This document shows, piece by piece, positions 1 to 64,000 of a stretch of 64,000 bases of DNA. Location: contig NZ_FQWQ01000001.1 of assembly GCF_900129725.1 (NCBI RefSeq), positions 1,860,001 to 1,924,000 on the forward strand, read 5' to 3'. Below the pieces are notes generated by a model, which was not told where the DNA came from, searched no databases, and was given only the letters and a program-made list of their open reading frames with translations. This DNA comes from Chryseolinea serpens (GTDB taxonomy: Bacteria > Bacteroidota > Bacteroidia > Cytophagales > Cyclobacteriaceae). Within the stretch, counting starts at the first letter, position 1. Every line of letters begins with the position of its first letter. The position numbers were made by a program, and so were the translations under genes.

Positions 1-337
1 GGACGTTCTGCTTTTCGGTTTCATAGGATTCCAGCGACTGGCAGATCATGATGCTGTAGCCATGGTGCGACGCCTCTTCCTGCATGCCGCTGATGGCCGA
101 GGAGAAGAAATGCAGCGCGATCTCCGGTACGATGATGCCCAAGGTGTTGGTGCGCTTGATGCGCAAGCTTTGCGCCACGCGGTTGGGTTCGTAGTGAAGT
201 TTTTCGGCCATCTCCAGCACGGCCTTTTTTGTCTCCGGGTTCACGTCGGGCGCACCCCGCAAGGCCCTCGACACCGTGGAGATGGAAATGTTCAGTTTAA
301 TGGCAATGTCACGGATGGTGGCTTGGGTATTTTTCAT
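1..337 (-). CDS. LacI-family transcriptional regulator (N-terminal part, runs off window)
   Basis: Reading leftward from an ATG at 337, the first 112 codons encode a LacI-type regulator. Residues 4-27 form the DNA-binding helix-turn-helix (QATIRDIAIKLNIS, then STVSRALRG), followed by the hinge-like stretch with YEPNRVAQSLR and the start of the periplasmic-binding-protein-like effector domain (TNTLGIIVPEI). The stop codon lies outside the window. The gene diverges from galK across 281 bp, so it is a natural candidate to control the galactose genes; that is inference, since no effector-binding residues are visible. A TACCTTTG box on the minus strand at 402-409 could be its -7 element. Confidence 0.93.
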   Translation of the reverse strand, partial: MKNTQATIRDIAIKLNISISTVSRALRGAPDVNPETKKAVLEMAEKLHYEPNRVAQSLRIKRTNTLGIIVPEIALHFFSSAISGMQEEASHHGYSIMICQSLESYETEKQNV

Positions 338-401
338 CTGCCTGTGCGGGGTATGTCGCGGGCGTTTTGATCGAAGCGGGGAGATCGCCGGCGGCCGTTC
401 T

Positions 402-409
402 CAAAGGTA
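402..409 (-). promoter_or_regulatory. Candidate -7 box of the LacI-type gene
   Basis: The minus strand reads TACCTTTG, an exact match to the Bacteroidota -7 consensus TAnnTTTG, 65 bp upstream of the regulator start. I found no convincing -33 TTG at the usual distance, so this is a half-supported promoter. Confidence 0.4.
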
Positions 410-415
410 TACAAA

Positions 416-429
416 TGATAACGTTGCCG
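416..429. promoter_or_regulatory. Candidate LacI-type operator
   Basis: TGATAACGTTGCCG has the central ACGT (CG step) typical of LacI-family operators, with a good left half and a weak right half. It sits in the galK/LacI divergent region just upstream of the regulator's -7 box. The assignment rests on pattern and position only. Confidence 0.3.
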
Positions 430-618
430 GAATCGTTTTTTCAAGAAAGCATTGTCCATCGGGCTGTTTATCTCGCGGAAGTGACCGTATTTAGCATCGC
501 TAAGTTAATAGTTTGGGTTAAATTTTAATTTGGCACTGATAGAAGGCCGCTGGCTGCGGGCCCTTTTCCCCAGCCACGCCTCTATCTCCCTAAACCATTT
601 TTTAATCGCTAACCGATC

Positions 619-1836
619 ATGAATCAGCCAAACGTGTTGACGCCAAAAGGACCCGAATTCCAACCTTCCGAAATCCGGAACAAGTTTTTAGAACGCTATA
701 AAACAGAACCGCTCCTGGTGCGCTCGCCGGGTCGGATCAACTTCATTGGCGAACACACCGACTACAACGAAGGCTTTGTGATGCCGGCCGCCATCGACCG
801 CGACATCCTGGTGGCCATCGGCGCCTCGGAAGACCCCCGGTCCACGCTGTATTCGGTGAAGCACGACGAGACCCTCGAGTTTGATGTGAAGCATCCCGAA
901 AAAGTAACGTTTCCATCCTGGGCCAACTACCTGCTGGGCGTGGTGCGCCAGTTTGTGGATAAGGGCTATGACGTGAAACCCATTCACGCCATCATCGATG
1001 GCAATGTGCCTACGGGTGCGGGACTGTCGTCGTCGGCGGCGCTGGAGTGTGGGTTTGCCTTTGCTTTGGATCACCTGCATGGGTTTGGGATCCCCAAACT
1101 CGAACTTATTCACATCGCCCAATGGTCGGAACATAACTATGTCGGGGTGAAATGCGGCATCATGGACCAGTTTTCGAGCATGATGGGTGCCGCCGGGAAA
1201 GCCTTTGTGCTGGACTGCCGTTCGCTGGCCTATGAATATTTTTCCCTCGATCTGAAAGACTATGCCATCGTGCTTTGTGATTCGATGGTGAAACACTCCC
1301 TTGCCAACACGGCCTACAACACGCGACGCGCCGAGTGCGAAAAAGGCGTATCGATCCTCAAGGCCCACTACCCGTCCATCCAAAGCCTGCGCGATGTCAC
1401 CCCCGACATGATCGAGGCGCACCGCGCGGAGTTTTCTCCCAAAGAATATGACCGCTGCACCTATGTAGTCGCCGAGAACCAACGCGTGCTGCTCGCGGCC
1501 GACGACCTGGCCAAGGGCAACCTGGCCTCCTTTGGTCAGCGCATGTACGAAACGCACGACGGACTATCGCGCCTTTATGAAGTGAGCTGTCTCGAACTGG
1601 ATTTCCTGGTGGATGAGGCCAAAAAATTTGGCGGTGTCATCGGCGCCCGCATGATGGGCGGAGGCTTTGGTGGCTGCACGATCAACCTCGTACAAAAGGG
1701 CCGCGTCAATGCCTTTATCGAGACGCTGAGCAGCGCCTATCGCAAAAACATTCACCGCGATATGCATGCCTACGTCGTGGCCCTGAAAGACGGCACCAGC
1801 GTTATTCCCACCATTGCCAAACCTTCCTTACTTTAA
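619..1836 (+). CDS. galK: Galactokinase
   Basis: The 405-residue product phosphorylates alpha-D-galactose to galactose-1-phosphate in the cytoplasm, the first committed Leloir step. It carries the galactokinase signature [12 protein letters not shown] at residues 38-49, the GHMP ATP-binding loop [13 protein letters not shown] at 131-143, and the glycine-rich C-terminal motif [11 protein letters not shown] near 345-355. Length matches the family. It is the first gene of a tight operon: galT follows after 8 bp and galM after a further 15 bp. A LacI-type regulator diverges upstream and probably controls it. No galE or sugar transporter is present in the window. Confidence 0.97.
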
Positions 1837-1844
1837 TTTCCCGT

Positions 1845-2891
1845 ATGGCTTTTGATGTTTCAGAACATTCTCACCGCAGATACAATCCGTTGACGGGTGA
1901 GTGGGTGCAGGTGTCGCCCCATCGCTCCAAACGCCCCTGGCAAGGACAGCAGGAAAAAACCGAAGGCGAAAGCATCCCGGCCTATGACCCCACGTGTTAT
2001 CTCTGCCCCGGCAACAAGCGCTCCAACGGCGAATACAACCCAACCTATACCGGCCCGTTCGCATTCACCAACGATTTTAGCGCCATCGTGGAACACGTTC
2101 CGGACGGCACGATCGACGACGGCTTGTTGCAGGCAAAAACAGAAAAAGGAATTTGCCGCGTGATCTGTTTTTCGCCGCGGCACGACCTCACCATTCCCGA
2201 AATGGAGGTAGACCACATCGCAGCCGTGGTGCGGTTGTGGCAGGACGAATATGCCACGCTGGGCAGCAAGCCTTTTGTGAACCATGTACAGATCTTCGAA
2301 AACAAAGGAACGGTCATGGGATGCTCCAACCCACACCCGCATGGACAGATCTGGAGCCAGGCGTCGGTGCCTGTGGAGCCGTTGAAAAAGCAGGAACACC
2401 AGTTGGCTTATTTTGAGCAGCACGGCAAAACCTTGTTGAGCGACTACCTGCAGCAGGAACACCGGGCGGCGCAGCGGATCGTTTTTGAAAATGATCATTT
2501 CGCAGCGTTGGTCCCGTTCTGGGCCACGTGGCCGTTCGAGACCATGATCGTCCCCAAACGCGCCATGGCCGCCATCACGGAGATGACACCCGCCGAAACC
2601 AACGCGTTTGCCGACGCCTATAAGCGCCTGACCACGCGCTACGATAATCTTTTCTCCGTATCTTTCCCCTATTCGGCGGGCATTCACCAGGCACCAACCG
2701 ACGGGAAAGCACACCCGGAGTGGCATTGGCATATGGTGTTTTATCCGCCGTTGTTGCGGTCGGCTACGGTGAAGAAATTTATGGTGGGGTATGAGATGTT
2801 GGCCAATCCGCAGCGCGATATTACGCCGGAATCCAGCGCCGAACGGCTGCGTTCGCTGTCGGAGGTTCACTATAAAAAAGGAAAATACTAA
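1845..2891 (+). CDS. galT: Galactose-1-phosphate uridylyltransferase
   Basis: This 348-residue enzyme exchanges UMP between UDP-glucose and galactose-1-phosphate. The active-site motif HPHGQIW lies at residues 164-170, with the nucleophilic histidine at 166, exactly as in the E. coli numbering. Likely zinc ligands are C51 and C54 (CYLC), H113 and H164. The N-terminal [17 protein letters not shown] stretch is also typical of the family. The start is 8 bp after galK, indicating co-transcription. Confidence 0.97.
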
Positions 2892-2906
2892 CCCCAGCCC
2901 TTTGCT

Positions 2907-4088
2907 ATGAGAAAATACCTGCTTTATTTGCCTGTAGGCCTTGCCGTAATGCTTATGACGAATTCGTGCAAACCCAAAACGGACCAACCCGCCGAAACCC
3001 AAGCCGTTGACTCGGCAGCCCATGGTCCCTCCGTTAGTGAGGCTCCCTACGGCACGCTGCCCGACGGCACCGCGGTGACGTTGTATACGCTGAAAAACAC
3101 CCAAGGCACGGAAATGACCGTGACCAACTACGGCGGCTTGATCACCACCCTGAAAACGGCCGACAAGAACGGCACCTTCGAAGACATCGTCCTCGGTTAT
3201 GATTCCCTGCAGGGCTATCTGAAAGCCTCTCCCTTTTTTGGCGCGCTGGTGGGCCGCTATGGCAACCGCATCGCCAAAGGCAAATTTACCCTCGACGGCA
3301 AAACTTATAGCCTGGCCGTTAACAACGGCCCCAATGCCTTGCACGGCGGAGTGAAAGGGTTCGACAAGGTGGTATGGACCGCTACCCCCTCCACCTCGGC
3401 CGATGGTGCTTCCCTCAAGCTCACCTACCTGAGCAAAGACATGGAAGAAGGCTATCCCGGCAACCTGCAGGTGGAAGTGAACTACACGCTCACCAACGCC
3501 AACGAATTAAAGCTCGACTATAAGGCCACCACCGACAAGAAAACGGTGTTGAACCTGACCCAACATACCTATTTCAATTTGTCGGGCAACACCAAGACCG
3601 ACATCCTCGGCCACACGCTCACGCTGGCTGCCTCCAAATTTGTTCCCGTAGACAAAGGCCTCATCCCCACTGGAAAATTGCAAGACGTGAAAGGCACGCC
3701 TTTCGATTTCCTGACACCCCACAGAGTAGGCGAGCGCATCAACGACGACAAAGATCCCCAAATCAAGATGGGTGGCGGCTACGACCACTGCTGGGTGCTC
3801 GATAAAACCGGCCCCGGCCTCACGCCCTTCGCCACCCTCTACGACTCGGCCAGCGGCCGCTTCCTGGAAGGGTTCACCACCGAACCGGCAGTTCAATTCT
3901 ATACTGGCAATTTCCTGGATGGTTCCATCACCGGCAAACACAACACCACTTATGCCAAGCGCTACGGCCTCTGCCTGGAAACAGAACACTACCCCGATTC
4001 ACCCAACCAACCTCAGTTCCCCACAACGGTGTTGAACCCGGGTGAGACCTACACCTCTCAAACCGTCTTCAAGTTCTCGACAAAATAA
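2907..4088 (+). CDS. galM: Aldose 1-epimerase (galactose mutarotase), lipoprotein form
   Basis: The 393-residue protein interconverts alpha and beta anomers of galactose, supplying galactokinase with its substrate. It begins with a lipoprotein signal (hydrophobic stretch then MTNSC, lipid cysteine at 21), so it should act in the periplasm or on a membrane rather than in the cytosol like E. coli GalM. Family motifs include NALHGG, the catalytic-histidine region LTQHTYFNLSG, and a C-terminal LCLETEHYPDSPN that supplies the catalytic glutamate. It is the last gene of the gal operon, 15 bp after galT, followed by a strong terminator. Confidence 0.95.
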   Translation: MRKYLLYLPVGLAVMLMTNSCKPKTDQPAETQAVDSAAHGPSVSEAPYGTLPDGTAVTLYTLKNTQGTEMTVTNYGGLITTLKTADKNGTFEDIVLGYDSLQGYLKASPFFGALVGRYGNRIAKGKFTLDGKTYSLAVNNGPNALHGGVKGFDKVVWTATPSTSADGASLKLTYLSKDMEEGYPGNLQVEVNYTLTNANELKLDYKATTDKKTVLNLTQHTYFNLSGNTKTDILGHTLTLAASKFVPVDKGLIPTGKLQDVKGTPFDFLTPHRVGERINDDKDPQIKMGGGYDHCWVLDKTGPGLTPFATLYDSASGRFLEGFTTEPAVQFYTGNFLDGSITGKHNTTYAKRYGLCLETEHYPDSPNQPQFPTTVLNPGETYTSQTVFKFSTK

Positions 4089-4110
4089 AAGAACCTTTCA
4101 AGTCATAAAA

Positions 4111-4146
4111 AAAGAAGCTGCCTCGAAAGGGCAGCTTCTTTTTTTT
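4111..4146 (+). terminator. Rho-independent terminator of the gal operon
   Basis: A 12-bp perfect stem (4111-4122 with 4130-4141) encloses the 7-nt loop TCGAAAG and ends in an uninterrupted T-run, 22 bp after the galM stop. Confidence 0.93.
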
Positions 4147-4184
4147 GAAGGTGTTCAGCGATAAAGCGCAGTGGCCCGAATTGT

Positions 4185-4244
4185 TCAGGGCTAAAGCCCT
4201 CTATGGATTTTCGCTGTTAACCCCAGCCTAAGGGCTGGGGTCAA
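4185..4244 (+). repeat. REP-like palindromic unit, copy A
   Basis: The unit has two parts: AGGGCTAAAGCCCT, a short palindrome, then about 20 bp later CCCCAGCCTAAGGGCTGGGG, a longer palindrome. Copies B and C nearby share the same two-part layout, so this is a repeat family and not only a hairpin. Confidence 0.75.
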
Positions 4245-4296
4245 CATAAATACCTTTGCAGCTCATCGGAGATCAAGATCAGCCTCGACATCAATC

Positions 4297-4359
4297 GTCA
4301 GGGCTAAAGCCTCTCACGGATGTATGGCCTAAACCCTGGCCTAAAGACCAGGGTTATTC
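4297..4359 (+). repeat. REP-like palindromic unit, copy B
   Basis: This has the same orientation as copy A: GTCAGGGCTAAAGCCT, then AACCCTGGCCTAAAGACCAG and GGTTATT. It begins about 50 bp after copy A ends. Confidence 0.75.
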
Positions 4360-4454
4360 AGTTCCGAACCATCCGCTGAAGCTCAACATAAACGTCAGCC
4401 TTACTCTTATCGAACGATCCTGGCTCCTCAGTCAAAGCGCCAAACCACAAATCG

Positions 4455-4515
4455 AATAACCCTGGCCTTTAGGCCAGGGTTATTGAGATAATGCACGAAG
4501 GGCTTTAGCCCTGAC
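4455..4515 (-). repeat. REP-like palindromic unit, copy C (inverted)
   Basis: Read on the minus strand, this unit has AGTCAGGGCTAAAGCCCT followed by the perfect palindrome AACCCTGGCCTAAAGG-CCAGGGTT. It is inverted relative to copies A and B, as in composite REP arrangements. It lies 26 bp beyond the stop codon of the leftward GH5-like gene, so it could also terminate that transcript. Confidence 0.75.
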
Positions 4516-4540
4516 TTTCGGGCGACGCTTCTGGAATTGA

Positions 4541-5674
4541 TCACTTCTTCCCCGTCAAAGACTTTATCAAATCCACTTCTTCTTTCTTATAAGGCTTTCC
4601 ATCCTTCCTGAAAATATCATGAAACCACAATTTAGGTTCCCCACCTTTCGGCATCGGGTTGTTCCACGCATAAATCGTATTGGTCTTCCCGGAAACAAAT
4701 CCCCAGTTATACGCACCGATATTCTCTTTCTTCAACATAGGCATGACGTTGCTAAACAAACTGCCCCGTGTGCGCGCCATGTATTCCGTGCAAATCAAAG
4801 GGCGTCCATACGCTTTCAAGCTATCGATCAATTTTTGATGCTCCTCGGGCACGTCATAGTTATGATACGTGATCACGTCGGAGTTGGCCAGTTGGTATTT
4901 ATTCAAATCCACCAAATCTCCTGCCCACACACCAGACGACAAAGGCTGCGAAGGATTTACTTCACGTCCCCATTGGAACATCTTTTCTAACAGCGGCAGC
5001 GATTTGTTTTTATTGTTGCTGTTGCCTGGTTCATTATACAAATCCCAAAGCACAATGCGCTTGTCGTCTTTGAAATGCGTGAGCACGTCCTTGGTGTATT
5101 TTTCGAGCGTGGCCAACTGAGTGGAGTCGAATGAGGTATGGGTGGTGTCGGCGAAGATGCGCGGGCCGGGGTCGCGGACCCAGCCGGAGTTGTGAATGCC
5201 GGTTTTGGGTTCGGGTTGTTTGCCGGATTGGTATTCGGGGTTCCAGCAATCATCCAGGAACACAAACAGTGTGGAGACGTGGTGTTTGTCGGCGATGGTG
5301 AGGTAGGTGTTCATGCGGTCTTTGAAACCCGCCGGATCCACTTCCCACGCCAGGTGGTGCAGGTACACGCGCATGGAGTTCATGCCGATGGACTCCGCCC
5401 AACCCAACTCGCGGTTGATGGTGGCCGTGTCGAACGATTCGGCCTGCCACATTTCCAATTGGTTGATGGCCGTGCTGGGAATAAAGTCGCTGCCGCGCAG
5501 CCAGCCCCATTGGGCATACCAGGCGTTGGCTTGTTCTTTTGTCCATACCTCGCGCACGGTCTTCACCGTGTCGGCTGCTATCGCGTCGGCCGGTTTTTCT
5601 TTTTTCGAGCACGACAGCAGGGCAAGTGCTATACAAAATGAGAGGAAGGGAATGGTTTTAAAAGTATGCTTCAT
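4541..5674 (-). CDS. GH5-like (clan A) glycoside hydrolase lipoprotein
   Basis: The 377-residue protein starts with a lipoprotein signal (LALLSC, cysteine 22) and continues as a TIM-barrel hydrolase of the cellulase family type. The likely acid/base is E215 in LYNEPGN and the likely nucleophile E297 in ICTEYMAR; both lie at strand ends as in clan GH-A. Substrate cannot be read from sequence; related Bacteroidota proteins are often named cellulase or 1,4-beta-xylanase. It is the last gene of a leftward three-gene cluster with GH172 and a glutaminase-A-like protein (95 bp gap), so a role in degrading one shared glycan is plausible. Confidence 0.8.
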   Translation of the reverse strand: MKHTFKTIPFLSFCIALALLSCSKKEKPADAIAADTVKTVREVWTKEQANAWYAQWGWLRGSDFIPSTAINQLEMWQAESFDTATINRELGWAESIGMNSMRVYLHHLAWEVDPAGFKDRMNTYLTIADKHHVSTLFVFLDDCWNPEYQSGKQPEPKTGIHNSGWVRDPGPRIFADTTHTSFDSTQLATLEKYTKDVLTHFKDDKRIVLWDLYNEPGNSNNKNKSLPLLEKMFQWGREVNPSQPLSSGVWAGDLVDLNKYQLANSDVITYHNYDVPEEHQKLIDSLKAYGRPLICTEYMARTRGSLFSNVMPMLKKENIGAYNWGFVSGKTNTIYAWNNPMPKGGEPKLWFHDIFRKDGKPYKKEEVDLIKSLTGKK

Positions 5675-5769
5675 GTTAAATGATTCGTTGATAAAATACG
5701 AGATTGATACTCTGCAATATAAGTTGATTCAAGATACTCGTCTACTGATTTAGGATGCGCGGCATCCGT

Positions 5770-6915
5770 TCAATTCACTTCCAGGTCATTCTTCGCCGGC
5801 AACTTTGGAAAAGGAGCATGGGGCTCGGTTTGATACCAATATACCACCGCGCTGATGTCGGACTGTTGCGGCAAGTAGCGTCCCTCGCTGCGCCAGCCCA
5901 GGTCCTGGATGGTCACTTTCAGATCTTTTTCAAAACGGATGGGGTCCATGATGTGCCAGCGATACAAACCGAAACGCTGCTGTGAGGTGTAGACACCGTC
6001 GGGGCGGATCACCTGGTGAAGGCCTGTGTAGGCGGTGGAAAATTCCTGGTATTGGTGGGTCTTCCGGTTCTCGAAATTATAGGAGCCGCAGAAATAATCT
6101 TCCGTGCCCGTGCCGGCGATCGTGGGAAACTTGGTGTCGCCATCCATAAAAAATTTGATCTCGCCTTCGCCCCACCAGCCGTTGTTGTTCACACCCCAGG
6201 CCAGGTAGGTGCCCACATATTGTCCTTTGCCTTTCACACCGTCGATGAGCGTGAAGAGGGAGCCCTTGGTGGGATTGCTGCGGCGGAATTGGGCGTGAAG
6301 ATAGGCGGCATCGGCAGGGACATCCGTGAGCGTGTAGTCCACCTGGTAGTACAACGTCATCTTTTCGGCGGCGATGTTCTCCATCGTGATCTTGCATTTT
6401 TTGCGGAAGGGCATCGACCAATAACAATTGAATGCACTGCCCGGGTTGACGGTGACGGCCATTGAATTCAAGTGGGCATATTCACCCCATCCCATGCCAA
6501 AGAAATCGCCGACGGGCACTTCGATGGAAGGCTCTTTTTCATCGTCCCAATAAAAGCGAAGAATGGAGTAGCGCCAGTTGCCCGTGGGCGTGATCCAGAT
6601 GTGTTGCACGGCGCCGGAGCCTGTGATCTCGGCCATGGTGTAGGTCTGCCCCGGTTCGATCACCACGAAAGGATTCACCTTCCATCCCTGGCCAAGGTCG
6701 CGCGCTGCGTTGCGGGCACTGCCCTGCTCCAGTGTGGCGGCGCCGCCTTTGCCGGGCTCACCCGTGGGATTTTCGGCGCAGATGGAACGGGTCTTCGCAT
6801 TGGACAAGCGAGAGAGATTGCCCAGGTTCATCTCGAGCCCGTTGAAATTGGAGGACTGCGCCATGACGGACGCTGCCAGGAAAGACAGCGCCATCAGGCT
6901 GGTAATTTTTTTCAT
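5770..6915 (-). CDS. GH172 (DUF2961) family glycoside hydrolase
   Basis: The start chosen is the ATG giving MKKITSLMALSFLAASVMAQ, a clean signal peptide; longer in-frame starts at 6921 and 6960 only add residues before it. The 381-residue product has the DUF2961/GH172 hallmarks GSGAVQHIWIT, LRFYWDDEKEPSIEVPVGDFFG, GGEIKFF-like (WWGEGEIKFFMDGD) and TEDYFCGSYNF. Characterised GH172 members act on alpha-D-fructofuranosyl or alpha-D-arabinofuranosyl linkages, including difructose dianhydride. It should be periplasmic. It lies 87 bp after the glutaminase-A-like gene and 95 bp before the GH5-like gene on the same strand. Confidence 0.9.
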   Translation of the reverse strand: MKKITSLMALSFLAASVMAQSSNFNGLEMNLGNLSRLSNAKTRSICAENPTGEPGKGGAATLEQGSARNAARDLGQGWKVNPFVVIEPGQTYTMAEITGSGAVQHIWITPTGNWRYSILRFYWDDEKEPSIEVPVGDFFGMGWGEYAHLNSMAVTVNPGSAFNCYWSMPFRKKCKITMENIAAEKMTLYYQVDYTLTDVPADAAYLHAQFRRSNPTKGSLFTLIDGVKGKGQYVGTYLAWGVNNNGWWGEGEIKFFMDGDTKFPTIAGTGTEDYFCGSYNFENRKTHQYQEFSTAYTGLHQVIRPDGVYTSQQRFGLYRWHIMDPIRFEKDLKVTIQDLGWRSEGRYLPQQSDISAVVYWYQTEPHAPFPKLPAKNDLEVN

Positions 6916-7002
6916 AAGCATAAGCGTTCTGGTTTTCCCTAAGATAATTATTCCAGGCATTTCGCCTGTTATGTACCCCAGGGCTTTCGCAGCGCTTCCT
7001 GC

Positions 7003-9447
7003 TTACTTATCCAACAACTTTATAAAATATCCACCCACCACGCTGCGGGCCTGGAACCCGACTTGTCGTCCATCCAAGGTCTCGTGCCAGTCGCTCAACG
7101 GCACGCGGGTGGGCGTTTCGGTGGCGTAGTGATACACCGGTTTTACCAGCGCCTCAAAATCTTTCCGGTTATCCGCCAGGGTGGCGGTCCACAGGATCCA
7201 ATCCGACTTGGTGTAGGTCTTGCGGCTGTCGAGGGGCAGGCCGAAGGCATTTTGTTTGGTGAGATAATATTTCACTTCCGTAGCGTAGACTTCTTTCGGG
7301 AATAGCTCCAGGCCCAGCAGTTTGTCCCACACGAGATTATATTTCTGACTCCACGTTCCCGGTTGGCCAAAGGCCAGGGTATAGTGGTTGCCATCGGCGG
7401 CGAGCGGCATCCATTTCAGTGCCAGGTCTTTTGCCAGGGCCTTGTATTTCGTGGCGGTCGCGGTCTCGCCAAGGGCCGCGGCCATTTGCGCATAGGCGCC
7501 GATGCCCACGATGGCTTTCACCGACAGGTTGGCGTTGCGCGCCAGGTGGCCCGCAAAGTCGTCGGTGCACAATTGGTTGCCGGGGTCGAAACCATCTTTC
7601 TCCAGGAACTGTACCCATTGCGTGAGGGTAGCCCAATGCTTGCGCGCATAGGCCGGGTTGCCTTCCGCTTTGGCGATGGCGGCCGTGAGAATGATCATGT
7701 TGCCCGACTCTTCCACGGGCATGTCCTCGCCATAGGTCTGGCCGTTGGCCAGCGGGTAGGTGCCCAGGTCGTGGGCCGCGAAGGGCTTCGCCCATTTCCC
7801 GGACTCGCTGTAATAGAAAATGCCATTGAGCATTCCCTTCAACAAATCGGGATTGTAGACCAGGAACAACGGCGCCGAGGGATAGGTAACGTCCACGGTA
7901 TTGATAGACCCGTTGCTAAAGTTCTCCTTCGACAGAAAAAGAATATCTCCTTGCGGGCTCTTCACCAACTGATGGGCGGCAATCGCCTGCCGATAGGCCA
8001 TCACGCACAGCTTGGCATATTCTTCGCCTCCGGCGCGCAGGGCGTCGGCAAAAAGTTTTTCGTCAAACGTTTTACAAGCCGATTGGATGGACCGGAAATC
8101 TTTCCAGGCCTTGCTCACCACTTGCGGGAGCGTTGCCCCGTCTTTGCTCCACCAGGCTTTCAGATTTTGGTTGAAGTATTGGATGGCATCGCCGTCGTCG
8201 TAGGCCAGCATAAGGGTCTTGTCAACGGCTGTGCTACTGATCGTGCCCACATCAAAGAATGTGTTCAGCCAGAGCGACGTGCCCGTAACGGATGGCTTGC
8301 CGGCAGAAGGCTTGGTAGCAGCGAATCCTTTTAGCAGCTCGTCGATCGAGGAAATGGTTTGCCACGGTTTTTCATTGTCGGCGGCCACCGCATAGGCATA
8401 GCCCCAATCGATGCGCACATCGTCGCCTTTTCGTTTCAGGACCGGTTGCTCCACGGTGCCGGCCTTCAACCATTGAAAGCCTCCCTCCGCTTTGCGCTCG
8501 GCCACCACGGGTTGCTTCGCCGAGTTCACCGCCAGGTTGGAAGACGCACTGAGGTTCAGTTGCACCGCGTGTTGCTTGTTGTCGGTGGAGCGAACGCTCA
8601 CGTTGACGTAGGACACGGGGCGCGACAGCAGGTCGAGGTCGCTCATTAAGAGCGGGCTTAGGAAGGTGAGGTCCAGGGCCACCGGGCCGCATTGGAACGT
8701 GTACTTGGTTTGGGTGGCCGTGACCCGCACCGCGGTCTGCACGGCGGGTGTCAGTTCCTTGGGGGACTCTTGTCTCGCGAAACCGGCGTCGATCCAGGCG
8801 TTGCCTCTCGGGTTGATGCAATGCATGGCCAACACGTTCCGGCCTTTCACGAGCTTGCTCTTCACGGCGTCGGAAACCGGATAGGTTGTGTAGTCGCCGG
8901 TCCAGCAATTTTCGCAGCTGTATACTTTCTCGCCGTTCAGGTAAACCTCCACATCGTCGTCGTGGCGGAGTTGGAGGAGTAGTTTTTCGAAGGATGTGCT
9001 TTCTTTAAAATCGAATGTGCGTCGCACCCAGATCTCCGGCGATGACCAGACGGTGGCCGGGTTGGCTTCGGGTGTGCCGAACGGCGCTTTGCCGGCGGTC
9101 CAGGTGGCATCGTCGAACTTGGGATCCATCCAACCATCACCGGGTTTTTGTTCTGTGTAGCGGCAATCGTAGGGCTTGGTTTCGCCCGTGGGCAGAACGT
9201 CCAGCAGCGGGTACTCGGGTTGGCCCAGGAAGTTGTATATTTTTCCATCCACCTTGATCAACCCCAGCAACGCCTGCGGCTTGCCCGTCCAATGCCGGGT
9301 AGGGCCTTCGTTGACGCGGTCGGTGAAAGACCAGAGGCTGAAGTAGGGATTGTGGGTCACTAACGGGTAGGCTGGAGCCTTGTCCACCTGGGCTTGCAGG
9401 CTGGTGGCCACGACCATGAAAAGGAAGAAAGGTATAAAGCGCATCAT
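7003..9447 (-). CDS. Glutaminase-A-like protein (DUF4964/DUF5127/DUF4965/DUF1793)
   Basis: This 814-residue secreted protein (signal peptide [20 protein letters not shown]) has the architecture called glutaminase A in fungi: an N-terminal DUF4964 region ([13 protein letters not shown]), a DUF5127-type beta domain, DUF4965, and a C-terminal all-alpha barrel (DUF1793, with [25 protein letters not shown] and [12 protein letters not shown]). An inserted jelly-roll resembling the GH2 sugar-binding domain (about residues 100-220, WVRRTFDF and [13 protein letters not shown]) suggests carbohydrate binding. In Bacteroidota these proteins sit among glycosidases, so I doubt a real glutaminase role. It heads the leftward cluster with GH172 and the GH5-like enzyme. 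Confidence 0.88.
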
Positions 9448-9976
9448 AGAGGGTTTTAGGGATTGCTGTAAACAACTGGCAATCTGAAATTTTTTGCGAG
9501 AAGTTCAAGGGGTCCGGGGTTTAATCACCAAAAAAAACGATGCCGGTGAATGAAAATCCTGTTTTCAGGGGATGCGGGTTGAGCGGCTTCGGAGCGTGGA
9601 TTTATGAGGTGTTGAGAAATTAAAAAGTGTAACATCAGGGTTATCACGGAGAATGGTTTGGGTGGGCAGTTTGGTGAAGCGGCAAACGGCGTGTAGCATA
9701 GGGGTTGCAACGATTGCGGAACGGGTGTATTGTGTCTATCGTTGGGAATGTCTTTGCGGGTCGTGACGCTTGGGTGTGTGGGGATGCTGAAAGGGATTTG
9801 TTGGTGGGACACCAACAAATGGGTGATCTGTGTCTTGGAATGGAGGGCAAAGCGGTGGGTGCGCGTCTATGGTTGGACTTGGATGGCGTCGGCATGAAGA
9901 GATCACTCAGCGTGAGGCATGAAAGTATATATCGTAAAACGTGAACATAGTTCGCATTTGCGTCGTTTTCCTTGTA
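9448..9976. other. Intergenic region, no convincing gene
   Basis: This divergent spacer separates the glycosidase cluster from the desaturase. Short open frames on both strands (for example 9525-9818 and 9644-9895 on minus, 9705-9944 on plus) have low-complexity composition and no recognisable domain, so I do not call them. The one clear structure is the inverted repeat at 9796-9820. Confidence 0.6.
9796..9820. repeat. Perfect 11-bp inverted repeat
   Basis: ATTTGTTGGTG, a 3-bp centre GGA, then CACCAACAAAT. It lies 157 bp upstream of the preferred desaturase start and could be an operator or a cruciform/hairpin; there is no T-run to make it a terminator. Confidence 0.55.
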
Positions 9977-11059
9977 ATGGGATCGCTCAATTTGAAATAC
10001 TCCTTTAAGGGAGGGAATGGCACGTTTTATAAATTACTGAAGGAAAAGGTCGATGATTACTTTACGGTGTCAAAACTTCATCCTGCCGGCAATGGGAAGT
10101 TGTATGTGAAAAGTGCCTTGCAGGTGCTCTCTTCGATGATTCTGTACGTCGTTCTGGTTTTCTTTACTCCGATCGCCCCCATCGCTTTGTTGCTTTGTGT
10201 CGCGTTGGGTGTGAACCTGGCGTTGATCGGATTCAATGTGATGCATGAAGGCGGGCACCAGGCATTTTCTTCGAATGCGCGAATGAACAGCATTTCGGCA
10301 TATTTCCTGAATGTGTTGGGAGGGATCTCGTATTACTGGAAGATCAAGCACAATATCAACCATCATACCTACACCAATGTAGACGGCATGGACTCCGATA
10401 TCGATGTGAAGCCTTTCATGCGGCTTCATGCCGATCAGCCGCTTCATGGATATCATCGTTTCCAACACCTCTATTGGGTGGTGTTGTATGGTGTTTCGTA
10501 CCTGGCGTGGATCTTTTATGAAGACTTTGTCAAGTATTTCAGTGGCAAAGTGTCTGTGACGGGTGAGCAGAAAGCTTTGGCAGCGAGAGAACATGTTGTT
10601 TTCTGGGCCACGAAGGTCATTTACCTGGGCGTCTACGGGTTTATCCCGATTTTGATGGTAGGTTGGTTGTGGTGGCTGTTGGGATTTCTGACGATCACGA
10701 TCACTTGCGGTTTGGTGATCAGCGTGGTGTTCCAATTGGCGCACGTGGTGGAGGGAACGCATTTTCACTCCATAAGGGGAGTTCAAACGGACGGTGTGCA
10801 GGAATGGGCCATTCACCAGGTGGAGTCGACAGCAAACTTCGGCACGTCCAGCAAGTCGCTGCACTGGTTGCTGGGGGGATTGAATTTTCAGATCGAGCAT
10901 CATTTGTTCCCGAGGATCAGTCATATTCACTATCCGGCCATCAGCCGCCTGGTGCGCGATGCGTGCAGGGAGGCCGGTATCGTCTACAATGAACACACTT
11001 CGCTTTGGAAGGCCCTGGGCTCGCATTTGCAATACTTGTGGCGACTGGGCAGGGCCTAA
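9977..11059 (+). CDS. Membrane fatty acid desaturase (acyl-CoA/acyl-lipid type)
   Basis: This integral-membrane di-iron enzyme inserts double bonds into fatty acyl chains. From the preferred start (MGSLNLKYSF) the 360-residue protein has three histidine boxes: HEGGH at 90-94, HNINHH at 125-130, and QIEHH ending at 309. Hydrophobic segments flank the boxes. The upstream in-frame ATG at 9941 would add MNIVRICVVFLV, which does not fit the usual soluble N-terminus of the family, so I start at 9977. It is a single gene with its own promoter region and is not linked to other lipid genes. Confidence 0.9.
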   Translation: MGSLNLKYSFKGGNGTFYKLLKEKVDDYFTVSKLHPAGNGKLYVKSALQVLSSMILYVVLVFFTPIAPIALLLCVALGVNLALIGFNVMHEGGHQAFSSNARMNSISAYFLNVLGGISYYWKIKHNINHHTYTNVDGMDSDIDVKPFMRLHADQPLHGYHRFQHLYWVVLYGVSYLAWIFYEDFVKYFSGKVSVTGEQKALAAREHVVFWATKVIYLGVYGFIPILMVGWLWWLLGFLTITITCGLVISVVFQLAHVVEGTHFHSIRGVQTDGVQEWAIHQVESTANFGTSSKSLHWLLGGLNFQIEHHLFPRISHIHYPAISRLVRDACREAGIVYNEHTSLWKALGSHLQYLWRLGRA

Positions 11060-11269
11060 AAACGATGGAATCGCGGTATTTGAGACAAAACCCACAAAGA
11101 AACCGGCGATGCAGGTATGTCCATTTTAAATGACTACCTTGCACGAAATTACGACTGCGTTATCTTCTCTCCCCCTTCCATTTTAGATAATCCATTTGCA
11201 TTTATGGCCTTTTGGGAGTCACCCGTTGACTTGGGGCAACTAGTATTTATTATTCACTAATCCATACAC

Positions 11270-12136
11270 ATGAGACAACTAAAGATCAGCAAGCAGATTA
11301 CCAACCGGGAAAGTCAGTCCCTGGACAAGTATTTACAAGAAATTGGAAAGGTTGAATTGATCAGTGCTGAGGTTGAAGTTGAACTAGCCAAGCGCATCCG
11401 CGAGGGTGACCAGATGGCGATGGAGAAATTGACGAAAGCCAATCTCCGCTTTGTGGTTTCGGTTGCCAAACAGTATCAGAACTCTGGCCTCACGCTGGGT
11501 GACTTGATCAATGAAGGTAATTTGGGCTTGATCAAAGCCGCGCAACGGTTTGATGAGACGCGTGGTTTCAAATTCATTTCCTATGCCGTTTGGTGGATCC
11601 GTCAGTCGATCATGCAGGCCTTGGCGGAGCAGTCGCGCATTGTGCGCCTCCCTTTGAACCGTGTGAGCTCGCTGAATAAAATATCGAAGACCTTTTCGGA
11701 CCTGGAGCAGAAATTTCAACGCGAACCTTTGCCGGAGGAAATGGCCGAGGTGATCGGGGTTTCTACGCAGGACGTGCAGGATAATTTGAAAGTCGCAGGC
11801 CGCCATGTGTCGATGGACGCACCGTTTGCGCAAGGAGAAGACAACAACAGCCTGCTCGATGTGTTGAGCGATTCCAATGAAGCGCGGCCGGATGCCCGGT
11901 TGCTGTCGGATTCGCTTATTGAAGAAGTTCAGCGCGCACTTTCAACGTTGCCCGCCCGCGAATCGGAAGTGCTGGGAATGTACTTTGGGTTGAACAGCAC
12001 CGAAGCGATGACGCTCGAGGAAATTGGCGAGAAGTTCAATCTGACACGTGAACGCGTGCGTCAGATCAAGGAGAAAGCCACTCGTCGATTGAAAAATGCG
12101 GCGAGAAGCAAAACATTGAAGTCATACCTGGGTTAA
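11270..12136 (+). CDS. rpoD: Primary RNA polymerase sigma factor (RpoD/SigA family)
   Basis: The 288-residue protein is the size of the Bacteroidota housekeeping sigma factor, which lacks region 1.1. It begins [20 protein letters not shown], continues with region 1.2, then region 2 ([39 protein letters not shown]), region 3 ([19 protein letters not shown]) and region 4 with the helix-turn-helix [20 protein letters not shown]. It directs core polymerase to TAnnTTTG promoters. It stands alone; a cold-shock gene follows 47 bp later on the same strand and may be read through. Confidence 0.96.
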
Positions 12137-12183
12137 TACCGGTGTGAACACTATTTGAAAACAATTTAATACAATAAACAATA

Positions 12184-12375
12184 ATGCAAGGAACAGTAAA
12201 ATTTTTTAATGAAACCAAAGGTTTTGGATTTATTACCCCGTCAGACTCTAGCGAAGACATTTTTGTACACGTTTCGGGACTTGTTGATGAGATCCGTGAA
12301 AACGATCAGGTTCAATACGAAGAAGAAAGAGGTAGAAAAGGGATGAATGCCGTGAACGTTACTTTATTGAACTAA
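12184..12375 (+). CDS. Cold-shock domain protein
   Basis: The 63-residue single cold-shock domain binds single-stranded RNA or DNA. RNP1 (KGFGFI, residues 12-17) and RNP2 (DIFVHVS, 25-31) are intact. The length is typical of CspA-family proteins in Bacteroidota. It lies 47 bp after rpoD and ends just before a strong terminator. Confidence 0.95.
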   Translation: MQGTVKFFNETKGFGFITPSDSSEDIFVHVSGLVDEIRENDQVQYEEERGRKGMNAVNVTLLN

Positions 12376-12398
12376 TTCAGAGTTTTATATAGTATTGG

Positions 12399-12430
12399 TA
12401 GACCACTCGAAAGGGTGGTCTATTTTTTTT
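12399..12430 (+). terminator. Rho-independent terminator after the cold-shock gene
   Basis: TAGACCAC pairs with GTGGTCTA (12399-12406 with 12415-12422) around TCGAAAGG, followed by a T8 run. Confidence 0.93.
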
Positions 12431-12452
12431 GTAATCCTGGTCGGAAAATCAT

Positions 12453-12530
12453 TTTGAACCGCAGAGGCGCAAAGGACGCAGAGGAAAGGCAAAGCTCTTC
12501 TTTGCGTCCTTTGCGCCTCTGCGGTTCAAA
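12453..12530. repeat. Long palindromic interspersed repeat, copy 1
   Basis: Two perfectly complementary 28-bp arms (12453-12480 and 12503-12530) contain GAACCGCAGAGGCGCAAAGG and its complement, with a 22-bp centre. A second copy with nearly the same arms lies at 59832-59914. Both sit between convergent genes, so each may act as a two-way transcription stop or be a miniature mobile element. Confidence 0.9.
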
Positions 12531-12536
12531 TGTATT

Positions 12537-13349
12537 TCAGGCAACCGCTTTCCGCAGCACGAACCGGTAATATTGACGCACGCCATCTTTAAGCGTGGTA
12601 TGAAAGGGGGACCCTACAATGCCTGCAAATTCACCGAAGAGCTTTTGCCACTTCGCGGGGATCAACTTGCGGATCATCTCCTTTTTCGTTTCGTCTTCCG
12701 CCTCGATGGCACTGATCACATTCGCGCTGATATTTTCTTCCTCGACACACTCCATCCCAGCGGTCTGGAGTTGATCCTTGAAAATCCTCATGTTTTCGAC
12801 AGAGTTTCTAAAATCGACCAGCAACAAATAGCCACCGGGCTTTAACACGCGCTTTACTTCAGACAAAAACGTCGGAACACAACCATAGCCGTGGCAGGAC
12901 TCTACGTTAATGACCACGTCGATCGAATTGTCGACGAGAGGAATGGCTTCGGCGCTGCCCTGGATGAATTTCAGATTGGGCGCGACGTGGATTTTGTTGG
13001 CAAGGGTCACGGCGCTGCCGGCGATGTCCATGCCGGTGTAGAAAGCGGGCTTCAGCGAACGCACGATGTATTCGGCTCCACCTCCCCGGCCGCTGCCGAC
13101 TTCCAACAATTGTTTGCCTTCTATATTCGTTTTCGACGCCAGGTAATGATACATCTGCATGGAATAGCGTTGGCGGGTGGTCGCGTGAACATCGATGCCA
13201 TGCTCGCCGTCCTTGGGAACGTAGCCGTAGTTCATGAAATGCCAGTCGGAAGCGGGAATATACTTGGCGAGTGCCTCATAGGTGATGCGCGCATTCAGGC
13301 GCTTGAACCATGCATAGCCCTTGAGCATGCGAATTATGCGATTGATCAT
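12537..13349 (-). CDS. Class I SAM-dependent methyltransferase
   Basis: The 270-residue protein has the SAM-binding motif I LLEVGSGRGG at residues 81-90, the acidic GMDIAG of motif II, and the post-motif LKFIQGSAEAIPLVDNSIDVVINVES. The glycine-rich LEVGSGRGGG is shared with actinobacterial methyltransferases of the phthiotriol/lipid type, suggesting a hydrophobic or lipid-like acceptor, but the substrate cannot be read from sequence. The gene stands alone, convergent with the cold-shock gene across the long palindromic repeat. Confidence 0.85.
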   Translation of the reverse strand: MINRIIRMLKGYAWFKRLNARITYEALAKYIPASDWHFMNYGYVPKDGEHGIDVHATTRQRYSMQMYHYLASKTNIEGKQLLEVGSGRGGGAEYIVRSLKPAFYTGMDIAGSAVTLANKIHVAPNLKFIQGSAEAIPLVDNSIDVVINVESCHGYGCVPTFLSEVKRVLKPGGYLLLVDFRNSVENMRIFKDQLQTAGMECVEEENISANVISAIEAEDETKKEMIRKLIPAKWQKLFGEFAGIVGSPFHTTLKDGVRQYYRFVLRKAVA

Positions 13350-14015
13350 TTAGGTGTTAGGTTATAGTTCTAAAAAAAAATTATCGATCCATAGCCTTTC
13401 TCATGCAGCGGCATGCAAAGGCTATTAGCCAGTCTTATGAAGTACGGTGAGGGAATGGTGGACGAGATGGCTCTGTGTTCTTTCTATCCAGGATTGGCTC
13501 AACGCAAGTTGACGGTGTGATGACGGCGCTGCTCCATGACGCTTTTTAAGGCGGCGCTTACATTTCGTGAGAAAGTGATCATGGGGAGAGGAACACGATC
13601 GAATCGTCTTGCTAATGACGAAACACCAAGATGGTGTTATTTCATGACAATTCCTATTTGATTCCGGGAATACCCCGAAACCCAAAGCCATTGGTCGGGG
13701 TTTAAATTGAACAATCATTTAATATTATCATCCATCATCAAATGATCTTGTCCAGGTGAAAAAGAAACAAGGAAATCAGATCGCTGAAAGCTTGTTGCAA
13801 CAATCAAGACCCGTGGATAGGCAATGAACACGATTTAAAAATTCACGCTTTTTTAATCGATCATCCAAAATAGAAAATCGTATAATCCGTTTCAGGAACT
13901 AAGCAGTGAGCGGGAAACACATGGGATGGGTCGGTTTGGGATGGACGGGATAGAACACGTTTCCGCTTTGCCTTGTTGCTTTTGTTTGACGACATAAACC
14001 CCAAACAGCGGAACC
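13350..14015. other. Intergenic region, no convincing gene
   Basis: This 666-bp divergent spacer is AT-richer than its neighbours. A stem-loop at 13391-13425 (ATAGCCTTT with AAAGGCTAT, plus an inner ATGC/GCAT helix) precedes an A-run at 13372-13380, so on the minus strand it resembles a weak terminator or leader hairpin ahead of the methyltransferase. The open frame 13425-13718 (minus) has no domain or plausible composition. I see no RNA gene. Confidence 0.55.
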
Positions 14016-14945
14016 ATGAAAGACTCTGTCGCAGAAATGCCCTCACACCCCTCTTTCCGACCAGGAAGACGTATCGGCAAGTTCTTAAGAGCGCCGTTCC
14101 CCTACTATCTGAACGACGACCGGAAAAATACCTTTCTCATCGCGGGCATCGCACTGTTTGTGCTCGTTTTTATGATGGTCTTTACACCCTATTCGGCAAA
14201 GATCTTCCTGGTGAGCGCCATCGTCTTTGTCGTGATGTGGAGCAGTGTGGTGCTTCTCCCCAAGGTATTCCCCGCCACCTTCGACCCTGCAAGCTGGACC
14301 GTGGGCAAATACATTGTGTTCTCATTGTGGCAACTGTTGATGGATGGTTTTTTTATCGCCGTGGCGCTCGAATTGCTAAACATTCACCCCACGATGCCCT
14401 TTGTACAAAAACTCTTGCACATCTATCCCAACGTATTGAGCCAGGCCGTCATCCCCCTGGCGATCGGCACCCTCCTGCTCCGGAACAATGTCCTGCAGGA
14501 AAATTTGCGTCATGCCATGAAGGCCAACCAGGAGTTGGAGAAGATCCGGGTGATCCGGGAAGATGTGGAACAGGTCCATCCCAACCGGGTGACCATTTAT
14601 TCGGATACCCGGGAATCGCTGCAGTTTCTTTTTTCGAATCTCCTGTATGTGGAAGCCAGCGAAAACTACTCCACGCTGTATTGGAAGAACGGGCCGGCCA
14701 TCGAGAACCGGATGCTGCGGATCAACCTGAAGAATGTGGAGAGCCAGTTGGACAATCATTTTACGATCCGTTGCCACCGGTCGTTCCTGGTCAACATCAA
14801 CGCCATCGCGCACGTGACGGGGAATGCCAATGGGTATAAGCTGGCCATCAAGGGCACGGGAGTCACCATTCCAGTGTCGCGATCGAAGGGGAAAGAGGTG
14901 ATGGAGCGGATCGAACAGCTCCGGAACGTGTTTGAGCTCAATTAG
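14016..14945 (+). CDS. Membrane-anchored LytTR-family transcriptional regulator
   Basis: The 309-residue protein has four predicted membrane helices (about 40-56, 63-81, 98-120, 138-156), a short coiled segment at 158-182, then a LytTR DNA-binding domain from about 192 to 300 (LLYVEASENYSTLYW, FTIRCHRSFLVNINAI, IPVSRSKGKEV). It lacks a receiver domain, so it probably senses something in the membrane directly. The TonB receptor gene starts 138 bp downstream, and a 9-bp direct repeat in the spacer could be its binding site. Confidence 0.9.
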   Translation: MKDSVAEMPSHPSFRPGRRIGKFLRAPFPYYLNDDRKNTFLIAGIALFVLVFMMVFTPYSAKIFLVSAIVFVVMWSSVVLLPKVFPATFDPASWTVGKYIVFSLWQLLMDGFFIAVALELLNIHPTMPFVQKLLHIYPNVLSQAVIPLAIGTLLLRNNVLQENLRHAMKANQELEKIRVIREDVEQVHPNRVTIYSDTRESLQFLFSNLLYVEASENYSTLYWKNGPAIENRMLRINLKNVESQLDNHFTIRCHRSFLVNINAIAHVTGNANGYKLAIKGTGVTIPVSRSKGKEVMERIEQLRNVFELN

Positions 14946-14972
14946 TCATTCGTCACAAGGGGCAGTCATTCG
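14944..14972. promoter_or_regulatory. Direct repeat, candidate LytTR binding site
   Basis: AGTCATTCG occurs at 14944-14952 and again at 14964-14972, a 20-bp period. LytTR regulators typically bind two 9-bp direct repeats about two helical turns apart. The first copy overlaps the stop codon of the LytTR gene and both lie upstream of the receptor gene. Confidence 0.5.
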
Positions 14973-15083
14973 CACCAGACTTTTGTCGTTGGTCACTAAT
15001 TCATCCCCGCTCGTTACAAACGTCCATTTTTTTTAGCCGCGACTTTCTGTTTTGCGCTAGAAGTTAAAAACAACTTCTTACGC

Positions 15084-17507
15084 ATGAATCCCCATATCTC
15101 CCCCAAATTATCCTTTAGCGCTTTATTGTTTTTTATGCTGCTGGCAGGCCTTGCGCCGGCGAGACTTTATGCACAGTCCACCCAAACCCTGAGGGGAACC
15201 GTGGTGGACGGGGTGAGCAACACTCCCCTGGTTGGTGTTACGGTGATCGTTGTGAGTCCCGGCAATACGCTTTTGGGTAGCACGACCAATGCCGACGGAC
15301 ACTTCCGGATCGACGGCGTGCCGACAGGAAGACAAACCCTCCGCGTGACCTACGTCGGCTACGAAGAACAAACGATCCCCAACATTGTGGTAACGGCCGG
15401 CAAGGAGGTGGTGCTGAACCTGAGCCTGACCGAAAGCATCAGTCAACTGGAAGAAGTGGTGGTGACGGGCGACAGCCGCGACGACAAGACCGCCACCAAC
15501 AACGAGAACACCGCGGTGAGCGCCAGGTCATTTAACGTGGACGACACCAAGCGCTATGCCGGCGCCATCGGCGATCCCTCGCGCATGGCCGCCAACTTTG
15601 CGGGCGTGTCCGGTGGCAACGACAGTCGCAACGACATCGTGGTGCGGGGCAATTCGCCCACCGGCATGTTGTGGCAGATGGAAGGGCTCAACATACCTAA
15701 CCCCAACCATTTCGGCTCGGTGGGGAGCACGGGCGGGCCGGTGAGCATCCTGAACAACAACAACCTCGACAAGTCCGATTTTATGACCAGCGCCTTCCCG
15801 GCCCAATATGGCAATGCAACGGCCGGGGTATTCGATCTGCGCCTTCGCGACGGCAACAACGAGAAACGGGAACTCCTCGCCCAGGTGGGATTTAATGGGT
15901 TTGAACTTGGCGCGGAGGGACCGTTCTCAAAAAAATCGGAAGCGTCCTACGTGGCCAACTACCGGTATTCTACGTTGGGTGTTTTTCAGGCACTCGGCAT
16001 TCAATTTGGAACCGGTTCCAACACGCCGGACTACCAGGATCTCAATTTCAAGGTGAGCGTGCCCACGGCCAATGGCGGGAAATGGACCTTGTTCGGCATT
16101 GGCGGCTCCAGCAAGATCGACCTGTTGGGAAGCGAGGCCGACCTGGACAAAGGCTCCAACAACCTGTATGGAAGCGAGAACAACGATTCCTTTACAAAAT
16201 ATCAAACCGGTGTGGTGGGCGCTAACTATGAAAAAACCATCGCCAATACGTATATGCGGATCACCGCCGGCGTGAGTGGCACGGGCGAAAACGTGTCGTC
16301 CGATTCGCTGGTCCGCAACAGTGAAAACGAAGTGATCGATCGCTACCTGCGGGTGGAGAACCACCTGAACACGCAAAAATATTCGTTAAACTTTTTGACG
16401 CGGACAAAATTCAACGCCAAAAACAGTCTCACGTCCGGTTTCTATATCGACAACACGCATTTCGATCTCTATAGCCACGACGTCTACGCCAATGTACAAC
16501 GCGACACGGTGCGGTTGGATGTGAAAGACCGCACAACCCTTTATCAATTTTACAGCACCTGGAAGCATCGTTTCAATCCGCACCTGGTGCTGAATGCCGG
16601 GCTCCATGCGCAATACTATTCGCTGAATGGGCAATGGGCCTTGGAGCCGAGGACGAGCTTGCAGTACATTATCAATGGAAGCCATTCGCTCAGCGTCGGC
16701 TATGGCATTCACAACCAAATCCAAAGCATCACCACCAATTTCATCCAAACAAAAACGGCCAGCGGCGAGATGCTGCTCACCAACAAAGATCTTGACTTCA
16801 CGACGAGCCGGCACCTGGTGTTGAGCTATGATTGGAATATTTCGTCGAAGGTGAGGTTCAAAGTGGAAAGCTATTATCAAACGCTTTCAAATGTTCCCGT
16901 GGAGCAGATGCCGTCGTCATTTTCGGCGATCAACACCGGGATGTCCTTTGGCATTTCCAGTGCCGACAGTTTGGTGAATCAAGGGACAGGGAGAAACTAC
17001 GGGCTGGAGTTTACGTTGGAACGATTCTTTAGGGATGGTTATTATTTCTTGTTCACCACTTCCCTGTTCGATTCCCAGTACAAAGGCAGCGACGGTGTTT
17101 GGAGGAATACGGCCTACAACACGAAATACGTTTTCAATGCTTTGGCAGGCAAGGAATGGCGCGTGGGCAAAAGGAACGATTTCTTTTCCGTCAACTTAAA
17201 AGTAACGACGGTGGGCGGGAAGCCGCTGACGCCGATCGATTTTGAAACATCACAACGCTATGGCAAGACGGTCTACAAGGACAGCGAAGCCTTTAGTGAC
17301 CGGCAAACACCTTACTTCCGAACGGACCTGCGGTTCTCTTATCGCAAAGAATATAAACACAGCACCATGGAAGTCGCCTTGGATCTGCAGAACCTGACCA
17401 ACAACAAAAACATCTTCACCCAGAACTACAATCCGCGGACAAACTCCATTGTGACGGTGTATCAGCAATCGTTCTTCCCGGTTCCTTATTTTAAACTTAC
17501 ATTTTGA
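15084..17507 (+). CDS. TonB-dependent outer-membrane receptor
   Basis: The 807-residue protein has a signal peptide (cleavage near residue 31, RLYAQ), a CarboxypepD_reg-like beta domain (about 36-120, LRGTVVDGVSNTPLVGVTV), a plug domain (about 140-255, IVVRGNSPTGMLWQMEG), and a long beta-barrel ending in the aromatic-rich PYFKLTF. It imports a ligand across the outer membrane using TonB energy; the ligand is not evident. No SusD partner is adjacent, so it is not a classical SusC. The LytTR regulator immediately upstream probably controls it. Confidence 0.9.
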   Translation: MNPHISPKLSFSALLFFMLLAGLAPARLYAQSTQTLRGTVVDGVSNTPLVGVTVIVVSPGNTLLGSTTNADGHFRIDGVPTGRQTLRVTYVGYEEQTIPNIVVTAGKEVVLNLSLTESISQLEEVVVTGDSRDDKTATNNENTAVSARSFNVDDTKRYAGAIGDPSRMAANFAGVSGGNDSRNDIVVRGNSPTGMLWQMEGLNIPNPNHFGSVGSTGGPVSILNNNNLDKSDFMTSAFPAQYGNATAGVFDLRLRDGNNEKRELLAQVGFNGFELGAEGPFSKKSEASYVANYRYSTLGVFQALGIQFGTGSNTPDYQDLNFKVSVPTANGGKWTLFGIGGSSKIDLLGSEADLDKGSNNLYGSENNDSFTKYQTGVVGANYEKTIANTYMRITAGVSGTGENVSSDSLVRNSENEVIDRYLRVENHLNTQKYSLNFLTRTKFNAKNSLTSGFYIDNTHFDLYSHDVYANVQRDTVRLDVKDRTTLYQFYSTWKHRFNPHLVLNAGLHAQYYSLNGQWALEPRTSLQYIINGSHSLSVGYGIHNQIQSITTNFIQTKTASGEMLLTNKDLDFTTSRHLVLSYDWNISSKVRFKVESYYQTLSNVPVEQMPSSFSAINTGMSFGISSADSLVNQGTGRNYGLEFTLERFFRDGYYFLFTTSLFDSQYKGSDGVWRNTAYNTKYVFNALAGKEWRVGKRNDFFSVNLKVTTVGGKPLTPIDFETSQRYGKTVYKDSEAFSDRQTPYFRTDLRFSYRKEYKHSTMEVALDLQNLTNNKNIFTQNYNPRTNSIVTVYQQSFFPVPYFKLTF

Positions 17508-17534
17508 AAAATGTACACCGCAAGATCCTGGCAA

Positions 17535-19781
17535 CTAAAAATATTTTGTAAACCGAACCTTTAATGCAAAGGGCGTTCCCGGCGTGAAGTGGATTTCGGA
17601 CACGGGGTCGGTTTCATTTTTGAGACGCGACTCCGTGTCGAACTGGGCTTCTTTCCAGGCGGTATTGAAAATGTTTTCGACCGATACGCCAAACTCATAG
17701 CCTGGGCGGGAATAGTTGACGATGGCGTCGGCGATGAAATAGCCGGTAGCCACTACGGTGTTGGTCTCGTTGGCGGCGCGATCGCCCATGTATCGGTAGC
17801 GAAGACTGCCATTGATGCCTTGCTGCCGCCGCACGCTCAGGCCACCGATGCTCGTGATGGTGGGCGCCAACGGAATGCGATCTTCGCCTTCGGGCGCGCC
17901 TTTAGCGCGGGGCCGGGTCACATTCAGGTCCGCGTCGGCAAATAGCCAGGGCGTGAGCTGGTAGCGCATCGAAAGGTCGATGCCCTCGCGTGTCGTCTTG
18001 CCGCTGGGCTCCACCACGGCTTCGTCGCCGACATAGACAAATTCCTGGTCCAGGTCGAGGCGCCAGAGCGCGGTGTGGACGATGAGCGCGGGTGTCACTT
18101 TGATGTCGGCACCCACGTCTATGCCATAGGCACGGGGCAATGTTTCCTTCGCAGATTGTTCCACCACCACGCGGGCATCGTTGGAGTGAAAGCCGGTGCC
18201 GGCGCGGACAAAGAGGTTGACGGTTTCGGTGGGCTGGTAGTTGAGATTTAGTTTTGGGCTCGCGATACCCCTCCCCGGGCCCCTCCCCTTGCTGCCGGGT
18301 TGAGTAACATTCAAACGATCGGTATAATCGAAATGAAAATAGTCGAAGCGCAGGGCGGCGTTGATGGAAAACTTCGGCGTCAGCCACAGGGTTTCGCTCC
18401 AATAGGCGTTCGCATTGCCTTCGCGGATGTCGCCGCGTTTGAAATCCCGGATGAAGGTTCGTTTCACGGTGTTGCTCAGCGCAATGTTGTCGATAGCATC
18501 ATAGCGAAAGCCCGCTCCGGCTTCCGTTTGCAGGCGCATACCTCCTAGCGTTGTGCCGTGACTGTAGCGGGTTTTGTAGCCATAGACCCAACGGTGTTCC
18601 TGCTGGTGGATCTGATCGCCGTCTACGGGGTTGTTGAGATAGAAGGTGAAGTTGGAATACAGGCTGAAGTTGTAGCGTACGGCGTAGGCTTGGTTTTCCC
18701 AGGTGGCGCCGTTGCGCAGCGAATGACTGGCACGAAGGTTCAGGTTGATCCGTCCTGTGCCGCCGCCTTCCGTCGGATCGAGCGAGCCGAACCGCGTGAC
18801 CAGCCTGCTGTCCACCGCACGATCCGGAATTTGTCCGCTGGCATCCCACTGGCTGTCGAACACGGAGAAGGCCGCCGAGAGGCGTGTGCGTTCGCCCCAC
18901 TGCGTATTAAATTTTCCCTGGACGTTGAAGCGTTTGAAGTGCTGGCTGTTTTCGAAATAGCCGTTGGTGCGCGTGAACTCCGAGGCGATGTAGGCACTGG
19001 AACGCGTCCGGTTCAACACGTTGACACCCGCCACGGCGCGGCCCATGCCGAACGAGCCGCCTTCGAGACGTGCAAAATTGCGATCCAGTTTATTGCGGGT
19101 CTGGAAGCCTACAAAGCACGCGGTGGTGAAGTCGCCTTTGTCGGCAAAGTAGGGTCCTTTGTCGAAGTCGACGTAGTCTACCAGCTCGGGAATAACAAAG
19201 TGAAGATCGGCGTAGCCCTGGCCGTGGGCGTGCGAGACCATGTTCACGGGCATGCCATCCACTTCCACATTGATGTCGGTGCCATGGTCGGCATCAAAGC
19301 CGCGGAGAAAGATCTGTTCGGCTTTGCCGCCACCGGCATGTTGGGCAATGAAGAGGCCGGGCACCATGCGAAGAATATCCTGGGCGGTGTTCACGGGTCG
19401 CAAGCGAATGTCGACTTGTGACAAGGTGTTCATGGGGCGATCCAGACCTCCCGTCACGGTGACATCAGCCAACTGAACCCCACCGGTCTTGAGTTGGACG
19501 GAGAGCGATGTCGCAGTGCCATCGACGACGGTTACCGGTATGGTTTGCGCTTCAAAGCCGATGTAGGAAATGCGAACGGAATAGCTACCGGCCTTTGCGG
19601 TCGTGATGCGGTAACGTCCCTGCCGATCGGTGATGGCGCCGGTTCCTGTCTCCGGGATGTATACCGAGGCCCCAATCAATGGCTCATTTTTCTCATCCGA
19701 TACAGACCCTTGCACAATGCCTTGAGCAAGGGCAAATCGGGCAACCAACAACAGCGTCAGTTGCAGCACAAAGAATTTCAT
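17535..19781 (-). CDS. TonB-dependent receptor of the DUF4331-associated operon
   Basis: The 748-residue protein has a signal peptide (cut after ALAQ), a CarboxypepD_reg-like domain at about 22-105, a plug at about 115-225, and a barrel ending ALKVRFTKYF. The plug carries an unusual histidine cluster: H148, H166, and H184, H186, H194 in SHAHGQGYADLHF, suggesting metal or metallo-ligand handling (inference). It is the last gene of a leftward run: DUF4331 N-half, DUF4331 C-half, TPR lipoprotein, receptor (67 bp gap). It converges with the receptor at 15084-17507 with only 27 bp between the stop codons. Confidence 0.9.
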   Translation of the reverse strand: MKFFVLQLTLLLVARFALAQGIVQGSVSDEKNEPLIGASVYIPETGTGAITDRQGRYRITTAKAGSYSVRISYIGFEAQTIPVTVVDGTATSLSVQLKTGGVQLADVTVTGGLDRPMNTLSQVDIRLRPVNTAQDILRMVPGLFIAQHAGGGKAEQIFLRGFDADHGTDINVEVDGMPVNMVSHAHGQGYADLHFVIPELVDYVDFDKGPYFADKGDFTTACFVGFQTRNKLDRNFARLEGGSFGMGRAVAGVNVLNRTRSSAYIASEFTRTNGYFENSQHFKRFNVQGKFNTQWGERTRLSAAFSVFDSQWDASGQIPDRAVDSRLVTRFGSLDPTEGGGTGRINLNLRASHSLRNGATWENQAYAVRYNFSLYSNFTFYLNNPVDGDQIHQQEHRWVYGYKTRYSHGTTLGGMRLQTEAGAGFRYDAIDNIALSNTVKRTFIRDFKRGDIREGNANAYWSETLWLTPKFSINAALRFDYFHFDYTDRLNVTQPGSKGRGPGRGIASPKLNLNYQPTETVNLFVRAGTGFHSNDARVVVEQSAKETLPRAYGIDVGADIKVTPALIVHTALWRLDLDQEFVYVGDEAVVEPSGKTTREGIDLSMRYQLTPWLFADADLNVTRPRAKGAPEGEDRIPLAPTITSIGGLSVRRQQGINGSLRYRYMGDRAANETNTVVATGYFIADAIVNYSRPGYEFGVSVENIFNTAWKEAQFDTESRLKNETDPVSEIHFTPGTPFALKVRFTKYF

Positions 19782-19848
19782 AGCTTCAAATTTAGGAATA
19801 GAAAGGAGTTCTCACAGCACGGCTTCCGGATGAAACTGACCGGTGCGT

Positions 19849-21156
19849 TCAACTATTGCCCAGGGCTTCCTTTATTTTTTGCGTCACCGCAGGACCGAGT
19901 TCAAACGCACTCTTTTCTGCGCTACGGAAGTAGGTCCGGGCTTTGCCGGTTTGACCGTTGGCCTTGTAGATCATGCCCAGGTGAAAGAGCACATCGGGTT
20001 CGAAGGTCTTGTCTACGAGAAAATCTTCGGCCACTTCCAATGCCTCGGCATATTTGCCTTCGTGGAAATATCCCCAGGCCAGCAGGTCATACGATTGTGG
20101 CGTGGGGCGGTTTTGGATCTCGCGTTTGGCAAGCGCTATTGTTTTCGCAGGGTTTGAAAAATCCTCGACCTGCATCAACGCCAGATATTTGTTATACATG
20201 TCGCCGTAGCGTGGACTGTTGGCCAGTGAATCGAACACACGTAGTTCTTTTATTTTTTCCGTCATGTTGTTTTCAGCGCCGGCAATTTTTGCCAGCAGCA
20301 AATGCATGTCGGGTGTGGCTCTTTTTTGATTGATGTATTGCGCGATGTGCCGGGCCTCTGCATAGCGGTGGTCATGCGAAAAGGCGATCCAGGCAATTCC
20401 CTTTAGCGCATAATCATAGTCTGGGTTGGTTTTGAGAATGTCGAGGTAGAGGTGATAGGCTTCTTCGACGCGTCCGCCGTGACCATACATGTCGGCCAGA
20501 TTTGATTTTGTCCAAAGGGAAAGAGAAGCATTGTCTTTCGCCTTTGCGAGTGCCGTTTCCATAAGGACAATGGCGGAATCAAGATCGCCTTCATGGTCTT
20601 TGATCTTTGCTTTGCGGATGATATAGGGAAAGAAATTGCGCGTGGCAATCTTATTGAGTGCCCGGTTGGCGCCGGCATAATCGCCGAGTTCAAGATCCAC
20701 ATCCGTCAGCATAAACAACGAGGAGGCTTTCCCCTCCCCGATGGCGAGCGCTTTTTGGATTTGTTGATACGCTTCCCCAAACTGGTGTTGCGTGATGGCA
20801 TTGGCCGCCAGCGCACGATGTACGGAAGCATTTTCATTTCCCGAAGCAGCAAGCACGGAGCGGTATACACTATCGGACGCAAAAATATCCTCGATGCGGC
20901 CCGTCAACATAAACCGTGACGACAACAGTCCGGCGATGCGGAGTTTGCACGTTTCGCTGTCGGGCGTGCGCGATTGTTTGTTTTTCCAGAAGGCAATTTC
21001 TTCGTTGCATTTCTGAAGTGCTGCGTCGGTGCGTGGTGCGAGGTAGGCGGCATAGTCGGCCGGGTGGGTGATGTCGTGTTCCTGTTTTTCAGCGCAGCCC
21101 AGGATGAGCAAAACCGAAAATGCCAGTGACAGGAAGAGGAGGGTCTTCTTTTTCAT
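19849..21156 (-). CDS. TPR-repeat lipoprotein
   Basis: The 435-residue protein has a lipoprotein signal (SVLLILGC, cysteine near 21) followed by helical repeats of the tetratricopeptide type (for example LAANAITQHQFGEAYQQIQK, LGDYAGANRALNKI, ALEVAEDFLVDKTFEPDVLF and GMIYKANGQTGKARTYFRSA). Such proteins usually scaffold other proteins at the membrane. It lies between the DUF4331 pair and a TonB receptor on one strand, so it probably belongs to the same export or uptake machine. No enzymatic motif is visible. Confidence 0.85.
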   Translation of the reverse strand: MKKKTLLFLSLAFSVLLILGCAEKQEHDITHPADYAAYLAPRTDAALQKCNEEIAFWKNKQSRTPDSETCKLRIAGLLSSRFMLTGRIEDIFASDSVYRSVLAASGNENASVHRALAANAITQHQFGEAYQQIQKALAIGEGKASSLFMLTDVDLELGDYAGANRALNKIATRNFFPYIIRKAKIKDHEGDLDSAIVLMETALAKAKDNASLSLWTKSNLADMYGHGGRVEEAYHLYLDILKTNPDYDYALKGIAWIAFSHDHRYAEARHIAQYINQKRATPDMHLLLAKIAGAENNMTEKIKELRVFDSLANSPRYGDMYNKYLALMQVEDFSNPAKTIALAKREIQNRPTPQSYDLLAWGYFHEGKYAEALEVAEDFLVDKTFEPDVLFHLGMIYKANGQTGKARTYFRSAEKSAFELGPAVTQKIKEALGNS

Positions 21157-21220
21157 GGGTTGGAAGTTTTTGAATGAAAAAACTAAACCCGGGGCAAGCG
21201 CGCCCCGGGCTGTGTTTGCA

Positions 21221-21751
21221 TCAATGCGGTGTGGCCAGGTAGGGGAACGTGTCGAGGAATCCTTTGTCGTTGGCGTCCACGTGATCGTCGGTCAGCATGG
21301 GGTTGGCTGTCGCATCCGGTCCGCCGAAAAGCAGGATCAACTCGACAGTGATCACATCGTCGTTCAGTTTCCGGCCCGTCAGCACATGGGTGCCGTCGTA
21401 GAATGTTGTGGCGCCGCTCAGGGCTACGCTCAACACGTCGGTGGAGAGCACGCCGGTGAACGTGGCGGCATCGAGGCCCAGCAGGTTGGTGGTATAGCCG
21501 GGGTTGAGGGCCAGCAATCTATCCTTGAACTTGGTTCCAAAAGCAGCGTTTTGTGCGGAAGGGATGGTGCCGTTGAAAGTGTCCTTGTCGCCGGCACTCA
21601 CAAAGACGGTGTTGATGGCGGGACGTGCCATCTGGTCTTCCTGCACGTAAGTGACCGGCATGGGTGTGGCATCATCGTCGTTGTTACAGGCACCGAGCGC
21701 AATCAACGCGCCCACGGCCAACAGGTTTACATATTTCAGTTTCATTTTCAA
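21221..21751 (-). CDS. DUF4331 C-terminal-half lipoprotein
   Basis: The 176-residue protein has a lipoprotein signal (ALIALGACNNDDD) and then matches the C-terminal part of DUF4331 as I know it: QEDQMARPAINTVFV, GDKDTFN, and a terminal LTDDHVDANDKGFLDTFPYL. The N-terminal HIDAPA part of the family is missing and is instead encoded by the gene 21 bp upstream. The function of DUF4331 is not established. Being a separate lipoprotein with its own signal argues against simple gene breakage. Confidence 0.75.
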   Translation of the reverse strand: MKMKLKYVNLLAVGALIALGACNNDDDATPMPVTYVQEDQMARPAINTVFVSAGDKDTFNGTIPSAQNAAFGTKFKDRLLALNPGYTTNLLGLDAATFTGVLSTDVLSVALSGATTFYDGTHVLTGRKLNDDVITVELILLFGGPDATANPMLTDDHVDANDKGFLDTFPYLATPH

Positions 21752-21772
21752 AAAAGGGTTGAGTGGAGGGAA

Positions 21773-22450
21773 TTAATTTTTACGGTTGGTGGTCGCCCAC
21801 GCGTTGATGGGGCCACTGCCCAGCAATGACTTGGGCAATTCGATGACAACCGACATCACATTGGTGCCGGCAAACGTGTCCGTCCCGGGGTTGTTGAACC
21901 CGGTGGCGGTTCCGGCGATCACTTTCTTGTACTGGTCCAGGTCGAAGAAGAACGGATCATCGCGCGGGCCGGCGAAAACCTTGATGCCGTTGGCCTCACC
22001 CGTCATCGGGGAACCAGCATAGGTGCTGATGTCGCTTTCCACTTTGTAGCCGGTGGTGACGAGCGTGCTGTTCAGTCCTTTTTCAATGGGGGCCACGGGA
22101 CCATACACTTGCACTTTGCCGTTCTCGAATGTCACCTGGAGCACGAGGTCTTCCATGTTGTCTTTGTTGGAAGAGTTGTCGATGTTCACTTCCAGCATCA
22201 CATCGGAGTCAAAGGCCGCGGCGGCTGTAGCCGTGGGGGCGAGAAGTCCCTGGGTGTTCACGACAAACACAAGGTTACTGCTGTTCGAAGGGCTTTCGAA
22301 TGCATAGAAGTCCGTGATGTCGGAAGCCTTGCCGGTCACGGCCGGCGCGTCGATGTGATCTGCCGCGATGAGATACGTCGCCGAGGAGATGACACCGATA
22401 GCCAGGAGCACAGCGAGGCCTTTTCGAAGGTCTGTTGTTTTTGCTTTCAT
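21773..22450 (-). CDS. DUF4331 N-terminal-half secreted protein
   Basis: The 225-residue protein has a signal peptide and, just after it, the DUF4331 signature ADHIDAPAV, then SDITDFYAFESPSNSSNLVFV and a C-terminal GPINAWATTNRKN, which is about where the family is normally only half finished. The remaining half is the next gene. It is the first gene of the four-gene leftward operon. A perfect 11-bp palindrome (22492-22502) lies 42 bp upstream and could be an operator. Confidence 0.78.
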   Translation of the reverse strand: MKAKTTDLRKGLAVLLAIGVISSATYLIAADHIDAPAVTGKASDITDFYAFESPSNSSNLVFVVNTQGLLAPTATAAAAFDSDVMLEVNIDNSSNKDNMEDLVLQVTFENGKVQVYGPVAPIEKGLNSTLVTTGYKVESDISTYAGSPMTGEANGIKVFAGPRDDPFFFDLDQYKKVIAGTATGFNNPGTDTFAGTNVMSVVIELPKSLLGSGPINAWATTNRKN

Positions 22451-22491
22451 AAGAGGGTTGTTTATTTATCCTGATCCACCTACGATGAAAG

Positions 22492-22502
22492 CAAACGGTT
22501 TG
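22492..22502. promoter_or_regulatory. Palindrome upstream of the DUF4331 operon
   Basis: CAAACGGTTTG is a perfect palindrome around one base, 42 bp before the first gene of the operon. No regulator gene is adjacent, so operator status is a guess from position. Confidence 0.3.
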
Positions 22503-22598
22503 GATTTTGGGATTTGGAAATAAATTAAAAATGCTGGAATGTGGCCGATGGAGCCACTGTAAAAATGGGAAGGTCGCGGGTGAGTAAAAAATTGAGCC

Positions 22599-22634
22599 GC
22601 CATCCTTCGCTAAAGCTACGGTCGGCAAGCGGGC
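22599..22634 (+). repeat. Short interspersed palindromic repeat, copy 1
   Basis: CCATCCTTCGCTAAAGCTAC plus the next 16 bases resembles the copy at 38722-38757 (CCTTCGCTGAAGCTTCGG core). Both lie at the downstream end of a transporter permease gene. Confidence 0.5.
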
Positions 22635-22722
22635 AGGCAGCGCAAAGAAACCAGTGAGTCGCGCTGATAGGCTATGCAGCAAGGTGTTACGGATGATTCT
22701 CACCCGTTTGCCCTGCCCTTAG

Positions 22723-25374
22723 CTATTCATATTTTAAGGTATCCACAGGATTTGAACGCGCTGCCTTTACAGCCTTCAGCGCTACGGTGATCACCACAAT
22801 CGTGCCGCTGATCAACAGACCGGAAAGAAAATAAAGCGGACTCCAAGCAATGCGAAACGCAAAGTTCTGGAGCCATTGGTCCACGATCAGGTAGGTGATC
22901 GGGGCGGCCAACAGGAATGCGGCCACCACCAGCAACACATATTCTTTGGAGATCAGGTAAAGGATGCTGCTCACCGATGCGCCCAAAACTTTCCGGATTC
23001 CTATTTCCGCCAGGCGTTGTTCGGCGATAAAGGAGACCAGGCCATATAAGCCCAGCACCGCCGTGAAAATAGAGAGCACCGAGAAGATCATGAATACTTT
23101 ACTGAGTCGCCGTTCGCTGCTGTATACCTGGTCGATGGATTGATCCAGGAAGTGAAATGAAAGGGGCTTCTCGGGTTCAAATCTTTTCCATTCCCGTTCA
23201 ATCGCGGCCAGGGCTTCGGCGGTCTTGCCTTTCTCGACTCTGACGGCCGCATACCACCGCGGCCAGCCAAACCAGATGATGATGGGGTCGATTTTTTTCT
23301 GAAGCGGCTCAAAGTTGAAATCTTTCACAACGCCGATCACGCTACCCAACTTCACCGGCCGGCCGGCGTGGTCAAGCGCTTTCCCTACCGGTTCGTCCCA
23401 TTGGAAAGCGCGTGCAGCGGCCTCGTTGATGATAAATCCGGACGTGGAATCCGTGGCATGGTCGCGCGAAAAATCGCGGCCCTGTACGATCTCCAGGCCC
23501 ATGGTCTTCACAAAGTCGTGGGTGACATTGAGGATCTTTACAAACTGTGTCTTCTCCTTTCCTTCCACGGTGAAGCTCATAAACTGCACTTCCCTACCGA
23601 TCGGTTCCGACACGGACGACACACTGACGATGGAGCTCTCCGACAACAAGTTGTTCTTGAAAGCAAAATAGGATCCCGGCACACTCGTTCCCCGGATGGT
23701 CACCATGATGATCTGGTCTTTGTCGTAGCCCAGTGATTTGTCCTGGATAAAACGAAGCTGTCGGGCAATGACAATGGTGCCGATGATTAGGAAAATAGAG
23801 ATCGCGATCTGTGCCCCCACCAGGAGTTTCCGGAAATCTCCATTCCCACCCTTGCCGGATTTCCAGACACCTTTTAAAACCCGCTGCGGCTCGAAGGAAG
23901 AAATGAAAAACGCCGGATACGCGCCCGACAAAATCCCGACAAGAATGGTAAACAAAAAAATGCCTCCCAGGAGAGATGCGTTCGCCCGCACATCCAACGA
24001 CAGCGAAACGTCCAGCAGGCTGCTGAACAACGGCAGCATCAAGGGAAGGATCAAAAACGCGAAACACAGCGCAATCATACAGACCACCACCGACTCGAGG
24101 ATAAACTGCAGCCTCAGGTGCCACTTCAAGGCCCCCAGCACCTTGCTGATGCCGATCTCCTTGAACCGGCGCGAGGCCGTGGCCATGGTCAGGTTTATAA
24201 AATTGATCGCCGAGATAACGAGCACCAGGATGCCTACCGATATAAAAATGTAGAGATTCCGGATGTTGCCATTCTGTGCGAGATCCGTATTGTAGTCAAA
24301 CTCCGAGTGCAAGTGCACATCGTGGAGCGCCTGAACATAAAATTTAGCGTTGAAGTCTTTTTGAAAATCCGGAAGCTTGTCGGTAGCAATTTTGTTGATG
24401 CCGGCCTCGATGATGGGCACCTTCAAGGGATCTTTGACCGTGAAGTAGGTCCAGAACCAGTCGTTGTTATACTCCTCCAGGAATTTTGTGTCCTTGAACA
24501 CACCCGAGCTCGCGATGTTGGAAAGGGGAATAACAAAGTCGAACTGGATGTGTGTGTTGGATGGCAGATCGCGCACCACACCGGTCACTTCCAGGTCGGT
24601 CTGGTTGTTGAAGCGGAGTGTTTTGCCCAGGGCACTTTCGGATCCAAAATATTTCTCTTCCATTTTTTTTGTGATCACCACGGCATTGGGATGGCCCAGC
24701 GCGTTTTCAGGATTGCCGGTCAAAAACGGAAAGTCGAAAAGATCAAAGAATGAGGAGTCTGCAAAGATCACTTTCTCTTCGTAGAAAATATTTTCGTTGT
24801 AACGGAACGTCGGAACCATCCGCGAATATTTATAATTGATGATCCGGGTGTAGTGTCCAACGTCTTCGTTGAAACGTGCTTTGATCTCGGGACCAAACGC
24901 CGGAAAGGTAGTGGGAATATGGTTGGTGGTCCCACCCACCGTGGACGACGCGGTGATGCGATAGATCGAAGCCGATTGCGTAAACATTTTGTCATAGCCC
25001 TGCTCGTGCCGGAGATACAGTGCGATCACCATAAAACAGGTCAGTCCCAGCGACAACCCCACAACGTTTATGGTGGCATGGAAGCGATGCTTGTTCATGT
25101 TGCGAAGCATCATTTTCAATATGTTTCGGAGCATAGTGGCTGCGTTATAATTTTCGGATTGGAGAACCTTGTTTTGCAAATCAGGCCAGTGTGCCGGGTC
25201 GATGTTCCGGATCACCGCTTCATAGGCTTTCTTGAAGGCAATGCCCTCTCCCACCCGCAGCTCCACTTCACAACACACATGATCGACGAGCTCTTCAAAA
25301 AGATCGCCGCCGGCCAACCCCTTCGTTCGCAGATCATAACGGATATAATCGATTTCGCTCCTGGATAAGGGCAT
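22723..25374 (-). CDS. FtsX/MacB-type ABC transporter permease with N-terminal prefix domain
   Basis: The 883-residue protein has a soluble helical prefix of about 80 residues (YIRYDLRTKGLAGGDLFEEL), then the Bacteroidota permease body: a first membrane helix near residue 105, a MacB-like periplasmic domain, a block of FtsX helices (FINLTMATASRRFKEIGISK), a second periplasmic domain and a final FtsX block (RLAEIGIRKVLGAS). There is no ATPase domain, so it needs a MacB/LolD-like partner encoded elsewhere. It follows a PadR gene with a 3-bp gap and is certainly co-transcribed with it. Likely role: export of, or response to, an envelope-active compound. Confidence 0.9.
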   Translation of the reverse strand: MPLSRSEIDYIRYDLRTKGLAGGDLFEELVDHVCCEVELRVGEGIAFKKAYEAVIRNIDPAHWPDLQNKVLQSENYNAATMLRNILKMMLRNMNKHRFHATINVVGLSLGLTCFMVIALYLRHEQGYDKMFTQSASIYRITASSTVGGTTNHIPTTFPAFGPEIKARFNEDVGHYTRIINYKYSRMVPTFRYNENIFYEEKVIFADSSFFDLFDFPFLTGNPENALGHPNAVVITKKMEEKYFGSESALGKTLRFNNQTDLEVTGVVRDLPSNTHIQFDFVIPLSNIASSGVFKDTKFLEEYNNDWFWTYFTVKDPLKVPIIEAGINKIATDKLPDFQKDFNAKFYVQALHDVHLHSEFDYNTDLAQNGNIRNLYIFISVGILVLVISAINFINLTMATASRRFKEIGISKVLGALKWHLRLQFILESVVVCMIALCFAFLILPLMLPLFSSLLDVSLSLDVRANASLLGGIFLFTILVGILSGAYPAFFISSFEPQRVLKGVWKSGKGGNGDFRKLLVGAQIAISIFLIIGTIVIARQLRFIQDKSLGYDKDQIIMVTIRGTSVPGSYFAFKNNLLSESSIVSVSSVSEPIGREVQFMSFTVEGKEKTQFVKILNVTHDFVKTMGLEIVQGRDFSRDHATDSTSGFIINEAAARAFQWDEPVGKALDHAGRPVKLGSVIGVVKDFNFEPLQKKIDPIIIWFGWPRWYAAVRVEKGKTAEALAAIEREWKRFEPEKPLSFHFLDQSIDQVYSSERRLSKVFMIFSVLSIFTAVLGLYGLVSFIAEQRLAEIGIRKVLGASVSSILYLISKEYVLLVVAAFLLAAPITYLIVDQWLQNFAFRIAWSPLYFLSGLLISGTIVVITVALKAVKAARSNPVDTLKYE

Positions 25375-25377
25375 GTC

Positions 25378-25701
25378 TCAATACTTAAGCACCAAATTCA
25401 TCGCCTTCACAAAATCAAAATAGCTTTGCACTTCTCCCGTAGCCGTCTTGTTGCCGGCGCTGGTCAGGGAGTAGTACTTCCTGGCGCGGTTGTCGACCAC
25501 GACCGTTTTGGTTACCAGCAAGCCTTCGGCTTCGAGTTTATGGAGGGTGGGATAAAGCGCACCAAACGTGAGCTCGATCTCACTGTCCGTCCGCTCCTTG
25601 ACCAGCTGGGTGATCTCGTAGCCATACATTTGTTTATGTTCTGAAAGCAGCTTCAGTACAATCACCCGCAGGGTTCCTTTGATCAGTTCTTTTGAGGTCA
25701 T
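25378..25701 (-). CDS. PadR-family transcriptional regulator
   Basis: The 107-residue winged-helix protein has the PadR core LKGTLRVIVLKLLSEHKQMYGYEI-like region (GTLRVIVLKLLSEH, MYGYEITQLVKERT) and LTFGALYPTLHKLEAEGLL, then the wing RARKYYSLTSAG. PadR proteins are usually repressors of the neighbouring transporter, relieved by its substrate. It precedes the FtsX permease by 3 bp. A near-perfect AT-rich inverted repeat 28 bp upstream is a likely autoregulatory operator. Confidence 0.93.
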   Translation of the reverse strand: MTSKELIKGTLRVIVLKLLSEHKQMYGYEITQLVKERTDSEIELTFGALYPTLHKLEAEGLLVTKTVVVDNRARKYYSLTSAGNKTATGEVQSYFDFVKAMNLVLKY

Positions 25702-25728
25702 GGAGGTATAGTCAGGTAGGTAAACGAC

Positions 25729-25754
25729 GTATTATATAAGAAAGTTATATATAC
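25729..25754. promoter_or_regulatory. Inverted repeat, candidate PadR operator
   Basis: On the minus strand GTATATATAA and TTATATAATAC face each other around five bases (CTTTC), with a single extra base in the second arm. It lies just upstream of the PadR start, where autorepression would be expected. Confidence 0.5.
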
Positions 25755-25902
25755 TAGAAAAAAAGCAGTAAATCCACCCTGAAGCCTGGTGATCAAAAGC
25801 GTTGCATGCTTCCGGCGCCATAAGATTATCCATTAAAACCAAAGTTTAATCCATGTGCAATTTTGTCCTGTGCGATAATTTTACAACAAACAATCGGTTT
25901 AG

Positions 25903-28839
25903 ATGAAAAACAACAAGACTGTAACGATGCGAAAGGAGGAACCCGTCCTGTCGCTTCACGGAATGGAAAAATCAGAAAAAAATCCAACCCGCCAGATTAC
26001 GCGGCATGCTTCTCTTCTCCTGGTGATCCTGCTGGCCCTTTCCGCCCGCACTTTTGGCCAGCCCAATCCAGCCACTCTCGACCTCTCGGGCCAATGGTCT
26101 TTTCAAATCGACCGGAAAGATGAAGGCGTAGAAGGAAAGTGGTTTACCAAACCCTTGAACGACCACATCATGTTACCCGGATCGATGGCCTCTAACGGCA
26201 AGGGCGACGACATTGCCGTGAACACACCCTGGACCGGGTCGATCTTTGATTCTGCTTTCTTTAAATCACCGGAGTTTGCGCCCTATCGCCAACCCGGAAA
26301 TATAAAAGTGCCCTTTTGGCTGCAGCCCGTAAAATATTTCAAAGGGGTAGCCTGGTATCAGAAAACCATCACCCTCCCTCCATCTTGGGGCGACAAATTT
26401 GTGGAGCTGTTTATCGAGCGTGCGCATTGGGAGACCACGGTATGGATCGACGATGTGCCCCTGGGGCAGCAAAACAGTTTAGCCGTGTCGCATGTCTACG
26501 TACTGCCTGCGAAAATACGCCCGGGCGTGCACCGGATCTCCATCCGCGTCGACAACCGGGTGAAGCAGATCGATGTGGGACAGAACTCACACAGCATCAG
26601 CGACCACACGCAAACCAATTGGAATGGGATGATCGGAAAGTTGCAGCTCCAGGCTAAACCGTTGATCTATGTCCACAACGTAAAAATTTTTCCAAATCTA
26701 AAAGACCAGAAACTCCTGGTGCGGGTTCAATTGATCAACACCACCCATCAAAAAGCAAAGGCAACCCTGGAACTACAGGCCCGGCCGACCGCATCCCAAA
26801 CCAGCAACCTAAAAAAGATAAGCAAGGCCCTGGAGGTCCAACCCGATTCCAGTGTGGTAGAAATAGAATACCATATGGGAAACGCGCCCCTCCTGTGGGA
26901 CGAATTCAATCCCAATCGCTATGTCTTGACGGTGAACCTTTCGCATGAAAAAGGAAAAGCAGATGTGAAAGATGTTGATTTCGGGATGCGCGAATTTTCA
27001 TCTTCGGGAACCCAATTCACCATCAATGGCCGCCCTGTCTTTCTTCGCGGAACACTCGAGTGTGCGATCTTTCCAAAGACAGGATTTCCTCCTACTGATA
27101 AAGCCGCCTGGACAAATGTCTTTGTTACCTGCAAAGCTTTTGGATTGAATCACGTCCGCTTCCATTCCTGGTGCCCTCCCGAATCGGCGTTCGATGTCGC
27201 CGACAGCCTGGGTATTTATGTGCAGATCGAGTGTTCTTCGTGGGCCAATCAAGGTTCGGCGGTCGGCGATGGCAAACCGGTTGATCGCTACATACTACAG
27301 GAAAGTGAACGCATCGTGAATGCTTATGGCAACCATCCCTCCTTCTGCCTGATGGCCTATGGCAATGAGCCCGCCGGAGATCACCAGGTGAAGTATCTCA
27401 CCGACTTTGTGAACTATTGGAAACAACACGACAATCGCCGCCAGTACACGACCGGTGCCGGCTGGCCCCTGGTTCCTGAAAATAACTACAACAGCACGCC
27501 CGATCCCCGCATTCAACATTGGGGAGCAGGATTGAAAAGCATCATCAACGGCAAGGCCCCCGCAACGAATTATGATTGGTCTGGGATCATTAACCAATGG
27601 CCTATCCCCACGGTCAGTCACGAGATTGGTCAATGGTGTGTCTTCCCGGATCTGAAAGAGATCGCGCAGTACGATGGTGTGTTGAAAGCAAAGAACTTCG
27701 AGATCTTTGAAGCCACCCTGAAGAAAAATAACCTTCGCCATCTCGCGGATAGTTTCCTGCTCGCTTCGGGCAAACTTCAGGCGCTCTGTTACAAGGCGGA
27801 TATTGAAGCCGCGCTCCGGACAAAAAATTTCGCCGGCTTTCAACTCCTGGACCTTCATGATTTTCCTGGCCAGGGAACGGCATTGGTGGGTGTGCTCAAT
27901 CCTTTCTGGAAAGAGAAGGGCTACATCACCGCGAAAGAGTACAGCCGGTTTTGCAACGCCATCGTGCCCCTCGCCCGTTTTTCGAAGATGATCTATTGGA
28001 ATGATGAAGCGCTCGACGTCCCGGTGGAAGTTGCCAATTTCAGCAACGGTGCGCTGAATGCTGGCGCCGCGACCTGGGAGATTGCCGACCGGTCGGGGAA
28101 AGTAATTTTCAAAGGCGATTTTCCTAAAGCCATCATCCCCGTTGGAAATGGAAATGAGCTGGGTCACATTAAACAAACGCTGACCCAGATCGCCGCTCCG
28201 TCCTTCCTGATCTTAACGGTATCGGTTGGCGCGGTTCAAAATTCCTGGGATTTCTTTGTCTACCCGGCAAAGCATTCGGAAGGCACCGATGAAATTCTGG
28301 TGACCGACCATCTTGACAAGCGCGCTGTTGATGCCTTGAATCAAGGTGGCAAGGTCATACTCACTCCACGGAAAGGATCGGTGAAACCCGAATTTGGCGG
28401 TGACATCGCGGTTGGCTTTTCCAGCATTTTCTGGAATACGGCGTGGACCAATGGTCAGCCGCCACACACGCTGGGCATTCTTTGTAATCCCCAACACCCG
28501 GCCTTTGCCTTGTTTCCTACGCAGTATCACAGCAATTGGCAGTGGTGGGATGCCATGAGTCACTCCAACGCCATCCTGCTCGATGCCGTTGATCCAGGTC
28601 TTCATCCCATCGTGCGGGTTGTCGACGATTGGGTGACCTCGCGATCGATCGGATTGCTTTTCGAATGCAGCGTTGGAAAGGGTACATTGATCGTGTCGGG
28701 AATTGATTTGCTGACCGATCAGGAACAACGGCCGGAGGCACGTCAGCTGTTGTTGAGTTTAAAAAACTACTTGCATCAAAAATCCAGCCGCCCTTCACTG
28801 GCGATATCACCCGAAAAAATCGCCGGGATCTTTAAATAG
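25903..28839 (+). CDS. Glycoside hydrolase family 2 protein
   Basis: The 978-residue secreted protein has a GH2 jelly-roll sugar-binding domain (DLSGQWSFQID, YQKTITLPPSW, VELFIERAHWETTVWIDDVP), an immunoglobulin-like domain, and a TIM barrel with the acid/base E489 in MAYGNEPAG and the nucleophile E574 in TVSHEIGQW. The C-terminal part is beta-rich. Exact substrate (beta-galactoside, glucuronide, mannoside) cannot be decided. The chosen start gives a long n-region before the hydrophobic signal LLLVILLALSARTFGQ; an ATG at 25963 is an alternative. It stands alone, with the near-palindrome ATTAAAAC-CAAA-GTTTAAT at 25832-25850 upstream and a hairpin downstream. Confidence 0.88.
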   Translation: MKNNKTVTMRKEEPVLSLHGMEKSEKNPTRQITRHASLLLVILLALSARTFGQPNPATLDLSGQWSFQIDRKDEGVEGKWFTKPLNDHIMLPGSMASNGKGDDIAVNTPWTGSIFDSAFFKSPEFAPYRQPGNIKVPFWLQPVKYFKGVAWYQKTITLPPSWGDKFVELFIERAHWETTVWIDDVPLGQQNSLAVSHVYVLPAKIRPGVHRISIRVDNRVKQIDVGQNSHSISDHTQTNWNGMIGKLQLQAKPLIYVHNVKIFPNLKDQKLLVRVQLINTTHQKAKATLELQARPTASQTSNLKKISKALEVQPDSSVVEIEYHMGNAPLLWDEFNPNRYVLTVNLSHEKGKADVKDVDFGMREFSSSGTQFTINGRPVFLRGTLECAIFPKTGFPPTDKAAWTNVFVTCKAFGLNHVRFHSWCPPESAFDVADSLGIYVQIECSSWANQGSAVGDGKPVDRYILQESERIVNAYGNHPSFCLMAYGNEPAGDHQVKYLTDFVNYWKQHDNRRQYTTGAGWPLVPENNYNSTPDPRIQHWGAGLKSIINGKAPATNYDWSGIINQWPIPTVSHEIGQWCVFPDLKEIAQYDGVLKAKNFEIFEATLKKNNLRHLADSFLLASGKLQALCYKADIEAALRTKNFAGFQLLDLHDFPGQGTALVGVLNPFWKEKGYITAKEYSRFCNAIVPLARFSKMIYWNDEALDVPVEVANFSNGALNAGAATWEIADRSGKVIFKGDFPKAIIPVGNGNELGHIKQTLTQIAAPSFLILTVSVGAVQNSWDFFVYPAKHSEGTDEILVTDHLDKRAVDALNQGGKVILTPRKGSVKPEFGGDIAVGFSSIFWNTAWTNGQPPHTLGILCNPQHPAFALFPTQYHSNWQWWDAMSHSNAILLDAVDPGLHPIVRVVDDWVTSRSIGLLFECSVGKGTLIVSGIDLLTDQEQRPEARQLLLSLKNYLHQKSSRPSLAISPEKIAGIFK

Positions 28840-28860
28840 ATCTCGAGGGATGTTACCCCC

Positions 28861-28900
28861 CGCCGGTAGACGAGGATGATTCCTGTTTACCGGCGCTTTT
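28861..28900 (+). terminator. Probable terminator of the GH2 gene
   Basis: CGCCGGTA (28861-28868) pairs with TACCGGCG (28888-28895), followed by only four T's, so termination may be partial. A second GC-rich hairpin (CCGGCCG/CGGCCGG, 28929-28947) follows. Confidence 0.6.
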
Positions 28901-29056
28901 CATTCATTAAAATTGCTACTCCGAATTACCGGCCGTCGATCGGCCGGAAAATCCCTGCTGCTTAAAAACAGAAGCCTGATTATTTCGCTAAATTGACTTC
29001 CCGTCCCCGAAAAACTGAGCCCCGGGGCAATTCTATAAATCTAAAAGCAACACAAC

Positions 29057-29311
29057 ATGGTAGTCTTTGATCTATCCAAAGTAGCCGTTCAACTCAACGC
29101 CGTGGATGCCCACGCCAACGAACGGTTTAGCGAAGTTCAGACGCTCATTCAAAATGGCTATGTGAGCGAATTCACCCCCGACCAAAAAGATGCCGCCCAC
29201 AATGCGTTCAAGCGGCTGGAAGAAGTTTTCATTCAGTTGGCAAAGACCCACGAGAGCTTGAAACGACTTCGGGAGGCGTATGAGAGCGCGTTTGAAAAAG
29301 AAACCGATTGA
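29057..29311 (+). CDS. Small helical protein of unknown function
   Basis: The 84-residue product is almost wholly helical and charged (FSEVQTLIQNGY, AFKRLEEVFIQLAKTHESL), with no signal peptide or membrane segment and no motif I recognise. It could be a small cytoplasmic two-helix protein. It is a single gene after the GH2 gene on the same strand. Codon use and length look genuine, but the evidence is only that. Confidence 0.6.
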   Translation: MVVFDLSKVAVQLNAVDAHANERFSEVQTLIQNGYVSEFTPDQKDAAHNAFKRLEEVFIQLAKTHESLKRLREAYESAFEKETD

Positions 29312-29355
29312 AACGGACAGGTCATCCTCCTATTCAGGATCACTATGGCAATGCA

Positions 29356-30663
29356 TCAGGGTTTTGGGATGTAGCTTGATTTCGCAAACGCGTCCTTTTC
29401 CTTCGTTCCGGCTTTGAAATTCAATGCTACCATATCTTCATGGGATTCGCCGCTAATGAATTCTGGTGATACGTCGCTAAAATAAGAAAAGTTGATAGAA
29501 GGATACTCCACGATCAATCCTTCGGGCAACTCCTGGATCACCGGACATTCCTTGCCTGTGTAGATAGTCCACGAAATGTTTACGTCCGCCCTGTTCGGGT
29601 CATGATATACGGCAGCATAATCCAAACGGTCGAATGGCTGATCGTAGGTATAGGTATAATGATGCACGGACTTGTTGACAGAACCATACTTTGCATTTTG
29701 GGGTACCCGTATCGATTCCGGCATAGGCCCCTGTTGATCATAGATAAACAGGTAGTTTCCTGTGTTCATATATACGCTCGTCTGATATTTTGGAAACGCG
29801 CTGGTGAAAGCTAAATGCATAGATGTTTCTTTCGGAAGTGCACTATTATCGTACGAATGGCAACATCCCGATACATTCCCAGGAATATAAGACTGATCTT
29901 CGCCGAATCCGCATATCCTGGCATAAAACGAACCTGCATCTGAAAAGCTTACCGGTAATATTCTTTCGAACTCACTCATTTCCGCATACGAAAATTCATA
30001 GGTATCCTTGTCTTTAGGATTTGCGATCACCTTATACTTTGGATGCTCATCCCTTTCAGATTCTACCGTTGTCATGTAATAGGGAGTATAGTAAGGGGTG
30101 GTCGACAATAACGGAGACTTTATTACTGTCTTATCTGCAGAGCTACCCAACATAAAGGAAGCTGTGCAACTATTTTCAGCAACGCGAACCTTCTTATCAG
30201 CAGGTATGTCGTTCACAATAATATCGAACTGCCCAATTCCGGTTGGAAAAACAAAAGGATATTCCGGCGTCGGCCCCTTGAGGGTCCAAACTTCTCCAGT
30301 GGGAATATTTGCAAAGCTTTTGATACGGTAGTTGATGGCGTTCTCGCGGTTGGCAAAAATCGTTACCGTCATTTTGTTATCCTTGATTTCTTTTTCGGTT
30401 TCAAACGTCAGCACATCGCCCGCCTTGTATTTTTTAAAATCAATCAAAGATCCATTCTGATCGTGAAGCAACACCCAATTATCTCTTGTTGTGGCCGGAT
30501 ACGAAGCATCAACAGAAAGTGAAAATATTTTCTTTGGTTCTACCGGATCAACAATATCGTCATCCTTGCCACAGGATGTCAGTACCGAAAGACAAATAGA
30601 CCAAACAGCAACGCGGCGCAAGGCTTTGTGCTTGCAGATTAGAGAGAAAAAGCGAGTAGACAT
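29356..30663 (-). CDS. Large lipoprotein of unknown function
   Basis: The 435-residue protein has a lipoprotein signal (LSVLTSCGKDDD, cysteine near 31) followed by beta-rich sequence with many tyrosines (TTPYYTPYYMTT, HHYTYTYDQPFDRLDY) and no recognised domain. It is presumably surface or periplasmic. The coding DNA looks AT-richer than the neighbouring genes, which may mean later acquisition. It lies downstream of the FtsX permease at 30831-33242 on the same strand with a 167-bp gap. Confidence 0.75.
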   Translation of the reverse strand: MSTRFFSLICKHKALRRVAVWSICLSVLTSCGKDDDIVDPVEPKKIFSLSVDASYPATTRDNWVLLHDQNGSLIDFKKYKAGDVLTFETEKEIKDNKMTVTIFANRENAINYRIKSFANIPTGEVWTLKGPTPEYPFVFPTGIGQFDIIVNDIPADKKVRVAENSCTASFMLGSSADKTVIKSPLLSTTPYYTPYYMTTVESERDEHPKYKVIANPKDKDTYEFSYAEMSEFERILPVSFSDAGSFYARICGFGEDQSYIPGNVSGCCHSYDNSALPKETSMHLAFTSAFPKYQTSVYMNTGNYLFIYDQQGPMPESIRVPQNAKYGSVNKSVHHYTYTYDQPFDRLDYAAVYHDPNRADVNISWTIYTGKECPVIQELPEGLIVEYPSINFSYFSDVSPEFISGESHEDMVALNFKAGTKEKDAFAKSSYIPKP

Positions 30664-30830
30664 AGTTTAAAACAGACAGGATCACGATATGACAACATGA
30701 GCTAAACCATTGCATTTTAACTGGGTGCTCTTGAATGAGTCAAAACTACTAAAAATCCAAAGACTCCTCTGATTTTCTGTAGAATTAATGATCCTGTCCA
30801 ACCTTTACATCTCCATTATCCTTCTCTTAG

Positions 30831-33242
30831 CTATTCGTAGCGCAGCGCATCCACGGGATTTGCCGATGCTGCCTTGAACGTGTGCAGCGAGATCGTGGCC
30901 CACGCAATGGCCATAACAACAACACCCGGCACGGCAAAGATCCACCACGAGAGCGAGATCCGGGTGGCGAATTCGTTGAGCCAATTGTTCATGACCAGCC
31001 ACGAAACGGGCACGGCGATCACGATCGCGGCGGCTACCAGCAAGGCGAACTCTTTGCACAACAGGGCAATCACCTGCGACACGGTGGCCCCCAGTACTTT
31101 TCGCACGCCGATCTCCTTTGTCCGTTGCACCACCATGTAGGACGAGAGACCGAACAATCCCATACAGGCAATAAAGATCGCCAGCGTGGCAAACACACCA
31201 AATACTTTTCCGAATTGTATGTCGGCCTGGTATTGCTGGTTGTAGTAGTCATCCATGAAAAAGAACTGGAACGGGTTGCCCGGAAAATAGGATTTGAATT
31301 TTTCTTCTGCCAACGCAACGACAGACTGGACATTGCCGGTTTTGATGTGGATGGAGTAAAAGTTGTGCGCGTCCGGAATATTTCTGAAGATCAGCGGTTC
31401 GAAGTTTCGTTTCATGGATTCCTGGCGGTAGTCCCTTAGCACACCCACGATCTTGAAGGTGTCGCCCCAGAAATAGATCTGCTCGTCCAGCGCTTCCTTG
31501 GGTGTTTTAAAACCCATTTGCCGCACGGCCGATTCGTTGAAGAGCACGCCGGCGCGATCGGTCTTTATTTCTTTTGAAAAATTTCTACCGGCAACAAGCT
31601 CCAGCCCAAACGTGGGAACAAAGGACTGATCAATACCCAGCACGCGATATTCGTTTGCTGCCTCGTCGGTCTCCGCAATGCGACGAATCCCCCCGGCGTT
31701 CCAATCGGGCTGCCGGCCCGGAATACTGGTCGACGCCGTGACGCCGACGATCTCCGGGTAATTGGTCAGATCATCATGAAACGCGTAAAAGCGATTCACA
31801 TACGTGGAGTCGCTGATGTCCGGGCCCCTCACGATGATGGTTTGATCGATGTTCACGCCCTTGTCGCTATTCCGCATAAAGCTAAGTTGCCGGTACACGG
31901 TGAAGGTTCCAACGATGAGGGTGATCGATGCCGCAAATTGAAAAACAACCAGCCCCTTGCGCAAGAATTTTCCACGCGGAGAACCTTGTAGTTTGCCCTT
32001 CAGCACGGCGGCAGGCTTAAATCCAGACAGGACAAATGCAGGATACAATCCCGACGACAACACGCCCAGCACAAAGACAGCGACCGTGCCCAGCAGGAAA
32101 ATGTTATTGCTAAAGAGCGACGTGTCCAAATTTCTTCCGGCGAGCGCTGCAAAGTTTGGCAATAGCAACCTGACCAGCACCAGCGAAAGAACAAAGGCCA
32201 TGAGGTTGATGATAAACGATTCCAACAGAAACTGCCGGATCAATTGTGACCGGAGACCTCCCAGCACTTTCCGTACGCCGACCTCGCGCGCACGCTCCAT
32301 GGACCGCGCCGTAGCGAGGTTCACGTAATTGATCCAGGCGATGACCAGGATGAATGCCGCAATGATCGCGAGGAAATACACCGACTTGCCATTCCCATTC
32401 GGACCATAGTCCATCATGAGGTTGTTGGCAAAAAGATGGATCCGGGTGATGGGCTCCAGGTTGAACACCATGCCGGAGTTATATTTTTTAAATTCTTCGC
32501 CTTCCCGTTTTTCGACAAACGCGGGAAGCTTCGCTTGTAGGGTGCTCGCTTTTGCATTCGGATAAAGCTGCACGTAGGTCATAAATCCGTCCCACCCAAA
32601 GGTGTTCAACGCGTCGGGATCCTTGAAATAGGTGAGGTAGGTTGAAAAAGAAAGCAGGGCATCAAACCGCATGTGGTTGGTCTCCGGCACATCTTCAAAC
32701 ACGCCGGTGACGATCCATTCTTCCACGCCATTCTTGCGGAGCATTTTCCCGATCGGGTCTTCGTCGCCAAAATACTTTTTTGCAAACGTCTTTGAGACCG
32801 CCATCGTGTGCGGCTCGCGGAGCACCGTCGAGTCGACGCCTTTCAACAACGGGAAGGAAAAGACCTTGAAAAAATCTTCGCTGGCGTAGTAGATATGCTC
32901 CTCCTTGAACGCGACGTCGTCGTGACCAAACGTCTGCTTGTCCTCGCACATGCGGACATAGTACTCAACTTCCGGAAAATTATTTTTAAGCTCGGGGCCT
33001 ATCCCCGCGGCGCCCGCGGCCCATCGCGTGGTGACCTCGCCCTTGCTGTAGCGGTCCAACTGTACGCGGAAGATCCTGTCTTTCCGGAGTTGGTCCTGGT
33101 CGTAGCTGAGTTCGTGCATTACGTAACGGGTGATGAGCATCGATCCGGCCAACCCAACGGCCAAACCCAATACGTTGATCACTGTAAAGACCTTGTTTTT
33201 GAGGGTGCTGCGAACAGCGGATTTGAGGTAGTTCCGGATCAT
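30831..33242 (-). CDS. FtsX/MacB-type ABC transporter permease
   Basis: The 803-residue protein has the duplicated MacB_PCD plus FtsX architecture: N-terminal helix (VFTVINVLGLAVGLAGSMLI), periplasmic domain, FtsX block (NYVNLATARSMERAREVGVR), second periplasmic domain and terminal FtsX block (RTKEIGVRKVLGATVSQVIA). Unlike the permease at 22723-25374 it has no prefix domain and no PadR partner. A separate ATPase is required. The ending PVDALRYE resembles the PVDTLKYE of the other permease, showing they are paralogues. Confidence 0.92.
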   Translation of the reverse strand: MIRNYLKSAVRSTLKNKVFTVINVLGLAVGLAGSMLITRYVMHELSYDQDQLRKDRIFRVQLDRYSKGEVTTRWAAGAAGIGPELKNNFPEVEYYVRMCEDKQTFGHDDVAFKEEHIYYASEDFFKVFSFPLLKGVDSTVLREPHTMAVSKTFAKKYFGDEDPIGKMLRKNGVEEWIVTGVFEDVPETNHMRFDALLSFSTYLTYFKDPDALNTFGWDGFMTYVQLYPNAKASTLQAKLPAFVEKREGEEFKKYNSGMVFNLEPITRIHLFANNLMMDYGPNGNGKSVYFLAIIAAFILVIAWINYVNLATARSMERAREVGVRKVLGGLRSQLIRQFLLESFIINLMAFVLSLVLVRLLLPNFAALAGRNLDTSLFSNNIFLLGTVAVFVLGVLSSGLYPAFVLSGFKPAAVLKGKLQGSPRGKFLRKGLVVFQFAASITLIVGTFTVYRQLSFMRNSDKGVNIDQTIIVRGPDISDSTYVNRFYAFHDDLTNYPEIVGVTASTSIPGRQPDWNAGGIRRIAETDEAANEYRVLGIDQSFVPTFGLELVAGRNFSKEIKTDRAGVLFNESAVRQMGFKTPKEALDEQIYFWGDTFKIVGVLRDYRQESMKRNFEPLIFRNIPDAHNFYSIHIKTGNVQSVVALAEEKFKSYFPGNPFQFFFMDDYYNQQYQADIQFGKVFGVFATLAIFIACMGLFGLSSYMVVQRTKEIGVRKVLGATVSQVIALLCKEFALLVAAAIVIAVPVSWLVMNNWLNEFATRISLSWWIFAVPGVVVMAIAWATISLHTFKAASANPVDALRYE

Positions 33243-33460
33243 GACAGAGGCAGTTTTTTAAGTTAGGGAATACAAAAGTTACCCCCGATACTTCATATGG
33301 TTACATGAATGTCGGTGATTTTTTTCTACGCTTTTCACAACAAAAAAACCGCCTGGGGCCTTGGAATCCTCTGGAGAAGTGCTGCCACAGGTAAGTTGGG
33401 GGCAATAAATTGTTATTTTTTAATTAATTCTTTATCAATTACTTATAAAAATATTTCATG

Positions 33461-33488
33461 CATTTGATACATACTGTAATGTCAAATG
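33461..33488. promoter_or_regulatory. Operator 1 of the Xre/RES module
   Basis: CATTTGA and TCAAATG face each other with a 14-bp spacer. The same arms with the same spacer recur 43 bp downstream. Confidence 0.7.
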
Positions 33489-33503
33489 ATTTACTTTTCT
33501 GTG

Positions 33504-33531
33504 CATTTGACGTATATTGATATATCAAATG
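33504..33531. promoter_or_regulatory. Operator 2 of the Xre/RES module
   Basis: CATTTGA, a 14-bp spacer, TCAAATG, ending 2 bp before the preferred antitoxin start. The pairing of two identical operators is typical of cooperative autorepression by toxin-antitoxin complexes. Confidence 0.7.
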
Positions 33532-33533
33532 AC

Positions 33534-34175
33534 ATGACGATGAGCGAAAGTAGCAGAAGAAAAAGCGGGGTGACACGGTTCGGGAAGACACCGGGTCGAA
33601 AGAGCAGTCCTAAAAAAACGCACGCTCCTCAGGAAGATTTTCTGGCGGGGAGAAAATCGTCGCGCTCTATTGCAGAGATCGAACGATTGATACCGCGTGA
33701 GCAGCGAATTGAAATGGAGGTTATCCGGAACGGAAAGAAGTCTGTTGTTTCGGTGAAGACGGGATATGGCTATATGGTCCCCTCCTTTACAAAAGCAGTA
33801 AGCTTGGTGGATATCTCTACTTTGGTGGAAAATGAAAACGGGATCCCTTCCAGTGAGATTGAATTCCTGGTTGACTATCTCGATCTGAACGTGCCCGAAA
33901 TTGCAAAAGCCGCCGACGTTTCTACCAGTACGGTTTCGCGTTGGAAATCAAATTCGCGTATTGGAAAATCCGGGGCCGCCCAATTTTTTAAAATAGACGA
34001 AGTTGTAAAAAAGGGTGTGGATGTCTTCGGAAATCTTACGGACTTTAAACGTTGGCTGAACAGCCCCAACATGGCGCTAGGTAATGTGACCCCAATATCT
34101 TTAATTACATCTCCCATCGGCGTTGACCGGGTCGATGCGAGTTTGGATGCCCTCATCTACGGCGACGTTTTATGA
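33534..34175 (+). CDS. Xre/MbcA/ParS-type antitoxin
   Basis: From the ATG at 33534 the 213-residue product has a basic N-terminal tail (SRRKSGVTRFGKTPGRKSS), a helix-turn-helix-like region (VPEIAKAADVSTSTVSRWK) and a C-terminal toxin-binding domain (FGNLTDFKRWLNSPNMALG) typical of antitoxins paired with RES toxins. It neutralises the downstream toxin and should repress its own promoter. An ATG at 33486 is in frame but would place the start inside the operators; 33540 is a near alternative. The N-terminal tail makes it longer than most members. Confidence 0.88.
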   Translation: MTMSESSRRKSGVTRFGKTPGRKSSPKKTHAPQEDFLAGRKSSRSIAEIERLIPREQRIEMEVIRNGKKSVVSVKTGYGYMVPSFTKAVSLVDISTLVENENGIPSSEIEFLVDYLDLNVPEIAKAADVSTSTVSRWKSNSRIGKSGAAQFFKIDEVVKKGVDVFGNLTDFKRWLNSPNMALGNVTPISLITSPIGVDRVDASLDALIYGDVL

Positions 34176-34187
34176 TATATCAAGTCT

Positions 34188-34652
34188 ATGCACTGTTACA
34201 GGATCATGCAGGAGCGATACGCCACTGCTCCGTATAGTTTTTCAGGAACTGCTAAACGTTGGAATCCAAGAGGGTCAAACATGTTTTATGCCGCAAGTTC
34301 CGCCGCCCTGGCTCAATTGGAATATCTGTGTATCCGGGGGCATGTTGTTGGCACGCAAGCCTGGCGGATGGTCATTTATGAGATCAGGGACGAAACCTCA
34401 ATCGGCGAGATCAATCCCGCGCGTTTGCCTGGCGATTGGAACGCACTGCCACACCGTTTGATCACACAGGAAATTGGAAAACAATGGCTTGCTTCTTCTG
34501 ACTCTCCTTTTCTGAAAGTGCCCTCAGCAAGATTGCACCTTCAATTTTTCCCTGCCGAGTTCAACCTTTTGATAAACCCCGATTTTCCAGAGCTGAGAAA
34601 TCTATTGACCGTTAGCGACACTGTGCCCTTCTCGTTTTTGTTAAACGCTTAG
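34188..34652 (+). CDS. RES-domain toxin
   Basis: The 154-residue protein is a RES-family toxin; characterised members deplete cellular NAD+. It shows the family pattern: CYRI near the start with an arginine, FSGTAKRWNPRGSNMFYAAS, a central glutamate in ALAQLEYL, and a late serine in LKVPSAR. It starts 12 bp after the antitoxin stop, so the two genes are co-transcribed in the usual antitoxin-first order. No truncation is apparent. Confidence 0.9.
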   Translation: MHCYRIMQERYATAPYSFSGTAKRWNPRGSNMFYAASSAALAQLEYLCIRGHVVGTQAWRMVIYEIRDETSIGEINPARLPGDWNALPHRLITQEIGKQWLASSDSPFLKVPSARLHLQFFPAEFNLLINPDFPELRNLLTVSDTVPFSFLLNA

Positions 34653-34672
34653 CCTTCTTTTTTTATCCCCCG

Positions 34673-36097
34673 CTACGACAACAGATGTGGCTTATTCAAA
34701 TACGTATTCCACAAAAATTCGCCAAAGATCGTATTCGCCCATGCAAACCACTTCCGTGTGAACTTCGTCGCGTCGTCTTTGTGGAAAGATTCGTGCATGA
34801 ATCCTGTTCCGCCGTGGCAAGACTTGAGGGTTTGGATACATTTTCTGATCTCTTCATCATTCTTGCTGGTGAGGCCGCGGATGATCACGCTGAGGGGCCA
34901 GATCATCTCCATGCCGGCATGGGGGCCGCCGATGCCTTCTCCGGCTTTTCCTTTGAAGTAGAAGGGATTGCTATCGGAAAGCAAAAGCCTCCGGGTGTTT
35001 TGATAGATCTTGTTGTCGGCTTCCACGGCGCCAAGGTAGGGAAGTGAGAGCAGGCTGGGAATGTTGGCGTCGTCCATGAGATTGAAACTGCCCATGCCAT
35101 TCACTTCATAGGCAAACACTTTTCCGAACTCGGCATGTTCCACCGTAGCGTAGAGGTTGAGGGCGGTCTCTACTTCTTTTGCTAATGACATCAAGTCGTC
35201 TGCTAACGGGGTGTCGTGGCTGATGGTGCGGATCATTTCCGAGGCTTGCTTGAGGCTGACCACGGCAAAGAAATTGGATGGTATGAGGAAAGGGAAGATC
35301 GTGGCATCGTCGCTGGGGCGGAACACGGAGCAGATCAATCCGACGGGCTTCACAGGATAGCCATAGCCACTCAGTGGCACGCCGTCTGTGGCCCAGAACG
35401 TGTTGCGCTGAAACGTGTAGGGGCCGTTTCCATTTTTTCGTTGCTGTTCTTTGAAAACGCGCAGGGTATTTTGGAGGCCTTGTTTCCAGGGTTCATTGAA
35501 GGGCGTGCTGTCGCCGGAAATTTTCCAATAGTGGTAGGCCAGGCGGATGGGATAGCACAACGAGTCGATCTCCCATTTGCGCTCGTGGATGCCGGGCTTC
35601 ATTTCTGTGAGGTCGTCTTTCCATTCGCTTATTTTGGATTCATCATCGTAGAATGCATTGGCATAGGGATCTTTGAGAATGCAGCGGGTCTGACGGTGGA
35701 TCACGCCGGCCACCAGGTTTTGCAGCGTCGGATCGGTCTTCATAAAGGGAAGGTAGGGCCAGATCTGGGCGGTGCTGTCGCGCAGCCACATGGCATCGAT
35801 GTCGCCGGTGATGATATAGGTGTCGGGTTCTTTGCCCTTTGATTTCAGGAACACGGTGGTGTCAAGCGTGTTTGGGAAACAGTTCTCGAACAACCAACCC
35901 AGTTCCGGATCTTTGACGCGTGATTTAAAATCGGCAATGGCCTTTTCGATGGCTGGACTTGAAAAATTCCGTTGCTCTTTTGCCTTTCGTACTACGGGAA
36001 ATTCTGCTGTGGTGGTCTTATGGTTCCATGCCTCTGGCGCGAGTATGGCGCCGGTTCCGATGGCACCGAGATGTTGGAGAAATTCAAGCCTGTCCAT
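34673..36097 (-). CDS. GH125 exo-alpha-1,6-mannosidase
   Basis: The 474-residue protein belongs to the metal-independent (alpha/alpha)6-barrel mannosidases. Diagnostic stretches are YIITGDIDAMWLRDSTAQIW (about 94-113), VPLSGYGYPVKPVGLICS, and FMHESFHKDD with SFHKDDATKFTRKWFAWAN near the end, which hold the catalytic acid and base regions. The N-terminus MDRLEFLQHLGAIGTGAIL resembles a Tat signal in which the twin arginines are degenerate. It removes alpha-1,6-mannose from N-glycan-like substrates. A heptamer repeat array starts 2 bp upstream of its start codon. Confidence 0.92.
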   Translation of the reverse strand: MDRLEFLQHLGAIGTGAILAPEAWNHKTTTAEFPVVRKAKEQRNFSSPAIEKAIADFKSRVKDPELGWLFENCFPNTLDTTVFLKSKGKEPDTYIITGDIDAMWLRDSTAQIWPYLPFMKTDPTLQNLVAGVIHRQTRCILKDPYANAFYDDESKISEWKDDLTEMKPGIHERKWEIDSLCYPIRLAYHYWKISGDSTPFNEPWKQGLQNTLRVFKEQQRKNGNGPYTFQRNTFWATDGVPLSGYGYPVKPVGLICSVFRPSDDATIFPFLIPSNFFAVVSLKQASEMIRTISHDTPLADDLMSLAKEVETALNLYATVEHAEFGKVFAYEVNGMGSFNLMDDANIPSLLSLPYLGAVEADNKIYQNTRRLLLSDSNPFYFKGKAGEGIGGPHAGMEMIWPLSVIIRGLTSKNDEEIRKCIQTLKSCHGGTGFMHESFHKDDATKFTRKWFAWANTIFGEFLWNTYLNKPHLLS

Positions 36098-36099
36098 TT

Positions 36100-36141
36100 C
36101 GTGAGTCGTTAGTCTTTAGTCGTTAGTTGTGAGTAAGAAGT
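36100..36141. repeat. Heptamer tandem array 2 (upstream of GH125)
   Basis: Six in-phase 7-bp units all end in AGT: CGTGAGT, CGTTAGT, CTTTAGT, CGTTAGT, TGTGAGT, AAGAAGT. The array starts exactly 2 bp from the GH125 start codon, as the larger array does at 57272. Confidence 0.8.
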
Positions 36142-36323
36142 GCCAGATTCAGGATCGTTCCGTGTCTGACATCCCATTCCCGTCAAAGTTTCGGCATTTT
36201 TTTTCTGGTAAGCAACAAGAGCGCTTACGCTGCGCCGGTTTTTCTGTCGGGTGTCCCCGGAGCAACCAAACCTATTGATTTTCTCCGGGTCGTCCGTGCG
36301 TTCAAACATGGGCCGGTTCCCAC
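36142..36323. other. Intergenic spacer without a gene
   Basis: This is the middle of the 344-bp divergent gap between GH125 and the EamA gene. It contains a modest hairpin (GTAAGC/GCTTAC near 36210-36230) and no credible frame. Confidence 0.5.
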
Positions 36324-36353
36324 GTTTGCGCTTGTGCGAAAGGGGTATCTTTG
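36324..36353 (+). promoter_or_regulatory. Bacteroidota-type promoter upstream of the EamA gene
   Basis: TTTG (36324-36327), an 18-bp spacer, then TATCTTTG (36346-36353), a full match to the -33/-7 pattern TTTG-N(18-20)-TAnnTTTG. It would give a leader of about 80 nt and lies upstream of the direct-repeat element at 36380. Confidence 0.6.
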
Positions 36354-36379
36354 ATGGATCAGAAAGCCCGCGGGTTATC

Positions 36380-36411
36380 CAGAATGTCTACAGAATAGCT
36401 CGCGTGCTTTG
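36380..36411 (+). promoter_or_regulatory. Direct-repeat promoter element, site A (EamA gene)
   Basis: CAGAAT-GTCTA-CAGAAT (36380-36396) is followed after 11 bp by TTTG. The start codon is 46 bp downstream of the 17-mer. Same element as sites B-E. Confidence 0.7.
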
Positions 36412-36441
36412 TGGTCGCTTCAAAACTCAAATACCTTTGCT

Positions 36442-36864
36442 ATGCAGCCCTGGATCCTCTACGCCATCATCTCGATGATCTTTGCCGGCCTCACGTCCGT
36501 GCTCGCCAAATATGGACTTCAAAACATCCATCCCGACCTTGCCCTGGGCATCCGCACGTCGATCATATTTATTCTTGTCGCTGCCGTCAATCTGGCCGGC
36601 GCTCGATTCAAAGAGCTTTCCAATCTGACTTGGCTCCAGGCAGGACTTTTAGTTGCCTCGGGCATCACCACCACGGTGAGTTGGATCTTTTACTACCGCG
36701 CCATGAAGGATGGCCTAGTGTCGTATGTGGCCGCCATCGACAAGGCCAGCATCTTGATCACGTTGCTCTTTTCATTTGTGCTTTTGAAAGAACCCGTTAC
36801 ACCAAAAATTCTGTTGGGTGGCTTTCTCATTTTTGCCGGTATGATCGTCTTGATCTGGAAATAA
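36442..36864 (+). CDS. EamA-type small multidrug/metabolite transporter
   Basis: The 140-residue protein is a single EamA domain with about five membrane helices, similar in layout to RhaT/YddG-like half-size transporters that work as dimers. It starts MQPWILYAIISMIFAGLTSV and ends GGFLIFAGMIVLIWK; the long in-frame start at 36409 adds non-membrane residues and overlaps the promoter element, so I reject it. Substrate unknown. It carries both a consensus promoter and direct-repeat site A upstream. Confidence 0.85.
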   Translation: MQPWILYAIISMIFAGLTSVLAKYGLQNIHPDLALGIRTSIIFILVAAVNLAGARFKELSNLTWLQAGLLVASGITTTVSWIFYYRAMKDGLVSYVAAIDKASILITLLFSFVLLKEPVTPKILLGGFLIFAGMIVLIWK

Positions 36865-37026
36865 CGGTTTTACAAAAATGCTCAAAACGAGCGATCGCCT
36901 TTTGATAAAGAATATAAGGCACCAGCATCGCTGATGACCAATTAAGTTCCCATTCATAAATGCGGAAATGCGAACACAATTGCAGCTGGTCTTGTAACAA
37001 ATAGCATAGCGGAGCGTCTTGGGATC

Positions 37027-37935
37027 ATGACGAACATCATTGAGACCAAAGATCTCAATTTCGGATTCAGTCCGTCTGTCAGGACGCTTCACCATCTGAA
37101 CCTGCAAATTGAAAGCGAGAGCATCTACTGTTTTCTGGGACCAAATGGTGCGGGGAAGACCACCACGTTACGGATCCTGCTTGGATTGTTAAAAGCAGAT
37201 CATCAACGCATATCTATTTTCGGACAGCATTTAAATTCCAACCGTCTCGCTATACTGAAACGCATTGGCTCCCTTATCGAACAACCTTCCTTGTATCATC
37301 ACTTAACGGGCCATCAAAATCTGGAGCTTTACCGGCTCACCTTTCGGTGTGACCAAAAAAGAATTCCGGAAGTATTAAGCATAACGGGCTTATCTGAGGC
37401 GCGCCACCAACTGGTAAAAACCTATTCGCTCGGCATGAAACAACGGCTGGCTATTGCCTTGGCGTTGCTGCACGATCCTGAACTTCTCATCCTGGATGAG
37501 CCCACCAATGGACTTGATCCACAAGGCATTATTGAAATCCGGGGATTGATCAAACAACTCAAAGAAGAATTTCACAAAACCATTCTTGTTTCAAGTCATT
37601 TGTTAAGCGAAGTCGAAAAGATTGCAACGCACGTTGGCATCCTTCATAAAGGATGTTTGTTGTTTCAGGGGTCAAGCCGGTCGTTAATGGAGATGAAATC
37701 CGAAAACACCGCTTTTGAATTGGAGTTAGATGCTCCTGAAAAGGCCATGCCTCACCTGGAGAATTCATTTAACGTGAGAAAGATCAGCGAGACAACCCTG
37801 TCCATTACCGGCATGACAAAGGAACAGGTGCCCGTCTTACTCGCCCGGCTTGTCAAACAAGATCTGCGAATCTACAGAGCTGCTTTCGGTACTTGTTCAC
37901 TCGAGGATCTATTTCTAGACATCATTCCATCATGA
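37027..37935 (+). CDS. ABC transporter ATP-binding protein
   Basis: The 302-residue ATPase has Walker A GPNGAGKTTT (38-47), a Q-loop IEQPSLY, the signature SLGMKQR (about 134-140), Walker B LLILDEP (153-159) and the switch histidine in SSHLLSEVE. It resembles ATPases of BcrA or lantibiotic-protection exporters. The downstream permease start overlaps its stop (ATGA), so the two are translationally coupled. Probable role: export or self-protection against a membrane-active compound; the substrate is not known. Confidence 0.93.
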   Translation: MTNIIETKDLNFGFSPSVRTLHHLNLQIESESIYCFLGPNGAGKTTTLRILLGLLKADHQRISIFGQHLNSNRLAILKRIGSLIEQPSLYHHLTGHQNLELYRLTFRCDQKRIPEVLSITGLSEARHQLVKTYSLGMKQRLAIALALLHDPELLILDEPTNGLDPQGIIEIRGLIKQLKEEFHKTILVSSHLLSEVEKIATHVGILHKGCLLFQGSSRSLMEMKSENTAFELELDAPEKAMPHLENSFNVRKISETTLSITGMTKEQVPVLLARLVKQDLRIYRAAFGTCSLEDLFLDIIPS

Positions 37936-38708
37936 CCCGTTCATTCCTGCTAAACACAAAGGCCGAAATCCTGAAATGCAGGAACACGGCGGCCGTATGG
38001 CTCACCCTGCTGGGGGCCGGATTTATACCCCTTGTCAATACGATTAAATGCCTGGCTCGTCCGGACTATTTTATCCCCAAAGTCCAGTCCGATCCGTGGG
38101 GTGTATACCTGGACTTCAATTGGCAGATTGCCGCGGGCTTTTTGTTGATCATGTATGTTGTTCTCCTCACCAGCCTGGTGGTTCAGATAGAATTCAGAAA
38201 CCATGCCTGGAAGCAGGTCTTTGCCTCCCCGCGGTCGTATGCCGACATCTTCTTCTCAAAACTGGTGACCCTTCATTTGCTGATGGTGTGTTGCTTTATT
38301 CTCTTTAACATTTTCACCCTCCTCAGTGCTTTTATCATCAACGTCTTTCAGAACCGATACAATTTCTCCTTCCACGCCATTCCTATAAACCTGATGTTCA
38401 CCTTATCCTTGAAAATGTATGTATCCATAGTATCCGTTATGATCGTACAATATTGCTTGTGTTTGCATTTTAGCAACTTCATGATCCCCATTGGCATTGG
38501 CCTGGGACTATTCACAGCAGGATTTATGATACGGCAATGGGAATACATTTACTTATACCCTTACCTGCATCCGATGTTGATCTATTTCCCAAACCCGGGC
38601 CTGGAAGCATCCGCCGCGCAAAAAGGTATGGTGAGTGCTATGGGCTGGTCGGCGACTGGAATATTAGCCGGCATTACGCTAACGGTCTCCCGGTTTGAAA
38701 AGGGCTAG
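37932..38708 (+). CDS. ABC-2 type permease
   Basis: The 258-residue integral-membrane protein starts MTRSFLLNTKAEILKCRNTA at the ATG overlapping the ATPase stop by 4 bp. It has about six membrane helices (for example AAVWLTLLGAGFIPLVNTI, FLLIMYVVLLTSLVV, LLMVCCFILFNIFTLLSAFI, IVSVMIVQYCLCLHF) like bacitracin/lantibiotic-type permeases. A longer frame from 37893 would overlap the ATPase more and is rejected. It forms the transporter with the preceding ATPase. Confidence 0.88.
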   Translation: MTRSFLLNTKAEILKCRNTAAVWLTLLGAGFIPLVNTIKCLARPDYFIPKVQSDPWGVYLDFNWQIAAGFLLIMYVVLLTSLVVQIEFRNHAWKQVFASPRSYADIFFSKLVTLHLLMVCCFILFNIFTLLSAFIINVFQNRYNFSFHAIPINLMFTLSLKMYVSIVSVMIVQYCLCLHFSNFMIPIGIGLGLFTAGFMIRQWEYIYLYPYLHPMLIYFPNPGLEASAAQKGMVSAMGWSATGILAGITLTVSRFEKG

Positions 38709-38721
38709 TTTGGCGGCGACT

Positions 38722-38757
38722 GACCCTCCTTCGCTGAAGCTTCGGGGGGCGAGCAAA
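38722..38757 (+). repeat. Short interspersed palindromic repeat, copy 2
   Basis: CCCTCCTTCGCTGAAGCTTC and the following GGGGGGCGAGC form a CCTCC/GGGGGG palindrome around GAAGCTTC, similar to 22599-22634. It lies between the convergent permease and HD-domain genes. Confidence 0.5.
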
Positions 38758-38769
38758 GAAGACGCCCTG

Positions 38770-39369
38770 CTACTCCTCCAACCGCGCCAAGTTCCTCTGC
38801 TTTACCGGCTCCCAATGCTCACGTGCATAGCCTGTATAATACACATGATTTTTAAAGAAGAAAATATTCTGCTTATTCCAGGCCCTCAATGTCATGGGCT
38901 TCCCGGTCAGCAACTCAAATTCTTTTTTAAGCAACAAGGACCACGTCTCATACTCGGCCGAACCCAGGTGACTCAAATCCGCGTCGCACAGGATTTCTTC
39001 CAGGAGTCCCACGGGACGTGCTGTGATCCGCGTGGCGTTGATGAGGCCTTCGATCTTAAAATAGAATTCCGGGGGCAAATTAAAATCACGCAAAAACCGG
39101 ACGGCTATCTTCACACTCTCCTGTTCATGGTTGGCGCCTCCCCTGATATAGCCGGTGTCGTGAAACCAGGCGGCGGTCAGCAACACCTCCACCGATGGCT
39201 CCTGAACATCGTAATGCGACGCCAACGTCCAGCACGCGCGGACCACGCCAACGGTGTGATTCAGGGTGTGGAAGGTGCGCGTGGCCGGAAGCTGGCTTCC
39301 CAAGAGATCCCTGACATAGGTTTCAACCTGCGTGAGAAGTTCGGAGCCGTAGGGATTTAGATTTTGCAT
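38770..39369 (-). CDS. HD-superfamily phosphohydrolase
   Basis: The 199-residue protein has the HD metal-binding pattern: H34 and H38 (HTLNHT), H70-D71 (WFHDTGY) and a later D129/D131 (CDADLSHLG). Such proteins hydrolyse phosphate esters, often nucleotides; the substrate is unknown. I start at 39369 because a longer frame from 39459 would overlap the response regulator gene by 62 bp. The regulator gene ends 28 bp upstream, so both probably share the transcript driven by direct-repeat site D. Confidence 0.85.
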   Translation of the reverse strand: MQNLNPYGSELLTQVETYVRDLLGSQLPATRTFHTLNHTVGVVRACWTLASHYDVQEPSVEVLLTAAWFHDTGYIRGGANHEQESVKIAVRFLRDFNLPPEFYFKIEGLINATRITARPVGLLEEILCDADLSHLGSAEYETWSLLLKKEFELLTGKPMTLRAWNKQNIFFFKNHVYYTGYAREHWEPVKQRNLARLEE

Positions 39370-39397
39370 GACGCTATTCAATTCTGGACCATGGGCC

Positions 39398-40072
39398 TCA
39401 TACCGAAAATTTATACCCCAACCCATACACGGTTTTAAGATAGTCTTCACAGCCGGCATCCGCCAGTTTTCGCTTCAGGTTTTTGATGTGGGAATATAAG
39501 AAGTCAAATTTATCCAGAAGTTCGGCATTGTCGCCCGACAGGTGTTCGGCGATGGCGTTCTTGGAGACGACCCGGTTTTTGTTGGCGAGTAGAAATACCA
39601 GGAGGTCGTATTCTTTGCGGGTCAATTCGATGACGTCGTCGTTCACCATGACGATCTTGCCATGTAAGTCGACGGATATTTCCCGGAACAAGATCTTGTT
39701 GCTGCCGCCAAATTGCTTCCTTCGAATGATGGCCGACACGCGGGCGCTGAGCTCGGGCAGATAAAACGGCTTGGCCAGGTAATCGTCCGCGCCCAGGTTG
39801 AGGCCTTGTATGCGGTCTTCCAGCGAATTGTTTGCCGTGATGATGATCACGCCGTCTGCCTTGCGGCTTTCCTTCAGTTTTTCAAGGATCTTCAGCCCAT
39901 TTCCATCGGGAAGGTTGATGTCGAGCAAAATGCAATCGTAGTCGAAGAGCAGAATTTTCTCGAGGGCGTCGTGTGCCGAGTAGGCAATTTCGCAAACGTA
40001 GCTTTCTTGCCGGAGAAACTGCGACATGCTCTTCACCATTTCCTTTTCGTCTTCAATAATCAGGATCTTCAT
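39398..40072 (-). CDS. OmpR/PhoB-family response regulator (no adjacent kinase)
   Basis: The 224-residue protein has a receiver domain with acidic pocket E7/D8, phospho-acceptor D51 (LLDINLPDG) and K in YLAKPF, then a winged-helix DNA-binding domain (ELTRKEYDLLVFLLANKN, VYGLGYKFSV). No histidine kinase gene is adjacent, so its partner is unknown. OmpR-type regulators bind direct repeats with an 11-bp period. Its own upstream region carries one such repeat (site D), and four other genes in this part of the window carry the same element. Confidence 0.94.
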   Translation of the reverse strand: MKILIIEDEKEMVKSMSQFLRQESYVCEIAYSAHDALEKILLFDYDCILLDINLPDGNGLKILEKLKESRKADGVIIITANNSLEDRIQGLNLGADDYLAKPFYLPELSARVSAIIRRKQFGGSNKILFREISVDLHGKIVMVNDDVIELTRKEYDLLVFLLANKNRVVSKNAIAEHLSGDNAELLDKFDFLYSHIKNLKRKLADAGCEDYLKTVYGLGYKFSV

Positions 40073-40145
40073 AGTGTCGGGTCCGCGAAAATTACGATCC
40101 TATCGGGGGGCACGGGGAGGCCGTGTAAATCGATGCCGCGAAAAG

Positions 40146-40176
40146 CAAATAAGGGCCCCATTCTGTAGAAATTCTG
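40146..40176 (-). promoter_or_regulatory. Direct-repeat promoter element, site D (response regulator)
   Basis: On the minus strand CAGAAT-TTCTA-CAGAAT (40176 to 40160) is followed after 10 bp by TTTGC. It precedes the response regulator start by 87 bp. Both hexamers are perfect here, as in site A. Confidence 0.7.
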
Positions 40177-40323
40177 AGTTTGAATAAATGGACGGGGACG
40201 GGGTCAAAAAGCCAAAATAAGGCCTCCCGCCGGACTATACTTCTGATGACCGGAAGTCGATTCTTATTTCCTCTCCGGCAGCCTATTTCCTATCTTGTTT
40301 TTATAAAAAAAACACAACCTCTT

Positions 40324-40617
40324 ATGATCATTGTTCACGACATTTTTGTCTGCAAACCCGGCAACGCCTCGAAGCTGGCCAAGAAATTCAAAGAAGGCAT
40401 GCAAGGAAACACCGAACTGGTCAACATTCTTACCGACATGACCGGTCAGTTCAACCGCGTGATCATGGTGACGCGCTATGATAGCCTCACGGCGTATGAG
40501 CAAAGCTGGGAGAAGTATAAAGAAAATTCAGAGGCCATGAAAAAGATGGCCGCGGCCATGGAAGGCTACCACGAGATGTATCTCACCGGATCGCGGGAGA
40601 TCTACCAGGTTTGGTGA
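40324..40617 (+). CDS. Small dimeric alpha/beta-barrel protein (NIPSNAP/ABM-like)
   Basis: From the ATG at 40324 the product is 97 residues: MIIVHDIFVCKPGNASKLAK, then RVIMVTRYDSLTAYEQSWEKY and YHEMYLTGSREIYQVW. This is the beta-alpha-beta repeat of ferredoxin-like dimeric barrels, found in monooxygenases and uncharacterised stress proteins. No catalytic residue can be named. The long in-frame start at 40180 would add unrelated residues and is rejected. It is a single gene converging with the DUF4407 gene 16 bp later. Confidence 0.75.
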   Translation: MIIVHDIFVCKPGNASKLAKKFKEGMQGNTELVNILTDMTGQFNRVIMVTRYDSLTAYEQSWEKYKENSEAMKKMAAAMEGYHEMYLTGSREIYQVW

Positions 40618-40633
40618 GCAACCCTCGCGACAG

Positions 40634-41686
40634 CTATTGCAACTCGTTGTCGAGCCGGGTAGCGATGAAAGTGCGTTCGTGTTGCGGGTAGGTGGCCGTT
40701 TTCTCTTTGGCCAGGGTGTTCATCCGCGCTTTCTCCTCGATCTCGTGTACGGTGAACTGATATTCTTCCACCTTCAGGAGATTGTCGTAAGGCCCTTTGC
40801 CGGCGATGAGTTTGACCAGCACGGGCGCGGTCTCGATCGCGATGAACAAAAGCATGATGAACAGGTGTGCCCAAAGGATCGCACTGCTCTTGGCCGTCAG
40901 GTGACTCAGCGCTTCGATGCGGGCGGCGGGGCCGTCGATCTTGTTTTGCTCCAGGTCGCCCAGGGCGCCGTTCATCTGTGTGTTGTTTTCGGCGACACTT
41001 TTTTCCAGTGCGGCGATCCGCTCATAGTTGTAGGCGGTCAAGGCTTTCAATTCTGTCTCGGCTTTATCGGCGTCCGCTTTTTTTACTTTATAGATGGGAC
41101 CCAGATTCTTTTTCCGGCTACCCCCGGTTCCATCGGCTTCCGCCTGGGCGGCACTGACCAGTGCGTCGCGTTGGAGGGCCTTTTGGGTTACTTCGGCTTT
41201 CAATGCATTTACAACGGTCTCCAGGCTGTCGCCCACGAACGCAAACCGGCTTCGCGTCAAGATTTCCTCTTCTTTGTAGGCTTTTTGTTCCATCGCCGCC
41301 AATTCCGGCGCGATCTCTTTTTCAAATATTTTGAGCTCCAGCGGCTTGGCGATGACGATGGAGATGAACACGGCCAGCACGATGCGGGGCGTGGCCATCA
41401 ACCATTCGCGCGCTGGTTTTCCTTCTTTGCGCATGCTGGACACGATGTAGCGGTCCAGGTTAAAGATCATGAGTCCCCACAACAGTCCAAAGGCGGTGGC
41501 GATCCAGAGGTTGTCGAAAACGGTGTTCAAAGCATATCCACCCGATAAGGCGGCAAACAAGCCCGTAAAGAAAATGGTAGCGCCAATGCCGGCGTATTTG
41601 CTGGTTTCGGATGGACATTTCTCAAGTATATGCCGATCCGCTCCCGAGCAAATCAGAAAAAACGTCGTGACCTTTTTCATGTACAT
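40634..41686 (-). CDS. DUF4407 membrane protein
   Basis: The 350-residue protein has two N-terminal membrane helix pairs (GIGATIFFTGLFAALSGGYAL, WIATAFGLLWGLMIFNLD, IVLAVFISIVIAKPLEL), a long coiled-coil region (about 125-250, rich in KADADKAETELKAL-type heptads) and another hydrophobic helix (ILWAHLFIMLLFIAIETAPV). This layout, including FNLDRYIVSS, is typical of DUF4407. Function unknown. MYMKK gives two possible starts, 41686 and 41680. A frameshifted CHASE2-like gene lies 149 bp upstream on the same strand. Confidence 0.85.
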   Translation of the reverse strand: MYMKKVTTFFLICSGADRHILEKCPSETSKYAGIGATIFFTGLFAALSGGYALNTVFDNLWIATAFGLLWGLMIFNLDRYIVSSMRKEGKPAREWLMATPRIVLAVFISIVIAKPLELKIFEKEIAPELAAMEQKAYKEEEILTRSRFAFVGDSLETVVNALKAEVTQKALQRDALVSAAQAEADGTGGSRKKNLGPIYKVKKADADKAETELKALTAYNYERIAALEKSVAENNTQMNGALGDLEQNKIDGPAARIEALSHLTAKSSAILWAHLFIMLLFIAIETAPVLVKLIAGKGPYDNLLKVEEYQFTVHEIEEKARMNTLAKEKTATYPQHERTFIATRLDNELQ

Positions 41687-41835
41687 AGTAACGGTGCGTG
41701 TGTTGCGGATATTGCTGTCGCCCGTTCAATAAAAGTGCCATGTTGAAAAAAGCGGTTGCCGGGGCCTGATGCCGGCAGCGATACCCGGGAAGTGTGCAAA
41801 TGTGAACAGGTGTTTGTACGGTCTGCGCTTCGGCT

Positions 41836-42854
41836 CTATACTGGTTTTGCCGTCGTATCGCTTGGTTTCCCGGGCATACTCACCGCCATCGTAAAGACGG
41901 TGGTGATCACCAGGATGACCGGCAGTTCATCCAAGGCCAGGAAATATCCCTTGTCAAAAAGTAAGACCAGCATGAGTGAACCTGCGATCGTAAAGAGAAC
42001 AAAAATCAACGCTGCAATGATCAAGTTTACCGCCAGCCATCTGGTGCGGATAAAAGTTATGATGATCACGTTCAGCAGGGTAAAAGCCAATAGGATAAAT
42101 ATCCTGAATACTTCTCCGATCTCATCAATATAATCCTGATCACGGATGGTGCGGATAATGTTTGCGCTTACTTCTGTGTCGTAGAGATCTGGCAGAAGGT
42201 TTTCTTGTCCGTAGTACTCATTCAGGGGAGTGATGCGGCATTGTTTATAGTAATACAGACTATCCGTCAGGTAATCGCCCAGGTAACCTACTAAGATAGT
42301 TTTACCCTCCAACGCTCCGTACCAAAAAGGTGTATCCTTCAATTCAGCCCTCATAAATAGGGTCTGCTGTTCTGGTGCATAGTTGATCATCTCCCGGTCG
42401 TTTCCTCTTTGCCTGAAACCGGTCAACAGGAATTCGAAGTAATCCCTCCTGGAACAATCAAAGTGTGTGACTACGTTGCCGTCGTCTATGATTTCGCTCA
42501 ACCCCCCCTGCCCTTCCGCTGGCAATCTACAAAAAAGATATTCGGCACAGAGGCATACTGCGTCACGAGGGCACCCACGTCTTCTGTGTAGTGGCACAGG
42601 TTTACACCCACAACCGCAGGCTCGCAAAGTAACAGAGAGTCGAGTTTGGGTTTTAATTCATCGGCCTCCAATCGCCCGATGTTCAACATCAGCATCTCTC
42701 TTTGTGCCGGTGGTTGGGTTCGGATGTAAAACAATTTTTCGCGGGTCATTTTTGTGATGTCCAGACTGAACAGCCGGATGTTCACGAAATGGTATACCGC
42801 GACAATCCCCAACGTGACCAGGAGCGCGATGGCGTACTTATAGAATTTTAGCAT
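41836..42854 (-). pseudogene. CHASE2-like membrane protein interrupted by a frameshift in a G7 tract
   Basis: Two overlapping leftward frames form one protein. The first (42498-42854) begins MLKFYKYAIALLVTLGIVAV with one membrane helix and ends FVDCQRKGRGG at a premature stop; the second (41836 onwards) continues LSEIIDDGNVV, ILVGYLGDYLTD, SANIIRTIRDQDYID and three C-terminal membrane helices. That order (helix, CHASE2-like sensor, three helices) is typical of CHASE2 proteins, here with no output domain. The break is in a run of seven G's (C's at 42502-42508 on plus); eight would restore the frame. It may be a real mutation, phase variation or a sequencing error. Confidence 0.7.
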
Positions 42855-43184
42855 CCAACAGGATTTAAGTAAAGCTTATTCGTCTGAACATCGTATCCAT
42901 GGTCCAACCCGAGCCCTAACGATTTGAACCGTGAAGGCGCCCGTCGTGCGTCGGCCCTGTTTCTCTTCTGTTACATTACAAAAAATTTAGCTCAATTTTA
43001 TTATCACGGAGGCTTTAAGTTTGAACCCGGCCTTTCCTAAACTGGCCACTCTTCCAAGAACAGGCGCGCTAAATCCAAAAAGTCTACAGAATCCCGTTTT
43101 ACCTTCAACGCGGTCAGGTTAGGATGGACAATTCTATTTCCCTTAGCCACCAGCATTTCTCCACCTCATAAATCATTCAGAATC
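42855..43184. other. Divergent intergenic region
   Basis: This 330-bp gap lies between the CHASE2-like gene and the YncE-like gene. It holds direct-repeat site E at 43076-43107 and otherwise no frame or hairpin that I would call. Confidence 0.5.
43076..43107 (+). promoter_or_regulatory. Direct-repeat promoter element, site E (YncE-like gene)
   Basis: CAAAAA-GTCTA-CAGAAT (43076-43092): the second hexamer is perfect and the first is degenerate. It is followed after 11 bp by TTCA (within TACCTTCA). It is 92 bp upstream of the start codon. Confidence 0.55.
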
Positions 43185-44225
43185 ATGAAAAACTATCGCC
43201 ATTCGTTCGTTGGAATATTTGGACTTGTCCTGCTACTGCTAAGCGCCACCCTGCATGCCCAAACCCCGGGCTATCACCTCGTGAAGAAAACCGTCATCGG
43301 TGGAGAAGGAGGTTGGGACTACCTGACGGTGGATCATGACAACAACAAAATTTTTCTCTCGCATGGAAGCCAGGTGGAGGTCCTGGATTTGAAAACCCAT
43401 AAATCCCTGGGCGTGATAAAACCTACCAGCGGCGTGCATGGCATCGTGGCCGTGCCGAAAATCAACAGGGGCCTGACCACCAACGGGAGAACGAATACCG
43501 CTACCATTTTCGATTTGAAGACCCTTGCTCCTATTGTTGAATTGCCCACGGGGAAAAATCCTGACGCCTTGCTCTATGATCCTTATTCCGACCGTGTCTT
43601 TGTATTCAACCACAGCGGCGCCAGCGCGACAGCGATCGATATCGCCAAAGGAAAAGTATTGGGAACATTGGATTTGGGTGGCGATGGCGTGGAGGCCGGC
43701 GTGTCGGATGGAAAGGGAACCATTTTTGTGAACCTGGAAGACACTCATGAGATCGTCTCGTTTGATGCCAAATCGTTGGCGATTAAAAACCGGTGGAGCG
43801 TTGCTCCGGGCGAAGAGCCCACGGGCCTGGCCATCGACCCTTCCACGCATCGTTTGTTCAGTGTTTGTCACAATGAACTCATGATCATCGTGGATGCCAA
43901 TACCGGTAAGGTCGTTTCGAAAGTGCCCATTGGCAAACGCGTGGACGGCGTGGTCTTTGATGCCACATCAAAATTTGCCGTCAGTTCCAATGGTGAAGGA
44001 ACGATGACGGTGGTGAAAGAAGTTTCGCCGACCGAATTCACCGTCGTTGAAACCGTTGCCACGGCTCCGGGGGCAAGGACGTTGACGATGGATCCTGTGA
44101 CGCATCACATCTTTCTCTCAACCGCACAATACGGTGAGACACCTGCCGCGACAGCTGACAATCCGAATCCCCGGCCCAGCGTTGTGCCCGGAACCTTTAT
44201 GCTCCTGGAGTACGGCAGAGATTAA
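43185..44225 (+). CDS. YncE-like beta-propeller protein
   Basis: The 346-residue secreted protein has a signal peptide (MKNYRHSFVGIFGLVLLLLS, cut after LHAQ) and repeated propeller blades with the pattern NKIFLSHGSQVEVLDLKT, VFVFNHSGASATAIDIAKG and HRLFSVCHNELMIIVDANTG. Such YncE-like propellers are periplasmic binding or scaffold proteins; no enzymatic residue is evident. It precedes the PepSY-like gene by 90 bp on the same strand. Both have direct-repeat promoter elements, E and C, so they are probably transcribed separately but co-regulated. Confidence 0.85.
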   Translation: MKNYRHSFVGIFGLVLLLLSATLHAQTPGYHLVKKTVIGGEGGWDYLTVDHDNNKIFLSHGSQVEVLDLKTHKSLGVIKPTSGVHGIVAVPKINRGLTTNGRTNTATIFDLKTLAPIVELPTGKNPDALLYDPYSDRVFVFNHSGASATAIDIAKGKVLGTLDLGGDGVEAGVSDGKGTIFVNLEDTHEIVSFDAKSLAIKNRWSVAPGEEPTGLAIDPSTHRLFSVCHNELMIIVDANTGKVVSKVPIGKRVDGVVFDATSKFAVSSNGEGTMTVVKEVSPTEFTVVETVATAPGARTLTMDPVTHHIFLSTAQYGETPAATADNPNPRPSVVPGTFMLLEYGRD

Positions 44226-44260
44226 TTTCTAATCTCATTTTCTCGCCATTTCGGGTTGTA

Positions 44261-44292
44261 CAGAAAATATACAAAATCGCTTTCGTCCTTTA
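44261..44292 (+). promoter_or_regulatory. Direct-repeat promoter element, site C (PepSY-like gene)
   Basis: CAGAAA-ATATA-CAAAAT (44261-44277) followed after 11 bp by TTTA. The match to the consensus is weaker than A, B and D, but spacing is the same. The start codon is 38 bp further on. Confidence 0.5.
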
Positions 44293-44315
44293 GATCAAAC
44301 AAAAAATCAAAACGT

Positions 44316-44777
44316 ATGAAATTCACGATGCTATTTTTTGTGCTGGCCCTGAGTTCGGGTTATGCACAAGCACAGAAGTTAAAGGAAAGCGAAGTTCCGG
44401 CGGCGGTGAAGAGCGCTTTTGCAAAACGCTTTCCCGCGGTGAAGCAAGCCACGTGGTCGAAAGAAAATGCTACAGCGTTTGAAGCGGAGTTTGCGGTCAA
44501 TCACCTGGAGCAGTCCGCCAACTTCGACGCGGCAGGCACGTGGTTGGCCACCGAGACAGAGATCAAGAAAGGGGATCTTCCTTCGGCCGTGCAAGCTACG
44601 CTGAGCAAGGAGTTTGCAGGCTACAAGATCGAAGAGGCCGAAAAAGCGGAAACCTCAACCGGTGTATTCTACGAGGTAGAGGTTGAAAAAGGAAAGACAA
44701 CATACGAAATTCAAATTTCACCGGAAGGAAAGGTGCTGTCGAAGAAAGAAGAGAAGGAAGGAGCAGAAAAAGACTAA
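44316..44777 (+). CDS. PepSY-like periplasmic protein
   Basis: From MKFTMLFFVLALSSGYAQAQ the 153-residue product is a secreted protein with two PepSY-like repeats (VPAAVKSAFAKRFPAVKQAT and LPSAVQATLSKEFAGYKIEE, each followed by beta strands). These small proteins in Bacteroidota are thought to bind or inhibit other periplasmic proteins; direct evidence is lacking. The longer start at 44256 would place the direct-repeat element inside the gene, so I reject it. A strong terminator follows. Confidence 0.85.
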   Translation: MKFTMLFFVLALSSGYAQAQKLKESEVPAAVKSAFAKRFPAVKQATWSKENATAFEAEFAVNHLEQSANFDAAGTWLATETEIKKGDLPSAVQATLSKEFAGYKIEEAEKAETSTGVFYEVEVEKGKTTYEIQISPEGKVLSKKEEKEGAEKD

Positions 44778-44794
44778 AGCCCCATCCATTCCAG

Positions 44795-44826
44795 GACGGA
44801 CCCCTCGCGGGGGTCCGTCTTTTATT
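44795..44826 (+). terminator. Terminator after the PepSY-like gene
   Basis: GACGGACCCC (44795-44804) pairs with GGGGTCCGTC (44810-44819) around the loop TCGCG, followed by TTTTATTTTT. Confidence 0.93.
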
Positions 44827-44860
44827 TTTGCTTGGTACGGTCTGTGTCGTTTCTTCGGCA

Positions 44861-45898
44861 CTACACGCCGAAGTCTATCTTCTTAACAAGTATCCCGCCC
44901 TTGAAATAATACGCTTCAAACGAATGCGAATCGATGCCGAATACTTCCTCGATGCGTATCGTTTCTGCATCTCCCTTTTCGGTCAGGATATACTTCCGTT
45001 GCGCGGTTGACAAATCGGACAACGGGACCTCTTGTTCGTATTCAAACCCTTCATCGTATTCAAATTCAAAAGCCAGTTTTGCATTTTGCCATTGCAACTT
45101 TGATTCAACGCCTTTGGCAATGGGCGAGAACGACAAGTAGGCGTTGTTCTCGGACATCAACCGGCCACCCGATTGCGTGAGCATCACGATCCCGGAAAGG
45201 ACCATCGTGGCATAACCCACGCTTCGGAAAAAGGATTCGCTGATCTTTTTCAACCCCCATTTCATAAACCACGACGACAACAAACCGGCAATGGCAACCG
45301 AAGCTCCCAGTCCAATCACTTTGCCGGAGATCAAACCAAAGGAAGCATACAATCCCAGTTTGATCACGTGAAGAATCAATTCGTTTGCTGCGCGGGTGGC
45401 CACGATTTCTTCCTTGGAGAGTCCATAGCGCAGATAGAAACGATTGAACAACAGTCCTACAGCGCCCGTGAGTCCCGAAAGAAAGCCTGCCAGGAAGCCA
45501 ATGACGAGCAAGAGTTTGTGCGAAGAATGTCCGGGGGCCGGGGCTTTGCTTGTTTTTTTAAAAAGTGCGGGAAGGTTGCTGATCAGGAAGACCCCCATCG
45601 CGATCTCCAGGTAAAGCGGGTTCACAAAATGCAGAAGCCAGGCCCCGAGAAACACGGCGGGCAAGGCCGCTGGAACAAACCAGCGAACAACGTCCCACCG
45701 AATCCGGGAAAAGAAAACCGCTATGCGCGAAATCGACGATGCCACGGTACCGATGGACAGCGCCGCCGGCAGCTGTGTCGCCGGCAAGAACAAGCCCAGC
45801 ACGGGCATCAACAACAGGCCGGCGCCACCGCCACAGACCGCACTCAGGGAAAAAGCCAGGAAGGCACAAACAAAAAGGAGCCAAAGCGATGTTATCAT
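44861..45898 (-). CDS. TauE/SafE-family exporter with C-terminal extension
   Basis: From MITSLWLLFVCAFLAFSLSAV the 345-residue protein has about eight membrane helices typical of sulfite or organosulfonate exporters, including CGGGAGLLLMPVLGLFLPAT and FLSGLTGAVGLLFNRFYL. After about residue 250 it continues with a soluble domain of roughly 95 residues (WQNAKLAFEFEYDEGFEYEQ, EVFGIDSHSFEAYYFKGGI) not expected in the basic family. The start at 45898 leaves site B 5 bp upstream of the ATG; the transcript may be leaderless. Substrate is unknown. Confidence 0.85.
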   Translation of the reverse strand: MITSLWLLFVCAFLAFSLSAVCGGGAGLLLMPVLGLFLPATQLPAALSIGTVASSISRIAVFFSRIRWDVVRWFVPAALPAVFLGAWLLHFVNPLYLEIAMGVFLISNLPALFKKTSKAPAPGHSSHKLLLVIGFLAGFLSGLTGAVGLLFNRFYLRYGLSKEEIVATRAANELILHVIKLGLYASFGLISGKVIGLGASVAIAGLLSSWFMKWGLKKISESFFRSVGYATMVLSGIVMLTQSGGRLMSENNAYLSFSPIAKGVESKLQWQNAKLAFEFEYDEGFEYEQEVPLSDLSTAQRKYILTEKGDAETIRIEEVFGIDSHSFEAYYFKGGILVKKIDFGV

Positions 45899-45903
45899 GC
45901 GGG

Positions 45904-45935
45904 CAAAGCACCCTAGCAATTCTGTACATTTTCTG
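45904..45935 (-). promoter_or_regulatory. Direct-repeat promoter element, site B (TauE gene)
   Basis: On the minus strand CAGAAA-ATGTA-CAGAAT (45935 to 45919) is followed after 11 bp by TTTG (45907 to 45904). The start codon lies 5 bp beyond the TTTG box. Confidence 0.65.
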
Positions 45936-46014
45936 GATTCGCGTCAGACGATGAACACGCCAACAGGGTAAGCACTCCCCTTCAACGGGGTCGCTGGCTT
46001 CGCACGCATTGCCG

Positions 46015-47064
46015 CTATCGTATTCGCGCGGCTTCCCACGTCCTCGCGCCTTGTTTGTTGATCACCTTTGTCACCTGGCCATGGGCATCTCTTTCAAAAA
46101 AAAGATTCCAGGTTGTTGTTCTCAGGAACAACTCATTTTCGGAAACCGCCCCGGCCTCAAGTCTTGGAATGTCCGGTAGTTTTAGATAGAGCTTATCTTC
46201 TTCGCGACCGAGCGTCATGTGCCAATTCTTGTCGCCATAGTCGCCCAGCAAAGGATCGATCTGAGCGTCGCTGAGTTTTATTTCCACCGCCTGCTCCACG
46301 AAGGGCGCAAACCGGTTGAACCAGAACGTGCGCCAGGCCTGCGACTCCCAGACGGTCCCCACTAACAATTGGGCGGCAACGAGGCATGCGCTTCCCAGCA
46401 GTGTTATTTTATGAATCCTTCCGACGCTAACGAAGTCATATATAAACAGAGGGATCAGCAGTGCATCCAGGTACGCAAAATTTGAAAACAATCCATTCTC
46501 CAATCGCGGCAACCAAGACATACGGTCTATGGAGGCCCCCATCAAAATAATGGTGGCCAGGAGCAGCAGGCGTTTGTGCGCGGGTGCATTTTTCCGGACC
46601 AGGATCCCCCAAATAAAGAATAGGCTGAACATGGCGAAGGCCATTAGCTCCACCGCCAGAACACTCCATACAAAATCTTCAACGGGCGGAGGAAAAGCAA
46701 TCCGTGCGCGGATGCTTGTTGTTGGCATCAACAGGCAGATCATCGCCCCGTAGAAGGCAAAAAACATTCCCAATTGACGGTGGAATTTCAGATTGCCCCG
46801 GGCAGCCAGAAAGGTTTGCGTCAGGAAAATAAAAAGCCATCCCGCCATCAAGGCGCCATGAACATGGACAAACCAATGCGGTTTGAACGAACCGTCGGAC
46901 ACCGCCTGATAACTGGGCATAAAGCCGAGCACGGTCAACACCGGAAAAAGACACGCCATGCCTACAAAGAAATAGCGGACATAGCGCGACTTTGATGTGG
47001 TCAGTGACACCTGATCCCCGAGCGTATCGGAGGAAATATTGAGCATGGTGGTCTTGTCCGTCAT
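46015..47064 (-). CDS. Polytopic membrane protein with soluble C-terminal domain
   Basis: The 349-residue protein has about seven membrane helices (for example YFFVGMACLFPVLTVLGF, ALMAGWLFIFLTQTFLA, VLAVELMAFAMFSLFFIW, LLGSACLVAAQLLVGTVW), then a soluble tail of about 90 residues (PLLGDYGDKNWHMTL, LYLKLPDIPRLEAGA) resembling the small beta domains that follow peptidases. Histidines in HWFVHVHGALMAG and HRQLG might bind a cofactor. Function unknown. It is the last gene of a leftward run of four and is followed by a weak CCCC/GGGG hairpin at 45977-45990. Confidence 0.75.
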   Translation of the reverse strand: MTDKTTMLNISSDTLGDQVSLTTSKSRYVRYFFVGMACLFPVLTVLGFMPSYQAVSDGSFKPHWFVHVHGALMAGWLFIFLTQTFLAARGNLKFHRQLGMFFAFYGAMICLLMPTTSIRARIAFPPPVEDFVWSVLAVELMAFAMFSLFFIWGILVRKNAPAHKRLLLLATIILMGASIDRMSWLPRLENGLFSNFAYLDALLIPLFIYDFVSVGRIHKITLLGSACLVAAQLLVGTVWESQAWRTFWFNRFAPFVEQAVEIKLSDAQIDPLLGDYGDKNWHMTLGREEDKLYLKLPDIPRLEAGAVSENELFLRTTTWNLFFERDAHGQVTKVINKQGARTWEAARIR

Positions 47065-47121
47065 GAGTTTAATTTTTTAAAAGTCATCTGAAGCGATGTT
47101 GATGCGGCGACTCCCGGAAGG

Positions 47122-47784
47122 CTATTGTCCGCTTTTGTCCGATGGGTTCTTCTTTGTCGTGGGCAATGCAGCCGGAGTAGCCTCCAACTCGAGGAAGGGC
47201 GCTTGCTCTTTTCCTAAAATCTCCAGGCGACTCACCATGCGCCATGACCCGGAGGCCGGCTGCCAGGTGAACCGTTGGACAATGGCACTATCGGCGGTCG
47301 CGGCAAACTTGTAAACCATTTTTAACTCGTTACCGTCGCGTTGGCCATGGCAAAACCCTCCGTTTGGCTGGTCGCCACCAAATACGTTCAGGTCATGAAT
47401 GATGTAGCGCTTAGCGTGGTGGTTATAGCCAATAAAATACAACGCTTCCATGGGGCTGCCCAGCCGGGGAACGACTTCCGTTCCTTGCAAGTGAATGCGC
47501 AGGTATCGATGGTTCATCACCCATGTCGCTTCAATGTCCGTCTGTTCAAAAATTTTTCCGTGCGCGATGGATGAAACATTCCATTTGCCAACAAAATGTT
47601 CGAGGAGGTCATCGTGGAAAAGCCCCTCGGTAGTGTCTTTGACATTTTGAGCAAGGGACGCGGATGCTATGAACGAACAGAAAAGAATTGACAGGAACGG
47701 TACTACCGCTCTTGAATCCCGTGCGGTATATTTTCTGGGGATGATTTCTTTCACGCTGTCGATTTTAGATTTTAGGCTGATCAT
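47122..47784 (-). CDS. DUF1579-like secreted protein (paralogue 1)
   Basis: The 220-residue protein has a signal peptide (VPFLSILFCSFIASASLAQ) and a beta-barrel-like domain (HFVGKWNVSSIAHGKIF, ATWVMNHRYLRIHLQGTEV, RYIIHDLNVFGGDQPN, ASGSWRMVSRLEI) of the DUF1579/lipocalin-like type. These proteins bind unidentified small molecules or are of unknown role. It is the tandem paralogue of the next upstream gene (47936-48562), separated by about 150 bp. Confidence 0.8.
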   Translation of the reverse strand: MISLKSKIDSVKEIIPRKYTARDSRAVVPFLSILFCSFIASASLAQNVKDTTEGLFHDDLLEHFVGKWNVSSIAHGKIFEQTDIEATWVMNHRYLRIHLQGTEVVPRLGSPMEALYFIGYNHHAKRYIIHDLNVFGGDQPNGGFCHGQRDGNELKMVYKFAATADSAIVQRFTWQPASGSWRMVSRLEILGKEQAPFLELEATPAALPTTKKNPSDKSGQ

Positions 47785-47935
47785 AATGGGATTGTTTTAC
47801 ATTTTTTTGAATCATTTCAGCTCGAAGTAAGGGAGTGCCGTCAGCTTCGTCCGGATGGAAGTGGGACGACATCATTGATTGCCACGGTTGCGAGAACAGT
47901 GTCCGAGAAAAACTGATCTCTGTTCCGTTGAACGG

Positions 47936-48562
47936 TCAAGGTTGTTTTCCGCTTTTAATGGGTTGTTTCTTTTTGGCAGTGGGTGATGTCGTCACCATGG
48001 GAACGGCCCTCAGGTCCAGAAAGGGCTCTCCTTCTTTTCCCGAAATCTCCATCCGGCTCTCCATGTGCCAGGATCCCGGCGCGGGTTCCCAGATGAGTCG
48101 TTGAACAATCACCGTATCGGCCGTCGTCACAAATTTGTGGATCACCTTCAATTCGTTGCCGGTTCGATAGGCATGACAAAAACCCTCGTTCGGATCGTCG
48201 GCACCGAACACGCTGATTTCGTGCACCACGTAGTGTTTCGCTTTGTGGTTGTAGCCGGTATACGTCCATACTTCCATGGGGATGCCCAACCAGGGAACGA
48301 TCTCGGTGCCCTGCATATGAATGCGAAAGTATTGATGGTTCACGATCCATTCTGCGTCCAATTTCATGTGATCAAAAAACTTTCCATGCGCCGTCCCCGA
48401 AACAGTCCATTGCCCAACGAAATGATCCAGGAGATCATCATGGAACAGGCCGTCGGCAGGGTCTTTGTCGTTTTGGGCAAGGGACACGGACGCTATGAGC
48501 GAGCAGACAAAAAGCAACGTGATGTTTTTCACACGCGCCATTTTAGCGCTGAGGATGATCAT
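47936..48562 (-). CDS. DUF1579-like secreted protein (paralogue 2)
   Basis: The 208-residue protein matches paralogue 1 along its whole length (for example GLFHDDLLDHFVGQWTVSG, WIVNHQYFRIHMQGTEIVPW, ITLLFVCSLIASVSLAQ signal). The start codon overlaps the stop of the upstream membrane-protein gene (ATGA, 4 bp), which fixes the start and indicates coupling. The duplication is clear, but the two copies differ enough to have separate roles. Confidence 0.8.
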   Translation of the reverse strand: MIILSAKMARVKNITLLFVCSLIASVSLAQNDKDPADGLFHDDLLDHFVGQWTVSGTAHGKFFDHMKLDAEWIVNHQYFRIHMQGTEIVPWLGIPMEVWTYTGYNHKAKHYVVHEISVFGADDPNEGFCHAYRTGNELKVIHKFVTTADTVIVQRLIWEPAPGSWHMESRMEISGKEGEPFLDLRAVPMVTTSPTAKKKQPIKSGKQP

Positions 48563-49293
48563 AATATCGTGGTGTTATAGTTTGATTGAACTTCTTCAAC
48601 TTGCAACACACTACGGTCTTCCCGAAGCAGATAACGTCCCACCAGCATGGTCCAAACCGGAAGCGGGGCCACGCCCGCGATCGAGCCTATCCAGATGATC
48701 TTGTGAATAAACATGTTTGCAAAATTCATCGGGGGCTCGGGATACGTAGCCATGTCTACGGGCGGTACCCGCAGAATGACGATATCCACAAAAATGGCGT
48801 AGGCTGGAAAAAATGAACCGAACGCTACCAGGCCCAAACCGATGATCATCCCAAACCAGCAAAGCGGGCGCGGGAGCGCATCGACCAGGCGTCCATTGGC
48901 GATCATCAACCACACACCGAGCACCATGACCGGCAGCAGGTAATGTCCATCGGAAAAGATCTTGACGATGCCGAGCAGCAGAAAAAGCGCGGTAAATAAA
49001 AGCGCCCCGATGCCCACGTTGAGGCTTGCGCGACGTATTCCGGCACCTTGTTTTTGTGAGAGTTTTTGGATCCCGTACAGCACCGGGATCATAAAAATAA
49101 ATTGAAGGATAACGGCCACGTCATGGGCCCTGAACATGATATAACCAAAATTGGACACTACCCACGCCTCGCGCGTGAGCACCGCGGCGAGCAGAAATCC
49201 GTATGCCATCAGGCCGAGAATGCCACTGATCATCGCCGCCCGGCCTGCCGAGCGATACGACGATGTGGTTGCCACGAACATTTGTGCTATCAT
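48559..49293 (-). CDS. Polytopic membrane protein of the DUF1579 operon
   Basis: The 244-residue protein has about seven membrane helices (MISGILGLMAYGFLLAAVL, HDVAVILQFIFMIPVLYGI, VGIGALLFTALFLLLGIV, LLPVMVLGVWLMIANG, FGMIIGLGLVAFGSFFPAYA, IIWIGSIAGVAPLPVWTMLV). No domain is recognised; the layout is similar to DUF4386-type proteins. It overlaps the next gene by 4 bp. It heads the four-gene leftward run. Confidence 0.7.
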   Translation of the reverse strand: MIAQMFVATTSSYRSAGRAAMISGILGLMAYGFLLAAVLTREAWVVSNFGYIMFRAHDVAVILQFIFMIPVLYGIQKLSQKQGAGIRRASLNVGIGALLFTALFLLLGIVKIFSDGHYLLPVMVLGVWLMIANGRLVDALPRPLCWFGMIIGLGLVAFGSFFPAYAIFVDIVILRVPPVDMATYPEPPMNFANMFIHKIIWIGSIAGVAPLPVWTMLVGRYLLREDRSVLQVEEVQSNYNTTIL

Positions 49294-49379
49294 AAAGTAT
49301 GTTTTTAAGTTTTAGGATTTGTTTTTCGTTGGTTTGCTCCTGTGCGGATGTTGATGCAGGACAGCTCGTGAACGGGGGA

Positions 49380-49673
49380 TCAGGATATCGGGAAGCCCGC
49401 CAAACTGCTTTCCGTCGTCCACCGCCAGAAAACCTGGACCATTGCCCAGCAACCGGCCAGCAAAATGACCAAATAGAGAAAGGTCAGGGCCAACAAGAAA
49501 TAGTTCAAAGGTTTTGACGAAGGCCGGGAGACTTTGCGCCTGTCTTGCCTGGAGGCAAAAGGGATTGTGACCGAGTGGGTCGGTACTTTGCGAATGGAAA
49601 TGAAGGGCATGATCGGTATCCGCCATTTCAGGCTGAAGGCGGGAACTACCGGGGCGATGGAGAGGGTTTTCAT
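49380..49673 (-). CDS. Small single-helix membrane protein (uncertain)
   Basis: The 97-residue product has a basic, unstructured N-terminus and one hydrophobic helix near the C-terminus (YFLLALTFLYLVILLAGCWA). Its position between two leftward genes and its MKTLS start make a real gene plausible. A competing frame at 49312-49740 (142 residues) overlaps it and lacks recognisable features. No homologue is known to me. Confidence 0.4.
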   Translation of the reverse strand: MKTLSIAPVVPAFSLKWRIPIMPFISIRKVPTHSVTIPFASRQDRRKVSRPSSKPLNYFLLALTFLYLVILLAGCWAMVQVFWRWTTESSLAGFPIS

Positions 49674-49871
49674 GGCGATAATTCTTCTGGTTGATCTGTA
49701 AAAAAATGATAACCAAAAGTAGAAAGCCCGTCAAAGGCATACCTAACAGCCATCGCCCTCATGCTGGCAATCCTGTAACATGCGAAAAGAACTCGATTCA
49801 GCACTCAAACCAGCGCTGTAAAAAATCTCCCAAGCACTGTCAATCCGGTAACATCGTTGCTTATTGGGTGA

Positions 49872-52800
49872 TTAAGACACGCCGGCCTGCTCGGCCATGT
49901 AGTCGGAAGGGGTTTTGCCGTATTGTTCGATAAAACACTTGGAAAAATAGGAATGCGAACTGAAGCCCACCTGGAAGGAAACTTCAGACACCGTGCCACT
50001 GCCCTTTGCCAGCAGCTGTGCAGCGCGTTGCAATCGCATGGTCTTGATAAAATCATTGGGAGCCTGTCCGGTCAGGGCCTGGAGTTTGCGATAGAGTTGC
50101 ATGCGGCTCATGCCGACTTCTTTGCCCATCCGTTCCACGCTGAAATCAGGCTCACCGAGATAGCGTTCAATCACGGCCATGGCGCGGAGCAGAAACCGTT
50201 CGTCGGCCGAGGTGATGGCAATGGCCTTGGGCTGCAACACCACTTCGCGGCTATAGCGCGCCTTCAGCTTTCGCCGTCCTTCAATGAGGTTGCTGATCCG
50301 GCTGAAGAGTTCGCGCGCTTCAAAGGGTTTGGTCAGGTAGTCATCGGCCCCGGTTTCCAGACCCTCCACTTTGCTGTCGCGCGACGCTTTCGCCGTCAGC
50401 AGGATGATGGGGATGTGGCTGGTCTTTTCGTCGGTCTTTAGCAAGCTGCACAGTTGGATGCCATCCATTTTGGGCATCATGACGTCACTGATGATGAGGT
50501 CGGGAATGTAATGCAGCGCTTCCTCGTAGCCTGCCTGACCGTCTTTTGCTTCGACGACGCGATAGGCATTCGCGGAGAGTTCGTTTCGAAGGAATCCACG
50601 CAGGTCTGCATGATCTTCCACGATCAATATCAACGGCGCCTGAAGCTCGGCGTTTTCTTCCGTTGATGCAGAAGCCGGTTCGCCGGTTTCGGCTACTGTC
50701 ATTTCCTGAAAAGCGAATGGCGTTTCCCCGGAAAGCAGATCCTCTCCCATTTGCTGAGGAGACACTCGTTCCAGCAGTAAGGAAACGGTGAACCGGCTTC
50801 CTCTTCCGGGTTCACTCATCACAACGATCGTACCTTGATGGAGTTCCACCATCTCGCGCGTTAGCGACAAGCCGATGCCTGTGCCTTCCTGCTCGCGGGT
50901 GAGGGAGTTGTCTACCTGGTGAAAGCGATCGAAGATCTGCCCGAGTTGATCGGCCGGAATGCCAATGCCCGTGTCGCTGACGGACAACTCGACCTTAACA
51001 AAAGTTTTCTGTGGCGACCCATTTTGGCCAACAGGTTCCAGGCTCAGCGAAACAGAAACCTCGCCGTGATCGGGCGTGAACTTGAATGCATTGGAGAGCA
51101 AGTTATTGAACACCTTCTCTAATTTATCCGGGTCAAAACATACCCAAAGACTTTCGACCGGGAAATGAATCTGTAATCCGATCTTACGGCTCTCCGCCAG
51201 GGGCGCGAAGGAAGCTGTGATCCGGTGAAAGAACTCGATCAACTCGCCCGGCTGGGTTTGCAGTTTCATTTTTCCGTCTTCGAGTTTCGACAGGTCCAAC
51301 AGTTGGTTGACCAGGTGAAGCAAGCGGCGGGCGTTGCGCTGCATCAACTGCAAATCTTGTTTCTCCGGATCATCGGGGTTGACGGTACTCAATTTCTTCT
51401 CCAGCGGCCCGAGGATGAGGGTCAACGGGGTGCGGAGTTCGTGCGAGATGTTGGCAAAGAACCGCGACTTGAGCCGCTCGATCTCCAGCGACTGGTCGGC
51501 TTTCATCTGTTTGAGTTGCTGTTCGTTTTTTATACGCTCACGGCCCAACAGGTAGCGCCATCCACCATAGAACGAACATACCACGGCCACGCCGAACAGC
51601 GCGTAGGCCCAGGGCGTGCGCCACCACGGCGGAGCGATGAGGATCGTTATGGCCCGTTCGACCCAAACGCCATCGCTATTGGCCCCTCTCACGCGAAACA
51701 CGTATGCTCCAGGGGGTACGTTGTAGTAGTCGGCTGTGCGTGCCATTCCCGTCGGCCGCCAGTCATTGTCATAGTTTTCCAACCGGTACGTGTACAGGTG
51801 CAATTCGGGATGACGGTAGTCGAGAACCGCGAAATCAAAGGAAAAGGCGTCCTGGTCGTGGGTGAGGTTCAGGGCGTTCAGCGTTGACAGCCCTTCCTGC
51901 AAAGGTCCTTGCACGCCGGGATTGACCGCTTGATTGTTGATGCGCAGCGCAACGATGGCCATCCGGGGATGTACCACGCTACGCCTTAAAAGCTGGTCGG
52001 GCTGAAAAGAGTAGTAGCCGTTTTCTCCACCGAAAAACAAATTTCCCTTTTCATTTTTATAAATGGAGCAGAAGTAAAGGTCCTCCGCTCCCCGTATGCC
52101 ATAGTTCATCCCAAACCAAGTTACCGAATCCCGCGCGGGGCTGATCGCGGCCACTCCGTTGGCCGAGGAAACCCACAGGTGACCCGCGTTGTCTTCCACC
52201 AGGCCAATGGCCATCGGCAAGGGCTTGCCGGTGTAGCTATCAAGAAACGGAACGAACTTGTTGTTGGGCCGATCGAACCGATACACTCCACGGAGATGGG
52301 CTGCCACCCAAAGCTCGCCATGGGCATCTTCCAGCAGTTGGACGATCGTCATTCCCTTCAGGAAATGGGTGAACTTTCCCGTGCGGCGATCCATTAAATT
52401 GAGTCCGCCGTCGAGGGTCGGGATCCAAAAGGCGCCGGTTCGATCCTCCGTTGGCCCCATGCATGCATTTCCAATGATAGAGGTTGTATCCTTGTCGTCG
52501 TGACGGAAATGCGTGAACACGCCTGACCGGTCATCCAGCCGTTCAACGCCTCCCTCGGTCATCACCCATAGCGTTCCGTTGCGGTCCTCATAGGTGGTCA
52601 CCACATTTTCCCGGCAAAGGCTGTTGGTCCGGAGCGAATCGTGTTGGTAGTGCGTGAAGCGGCCGGTAGCCGGTTGGTAATGATAAAGTCCGTTGTCCCA
52701 TGCGCTCATCCACCAATCGCCTTCCCGATCCTGGTTAATGTGCGTGACGTGGTCTTTGAGCAATGTGGTTTGGTGGGCCGCTTGCTGGAGCAATGTTTGG

Positions 52801-54071
52801 GCAGCGGGGCCGATCGGTGCGATCGCCTCGATGCCCGCCACGGTGCCCAGCCACAGGGTGCCGTCCGGATCTCTATGGAAACCATGAACCCCTGCGCGTG
52901 TATCCCAATGGTTGATGGGGCCGATTAGCGACGTTACTTTTACTACCTTGCCCAGATCGGTGCCGATCCAGAGAACGCCTTCGCGCGATCGAAAGACACA
53001 GATCGGAAAATTGTCGGGTAACCCGCCGGGTTCCCCGGCTTCAAAATGCGTGACACGATCGGTGGCCGGATCATAGCAGTTAAGCCCACCCGCATACGCT
53101 CCAATCCAGATGCGTCCCTCCGGGTCCTCGTCAATGACGCGAACACCAAGCGGTACTCCCCGCCACTGATTTTTTACAAAGGGCCGGCTCAGTCGTTCAG
53201 GATGTTCGGGGTTGTAGGCATAGTGCGTAAACCTGCCCGTTTTGCGATCCAACGTGTGCAGACCATCACCGGCCGTTCCCACCCAAAAGGTGCCACGGCT
53301 GTCTTCAAAAATAGATTGCACGCGGTTATCGGTCAGGCTATGGGCGTCGCCCGGGTCACTTACATAGCGGGTGAAGCGGCCCGTTTGTTGATCCATCCTA
53401 TTCAATCCACCCGCTAGCGGTGTACTTGAATTCGGATTCCCTGTTCCAATCCACAATGTGCCCTGACGGTCTTCATAGATTGCCTGTACCTGGCCGTTAC
53501 TAAGGCTGGTAGAATCTTCAGGATCCGGTTGATAGTCCGTGAACTTGCCCGACTTCACATCGCGGCGATAGAGTCCGGCGCTGGTGCCGATCCATAGATT
53601 GCCCAGGTGATCTTCCAACAACACGTTGATGAAGTTCTCTTCCCAGTTAAAGGTCTTGCGATTGGCCAGCAAATGGTGTGTAACGTTTCCGGTCTCCGGG
53701 TCCAGACAATCCAGGCCCATCCCCCAGGTGCCTACCCAAACCTTGCCGTCGCGCGTAGGGCACACCGCTACCAGCGCATCGGCTGCAAGCGTGTTTGCGT
53801 TGGTAGCGTCATGAGCATAAGTCACCCACTCATAGCCATCATACCGCAGCAGCCCCTTCACAGAGGTCACCCACAAGTATCCCCGCTGGTCCTGATTTAT
53901 GTCGAAGGTATGTCCCAGTTCCAGCCCCGGAGGCAAGTTGATGGACTCGAACGTGACGGTCTGCGCACGCAAAGGAAGTATAGCCGCGAGACTAAGCGCC
54001 AACATCCAGCCGAAGCCGGCAAGCCTGGTGGCAAATGTTGAGACTTTATACGTTGATCGTTGTGACACCAT
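49872..54071 (-). CDS. Hybrid two-component system protein (propeller sensor, kinase, receiver, AraC)
   Basis: The 1399-residue protein has a signal peptide, about 14 regulator-propeller repeats (DHLGNLWIGTSAGLYRRD type) to about residue 740, a Y_Y_Y domain (about 746-813), a membrane helix (about 820-843), a HisKA domain with phospho-histidine 877 (SHELRTPL), an HATPase domain (about 975-1103), a receiver (about 1146-1258, D1196) and a C-terminal AraC helix-turn-helix (about 1290-1393). It senses periplasmic glycan fragments and regulates transcription directly. No SusC/SusD pair or polysaccharide lyase is adjacent, so its target is not evident. Confidence 0.96.
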   Translation of the reverse strand: MVSQRSTYKVSTFATRLAGFGWMLALSLAAILPLRAQTVTFESINLPPGLELGHTFDINQDQRGYLWVTSVKGLLRYDGYEWVTYAHDATNANTLAADALVAVCPTRDGKVWVGTWGMGLDCLDPETGNVTHHLLANRKTFNWEENFINVLLEDHLGNLWIGTSAGLYRRDVKSGKFTDYQPDPEDSTSLSNGQVQAIYEDRQGTLWIGTGNPNSSTPLAGGLNRMDQQTGRFTRYVSDPGDAHSLTDNRVQSIFEDSRGTFWVGTAGDGLHTLDRKTGRFTHYAYNPEHPERLSRPFVKNQWRGVPLGVRVIDEDPEGRIWIGAYAGGLNCYDPATDRVTHFEAGEPGGLPDNFPICVFRSREGVLWIGTDLGKVVKVTSLIGPINHWDTRAGVHGFHRDPDGTLWLGTVAGIEAIAPIGPAAQTLLQQAAHQTTLLKDHVTHINQDREGDWWMSAWDNGLYHYQPATGRFTHYQHDSLRTNSLCRENVVTTYEDRNGTLWVMTEGGVERLDDRSGVFTHFRHDDKDTTSIIGNACMGPTEDRTGAFWIPTLDGGLNLMDRRTGKFTHFLKGMTIVQLLEDAHGELWVAAHLRGVYRFDRPNNKFVPFLDSYTGKPLPMAIGLVEDNAGHLWVSSANGVAAISPARDSVTWFGMNYGIRGAEDLYFCSIYKNEKGNLFFGGENGYYSFQPDQLLRRSVVHPRMAIVALRINNQAVNPGVQGPLQEGLSTLNALNLTHDQDAFSFDFAVLDYRHPELHLYTYRLENYDNDWRPTGMARTADYYNVPPGAYVFRVRGANSDGVWVERAITILIAPPWWRTPWAYALFGVAVVCSFYGGWRYLLGRERIKNEQQLKQMKADQSLEIERLKSRFFANISHELRTPLTLILGPLEKKLSTVNPDDPEKQDLQLMQRNARRLLHLVNQLLDLSKLEDGKMKLQTQPGELIEFFHRITASFAPLAESRKIGLQIHFPVESLWVCFDPDKLEKVFNNLLSNAFKFTPDHGEVSVSLSLEPVGQNGSPQKTFVKVELSVSDTGIGIPADQLGQIFDRFHQVDNSLTREQEGTGIGLSLTREMVELHQGTIVVMSEPGRGSRFTVSLLLERVSPQQMGEDLLSGETPFAFQEMTVAETGEPASASTEENAELQAPLILIVEDHADLRGFLRNELSANAYRVVEAKDGQAGYEEALHYIPDLIISDVMMPKMDGIQLCSLLKTDEKTSHIPIILLTAKASRDSKVEGLETGADDYLTKPFEARELFSRISNLIEGRRKLKARYSREVVLQPKAIAITSADERFLLRAMAVIERYLGEPDFSVERMGKEVGMSRMQLYRKLQALTGQAPNDFIKTMRLQRAAQLLAKGSGTVSEVSFQVGFSSHSYFSKCFIEQYGKTPSDYMAEQAGVS

Positions 54072-54453
54072 TTACCGTAACTTTTTCTAAAGAACTGTTG
54101 AATCATTATCCGCTTAGACCAAGAAAGAGAAACCAGGATTTTCGTCCTATTGACGTTCCGATCACGGTCCCGTAAATCACCTCGTCACGGCATGGCAACA
54201 TACTGACCCGGGGAATCTGCAAGGACAACGGCGTGCAGCAGTAGGAATATATGCAATTCTGCGGACTTGTGTACTTTCATGGTAAGATCTTTTTGGCGGC
54301 TCACTCCTACCCGCGTCTGTCTTTGAGAGCGAAGCGATCGCAGGTTTCCCGTTGATGTGTCCATGAATACATTGATGACACGCAGCTCAGCGTATGTATC
54401 AAGAAGGTTGAATGGGTGATCTTACCTTAGCAAGATGGGCATGCGCCGATCTG
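54072..54453. other. Intergenic region without a gene
   Basis: This 382-bp spacer between the hybrid system and a small membrane protein has no credible frame. GGTAAGATC at 54281-54289 is complementary to GATCTTACC at 54418-54426, but the arms are 128 bp apart, so I do not give this a function. Confidence 0.5.
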
Positions 54454-54834
54454 TCATTTGTTTCCCCAATTGTCCTTTATCGCGATAGCTGAATCGGATA
54501 CGGTTACGACGCTCCTGTATCCAAGTTCAAAATAAGGCCCATCAGCAGTCAATGTCGAATCGTTATCAAACGTTGCCAACAGTTCGTATGAATTCTCACC
54601 CTGGTTCTCGAAGATGAAACGCAGCTCCGCATGATCTCTCACTTCACGCGCTTCTAATGTCCCTTCACGGTGTTGAAGCATTATTTTCTTTAAGGTCCTT
54701 CCCGATTCGTTCTTAATGATGACCTGGGCAAAATCATTTGACAACCACTCCCGTGATGAAAAAAGCGTTAAAGAATAATACCCCACTAAGGAGAAAAGAA
54801 ATCCTATGACTATTCCGATCCATACTTTCTTCAT
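54454..54834 (-). CDS. Membrane-anchored hypothetical protein
   Basis: The 126-residue product has one N-terminal membrane helix (VWIGIVIGFLFSLVGYYSL) that is followed by a soluble beta-rich domain outside the cytoplasm (VIIKNESGRTLKKIMLQHRE, GPYFELGYRSVVTVSDSAI). No family is recognised. It is a single gene. Confidence 0.6.
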   Translation of the reverse strand: MKKVWIGIVIGFLFSLVGYYSLTLFSSREWLSNDFAQVIIKNESGRTLKKIMLQHREGTLEAREVRDHAELRFIFENQGENSYELLATFDNDSTLTADGPYFELGYRSVVTVSDSAIAIKDNWGNK

Positions 54835-54904
54835 GTCTTTGTGTCCTCCGGATGAGCGGGTATTCGCGTCATTGCTGTTGCCCTAACGTGTTTGCTAATT
54901 TGTA

Positions 54905-54930
54905 CTTATTTTCCTTTACCGCAAAATAAG
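54905..54930. repeat. Short inverted repeat
   Basis: CTTATTTT and AAAATAAG enclose 10 bases, downstream of the AhpD operon terminator and upstream of the 54454-54834 gene. It may be a promoter-proximal hairpin. Confidence 0.35.
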
Positions 54931-54976
54931 GAACCGTCGCGTACTTGTTGCGGGTGTTGTTGGTGACCGATGGGCC

Positions 54977-55012
54977 ATAAAAAACCTCAGAACCATTACG
55001 ATCCTGAGGTTT
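54977..55012 (-). terminator. Terminator of the AhpD/MetE-like operon
   Basis: On the minus strand AAACCTCAG pairs with CTGAGGTTT (55012-55004 with 54990-54982) and is followed by a T-run. It lies 24 bp past the stop of the last gene. Confidence 0.88.
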
Positions 55013-55035
55013 ACATTCGGTCTTGACACCTTTCG

Positions 55036-55596
55036 CTACGCCTTCAATCCGGCATATCTGTTTTCCGATGGCAGATAACCTTTGTCTCTCAGGATCACGG
55101 CCAATCGTTCATAAAAGGCAGGCTCCGGTGGCGTGACACTGGCAAATCCATCGACCAACCGGTTGTAGAGCGAGAACAAGGCGGCGATCAACACCGTGTC
55201 GTGGATCTCCCGGTCGGTGGCACCGGCGGCTTTGGCTTTGTCGATCAGGGTGGTCGTCACATTTTTGCCACTCACCTGGACGGCTCGGGCAATGTCGAGC
55301 AGGCCTTTCATCTTTTCGCTGACCGGCGCATGTAACGGATCTTTTTTTACTTTTTCGGCCGTCCCTTTTTCGCCCAACAATATGTCGGCTGCCGCGGTGT
55401 GGGCGGCGGTGCAGAACTGGCACTCATTGCCATAGGATACGACGGTGGCAATCAATTCTCTTTCACCTTCTGTGAGCGTCGAATCGCCGCGCAGCAAGAT
55501 CTGGGTGAGTTGACGGATGGGTAAGGCCGTCTCGGTCCGGTAGTTGAGGATGCCGGTGATGCCCGGCAGGTTCACATCCAAAGGTATATGAGGCAT
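55036..55596 (-). CDS. AhpD-like peroxidase-related enzyme (copy 1)
   Basis: From the ATG at 55596 (MPHIPLDVNLPGITGILNYR) the 186-residue product is a carboxymuconolactone decarboxylase/AhpD-fold protein. The catalytic pattern E-C-x-x-C-x-x-x-H is intact as E58, C59, C62, H66 (ECQFCTAAH), so thiol peroxidase or disulfide relay activity is possible. A longer frame from 55800 would overlap the MetE-like gene and is rejected. It follows the MetE-like gene by 26 bp. Confidence 0.88.
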   Translation of the reverse strand: MPHIPLDVNLPGITGILNYRTETALPIRQLTQILLRGDSTLTEGERELIATVVSYGNECQFCTAAHTAAADILLGEKGTAEKVKKDPLHAPVSEKMKGLLDIARAVQVSGKNVTTTLIDKAKAAGATDREIHDTVLIAALFSLYNRLVDGFASVTPPEPAFYERLAVILRDKGYLPSENRYAGLKA

Positions 55597-55622
55597 GGAA
55601 ATTTTTATTTTAATGTGTCGTC

Positions 55623-56687
55623 CTATTTCCCGAGTTTCTTTTCTGCCAGTGCCGTTCCCTGGATGCGCGCCTTGATCTTTGCGAAAGCCGTCTCGCGCGC
55701 CGTAGATACATCGTCGGCAAACGGAGAAAACCCGCAGTCGTCGCACGTGCCGAGTTGATCGGCCGGGATCACTTTGGCTGCCTCCACGATCAGGTCGCAC
55801 ACTTCTTCCGGGGTTTCCACCCGCGGGTCGAGCACGTTGGTGACGCCGAGAAAAACACGTTGACCGGGCTTGAGCGATTTTTTGATGGCCTCCAGCACAG
55901 CGCGTTTATTCTTTTCTCCGGCATATTCGAGATAGAAGTTGGTGGCGTGCAGGTCGAACAGGTAGGGAAGCAATTCTTCGTAGGGAACGTCTGCGCTATG
56001 GGTCGAATCGTGGTCGCCGCCCGGGCAGGTGTGCACGCCGATCCGTTTGCGTTCTGCGTCGGTGAACCGGTCGAGCACCTGGTTGTTCAGATCGATGAAC
56101 ATCTTCAACAATCCTTTTGAAGGATCGAGCTTGATGGCCAACCGCGCTTCGGTGAAATCGATCTGCACGTTATACGCGCCGTTGTCGAGGCACTTCCGGA
56201 TGTCGGCTTCCGCTTCGCGGATAAGGTCCTGTATAAATTGATCGCGCGAATAGCCGGCGATGCCATCTTGCGGATAGAGCAGGCTGATTGCGGATGCCGA
56301 GATCACTGCTTGCTTCACCGGCAGCTTCGTGAGTTTCCTGGCCTTGTCCAGATAGCTGTTGGCGTACGTCTGATAGCGAAATGCGCCGCCCGTCAGTTTG
56401 GGAAGTTGGCGCGTGTGACCATCCGCGAAGGGGATGACCACGCCATCGGGTGCCAGCTGCTTCATGCCGGCAATGGGATAGGTTGCAAAGCTCGGCTTCG
56501 ATTGTTCGCCATCGCTGATGACCGGCGAACCGGTTTGCTCAAACAAGTGAATGGTTTCCGCCAATGCTTTTTCCGTGAGTCTGGTTAATTCGTCTGCTTT
56601 GATCTCTCCTTTTGAAAAAGCGCCCAGGGCTTGCACCAGGTAGGCAGGCCGTGGAACGCTTCCAATGGGTTCGGTTGGTATTTTCAT
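55623..56687 (-). CDS. MetE-core (cobalamin-independent methionine synthase-like) protein
   Basis: The 354-residue protein is the catalytic C-terminal barrel of the MetE family without the N-terminal half. Zinc ligands are visible as H219 and C221 (GVHTCPGGDHD), E254 (FYLEYAG) and C318 (CDDCGFSPF). Core-only family members transfer methyl groups from diverse donors to thiols, so true methionine synthesis is not assured. It lies between two AhpD-like genes on one strand (42 bp and 26 bp gaps). Confidence 0.88.
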   Translation of the reverse strand: MKIPTEPIGSVPRPAYLVQALGAFSKGEIKADELTRLTEKALAETIHLFEQTGSPVISDGEQSKPSFATYPIAGMKQLAPDGVVIPFADGHTRQLPKLTGGAFRYQTYANSYLDKARKLTKLPVKQAVISASAISLLYPQDGIAGYSRDQFIQDLIREAEADIRKCLDNGAYNVQIDFTEARLAIKLDPSKGLLKMFIDLNNQVLDRFTDAERKRIGVHTCPGGDHDSTHSADVPYEELLPYLFDLHATNFYLEYAGEKNKRAVLEAIKKSLKPGQRVFLGVTNVLDPRVETPEEVCDLIVEAAKVIPADQLGTCDDCGFSPFADDVSTARETAFAKIKARIQGTALAEKKLGK

Positions 56688-56729
56688 GAATGTCGTTTTT
56701 TAAATGCTGTCGTTTTTTTTATAAAAATA

Positions 56730-57269
56730 TCAGTACACCATATAGCCTTCTTTGGCAAGCTTCTCGCCCATCGGCATATACGCATCGTTTCCAGGAGGTG
56801 CCCACGTGCCGAGTCCATCCACGTAACGATTGTACATGCAGAAGGCAGCGGCAATCAAAACGGTGTCGTGGATCTCGCGGTCGGTAGCGCCTTCTTTTCG
56901 TGCCGCCGCAATGTCGGCTTCCGTCACTTTTTTGCCTCCCTGTTGTACGTGGGCGGCAATGTTCAGCAGTGTGCGCAGCTTGGCGGAAACAGGTGTCTTA
57001 ACGAATCCCAATTTGATGTCGTCAAGAAAGTTAGCGTCTTTGTTCAGGTGTGCGGCTGCTGCCGCGCCGTGTGAGGAATGGCAGAAGTGGCATTCGTTTT
57101 TGAAAGAGACATACGAAGCGATCATTTCGCGTTCGCCACTGCTGAGCGTGGAGTCGCCGCGCAGAAGGATTTCGGCGAGGGCGCTGAGGGGTTGGGCGGT
57201 TTCGCGGCGGTAGTCGAGCAGGCCGACGATACCGGGGAGTTGGTCGTTGAGGAGTTGGATGTGGGCCAT
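56730..57269 (-). CDS. AhpD-like peroxidase-related enzyme (copy 2)
   Basis: The 179-residue protein has the AhpD catalytic pattern E59, C60, C63, H67 (ECHFCHSSH) and matches copy 1 along most of its length (for example LLRGDSTLSSGEREMIASYV, GATDREIHDTVLIAAAF). It is the first gene of the three-gene leftward operon. Its start codon is 2 bp from a 140-bp heptamer array. Confidence 0.88.
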   Translation of the reverse strand: MAHIQLLNDQLPGIVGLLDYRRETAQPLSALAEILLRGDSTLSSGEREMIASYVSFKNECHFCHSSHGAAAAAHLNKDANFLDDIKLGFVKTPVSAKLRTLLNIAAHVQQGGKKVTEADIAAARKEGATDREIHDTVLIAAAFCMYNRYVDGLGTWAPPGNDAYMPMGEKLAKEGYMVY

Positions 57270-57271
57270 GG

Positions 57272-57411
57272 GAATAGTATTTAGTCGTGAGTATTAAGTA
57301 TTAAGTATCCAGTATCCAGTATCCAGTATCCAGTATCCAGTATTCAGTAACCAGAAGCCAGGAGCCAGAATTCGGGAGTTGGAATTCAGTAGCTAGTATT
57401 CAGTAGCCAGT
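57272..57411. repeat. Heptamer tandem array 1 (upstream of AhpD copy 2)
   Basis: Twenty in-phase 7-bp units run without a break, most ending in AGT: GAATAGT, ATTTAGT, CGTGAGT, two ATTAAGT, five ATCCAGT, ATTCAGT, then degenerate units to AGCCAGT. The array starts exactly 2 bp upstream of the AhpD start codon. It shares the CGTGAGT unit with the array at 36100-36141. Confidence 0.9.
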
Positions 57412-57559
57412 AGGTTGTGTTTGGAGTCGGGTGTGGGGACACGGAGCGGGGCTCGGGGCAATGAAATGGGTGTGAAAAATCTTGGAGTTATTTCGTTGCC
57501 AAAGGCGGATTGAGATCAACGATTGTTGAAGTCAATGACAGGGGTGCGCCGTGTTTTTT

Positions 57560-58147
57560 TTAGGCGAGAAGGTCTGGGGGTGGTGTTGGGACGGGGAGGT
57601 TGTTTGTCAACAAACTAAAATCGGGTGTTGTGCCAAAGGTGAGGTAAAGGGCTTTGCGGTTTTGGTTGAGTACGGTTTGGGTGGCGGGGATGTAGTCTTT
57701 GATCAGGCCGCTCAGTAATTTCAGGGTTTGTTGGGAAGAGGTGGGGAGGTCGGCGGACAGTTTTATGAAATCTGTCAACGCGGCGTGGAGTTGTTTTTCT
57801 TTGTGGTCCTTGATGCAGACAATGTATAGGGTGTCTTTTTCCAGCTTTTGCTTTATGAGTTTGAAGAATTCACCGTGGTGTTCAAAGGAACCGGTCATGC
57901 GTTCATAGTCCTGGCCGAATGTGTTATAAGGGACCGTGAGGGGGATCTTGATGGTCACGGTTTCGTCGGCGTTGTAGTTGTCGTCGTCGAGCCGTTGGTT
58001 CATTTCCATGCTCGCGCGGTATTTCAGGCCCCAGAAAACGGGGTAGTATCCCATTACGTTGAAGAGGAATACCGAAAGCAGGAGAATGGAGAAAAATCTT
58101 TTCAAGGCTGCCGGAGATTGCTGAACGAGTTTATCGAAATAATTCAA
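57560..58147 (-). CDS. Membrane-anchored hypothetical protein
   Basis: The 195-residue protein has one N-terminal membrane helix (FFSILLLSVFLFNVMGYYPV) and a soluble domain of unknown fold (TVTIKIPLTVPYNTFGQDYE, FKLIKQKLEKDTLYIVCIKD) with a proline-rich tail. No family is recognised. It follows the DUF1772 gene by 31 bp on the same strand. Confidence 0.7.
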   Translation of the reverse strand: MNYFDKLVQQSPAALKRFFSILLLSVFLFNVMGYYPVFWGLKYRASMEMNQRLDDDNYNADETVTIKIPLTVPYNTFGQDYERMTGSFEHHGEFFKLIKQKLEKDTLYIVCIKDHKEKQLHAALTDFIKLSADLPTSSQQTLKLLSGLIKDYIPATQTVLNQNRKALYLTFGTTPDFSLLTNNLPVPTPPPDLLA

Positions 58148-58178
58148 AATATCAAAATCCGCATTCGCGATGTGCGTT

Positions 58179-58631
58179 TTACCGTCGCAAGCCTGATGCG
58201 GTGACCAGGCAGAATGACATGCCTATAGCCAGGGTCCTCACGATGTGAAACGACCACCATCGGTCTCTTAGCGCCATCCAATCGCCGGGTGGGCTCTCGG
58301 GTTTCCAGGTCATGACGATGGCGTTGATGGGTTGGTTTACGAACCGCGTGATCAGGCCACTCAATATCAGCAGGGCTATGGCCAGGAGAAGGACGATGAA
58401 TGTGCCCTTGTCTTCCCGTTGTAGCACTGCCGAGAGCGCGGTGAGTAAAATGACGATCAAGCCCAGGACCGGCATCAACACATTAAAGGCGGCGATGAGG
58501 CCTTGCTGGTATTCCACGTAGCCTGGAAAAGACATGTTTTTGGGATCGCAGCCCAACCATACCCCGAAGACCATTCCTGCCATGATCCCGGCAAGAACGA
58601 CGTTAAAAAACCGGACGACAGATTTCGACAT
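58179..58631 (-). CDS. DUF1772 family membrane protein
   Basis: The 150-residue protein has four membrane helices (FFNVVLAGIMAGMVFGVWLG, LMPVLGLIVILLTALSAVL, FIVLLLAIALLILSGLITR, IVRTLAIGMSFCLVTASGL) and the NQPINAIVMTW motif seen in DUF1772 (anthrone-oxygenase-like) proteins. Activity in bacteria is not known. It diverges from the haloalkane dehalogenase gene. Confidence 0.8.
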   Translation of the reverse strand: MSKSVVRFFNVVLAGIMAGMVFGVWLGCDPKNMSFPGYVEYQQGLIAAFNVLMPVLGLIVILLTALSAVLQREDKGTFIVLLLAIALLILSGLITRFVNQPINAIVMTWKPESPPGDWMALRDRWWSFHIVRTLAIGMSFCLVTASGLRR

Positions 58632-58778
58632 AGAGAAAGAATTTAAGAGGTGAATGTCTCCCAGAAAGGGGCATGGGATGGCTTTGACTAAAGATACTAA
58701 ATTCCACGGTATCGAAAATCAATGATTTTTTACAATGGCCCGGCTTCGCTCTTGTTGATTTTTGTATAAAAAAAATCA

Positions 58779-59795
58779 ATGAACGCAAACGTCAAACCGG
58801 CATGGGTCCTGTGCGGATTGCTGTCGATAACCGTGCCTTTGTGGGGGCAGACAAAACCCGCTCAAAATTCAGGTCAAACTCAAAAAGCAGTAAAAATGGA
58901 AGCAACAAAAACACAAGAAGCGTCCGGGAGGGCGGCTTTTCCTTATGCGAAAAAATTTCAGGTGGTGGATGGGGTGCGGTTGGCCTATGTCGAGACGGGC
59001 ACCGGGGATCCTATTGTTTTCCTGCACGGGAATCCTACTTCGTCCTACATCTGGCGCAACATCATTCCCCACGTACAAGACCTGGGCCGCTGCATTGCGC
59101 CGGATCTTGTCGGCATGGGCGATTCTCAGAAACTCACCGATCCCGCGGCCTACACGTTCGACAACAATAAAAAATATCTCGATGGTTTTCTGAAGGCGCT
59201 GAACGTAAAGAAGAACATCATCTTTGTGGTTCACGACTGGGGCTCTGCGCTGGCGTTTGATTGGACGCGCTCGCATCCCGATGCGGTGAAAGGCATTGTC
59301 TATATGGAAGCCATCCTCCGACCGCGCCTCTGGAAGGAAGTGCCACCCTTTGCGCAGGAAATATTCCAGAACATCCGATCCAAAAAAGGGGAGGAAATGA
59401 TATTGCAAAACAATTCCTTTATCGAGGTCAATCTTCCAAGGACTGTTCTTCGTCCCTTGTCGCAGGAGGAAATGGACAACTATCGACGCCCCTTTCTAGA
59501 ACCCGGTGAAGGAAGACGGGCCATGCTGAGCTGGCCGCGACAACTGCCCATTGAGAACGAACCTCCGCACATGATGGATGTCGTCAATCGGTATGGTGAA
59601 TTTATGACACACAGCAACATCCCCAAATTGTTCATCGAAGCAACTCCCGGAACGTTATCGGAGATCGATAAGACTTTTTGTAAAGCATGGCCCAACCAAA
59701 CCCACATCGTAGTTCCCGGTTCTCATAATCTACAGGAAGATTCGCCCGATGAGATTGGGTTGGCCATTTCGGCTTGGGTGCAGGGGTTGGATTGA
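58779..59795 (+). CDS. Haloalkane dehalogenase (HLD-II type), secreted
   Basis: The 338-residue alpha/beta hydrolase has nucleophile D153 and halide-binding W154 in VVHDWGSALA, halide-binding N85 in HGNPTSSYIW, acid E177 (YMEAIL) and base H316 (GSHNLQED): the Asp-His-Glu triad with Asn+Trp of subfamily II. It hydrolyses carbon-halogen bonds in haloalkanes. Unlike typical cytoplasmic members it has an N-terminal signal-like segment (WVLCGLLSITVPLWGQ) and a 30-residue linker, so it should be periplasmic. Confidence 0.92.
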   Translation: MNANVKPAWVLCGLLSITVPLWGQTKPAQNSGQTQKAVKMEATKTQEASGRAAFPYAKKFQVVDGVRLAYVETGTGDPIVFLHGNPTSSYIWRNIIPHVQDLGRCIAPDLVGMGDSQKLTDPAAYTFDNNKKYLDGFLKALNVKKNIIFVVHDWGSALAFDWTRSHPDAVKGIVYMEAILRPRLWKEVPPFAQEIFQNIRSKKGEEMILQNNSFIEVNLPRTVLRPLSQEEMDNYRRPFLEPGEGRRAMLSWPRQLPIENEPPHMMDVVNRYGEFMTHSNIPKLFIEATPGTLSEIDKTFCKAWPNQTHIVVPGSHNLQEDSPDEIGLAISAWVQGLD

Positions 59796-59831
59796 GGAGA
59801 TCGCCCGGAATTATTGAGGTGGCTCTTAAAT

Positions 59832-59914
59832 CATTTTGAACCGCAGAGGCGCAAAGGGCGCAAAGACGATGCTAAGATTGCCTTTGCGTCCTTTGCGCCT
59901 CTGCGGTTCAAATG
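59832..59914. repeat. Long palindromic interspersed repeat, copy 2
   Basis: Arms CATTTTGAACCGCAGAGGCG... (59832-59865) and the complementary CTTTGCG..CGGTTCAAATG (59882-59914) pair with one mismatch and one gap. The sequence is nearly that of the copy at 12453-12530. It also lies between convergent genes. Confidence 0.9.
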
Positions 59915-59951
59915 ACTTCATACGCTGTCTCTCCAATAAAAACACGCGTCC

Positions 59952-60722
59952 TTAACTGTTGAGATTAGAAGGATCATTCTCCTGCGGGAGGGTGATCTCC
60001 TCCTCCGCTACACGCCTGACCTTTTCCAGGTTGGTGCTGGTGATCGATTTTTTTCTACGGGTGATTTTTACGATCACGAGGACTACCCCCACCACAAATC
60101 CCAGCGCCAAATTAATCATCACGATGATCGCTCCGTAATACCCCAGCTCATACGCCGTTGATTTCCGCTCGACGACGGTTTTCCCTCCGCCGCCATTGCT
60201 GGTTTGATTCTCGCGGCTCACGCCCTCCGGAAGTTTTATGGAAGTGAAGAGCTTTTCGCGCACCGGTGCCAGCTCGTCCGTCATGGATTCGACCTCCCAG
60301 AATTGGATGGCATACCAATTATCGTTTATAAATAACGCCCTGCAATGCCGGAGCTGTTTCTCTTCTCCTAAGTACGCGTAGTATGAAAATTCATTGAACA
60401 GCACCCGGCTCTCTTCGATCCATTGCTGGCTTTTAAGTACGCCCTTATGCGACCGGATCATCCCTTCTTGGAATTCTTCATACGCTTTGGTCAGGTTCTC
60501 TGCGAAATAAACAACGGTTTCCCCGTTATTTTTAATTCTTTGGATCATGATCAACGCATTGTCTATGCGCGCCTGTACGATGCGTTGCCCCAGCGTGTCC
60601 ATGAGCACGAAATCCTCCGGGACGCTGATGGTCAGGTTGTCGTCCATCATGTAGTCGATCCACGTTTGCCCGAACCCATCGATGGCCAGCAACGTCAACA
60701 GTGTAAATAATATTTTTTTCAT
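59952..60722 (-). CDS. Membrane-anchored hypothetical protein with signal peptide
   Basis: From MKKILFTLLTLLAIDGFGQ the 256-residue product has a signal peptide, an extracytoplasmic domain of about 170 residues (LTISVPEDFVLMDTLGQRIV, YAYLGEEKQLRHCRALFIND) and a C-terminal membrane helix (AIIVMINLALGFVVGVVLVI) ending in a short cytoplasmic tail. The start at 60752 would add residues before the signal peptide. No family is recognised. It may work with the secreted protein encoded 100 bp upstream. Confidence 0.7.
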   Translation of the reverse strand: MKKILFTLLTLLAIDGFGQTWIDYMMDDNLTISVPEDFVLMDTLGQRIVQARIDNALIMIQRIKNNGETVVYFAENLTKAYEEFQEGMIRSHKGVLKSQQWIEESRVLFNEFSYYAYLGEEKQLRHCRALFINDNWYAIQFWEVESMTDELAPVREKLFTSIKLPEGVSRENQTSNGGGGKTVVERKSTAYELGYYGAIIVMINLALGFVVGVVLVIVKITRRKKSITSTNLEKVRRVAEEEITLPQENDPSNLNS

Positions 60723-60822
60723 AACGAATCTTCCAGAACGCATGGCGCACAACGCGTCAGTCCTTCACGTTGGGTTGGGATGATGGCGTGACGACTGCAT
60801 CTCTCCTACGCTCGTATTTTTC

Positions 60823-61407
60823 TTAATTTTTCTGGGCCGGGTTGATCATGATATGTGCGCGGTGTGTGCCGGGGTCCATGATCCATGGCATTCCCGGTGT
60901 GGAGGGTTGCAGGGGGAGCCCCGTCGATTCGGCGGTGGCATAGGGAATGTAGATGACATAGCGGAGGTAGCCGTCTTTTACTTCGCCGGTGGTTTTATCG
61001 TATTGGTCGTCTTTGGCCGAGTAGACATACAAGGTTGAGGGCGATTTGGGCATGACTAGTTTTCCGGCCTTCACTTCCTGCTCGCGGATGGTGAACACCT
61101 CGTCGTTCTTTTTTCCTTCCTTTTTCAGTTCGCGTCCGCGGGCCATGAAGGGCTCGAGGTCTTTGTGATAGCACGACACGCTCAGCCCGGCCTGGTTCGG
61201 GTCGTCGCCCAGGCAGATCATTTCGTTTTCACCTTTGCGCAGCACCACCAACTCGCCTTTTTGATTATAGCCATACACCAGGGCTTTGTCGCGCATTTCG
61301 GCCGGCGCCGCCAGGGTGGCAAGTTTGATTTGCACTTCAGGGGAAGGAATTTGTGCGGCGGCCGTCAGACCGGCGAAAAGGAACGAAACAAAAAGGCAGG
61401 CTTTCAT
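60823..61407 (-). CDS. Secreted hypothetical protein
   Basis: The 194-residue protein has a signal peptide (MKACLFVSFLFAGLTAAAQ) and a soluble domain (DKALVYGYNQKGELVVLRKG, TLYVYSAKDDQYDKTTGEVK, YVIYIPYATAESTGLPLQPS). It ends with MDPGTHRAHIMINP. I do not recognise a family. A GC-rich hairpin (CAACGCC/GGCGTTG around the palindrome CCACCGCGGTGG, 61430-61461) lies just upstream. Confidence 0.7.
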   Translation of the reverse strand: MKACLFVSFLFAGLTAAAQIPSPEVQIKLATLAAPAEMRDKALVYGYNQKGELVVLRKGENEMICLGDDPNQAGLSVSCYHKDLEPFMARGRELKKEGKKNDEVFTIREQEVKAGKLVMPKSPSTLYVYSAKDDQYDKTTGEVKDGYLRYVIYIPYATAESTGLPLQPSTPGMPWIMDPGTHRAHIMINPAQKN

Positions 61408-61494
61408 ATCCGGGAAGGGTTAAAAGTTTCAACGCCCACCGCGGTGGCGGCAGGCGTTGGTGAAGATATTCAATTTTTTGATCAATTCTAACCC

Positions 61495-63129
61495 CTACTC
61501 CACCCAAGGCACTTTGGCAGACTTGTAATAGTCAATGTCCCAGGCCTTGAAGCGCGGCGCATGTTTACCCAGGCGCACTTTATATTCTTCCCAGCTCTTT
61601 GTGCCCGTGGACCATCCCAGTTCGGCGTAGCCGGGCAGGCGGGGGAACACGAGATACTCGATGTCGTTCATGTTCTCGACGGTTTCCGTCCACAGCGGGG
61701 CTTCCACGCCCAAAACGTTTTCGCGGTTGATGCCGTGCGAGTAGGTGAGCGGGTCCCAGTTATAGGCCGAGTCCACTTCGATGTAGGCCGCCCAGTGCAA
61801 GCCGATGCGGGAAGTCGAGTCGTATTGCATGTCGAGGTAAGCCTTGTTTGCCGGCGACATGATGAGCAGGCTTCCTTTTTGAACCGCCTCCAGGGCATAT
61901 TTTTCTTTGCTCCAGTGTTGCACGATCACGTTGTCGTCCACGTTGCCCTGGGAAACTTCTTCCCAGCCCACCATCTTCTTGCCGTTGGATTTTACGATCT
62001 CCGTGAAGCGGTTCACAAACTGGATATACTCATCTTTCTTGGTGACGTGTGCTTCATCTCCACCTACGTGGAAGTAGGGACCGGGTGTGATGGCCGAGAG
62101 TTCGCGCACGACATCGTTGATAAATTTGAACGTCTCTTCCTTGTTATACCGCAGCGTGCTGAAGCCCACCTCGCGGCCGGTGTACAATTGAGTCGGTTTG
62201 GTCTTTGCACCCAGGATGTCGGGTGACGACAGGTCCAGTTCTATCCGTCCTTCTTTGGGAACCTGGATGCCCCCATTGAGTTCTCCATACGACGCCAGCG
62301 CCGAGTTGATGTGGCCGGGCATGTCGATCTCCGGCACGACGGTGATGAAGCGGCTGCTGGCATAGTTTACCAGTTCACCATATTGCTCTTGTGTGAAGAA
62401 GCCGCCCTTGCCGCCGCCCACTTGTGTGCTGCCCCCGTGTTTGGTCAGGTTGGGCCATGATTTGATCTCAATGCGCCATCCCTGGTCGTCGCTGAGGTGC
62501 AAGTGGAGGATGTTCATTTTATAGTAGCTGATCAGATCGATATAGCGTTTCACATCGTCCATGCCAAAGAAGTGGCGCGCCACATCCAGCATCGATCCTC
62601 TCCAGCTATACATCGGCACGTCGCGAATGGTGCCCGTGGCGATTTCCCATGCGGGCTGCGCGGAAGCGGCAGGTGCTTTTTCGATGGCCGCGGGGAACAA
62701 CTGGCGAAGTGTTTGGAGTCCGTAAAAAATCCCGGCAGGTTTTCCGGCAATGGTCACCAGGTCGCTCGTGATGGTGAGCGTGTATCCTTCTTTGCCCAAC
62801 GTGCTGTCGGCGGATGTGGTTAGGAATATTCCGCTTTCAGGTGCTTTCTCGCTGGTTTTCAATGACAGATTGAATCCCGTGCCTTTGTTCAACATGTCGG
62901 CCAGGTATTGTCCAATGGGTTGGATGTCGGACCCGGAGATCGTGATGGTCGTTTCCTTTGTCAACTCAAATGCTTTTCCTTCGAGGACAACCGAGTCGGG
63001 CATCGGAATGACATTTTGAAACTGGGCGATGGCTTCGGGTGATGCATCCTTGGCTCGTTTACAGGATGCGGTGACGGCCACCAGCAGAATGAAGAACAGT
63101 GTTTGGGAGATAGAGAAGAACCTGGTCAT
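61495..63129 (-). CDS. Beta-N-acetylhexosaminidase (GH20), lipoprotein
   Basis: From MTRFFSISQTLFFILLVAVT the 544-residue protein is a lipoprotein (VTASC) with a GH20b N-domain and a GH20 barrel. The catalytic pair D358-E359 is in HVGGDEAH, where the aspartate supports substrate-assisted catalysis. Other GH20 features are MLDVARHFFGMDDVKRYIDL and LSDDQGWRIEIK. It removes terminal GlcNAc or GalNAc from glycans outside the inner membrane. The start at 63222 would put 31 residues before the signal peptide, so I reject it. It diverges from the PadR gene. Confidence 0.94.
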   Translation of the reverse strand: MTRFFSISQTLFFILLVAVTASCKRAKDASPEAIAQFQNVIPMPDSVVLEGKAFELTKETTITISGSDIQPIGQYLADMLNKGTGFNLSLKTSEKAPESGIFLTTSADSTLGKEGYTLTITSDLVTIAGKPAGIFYGLQTLRQLFPAAIEKAPAASAQPAWEIATGTIRDVPMYSWRGSMLDVARHFFGMDDVKRYIDLISYYKMNILHLHLSDDQGWRIEIKSWPNLTKHGGSTQVGGGKGGFFTQEQYGELVNYASSRFITVVPEIDMPGHINSALASYGELNGGIQVPKEGRIELDLSSPDILGAKTKPTQLYTGREVGFSTLRYNKEETFKFINDVVRELSAITPGPYFHVGGDEAHVTKKDEYIQFVNRFTEIVKSNGKKMVGWEEVSQGNVDDNVIVQHWSKEKYALEAVQKGSLLIMSPANKAYLDMQYDSTSRIGLHWAAYIEVDSAYNWDPLTYSHGINRENVLGVEAPLWTETVENMNDIEYLVFPRLPGYAELGWSTGTKSWEEYKVRLGKHAPRFKAWDIDYYKSAKVPWVE

Positions 63130-63471
63130 AGGGGATTTTAAATTGAGCGATAATGATAATAACATTGCTTTAATTATCATACGATCGTCTCGAAATTTTA
63201 GCGTGTGCGACAAAGCACACACGCAGGTCGGCGAATTCTATACATGAGTGGTCAAGTGTGGAGAATACACTAAGAAGACACACGCAAGACACGCAAAAAG
63301 AGAATCATCTATCCGATGTCGTTCCTCAAGTCACTGTTCGGATTAAACGACAAACTGTTCATTGTTGAACGCCGGCGTGGTGCTCATCGTCGATTTATCA
63401 AGTTGTGAAGGCGGTTTGATGCCATGGCACTATATTTGATCGACAAAATCAGATATAATCGAAGACGCTAT
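63130..63471. other. Divergent intergenic region
   Basis: This 342-bp spacer contains a GTGTGC/GCACAC hairpin at 63203-63220 and the PadR operator candidate at 63431-63457. No gene is apparent. Confidence 0.5.
63431..63457. promoter_or_regulatory. Candidate PadR operator overlapping a -7 box
   Basis: TATATTTGAT, a 7-bp spacer and ATCAGATATA form an inverted repeat with a single mismatch. TATATTTG (63431-63438) also matches the -7 consensus TAnnTTTG, so binding here would block transcription. Confidence 0.5.
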
Positions 63472-63810
63472 ATGAAAAGAACATCGATAGGCGAATTTGA
63501 AGAGATCGTCCTGCTTATAACGGCGCTCCTGGAAGAGGATGCTTATGGTGTGACGATCACCCAAGAAATTGAAAAGCAGACCGGGCGAATAGTCGGTTTC
63601 AATACCGTGCACACCACGCTGCAACGCCTGGAAGAAAAAGGACTGATCGCTTCAAAGATGGGTGGCGCCACCGCCGAACGGGGTGGCCGGCGAAAAAGAT
63701 ATTTCAGGATAACGGCACTGGGCAGCCGAACCCTGCGCGAACTGAAAGAGCTCCGGGAAAAAATCTGGAAAGTTTTGCCCGCAAAAGTAATAGGTCTATC
63801 CGGAAATTAA
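63472..63810 (+). CDS. PadR-family transcriptional regulator
   Basis: From MKRTSIGEFEEIVLLITALL the 112-residue winged-helix protein has the PadR core (EDAYGVTITQEIEKQTGRIV, NTVHTTLQRLEEKGLIASKM) and wing (RKRYFRITALGSRTLRELKE). An ATG at 63424 would place the operator inside the gene and is rejected. It is followed 9 bp later by a permease gene, so it is probably the repressor of a transporter, as in the pair at 22723-25701. Confidence 0.92.
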   Translation: MKRTSIGEFEEIVLLITALLEEDAYGVTITQEIEKQTGRIVGFNTVHTTLQRLEEKGLIASKMGGATAERGGRRKRYFRITALGSRTLRELKELREKIWKVLPAKVIGLSGN

Positions 63811-63819
63811 ATCAAACGC

Positions 63820-64000
63820 ATGGCACCCGAACACAACAAGCCTCCACGCTGGGCACAAACGCTTCTTCGAAAATTCGCATCCACCGATAGCCTCGAGGAA
63901 GTTGAGGGCGACTTACTGGAATTCTTTATTCAATGGAAAGCAACATACGGCATCCGAAAGGCTCGCCGGAGATATGTGTGGACGGTATTCACTTTGCTCC
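63820..64000 (+). CDS. ABC permease with prefix domain (N-terminal part, runs off window)
   Basis: The first 60 residues (MAPEHNKPPRWAQTLLRKFA, then STDSLEEVEGDLLEFFIQWK and RKARRRYVWTVFTLL) form the 'permease prefix domain 2' that precedes FtsX permeases in Bacteroidota. The body is beyond the window. It is the partner of the PadR gene 9 bp upstream. Confidence 0.88.
   Translation, partial: MAPEHNKPPRWAQTLLRKFASTDSLEEVEGDLLEFFIQWKATYGIRKARRRYVWTVFTLL

What the first reader, a model, noticed from the sequence alone, without database searches (positions are those of the whole stretch)
36380..45935. Five genes share an 11-bp-period direct repeat promoter element: a possible regulon of an orphan OmpR-family regulator
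At 36380, 40176(-), 43076, 44261 and 45935(-) a 17-bp element CAGAAT-N5-CAGAAT (consensus CAGAAnnTnTACAGAAT) occurs. In all five it is upstream of a start codon (20-92 bp away) and reads toward the gene. Ten or 11 bp after it there is a TTTG-like box (exact in three). Two tandem hexamers one helical turn apart, just upstream of a -7 box, is the pho-box layout used by OmpR/PhoB regulators. One site lies in front of an OmpR-family regulator with no kinase next to it; the others precede an EamA transporter, a YncE-like propeller, a PepSY-like protein and a TauE-like exporter. I saw no other full copy in the window. Sites C and E are degenerate.
Basis: partly seen in the sequence, partly recalled or inferred. 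Interest (0 to 1): 0.75.

Follow-up and report, generated by a model that had tools for sequence, protein, structure and literature searches.

The report
Envelope regulon of a kinase-less regulator
Five genes in one Bacteroidota genome carry the same two-part switch in their promoters, and the same switch stands before the matching regulator gene and similar envelope genes in many relatives, so it looks like an undescribed shared control circuit whose kinase partner has been lost at this one place.

Summary
Genome-wide, copies with 0-1 mismatch occur only here (3 of 3); 5 of 6 exact copies of the relaxed motif lie here. In congener G061, four orthologous promoters keep 15-17 of 17 bases; flanks are 68-77% identical. 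Upstream of orthologues of the window's OmpR-family regulator, the CARAWT pair peaks at an 11-bp period: 23 of 35 and 33 of 59 loci. Of 68 distant sites, 31 have TTTG exactly 11 bases on. In distant loci, ORFs of the target families carry the box in 36 of 73 cases, other ORFs in 52 of 602.

New: the regulator is followed by a related kinase in 59 of 60 loci; the 7 partner kinases scanned are PorY-family. Congener G060 has HD-kinase-regulator; the window has HD-regulator with only the kinase's first bases left. A 78%-identical paralogue keeps its kinase and probably reads the same boxes.

Best reading: a PmrA-like envelope regulon, not seen described in my searches. Binding, signal and function are untested.

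The parts
36380..36396 (+). Site A, CAGAATGTCTACAGAAT, 45 nt before the EamA start; TTTG at 36408-36411
   Evidence: 0 mismatches; 17 of 17 identical in congener G061, flanks 74%
36442..36864 (+). Half-size EamA transporter, 140 aa
   Evidence: PF00892; 95% identical in G061 and 77% in G033, where it lies two genes after the kinase
38770..39369 (-). HD-domain protein; start at 39369 inferred from the G060 orthologue
   Evidence: PF01966 (given the longer ORF to 39459); 66% identical to the gene behind the kinase in G060
39370..39401 (-). Kinase-deletion scar: ATGAG (39397-39401, the overlapping kinase start) then 27 nt to the HD start
   Evidence: Junction comparison with G060, where a 1272-bp kinase ORF lies between
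39398..40072 (-). OmpR-family response regulator, 224 aa, no adjacent kinase; D51 and K101 kept
   Evidence: PF00072 and PF00486; invariant columns in an alignment of 11
40160..40176 (-). Site B, CAGAATTTCTACAGAAT, 87 nt before the regulator start; TTTG at 40146-40149
   Evidence: 0 mismatches; 17 of 17 identical in G060 although flanks are only 34% identical
43076..43092 (+). Site C, CAAAAAGTCTACAGAAT, 92 nt before the YncE-like gene
   Evidence: 2 mismatches; 17 of 17, and the next 16 of 16, identical in G061
43185..44225 (+). YncE-like beta-propeller, 346 aa
   Evidence: PF21783; a homologue lies two genes behind the kinase in Flavobacterium laiguense, L206
44261..44277 (+). Site D, CAGAAAATATACAAAAT, 38 nt before the PepSY-like gene
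   Evidence: 2 mismatches; 15 of 17 identical in G061, flanks 68%
44316..44777 (+). PepSY-like protein, 153 aa
   Evidence: PF11396; 11 of 20 homologous ORFs in the distant regulator loci carry a site
44861..45898 (-). TauE/SafE-family exporter; start at 45898 inferred from the G061 orthologue
   Evidence: PF01925 (given the longer ORF to 45919); a homologue with its own site lies behind kinase and outer-membrane protein in Chryseobacterium soldanellicola, L176
45919..45935 (-). Site E, CAGAAAATGTACAGAAT, 20 nt before the TauE start; TTTG at 45904-45907
   Evidence: 1 mismatch; 17 of 17 identical in G061, flanks 72%

Best explanation
The elements are tandem binding sites for an OmpR/PhoB-type response regulator of a family found in many Bacteroidota, whose usual partner is a PorY-family sensor kinase. 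A regulator dimer binds the 11-bp direct repeat (consensus about TTCARAWTTTCTTCARAWT) where the -33 element would lie and recruits RNA polymerase to a TAnnTTTG -7 box whose TTTG begins about 11 bases after the repeat. It activates its own gene and an envelope set: PepSY-like, TonB outer-membrane protein, PAP2, LtaS-like, EamA, YncE-like and TauE genes. By gene content the circuit may work like PmrAB, remodelling lipid A and the outer membrane. In this genome the local kinase was deleted; the regulator, which keeps its phosphorylation site, most likely takes phosphate from the kinase of the paralogous pair on contig C7, and both regulators read the same sites. Shown by sequence: sites, spacing, -7 box preference, conservation, target enrichment, missing kinase. 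Inferred: binding by this regulator, activation rather than repression, shared kinase, envelope role.
For: Rarity and clustering in the genome. Footprints in congeners for 7 of 7 promoters compared: 15-17 of 17 site bases kept. CARAWT pairs (at most 1 mismatch) upstream of regulator orthologues: 23 of 35 at period 11 against 1-4 at the other periods tested and 1 on the reverse strand; second set 33 of 59 at 11 against 3-11 at the others; last 20 loci of that listing, 33-41% identical and 19 of 20 titled outside Bacteroidota, 1 of 20. Of 68 sites picked on half-sites alone, TTTG starts at offset 11 in 31; a TAnnTTTG-like box at offset 6-8 in 28, shuffled mean 2.5, largest 7. Target families 36 of 73 ORFs with a site, other ORFs 52 of 602, P = 3e-16; kinase ORFs 0 of 61. 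Box plus -7 box in 296 genomes of the phylum: 61 matches in 42 genomes against 3 for the backwards control. Kinase behind the regulator in 59 of 60, scar, no third PorY-like kinase in the genome at E 1e-25. Paralogue 78% identical, one difference in the stretch I take for the recognition helix, with a site before the divergent outer-membrane gene.
Against: No binding or expression data. 12 of 35 and 26 of 59 orthologues show no pair at up to 1 mismatch in the 200 bp upstream; at up to 2 mismatches period 11 barely stands out (25 of 35 against 9-20). The second set has 7 of 59 on the reverse strand at period 11. The family-wide pattern is also enriched in the 30 genomes without a regulator match at E 1e-60 (61 against 20 control; 108 against 18 in the 30 with one), so other regulators may read similar boxes, or more distant orthologues do. 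This genome itself has no match to the strict phylum-wide pattern. Its LtaS-like gene and second PepSY-like gene lack a site. G060 has the pair and site B but no YncE-like gene at E 1e-40 and only one further exact copy of the relaxed motif, before an unrelated ORF. The -7 box is poor at C and D. Labelled target ORFs are not independent: many lie just behind the regulator. The regulator misses the PmrA model's cut-off.
Confidence: 0.82

Rival explanations
1. The paralogous C7 regulator alone controls sites A-E; the window's kinase-less regulator is a decaying leftover or acts unphosphorylated as a competitor or repressor.
For: G061 keeps A, C, D and E without the window-type regulator. The kinase of the window copy is gone. 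In the genome only the C7 pair and a pair with a 32%-identical kinase on C8 were found to keep such kinases.
Against: The window regulator is intact, 87% identical to G060's, with the phosphorylation residues kept, and shows low dN/dS against G060 (0.046, against 0.047 for the C7 copy and G061; dS is saturated and most of that time may predate the loss). Site B is a perfect copy, which suggests its expression is still controlled.
Confidence: 0.3
2. The element is part of an alternative (ECF) sigma-factor promoter, not a regulator box.
For: Preferred distance between the 17-mer and a downstream box, as in -35/-10 promoters.
Against: The downstream box matches the primary sigma's TAnnTTTG (passages of PMC7366714). 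The upstream part is an 11-bp tandem repeat, and it lies before genes of one response-regulator family.
Confidence: 0.04
3. The copies are a dispersed repeat or chance AT-rich matches.
For: At 3 mismatches the genome holds 187 matches against 105 for the backwards control, so most weak matches are chance.
Against: The five lie between genes, read toward them, and are kept in congeners while flanks drift.
Confidence: 0.01
4. The regulon is right but its role is iron or metal handling rather than lipid A and envelope remodelling.
For: TonB-dependent receptors recur; in Bacteroides thetaiotaomicron a PepSY-like locus (BT0922-0923) rises under iron limitation (passages of PMC10434189).
Against: PAP2 (weak LpxE match, below cut-off) and LtaS-like (below cut-off) ORFs carry sites in 6 of 8 and 4 of 4 cases, and one site precedes an ArnT-like gene, also below cut-off. 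None of this is a functional test.
Confidence: 0.3

Closest known systems
PmrAB (BasRS) of enterobacteria
   Same: OmpR/PhoB regulator; PmrA is the best NCBIfam match (167 bits) and BasR is among the closest solved structures, after DrrD; hexamer direct repeat; targets that modify lipid A (recalled)
   Different: Below the PmrA cut-off of 330 bits; half-site CARAWT instead of YTTAAK (passage of PMC10927774); Bacteroidota -7 box; other targets (PepSY-like, TonB outer-membrane protein, TauE, YncE-like)
PorY-PorX of Porphyromonas gingivalis
   Same: The seven partner kinases scanned fall in NCBIfam's PorY family
   Different: porX and porY lie apart and are called orphans (passages of PMC4800418); here the partner is an adjacent OmpR-type regulator and no secretion-system gene was among the labelled targets
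RprY of Porphyromonas gingivalis
   Same: OmpR-type regulator without a linked kinase; the orphan kinase PG0052, which is PorY, was named as a candidate partner (passages of PMC3646045, and PMC5706477)
   Different: Regulon described there is oxidative stress, sodium and chaperones; the words motif, consensus and binding site do not occur in PMC3646045; orthology to our regulator not tested
PhoP of Mycobacterium tuberculosis
   Same: Tandem dimer on direct repeats with an 11-bp period (7-bp motif, 4-bp spacer; abstract and passages of PMC4832192)
   Different: Different half-site, promoter type and regulon (recalled)

Membership tests
OmpR/PhoB response regulators | Receiver domain plus winged-helix Trans_reg_C | tested here: met
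   PF00072 98 bits and PF00486 63 bits, both over cut-off
OmpR/PhoB response regulators | Conserved phospho-acceptor Asp and active-site residues | tested here: met
   D8, E9, D51 and K101 are among the invariant columns of 11 sequences
OmpR/PhoB response regulators | Binds tandem direct repeats about 11 bp apart | tested here: inconclusive
   Repeats found upstream of 23 of 35 and 33 of 59 orthologues; binding itself not testable
PmrA (NF007928) | Score over the curated cut-off | tested here: not met
   167 of 330 bits
PmrA (NF007928) | YTTAAK half-sites | tested here: not met
   Half-site here is CARAWT; PmrA motif from a passage of PMC10927774
Bacteroidota PhoB (NF053854) | Score over the curated cut-off | tested here: not met
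   155 of 270 bits
PorY-family kinase (NF052314), for the missing partner | Kinase encoded next to regulator orthologues scores over 350 bits | tested here: met
   7 of 7 partner kinases scanned, 408-463 bits; one non-partner kinase (L062) did not match at E 1e-60
PorY-PorX system | Control of type IX secretion genes | not tested
   No genome-wide check of secretion genes for the box was made
Primary-sigma promoter of Bacteroidota | TAnnTTTG at -7 | tested here: inconclusive
   TTTG at offset 11 in 31 of 68 distant sites; in the window exact TTTG at A, B and E only, and no start sites mapped

The most novel reading that the evidence does not exclude
PorY-family kinases are at root the sensors of a phylum-wide, PmrAB-like envelope circuit whose regulator reads a TTCARAWT-N3-TTCARAWT box. 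Porphyromonas PorY, described as an orphan kinase acting on PorX, and this window's orphan regulator would be mirror images: one lost the regulator, the other lost the kinase and now shares a paralogue's kinase.
Probability: 0.4. Interest if true: 0.75.

Novelty: new member of a known kind. Interest (0 to 1): 0.6.

Why it matters
It gives Bacteroidota an OmpR-type regulon with a defined box, a preferred promoter geometry and a recurring set of envelope genes, several of unclear role (PepSY-like, half-size EamA, YncE-like). It names a likely DNA-binding partner for the PorY kinase family. The window itself is a natural experiment in how a regulator survives loss of its kinase while a paralogous pair remains.

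Tried and rejected
A global regulon in this genome: weak matches (3 mismatches) are mostly chance, so I count seven sites (five here, C7, C8); the other eleven 2-mismatch places (12 outside the window counting C7 and C8 = 14 less 2) were not all examined: of these I fetched larger regions for C8:46744, C10:2855087, C7:454209, C10:974475 and C10:2561436 besides C7, and saw no regulon-type gene context except at C7 and C8. A site before the LtaS-like gene and the second PepSY-like gene of this genome: none at up to 2 mismatches. A regular-expression search for ArnT-like neighbours in the distant loci: none. Pfam on the ArnT-like protein: no match; NCBIfam gave an ArnT match below cut-off. In the family-wide search, 12 rows with the exact pattern were intergenic in 11, but 19 rows with one mismatch were inside ORFs in 13, so one-mismatch copies there are mostly chance (30 loci of the listing). 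Papers: nine searches were answered; I saw listings with titles and starts of abstracts, and passages of eight papers. Structure prediction was not used.

Limits: loci of minus-strand matches were read the wrong way round; one search repeated it correctly and crashed after 27 of 30; one search is the complete version. One search examined 30 of the 61 matches. ORF labels rest on BLAST to a small set of proteins from this genome and G033, with longest-ORF starts. The half-site CARAWT was relaxed from the window's CAGAAT after seeing relatives; the spacing and reverse-strand comparisons use the same half-site throughout. The taxon of the window is inferred from its relatives.
Full report
CHECK OF THE OBSERVATION. 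The five elements are present at the stated coordinates with 0, 0, 2, 2 and 1 mismatches to CAGAATNTNTACAGAAT. At up to 3 mismatches the window has 6 matches where shuffles give a mean of 1.11 and at most 4. The whole genome (8.36 Mb, 10 contigs) holds only three copies with 0-1 mismatch, all in this window. It has 14 with 2 mismatches: two are here, one (C7:1081233) stands before an outer-membrane protein gene divergent from a paralogous regulator, and one (C8:46744) stands before a PAP2-family gene. With the relaxed motif CARAANNTNTACARAAT there are six exact copies: the five and the C8 one. Weak copies are mostly chance: 187 against 105 for the backwards control at 3 mismatches.

GENES. Pfam gives EamA, receiver plus Trans_reg_C, YNCE, PepSY_like and TauE for the five genes behind the sites, and HD for the gene behind the regulator.

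FOOTPRINTS. Congener G061 carries the same cluster at 83-95% protein identity: A-EamA-NIPSNAP-DUF4407 ... C-YncE-D-PepSY-E-TauE, without the regulator. Pairwise alignment of promoters: A 17 of 17 bases kept (flanks 74%), C 17 of 17 (77%), D 15 of 17 (68%), E 17 of 17 (72%), the C7 site 16 of 17 (87%), the C8 site 17 of 17 (78%); site B against congener G060 17 of 17 although the flanks align at only 34%.

LINK TO THE REGULATOR. Upstream of 35 regulator genes of the family (30, four, one more locus of G033; the window and its paralogue included), a forward CARAWT pair with at most one mismatch occurs at period 11 in 23, at the other periods from 7 to 23 in 1-4, and on the reverse strand at 11 in 1; letter shuffles give 0.6, at most 3. 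At up to two mismatches the peak is weak: 25 against 9-20. A second set from named genomes (Chitinophaga, Chryseobacterium, Flavobacterium, Pedobacter, Mucilaginibacter and others) gives 33 of 59 at 11, 3-11 at the other periods from 7 to 19, and 7 on the reverse strand; the last 20 loci of that listing (33-41% identity, 19 of 20 titled as organisms outside Bacteroidota) give 1 of 20. In 68 sites taken only for their half-sites, TTTG starts exactly 11 bases after the site in 31, and a TAnnTTTG-like box stands at offset 6-8 in 28, against a shuffled mean of 2.5 and maximum of 7. In a number of relatives that box ends a few bases before the regulator's start codon, so the message would be nearly leaderless (sequences printed; not counted). 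In 60 genomes of the family the pattern TTCARAWTTNCTWCARAWT (up to 1 mismatch) occurs 169 times against 38 for the backwards control; split by regulator match at E 1e-60, 108 against 18 in 30 genomes with one and 61 against 20 in 30 without. Box plus -7 box (up to 2 mismatches) in 296 genomes of the phylum: 61 against 3, in 42 genomes; this genome has none.

TARGETS. Families were defined from this genome and G033, then tested in the named distant loci. A site lies within -150 to +40 of the ORF start in PepSY-like 11 of 20, outer-membrane protein 8 of 19, PAP2 6 of 8, LtaS-like 4 of 4, YncE 2 of 6, TauE 1 of 3, HD 1 of 2, EamA 1 of 5, second PAP2 2 of 4, second outer-membrane type 0 of 2; together 36 of 73, against 52 of 602 for unlabelled ORFs, 0 of 61 for the partner-type kinases, 0 of 11 for hybrid-kinase-like and 0 of 7 for ABC ORFs; the regulator ORFs themselves 32 of 62. 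Numbers for YncE, TauE, HD and EamA are small, but each recurs in the fetched flanks of the regulator (5, 3, 2 and 5 of 60 loci), for example kinase-PepSY-YncE in Flavobacterium laiguense and kinase-OMP-TauE-HD in Chryseobacterium soldanellicola. Thirty of the 61 phylum-wide matches were examined: 23 lie outside ORFs of 100 aa or more and 7 inside; the downstream gene is the regulator in 5 (two with identical sites), PepSY-like in 4, a TonB outer-membrane protein in 3, PAP2 in 1; the others are other genes or none, among them one ArnT-like protein below cut-off.

THE MISSING KINASE. The regulator is followed by a related kinase in 59 of 60 distant loci. Seven of seven partner kinases scanned belong to NCBIfam's PorY family. 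In G060 the order is HD-kinase-regulator-site B, with the regulator 87% identical to the window's. In the window the regulator's stop overlaps ATGAG, the kinase's start, and 27 bases later the HD start codon follows; the 1272-bp kinase ORF is gone. The genome has two other PorY-family kinases (match to G060's at E 1e-25 or better), each beside its own regulator; the nearer, on C7, is 68% identical to G060's. At E 1e-80 or better G061 has only the C7-type regulator and G060 only the window type, so the simplest history is an old duplication with different losses. This is inferred from three genomes without a tree. I could not check the deletion against reads.

MECHANISM. By analogy with OmpR/PhoB complexes (PhoP: tandem dimer on direct repeats with strict spacing, abstract and passages of PMC4832192), a dimer would cover the repeat. 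With TAnnTTTG at offset 7 and TTTG at 11, the repeat covers the place of the -33 element (promoter definition from passages of PMC7366714), which fits activation by contact with polymerase. This is inference. Site conservation in G061, where only the C7-type regulator was found, argues that the C7 regulator reads these sites; in the stretch I take for the recognition helix the two regulators differ at one residue. Kinase sharing is inferred.

FUNCTION. Enzymes recurring with sites are PAP2 (weak LpxE match) and LtaS-like sulfatase-family proteins, with outer-membrane TonB proteins and PepSY-like proteins; the LpxE and LtaS matches are below their cut-offs. The C7 kinase has two hydrophobic segments around a loop that looks rich in acidic residues (by eye). 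Together with PmrA as the best model this suggests an envelope or lipid A response. Iron handling is a live rival because a PepSY-like locus responds to iron in B. thetaiotaomicron (passages of PMC10434189).

NOVELTY. The kind (an OmpR-type regulon with tandem boxes) is well known. This family, its box and its pairing with PorY-family kinases did not appear in the titles, abstract starts and passages I saw from nine searches, which cover open-licence papers only.

Added: the enrichment in genomes without a close regulator, the weak peak at two mismatches, the absence of the strict pattern in this genome, and the unexamined weak places. Confidence in the best explanation was lowered from 0.83 to 0.82 for these.

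Noticed in passing
window 41836-42854 (-): Two overlapping ORFs (263 and 118 aa) where congener G061 has one 339-aa ORF (L134 8216-9235); the gene looks frameshifted in the window.
   Followed up: no
window 37027-38708 (+): An ABC transporter pair lies between EamA and the HD gene here; no such ORFs were labelled at the matching places of G061 (L134) or G060 (L131).
   Followed up: partly
upstream regions of L035, L036, L045, L052, L059: In these relatives the TAnnTTTG box ends a few bases before the regulator's start codon, so its mRNA should be almost leaderless.
   Followed up: partly
L253 (G000:C8:659212) and L255 (G000:C10:1415233): A second PepSY-like gene and an LtaS-like gene of this genome have no site, although homologues elsewhere do.
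   Followed up: yes
L062 6745-6761 (-): The sixth exact site of this genome stands before a PAP2 gene divergent from another two-component system (kinase CopS-like, below cut-off); the site is kept 17 of 17 in G061.
   Followed up: partly
L197 7977-10764: In Pedobacter sp. L105 the regulator is followed by an inverted 499-aa ORF and then a second, short regulator-like ORF before the kinase; both regulator ORFs have a site.
   Followed up: no
G060:C9:154844, L136 6845-6861 (-): The only other exact copy of the relaxed motif in G060 lies before a 505-aa ORF that was not identified.
   Followed up: no
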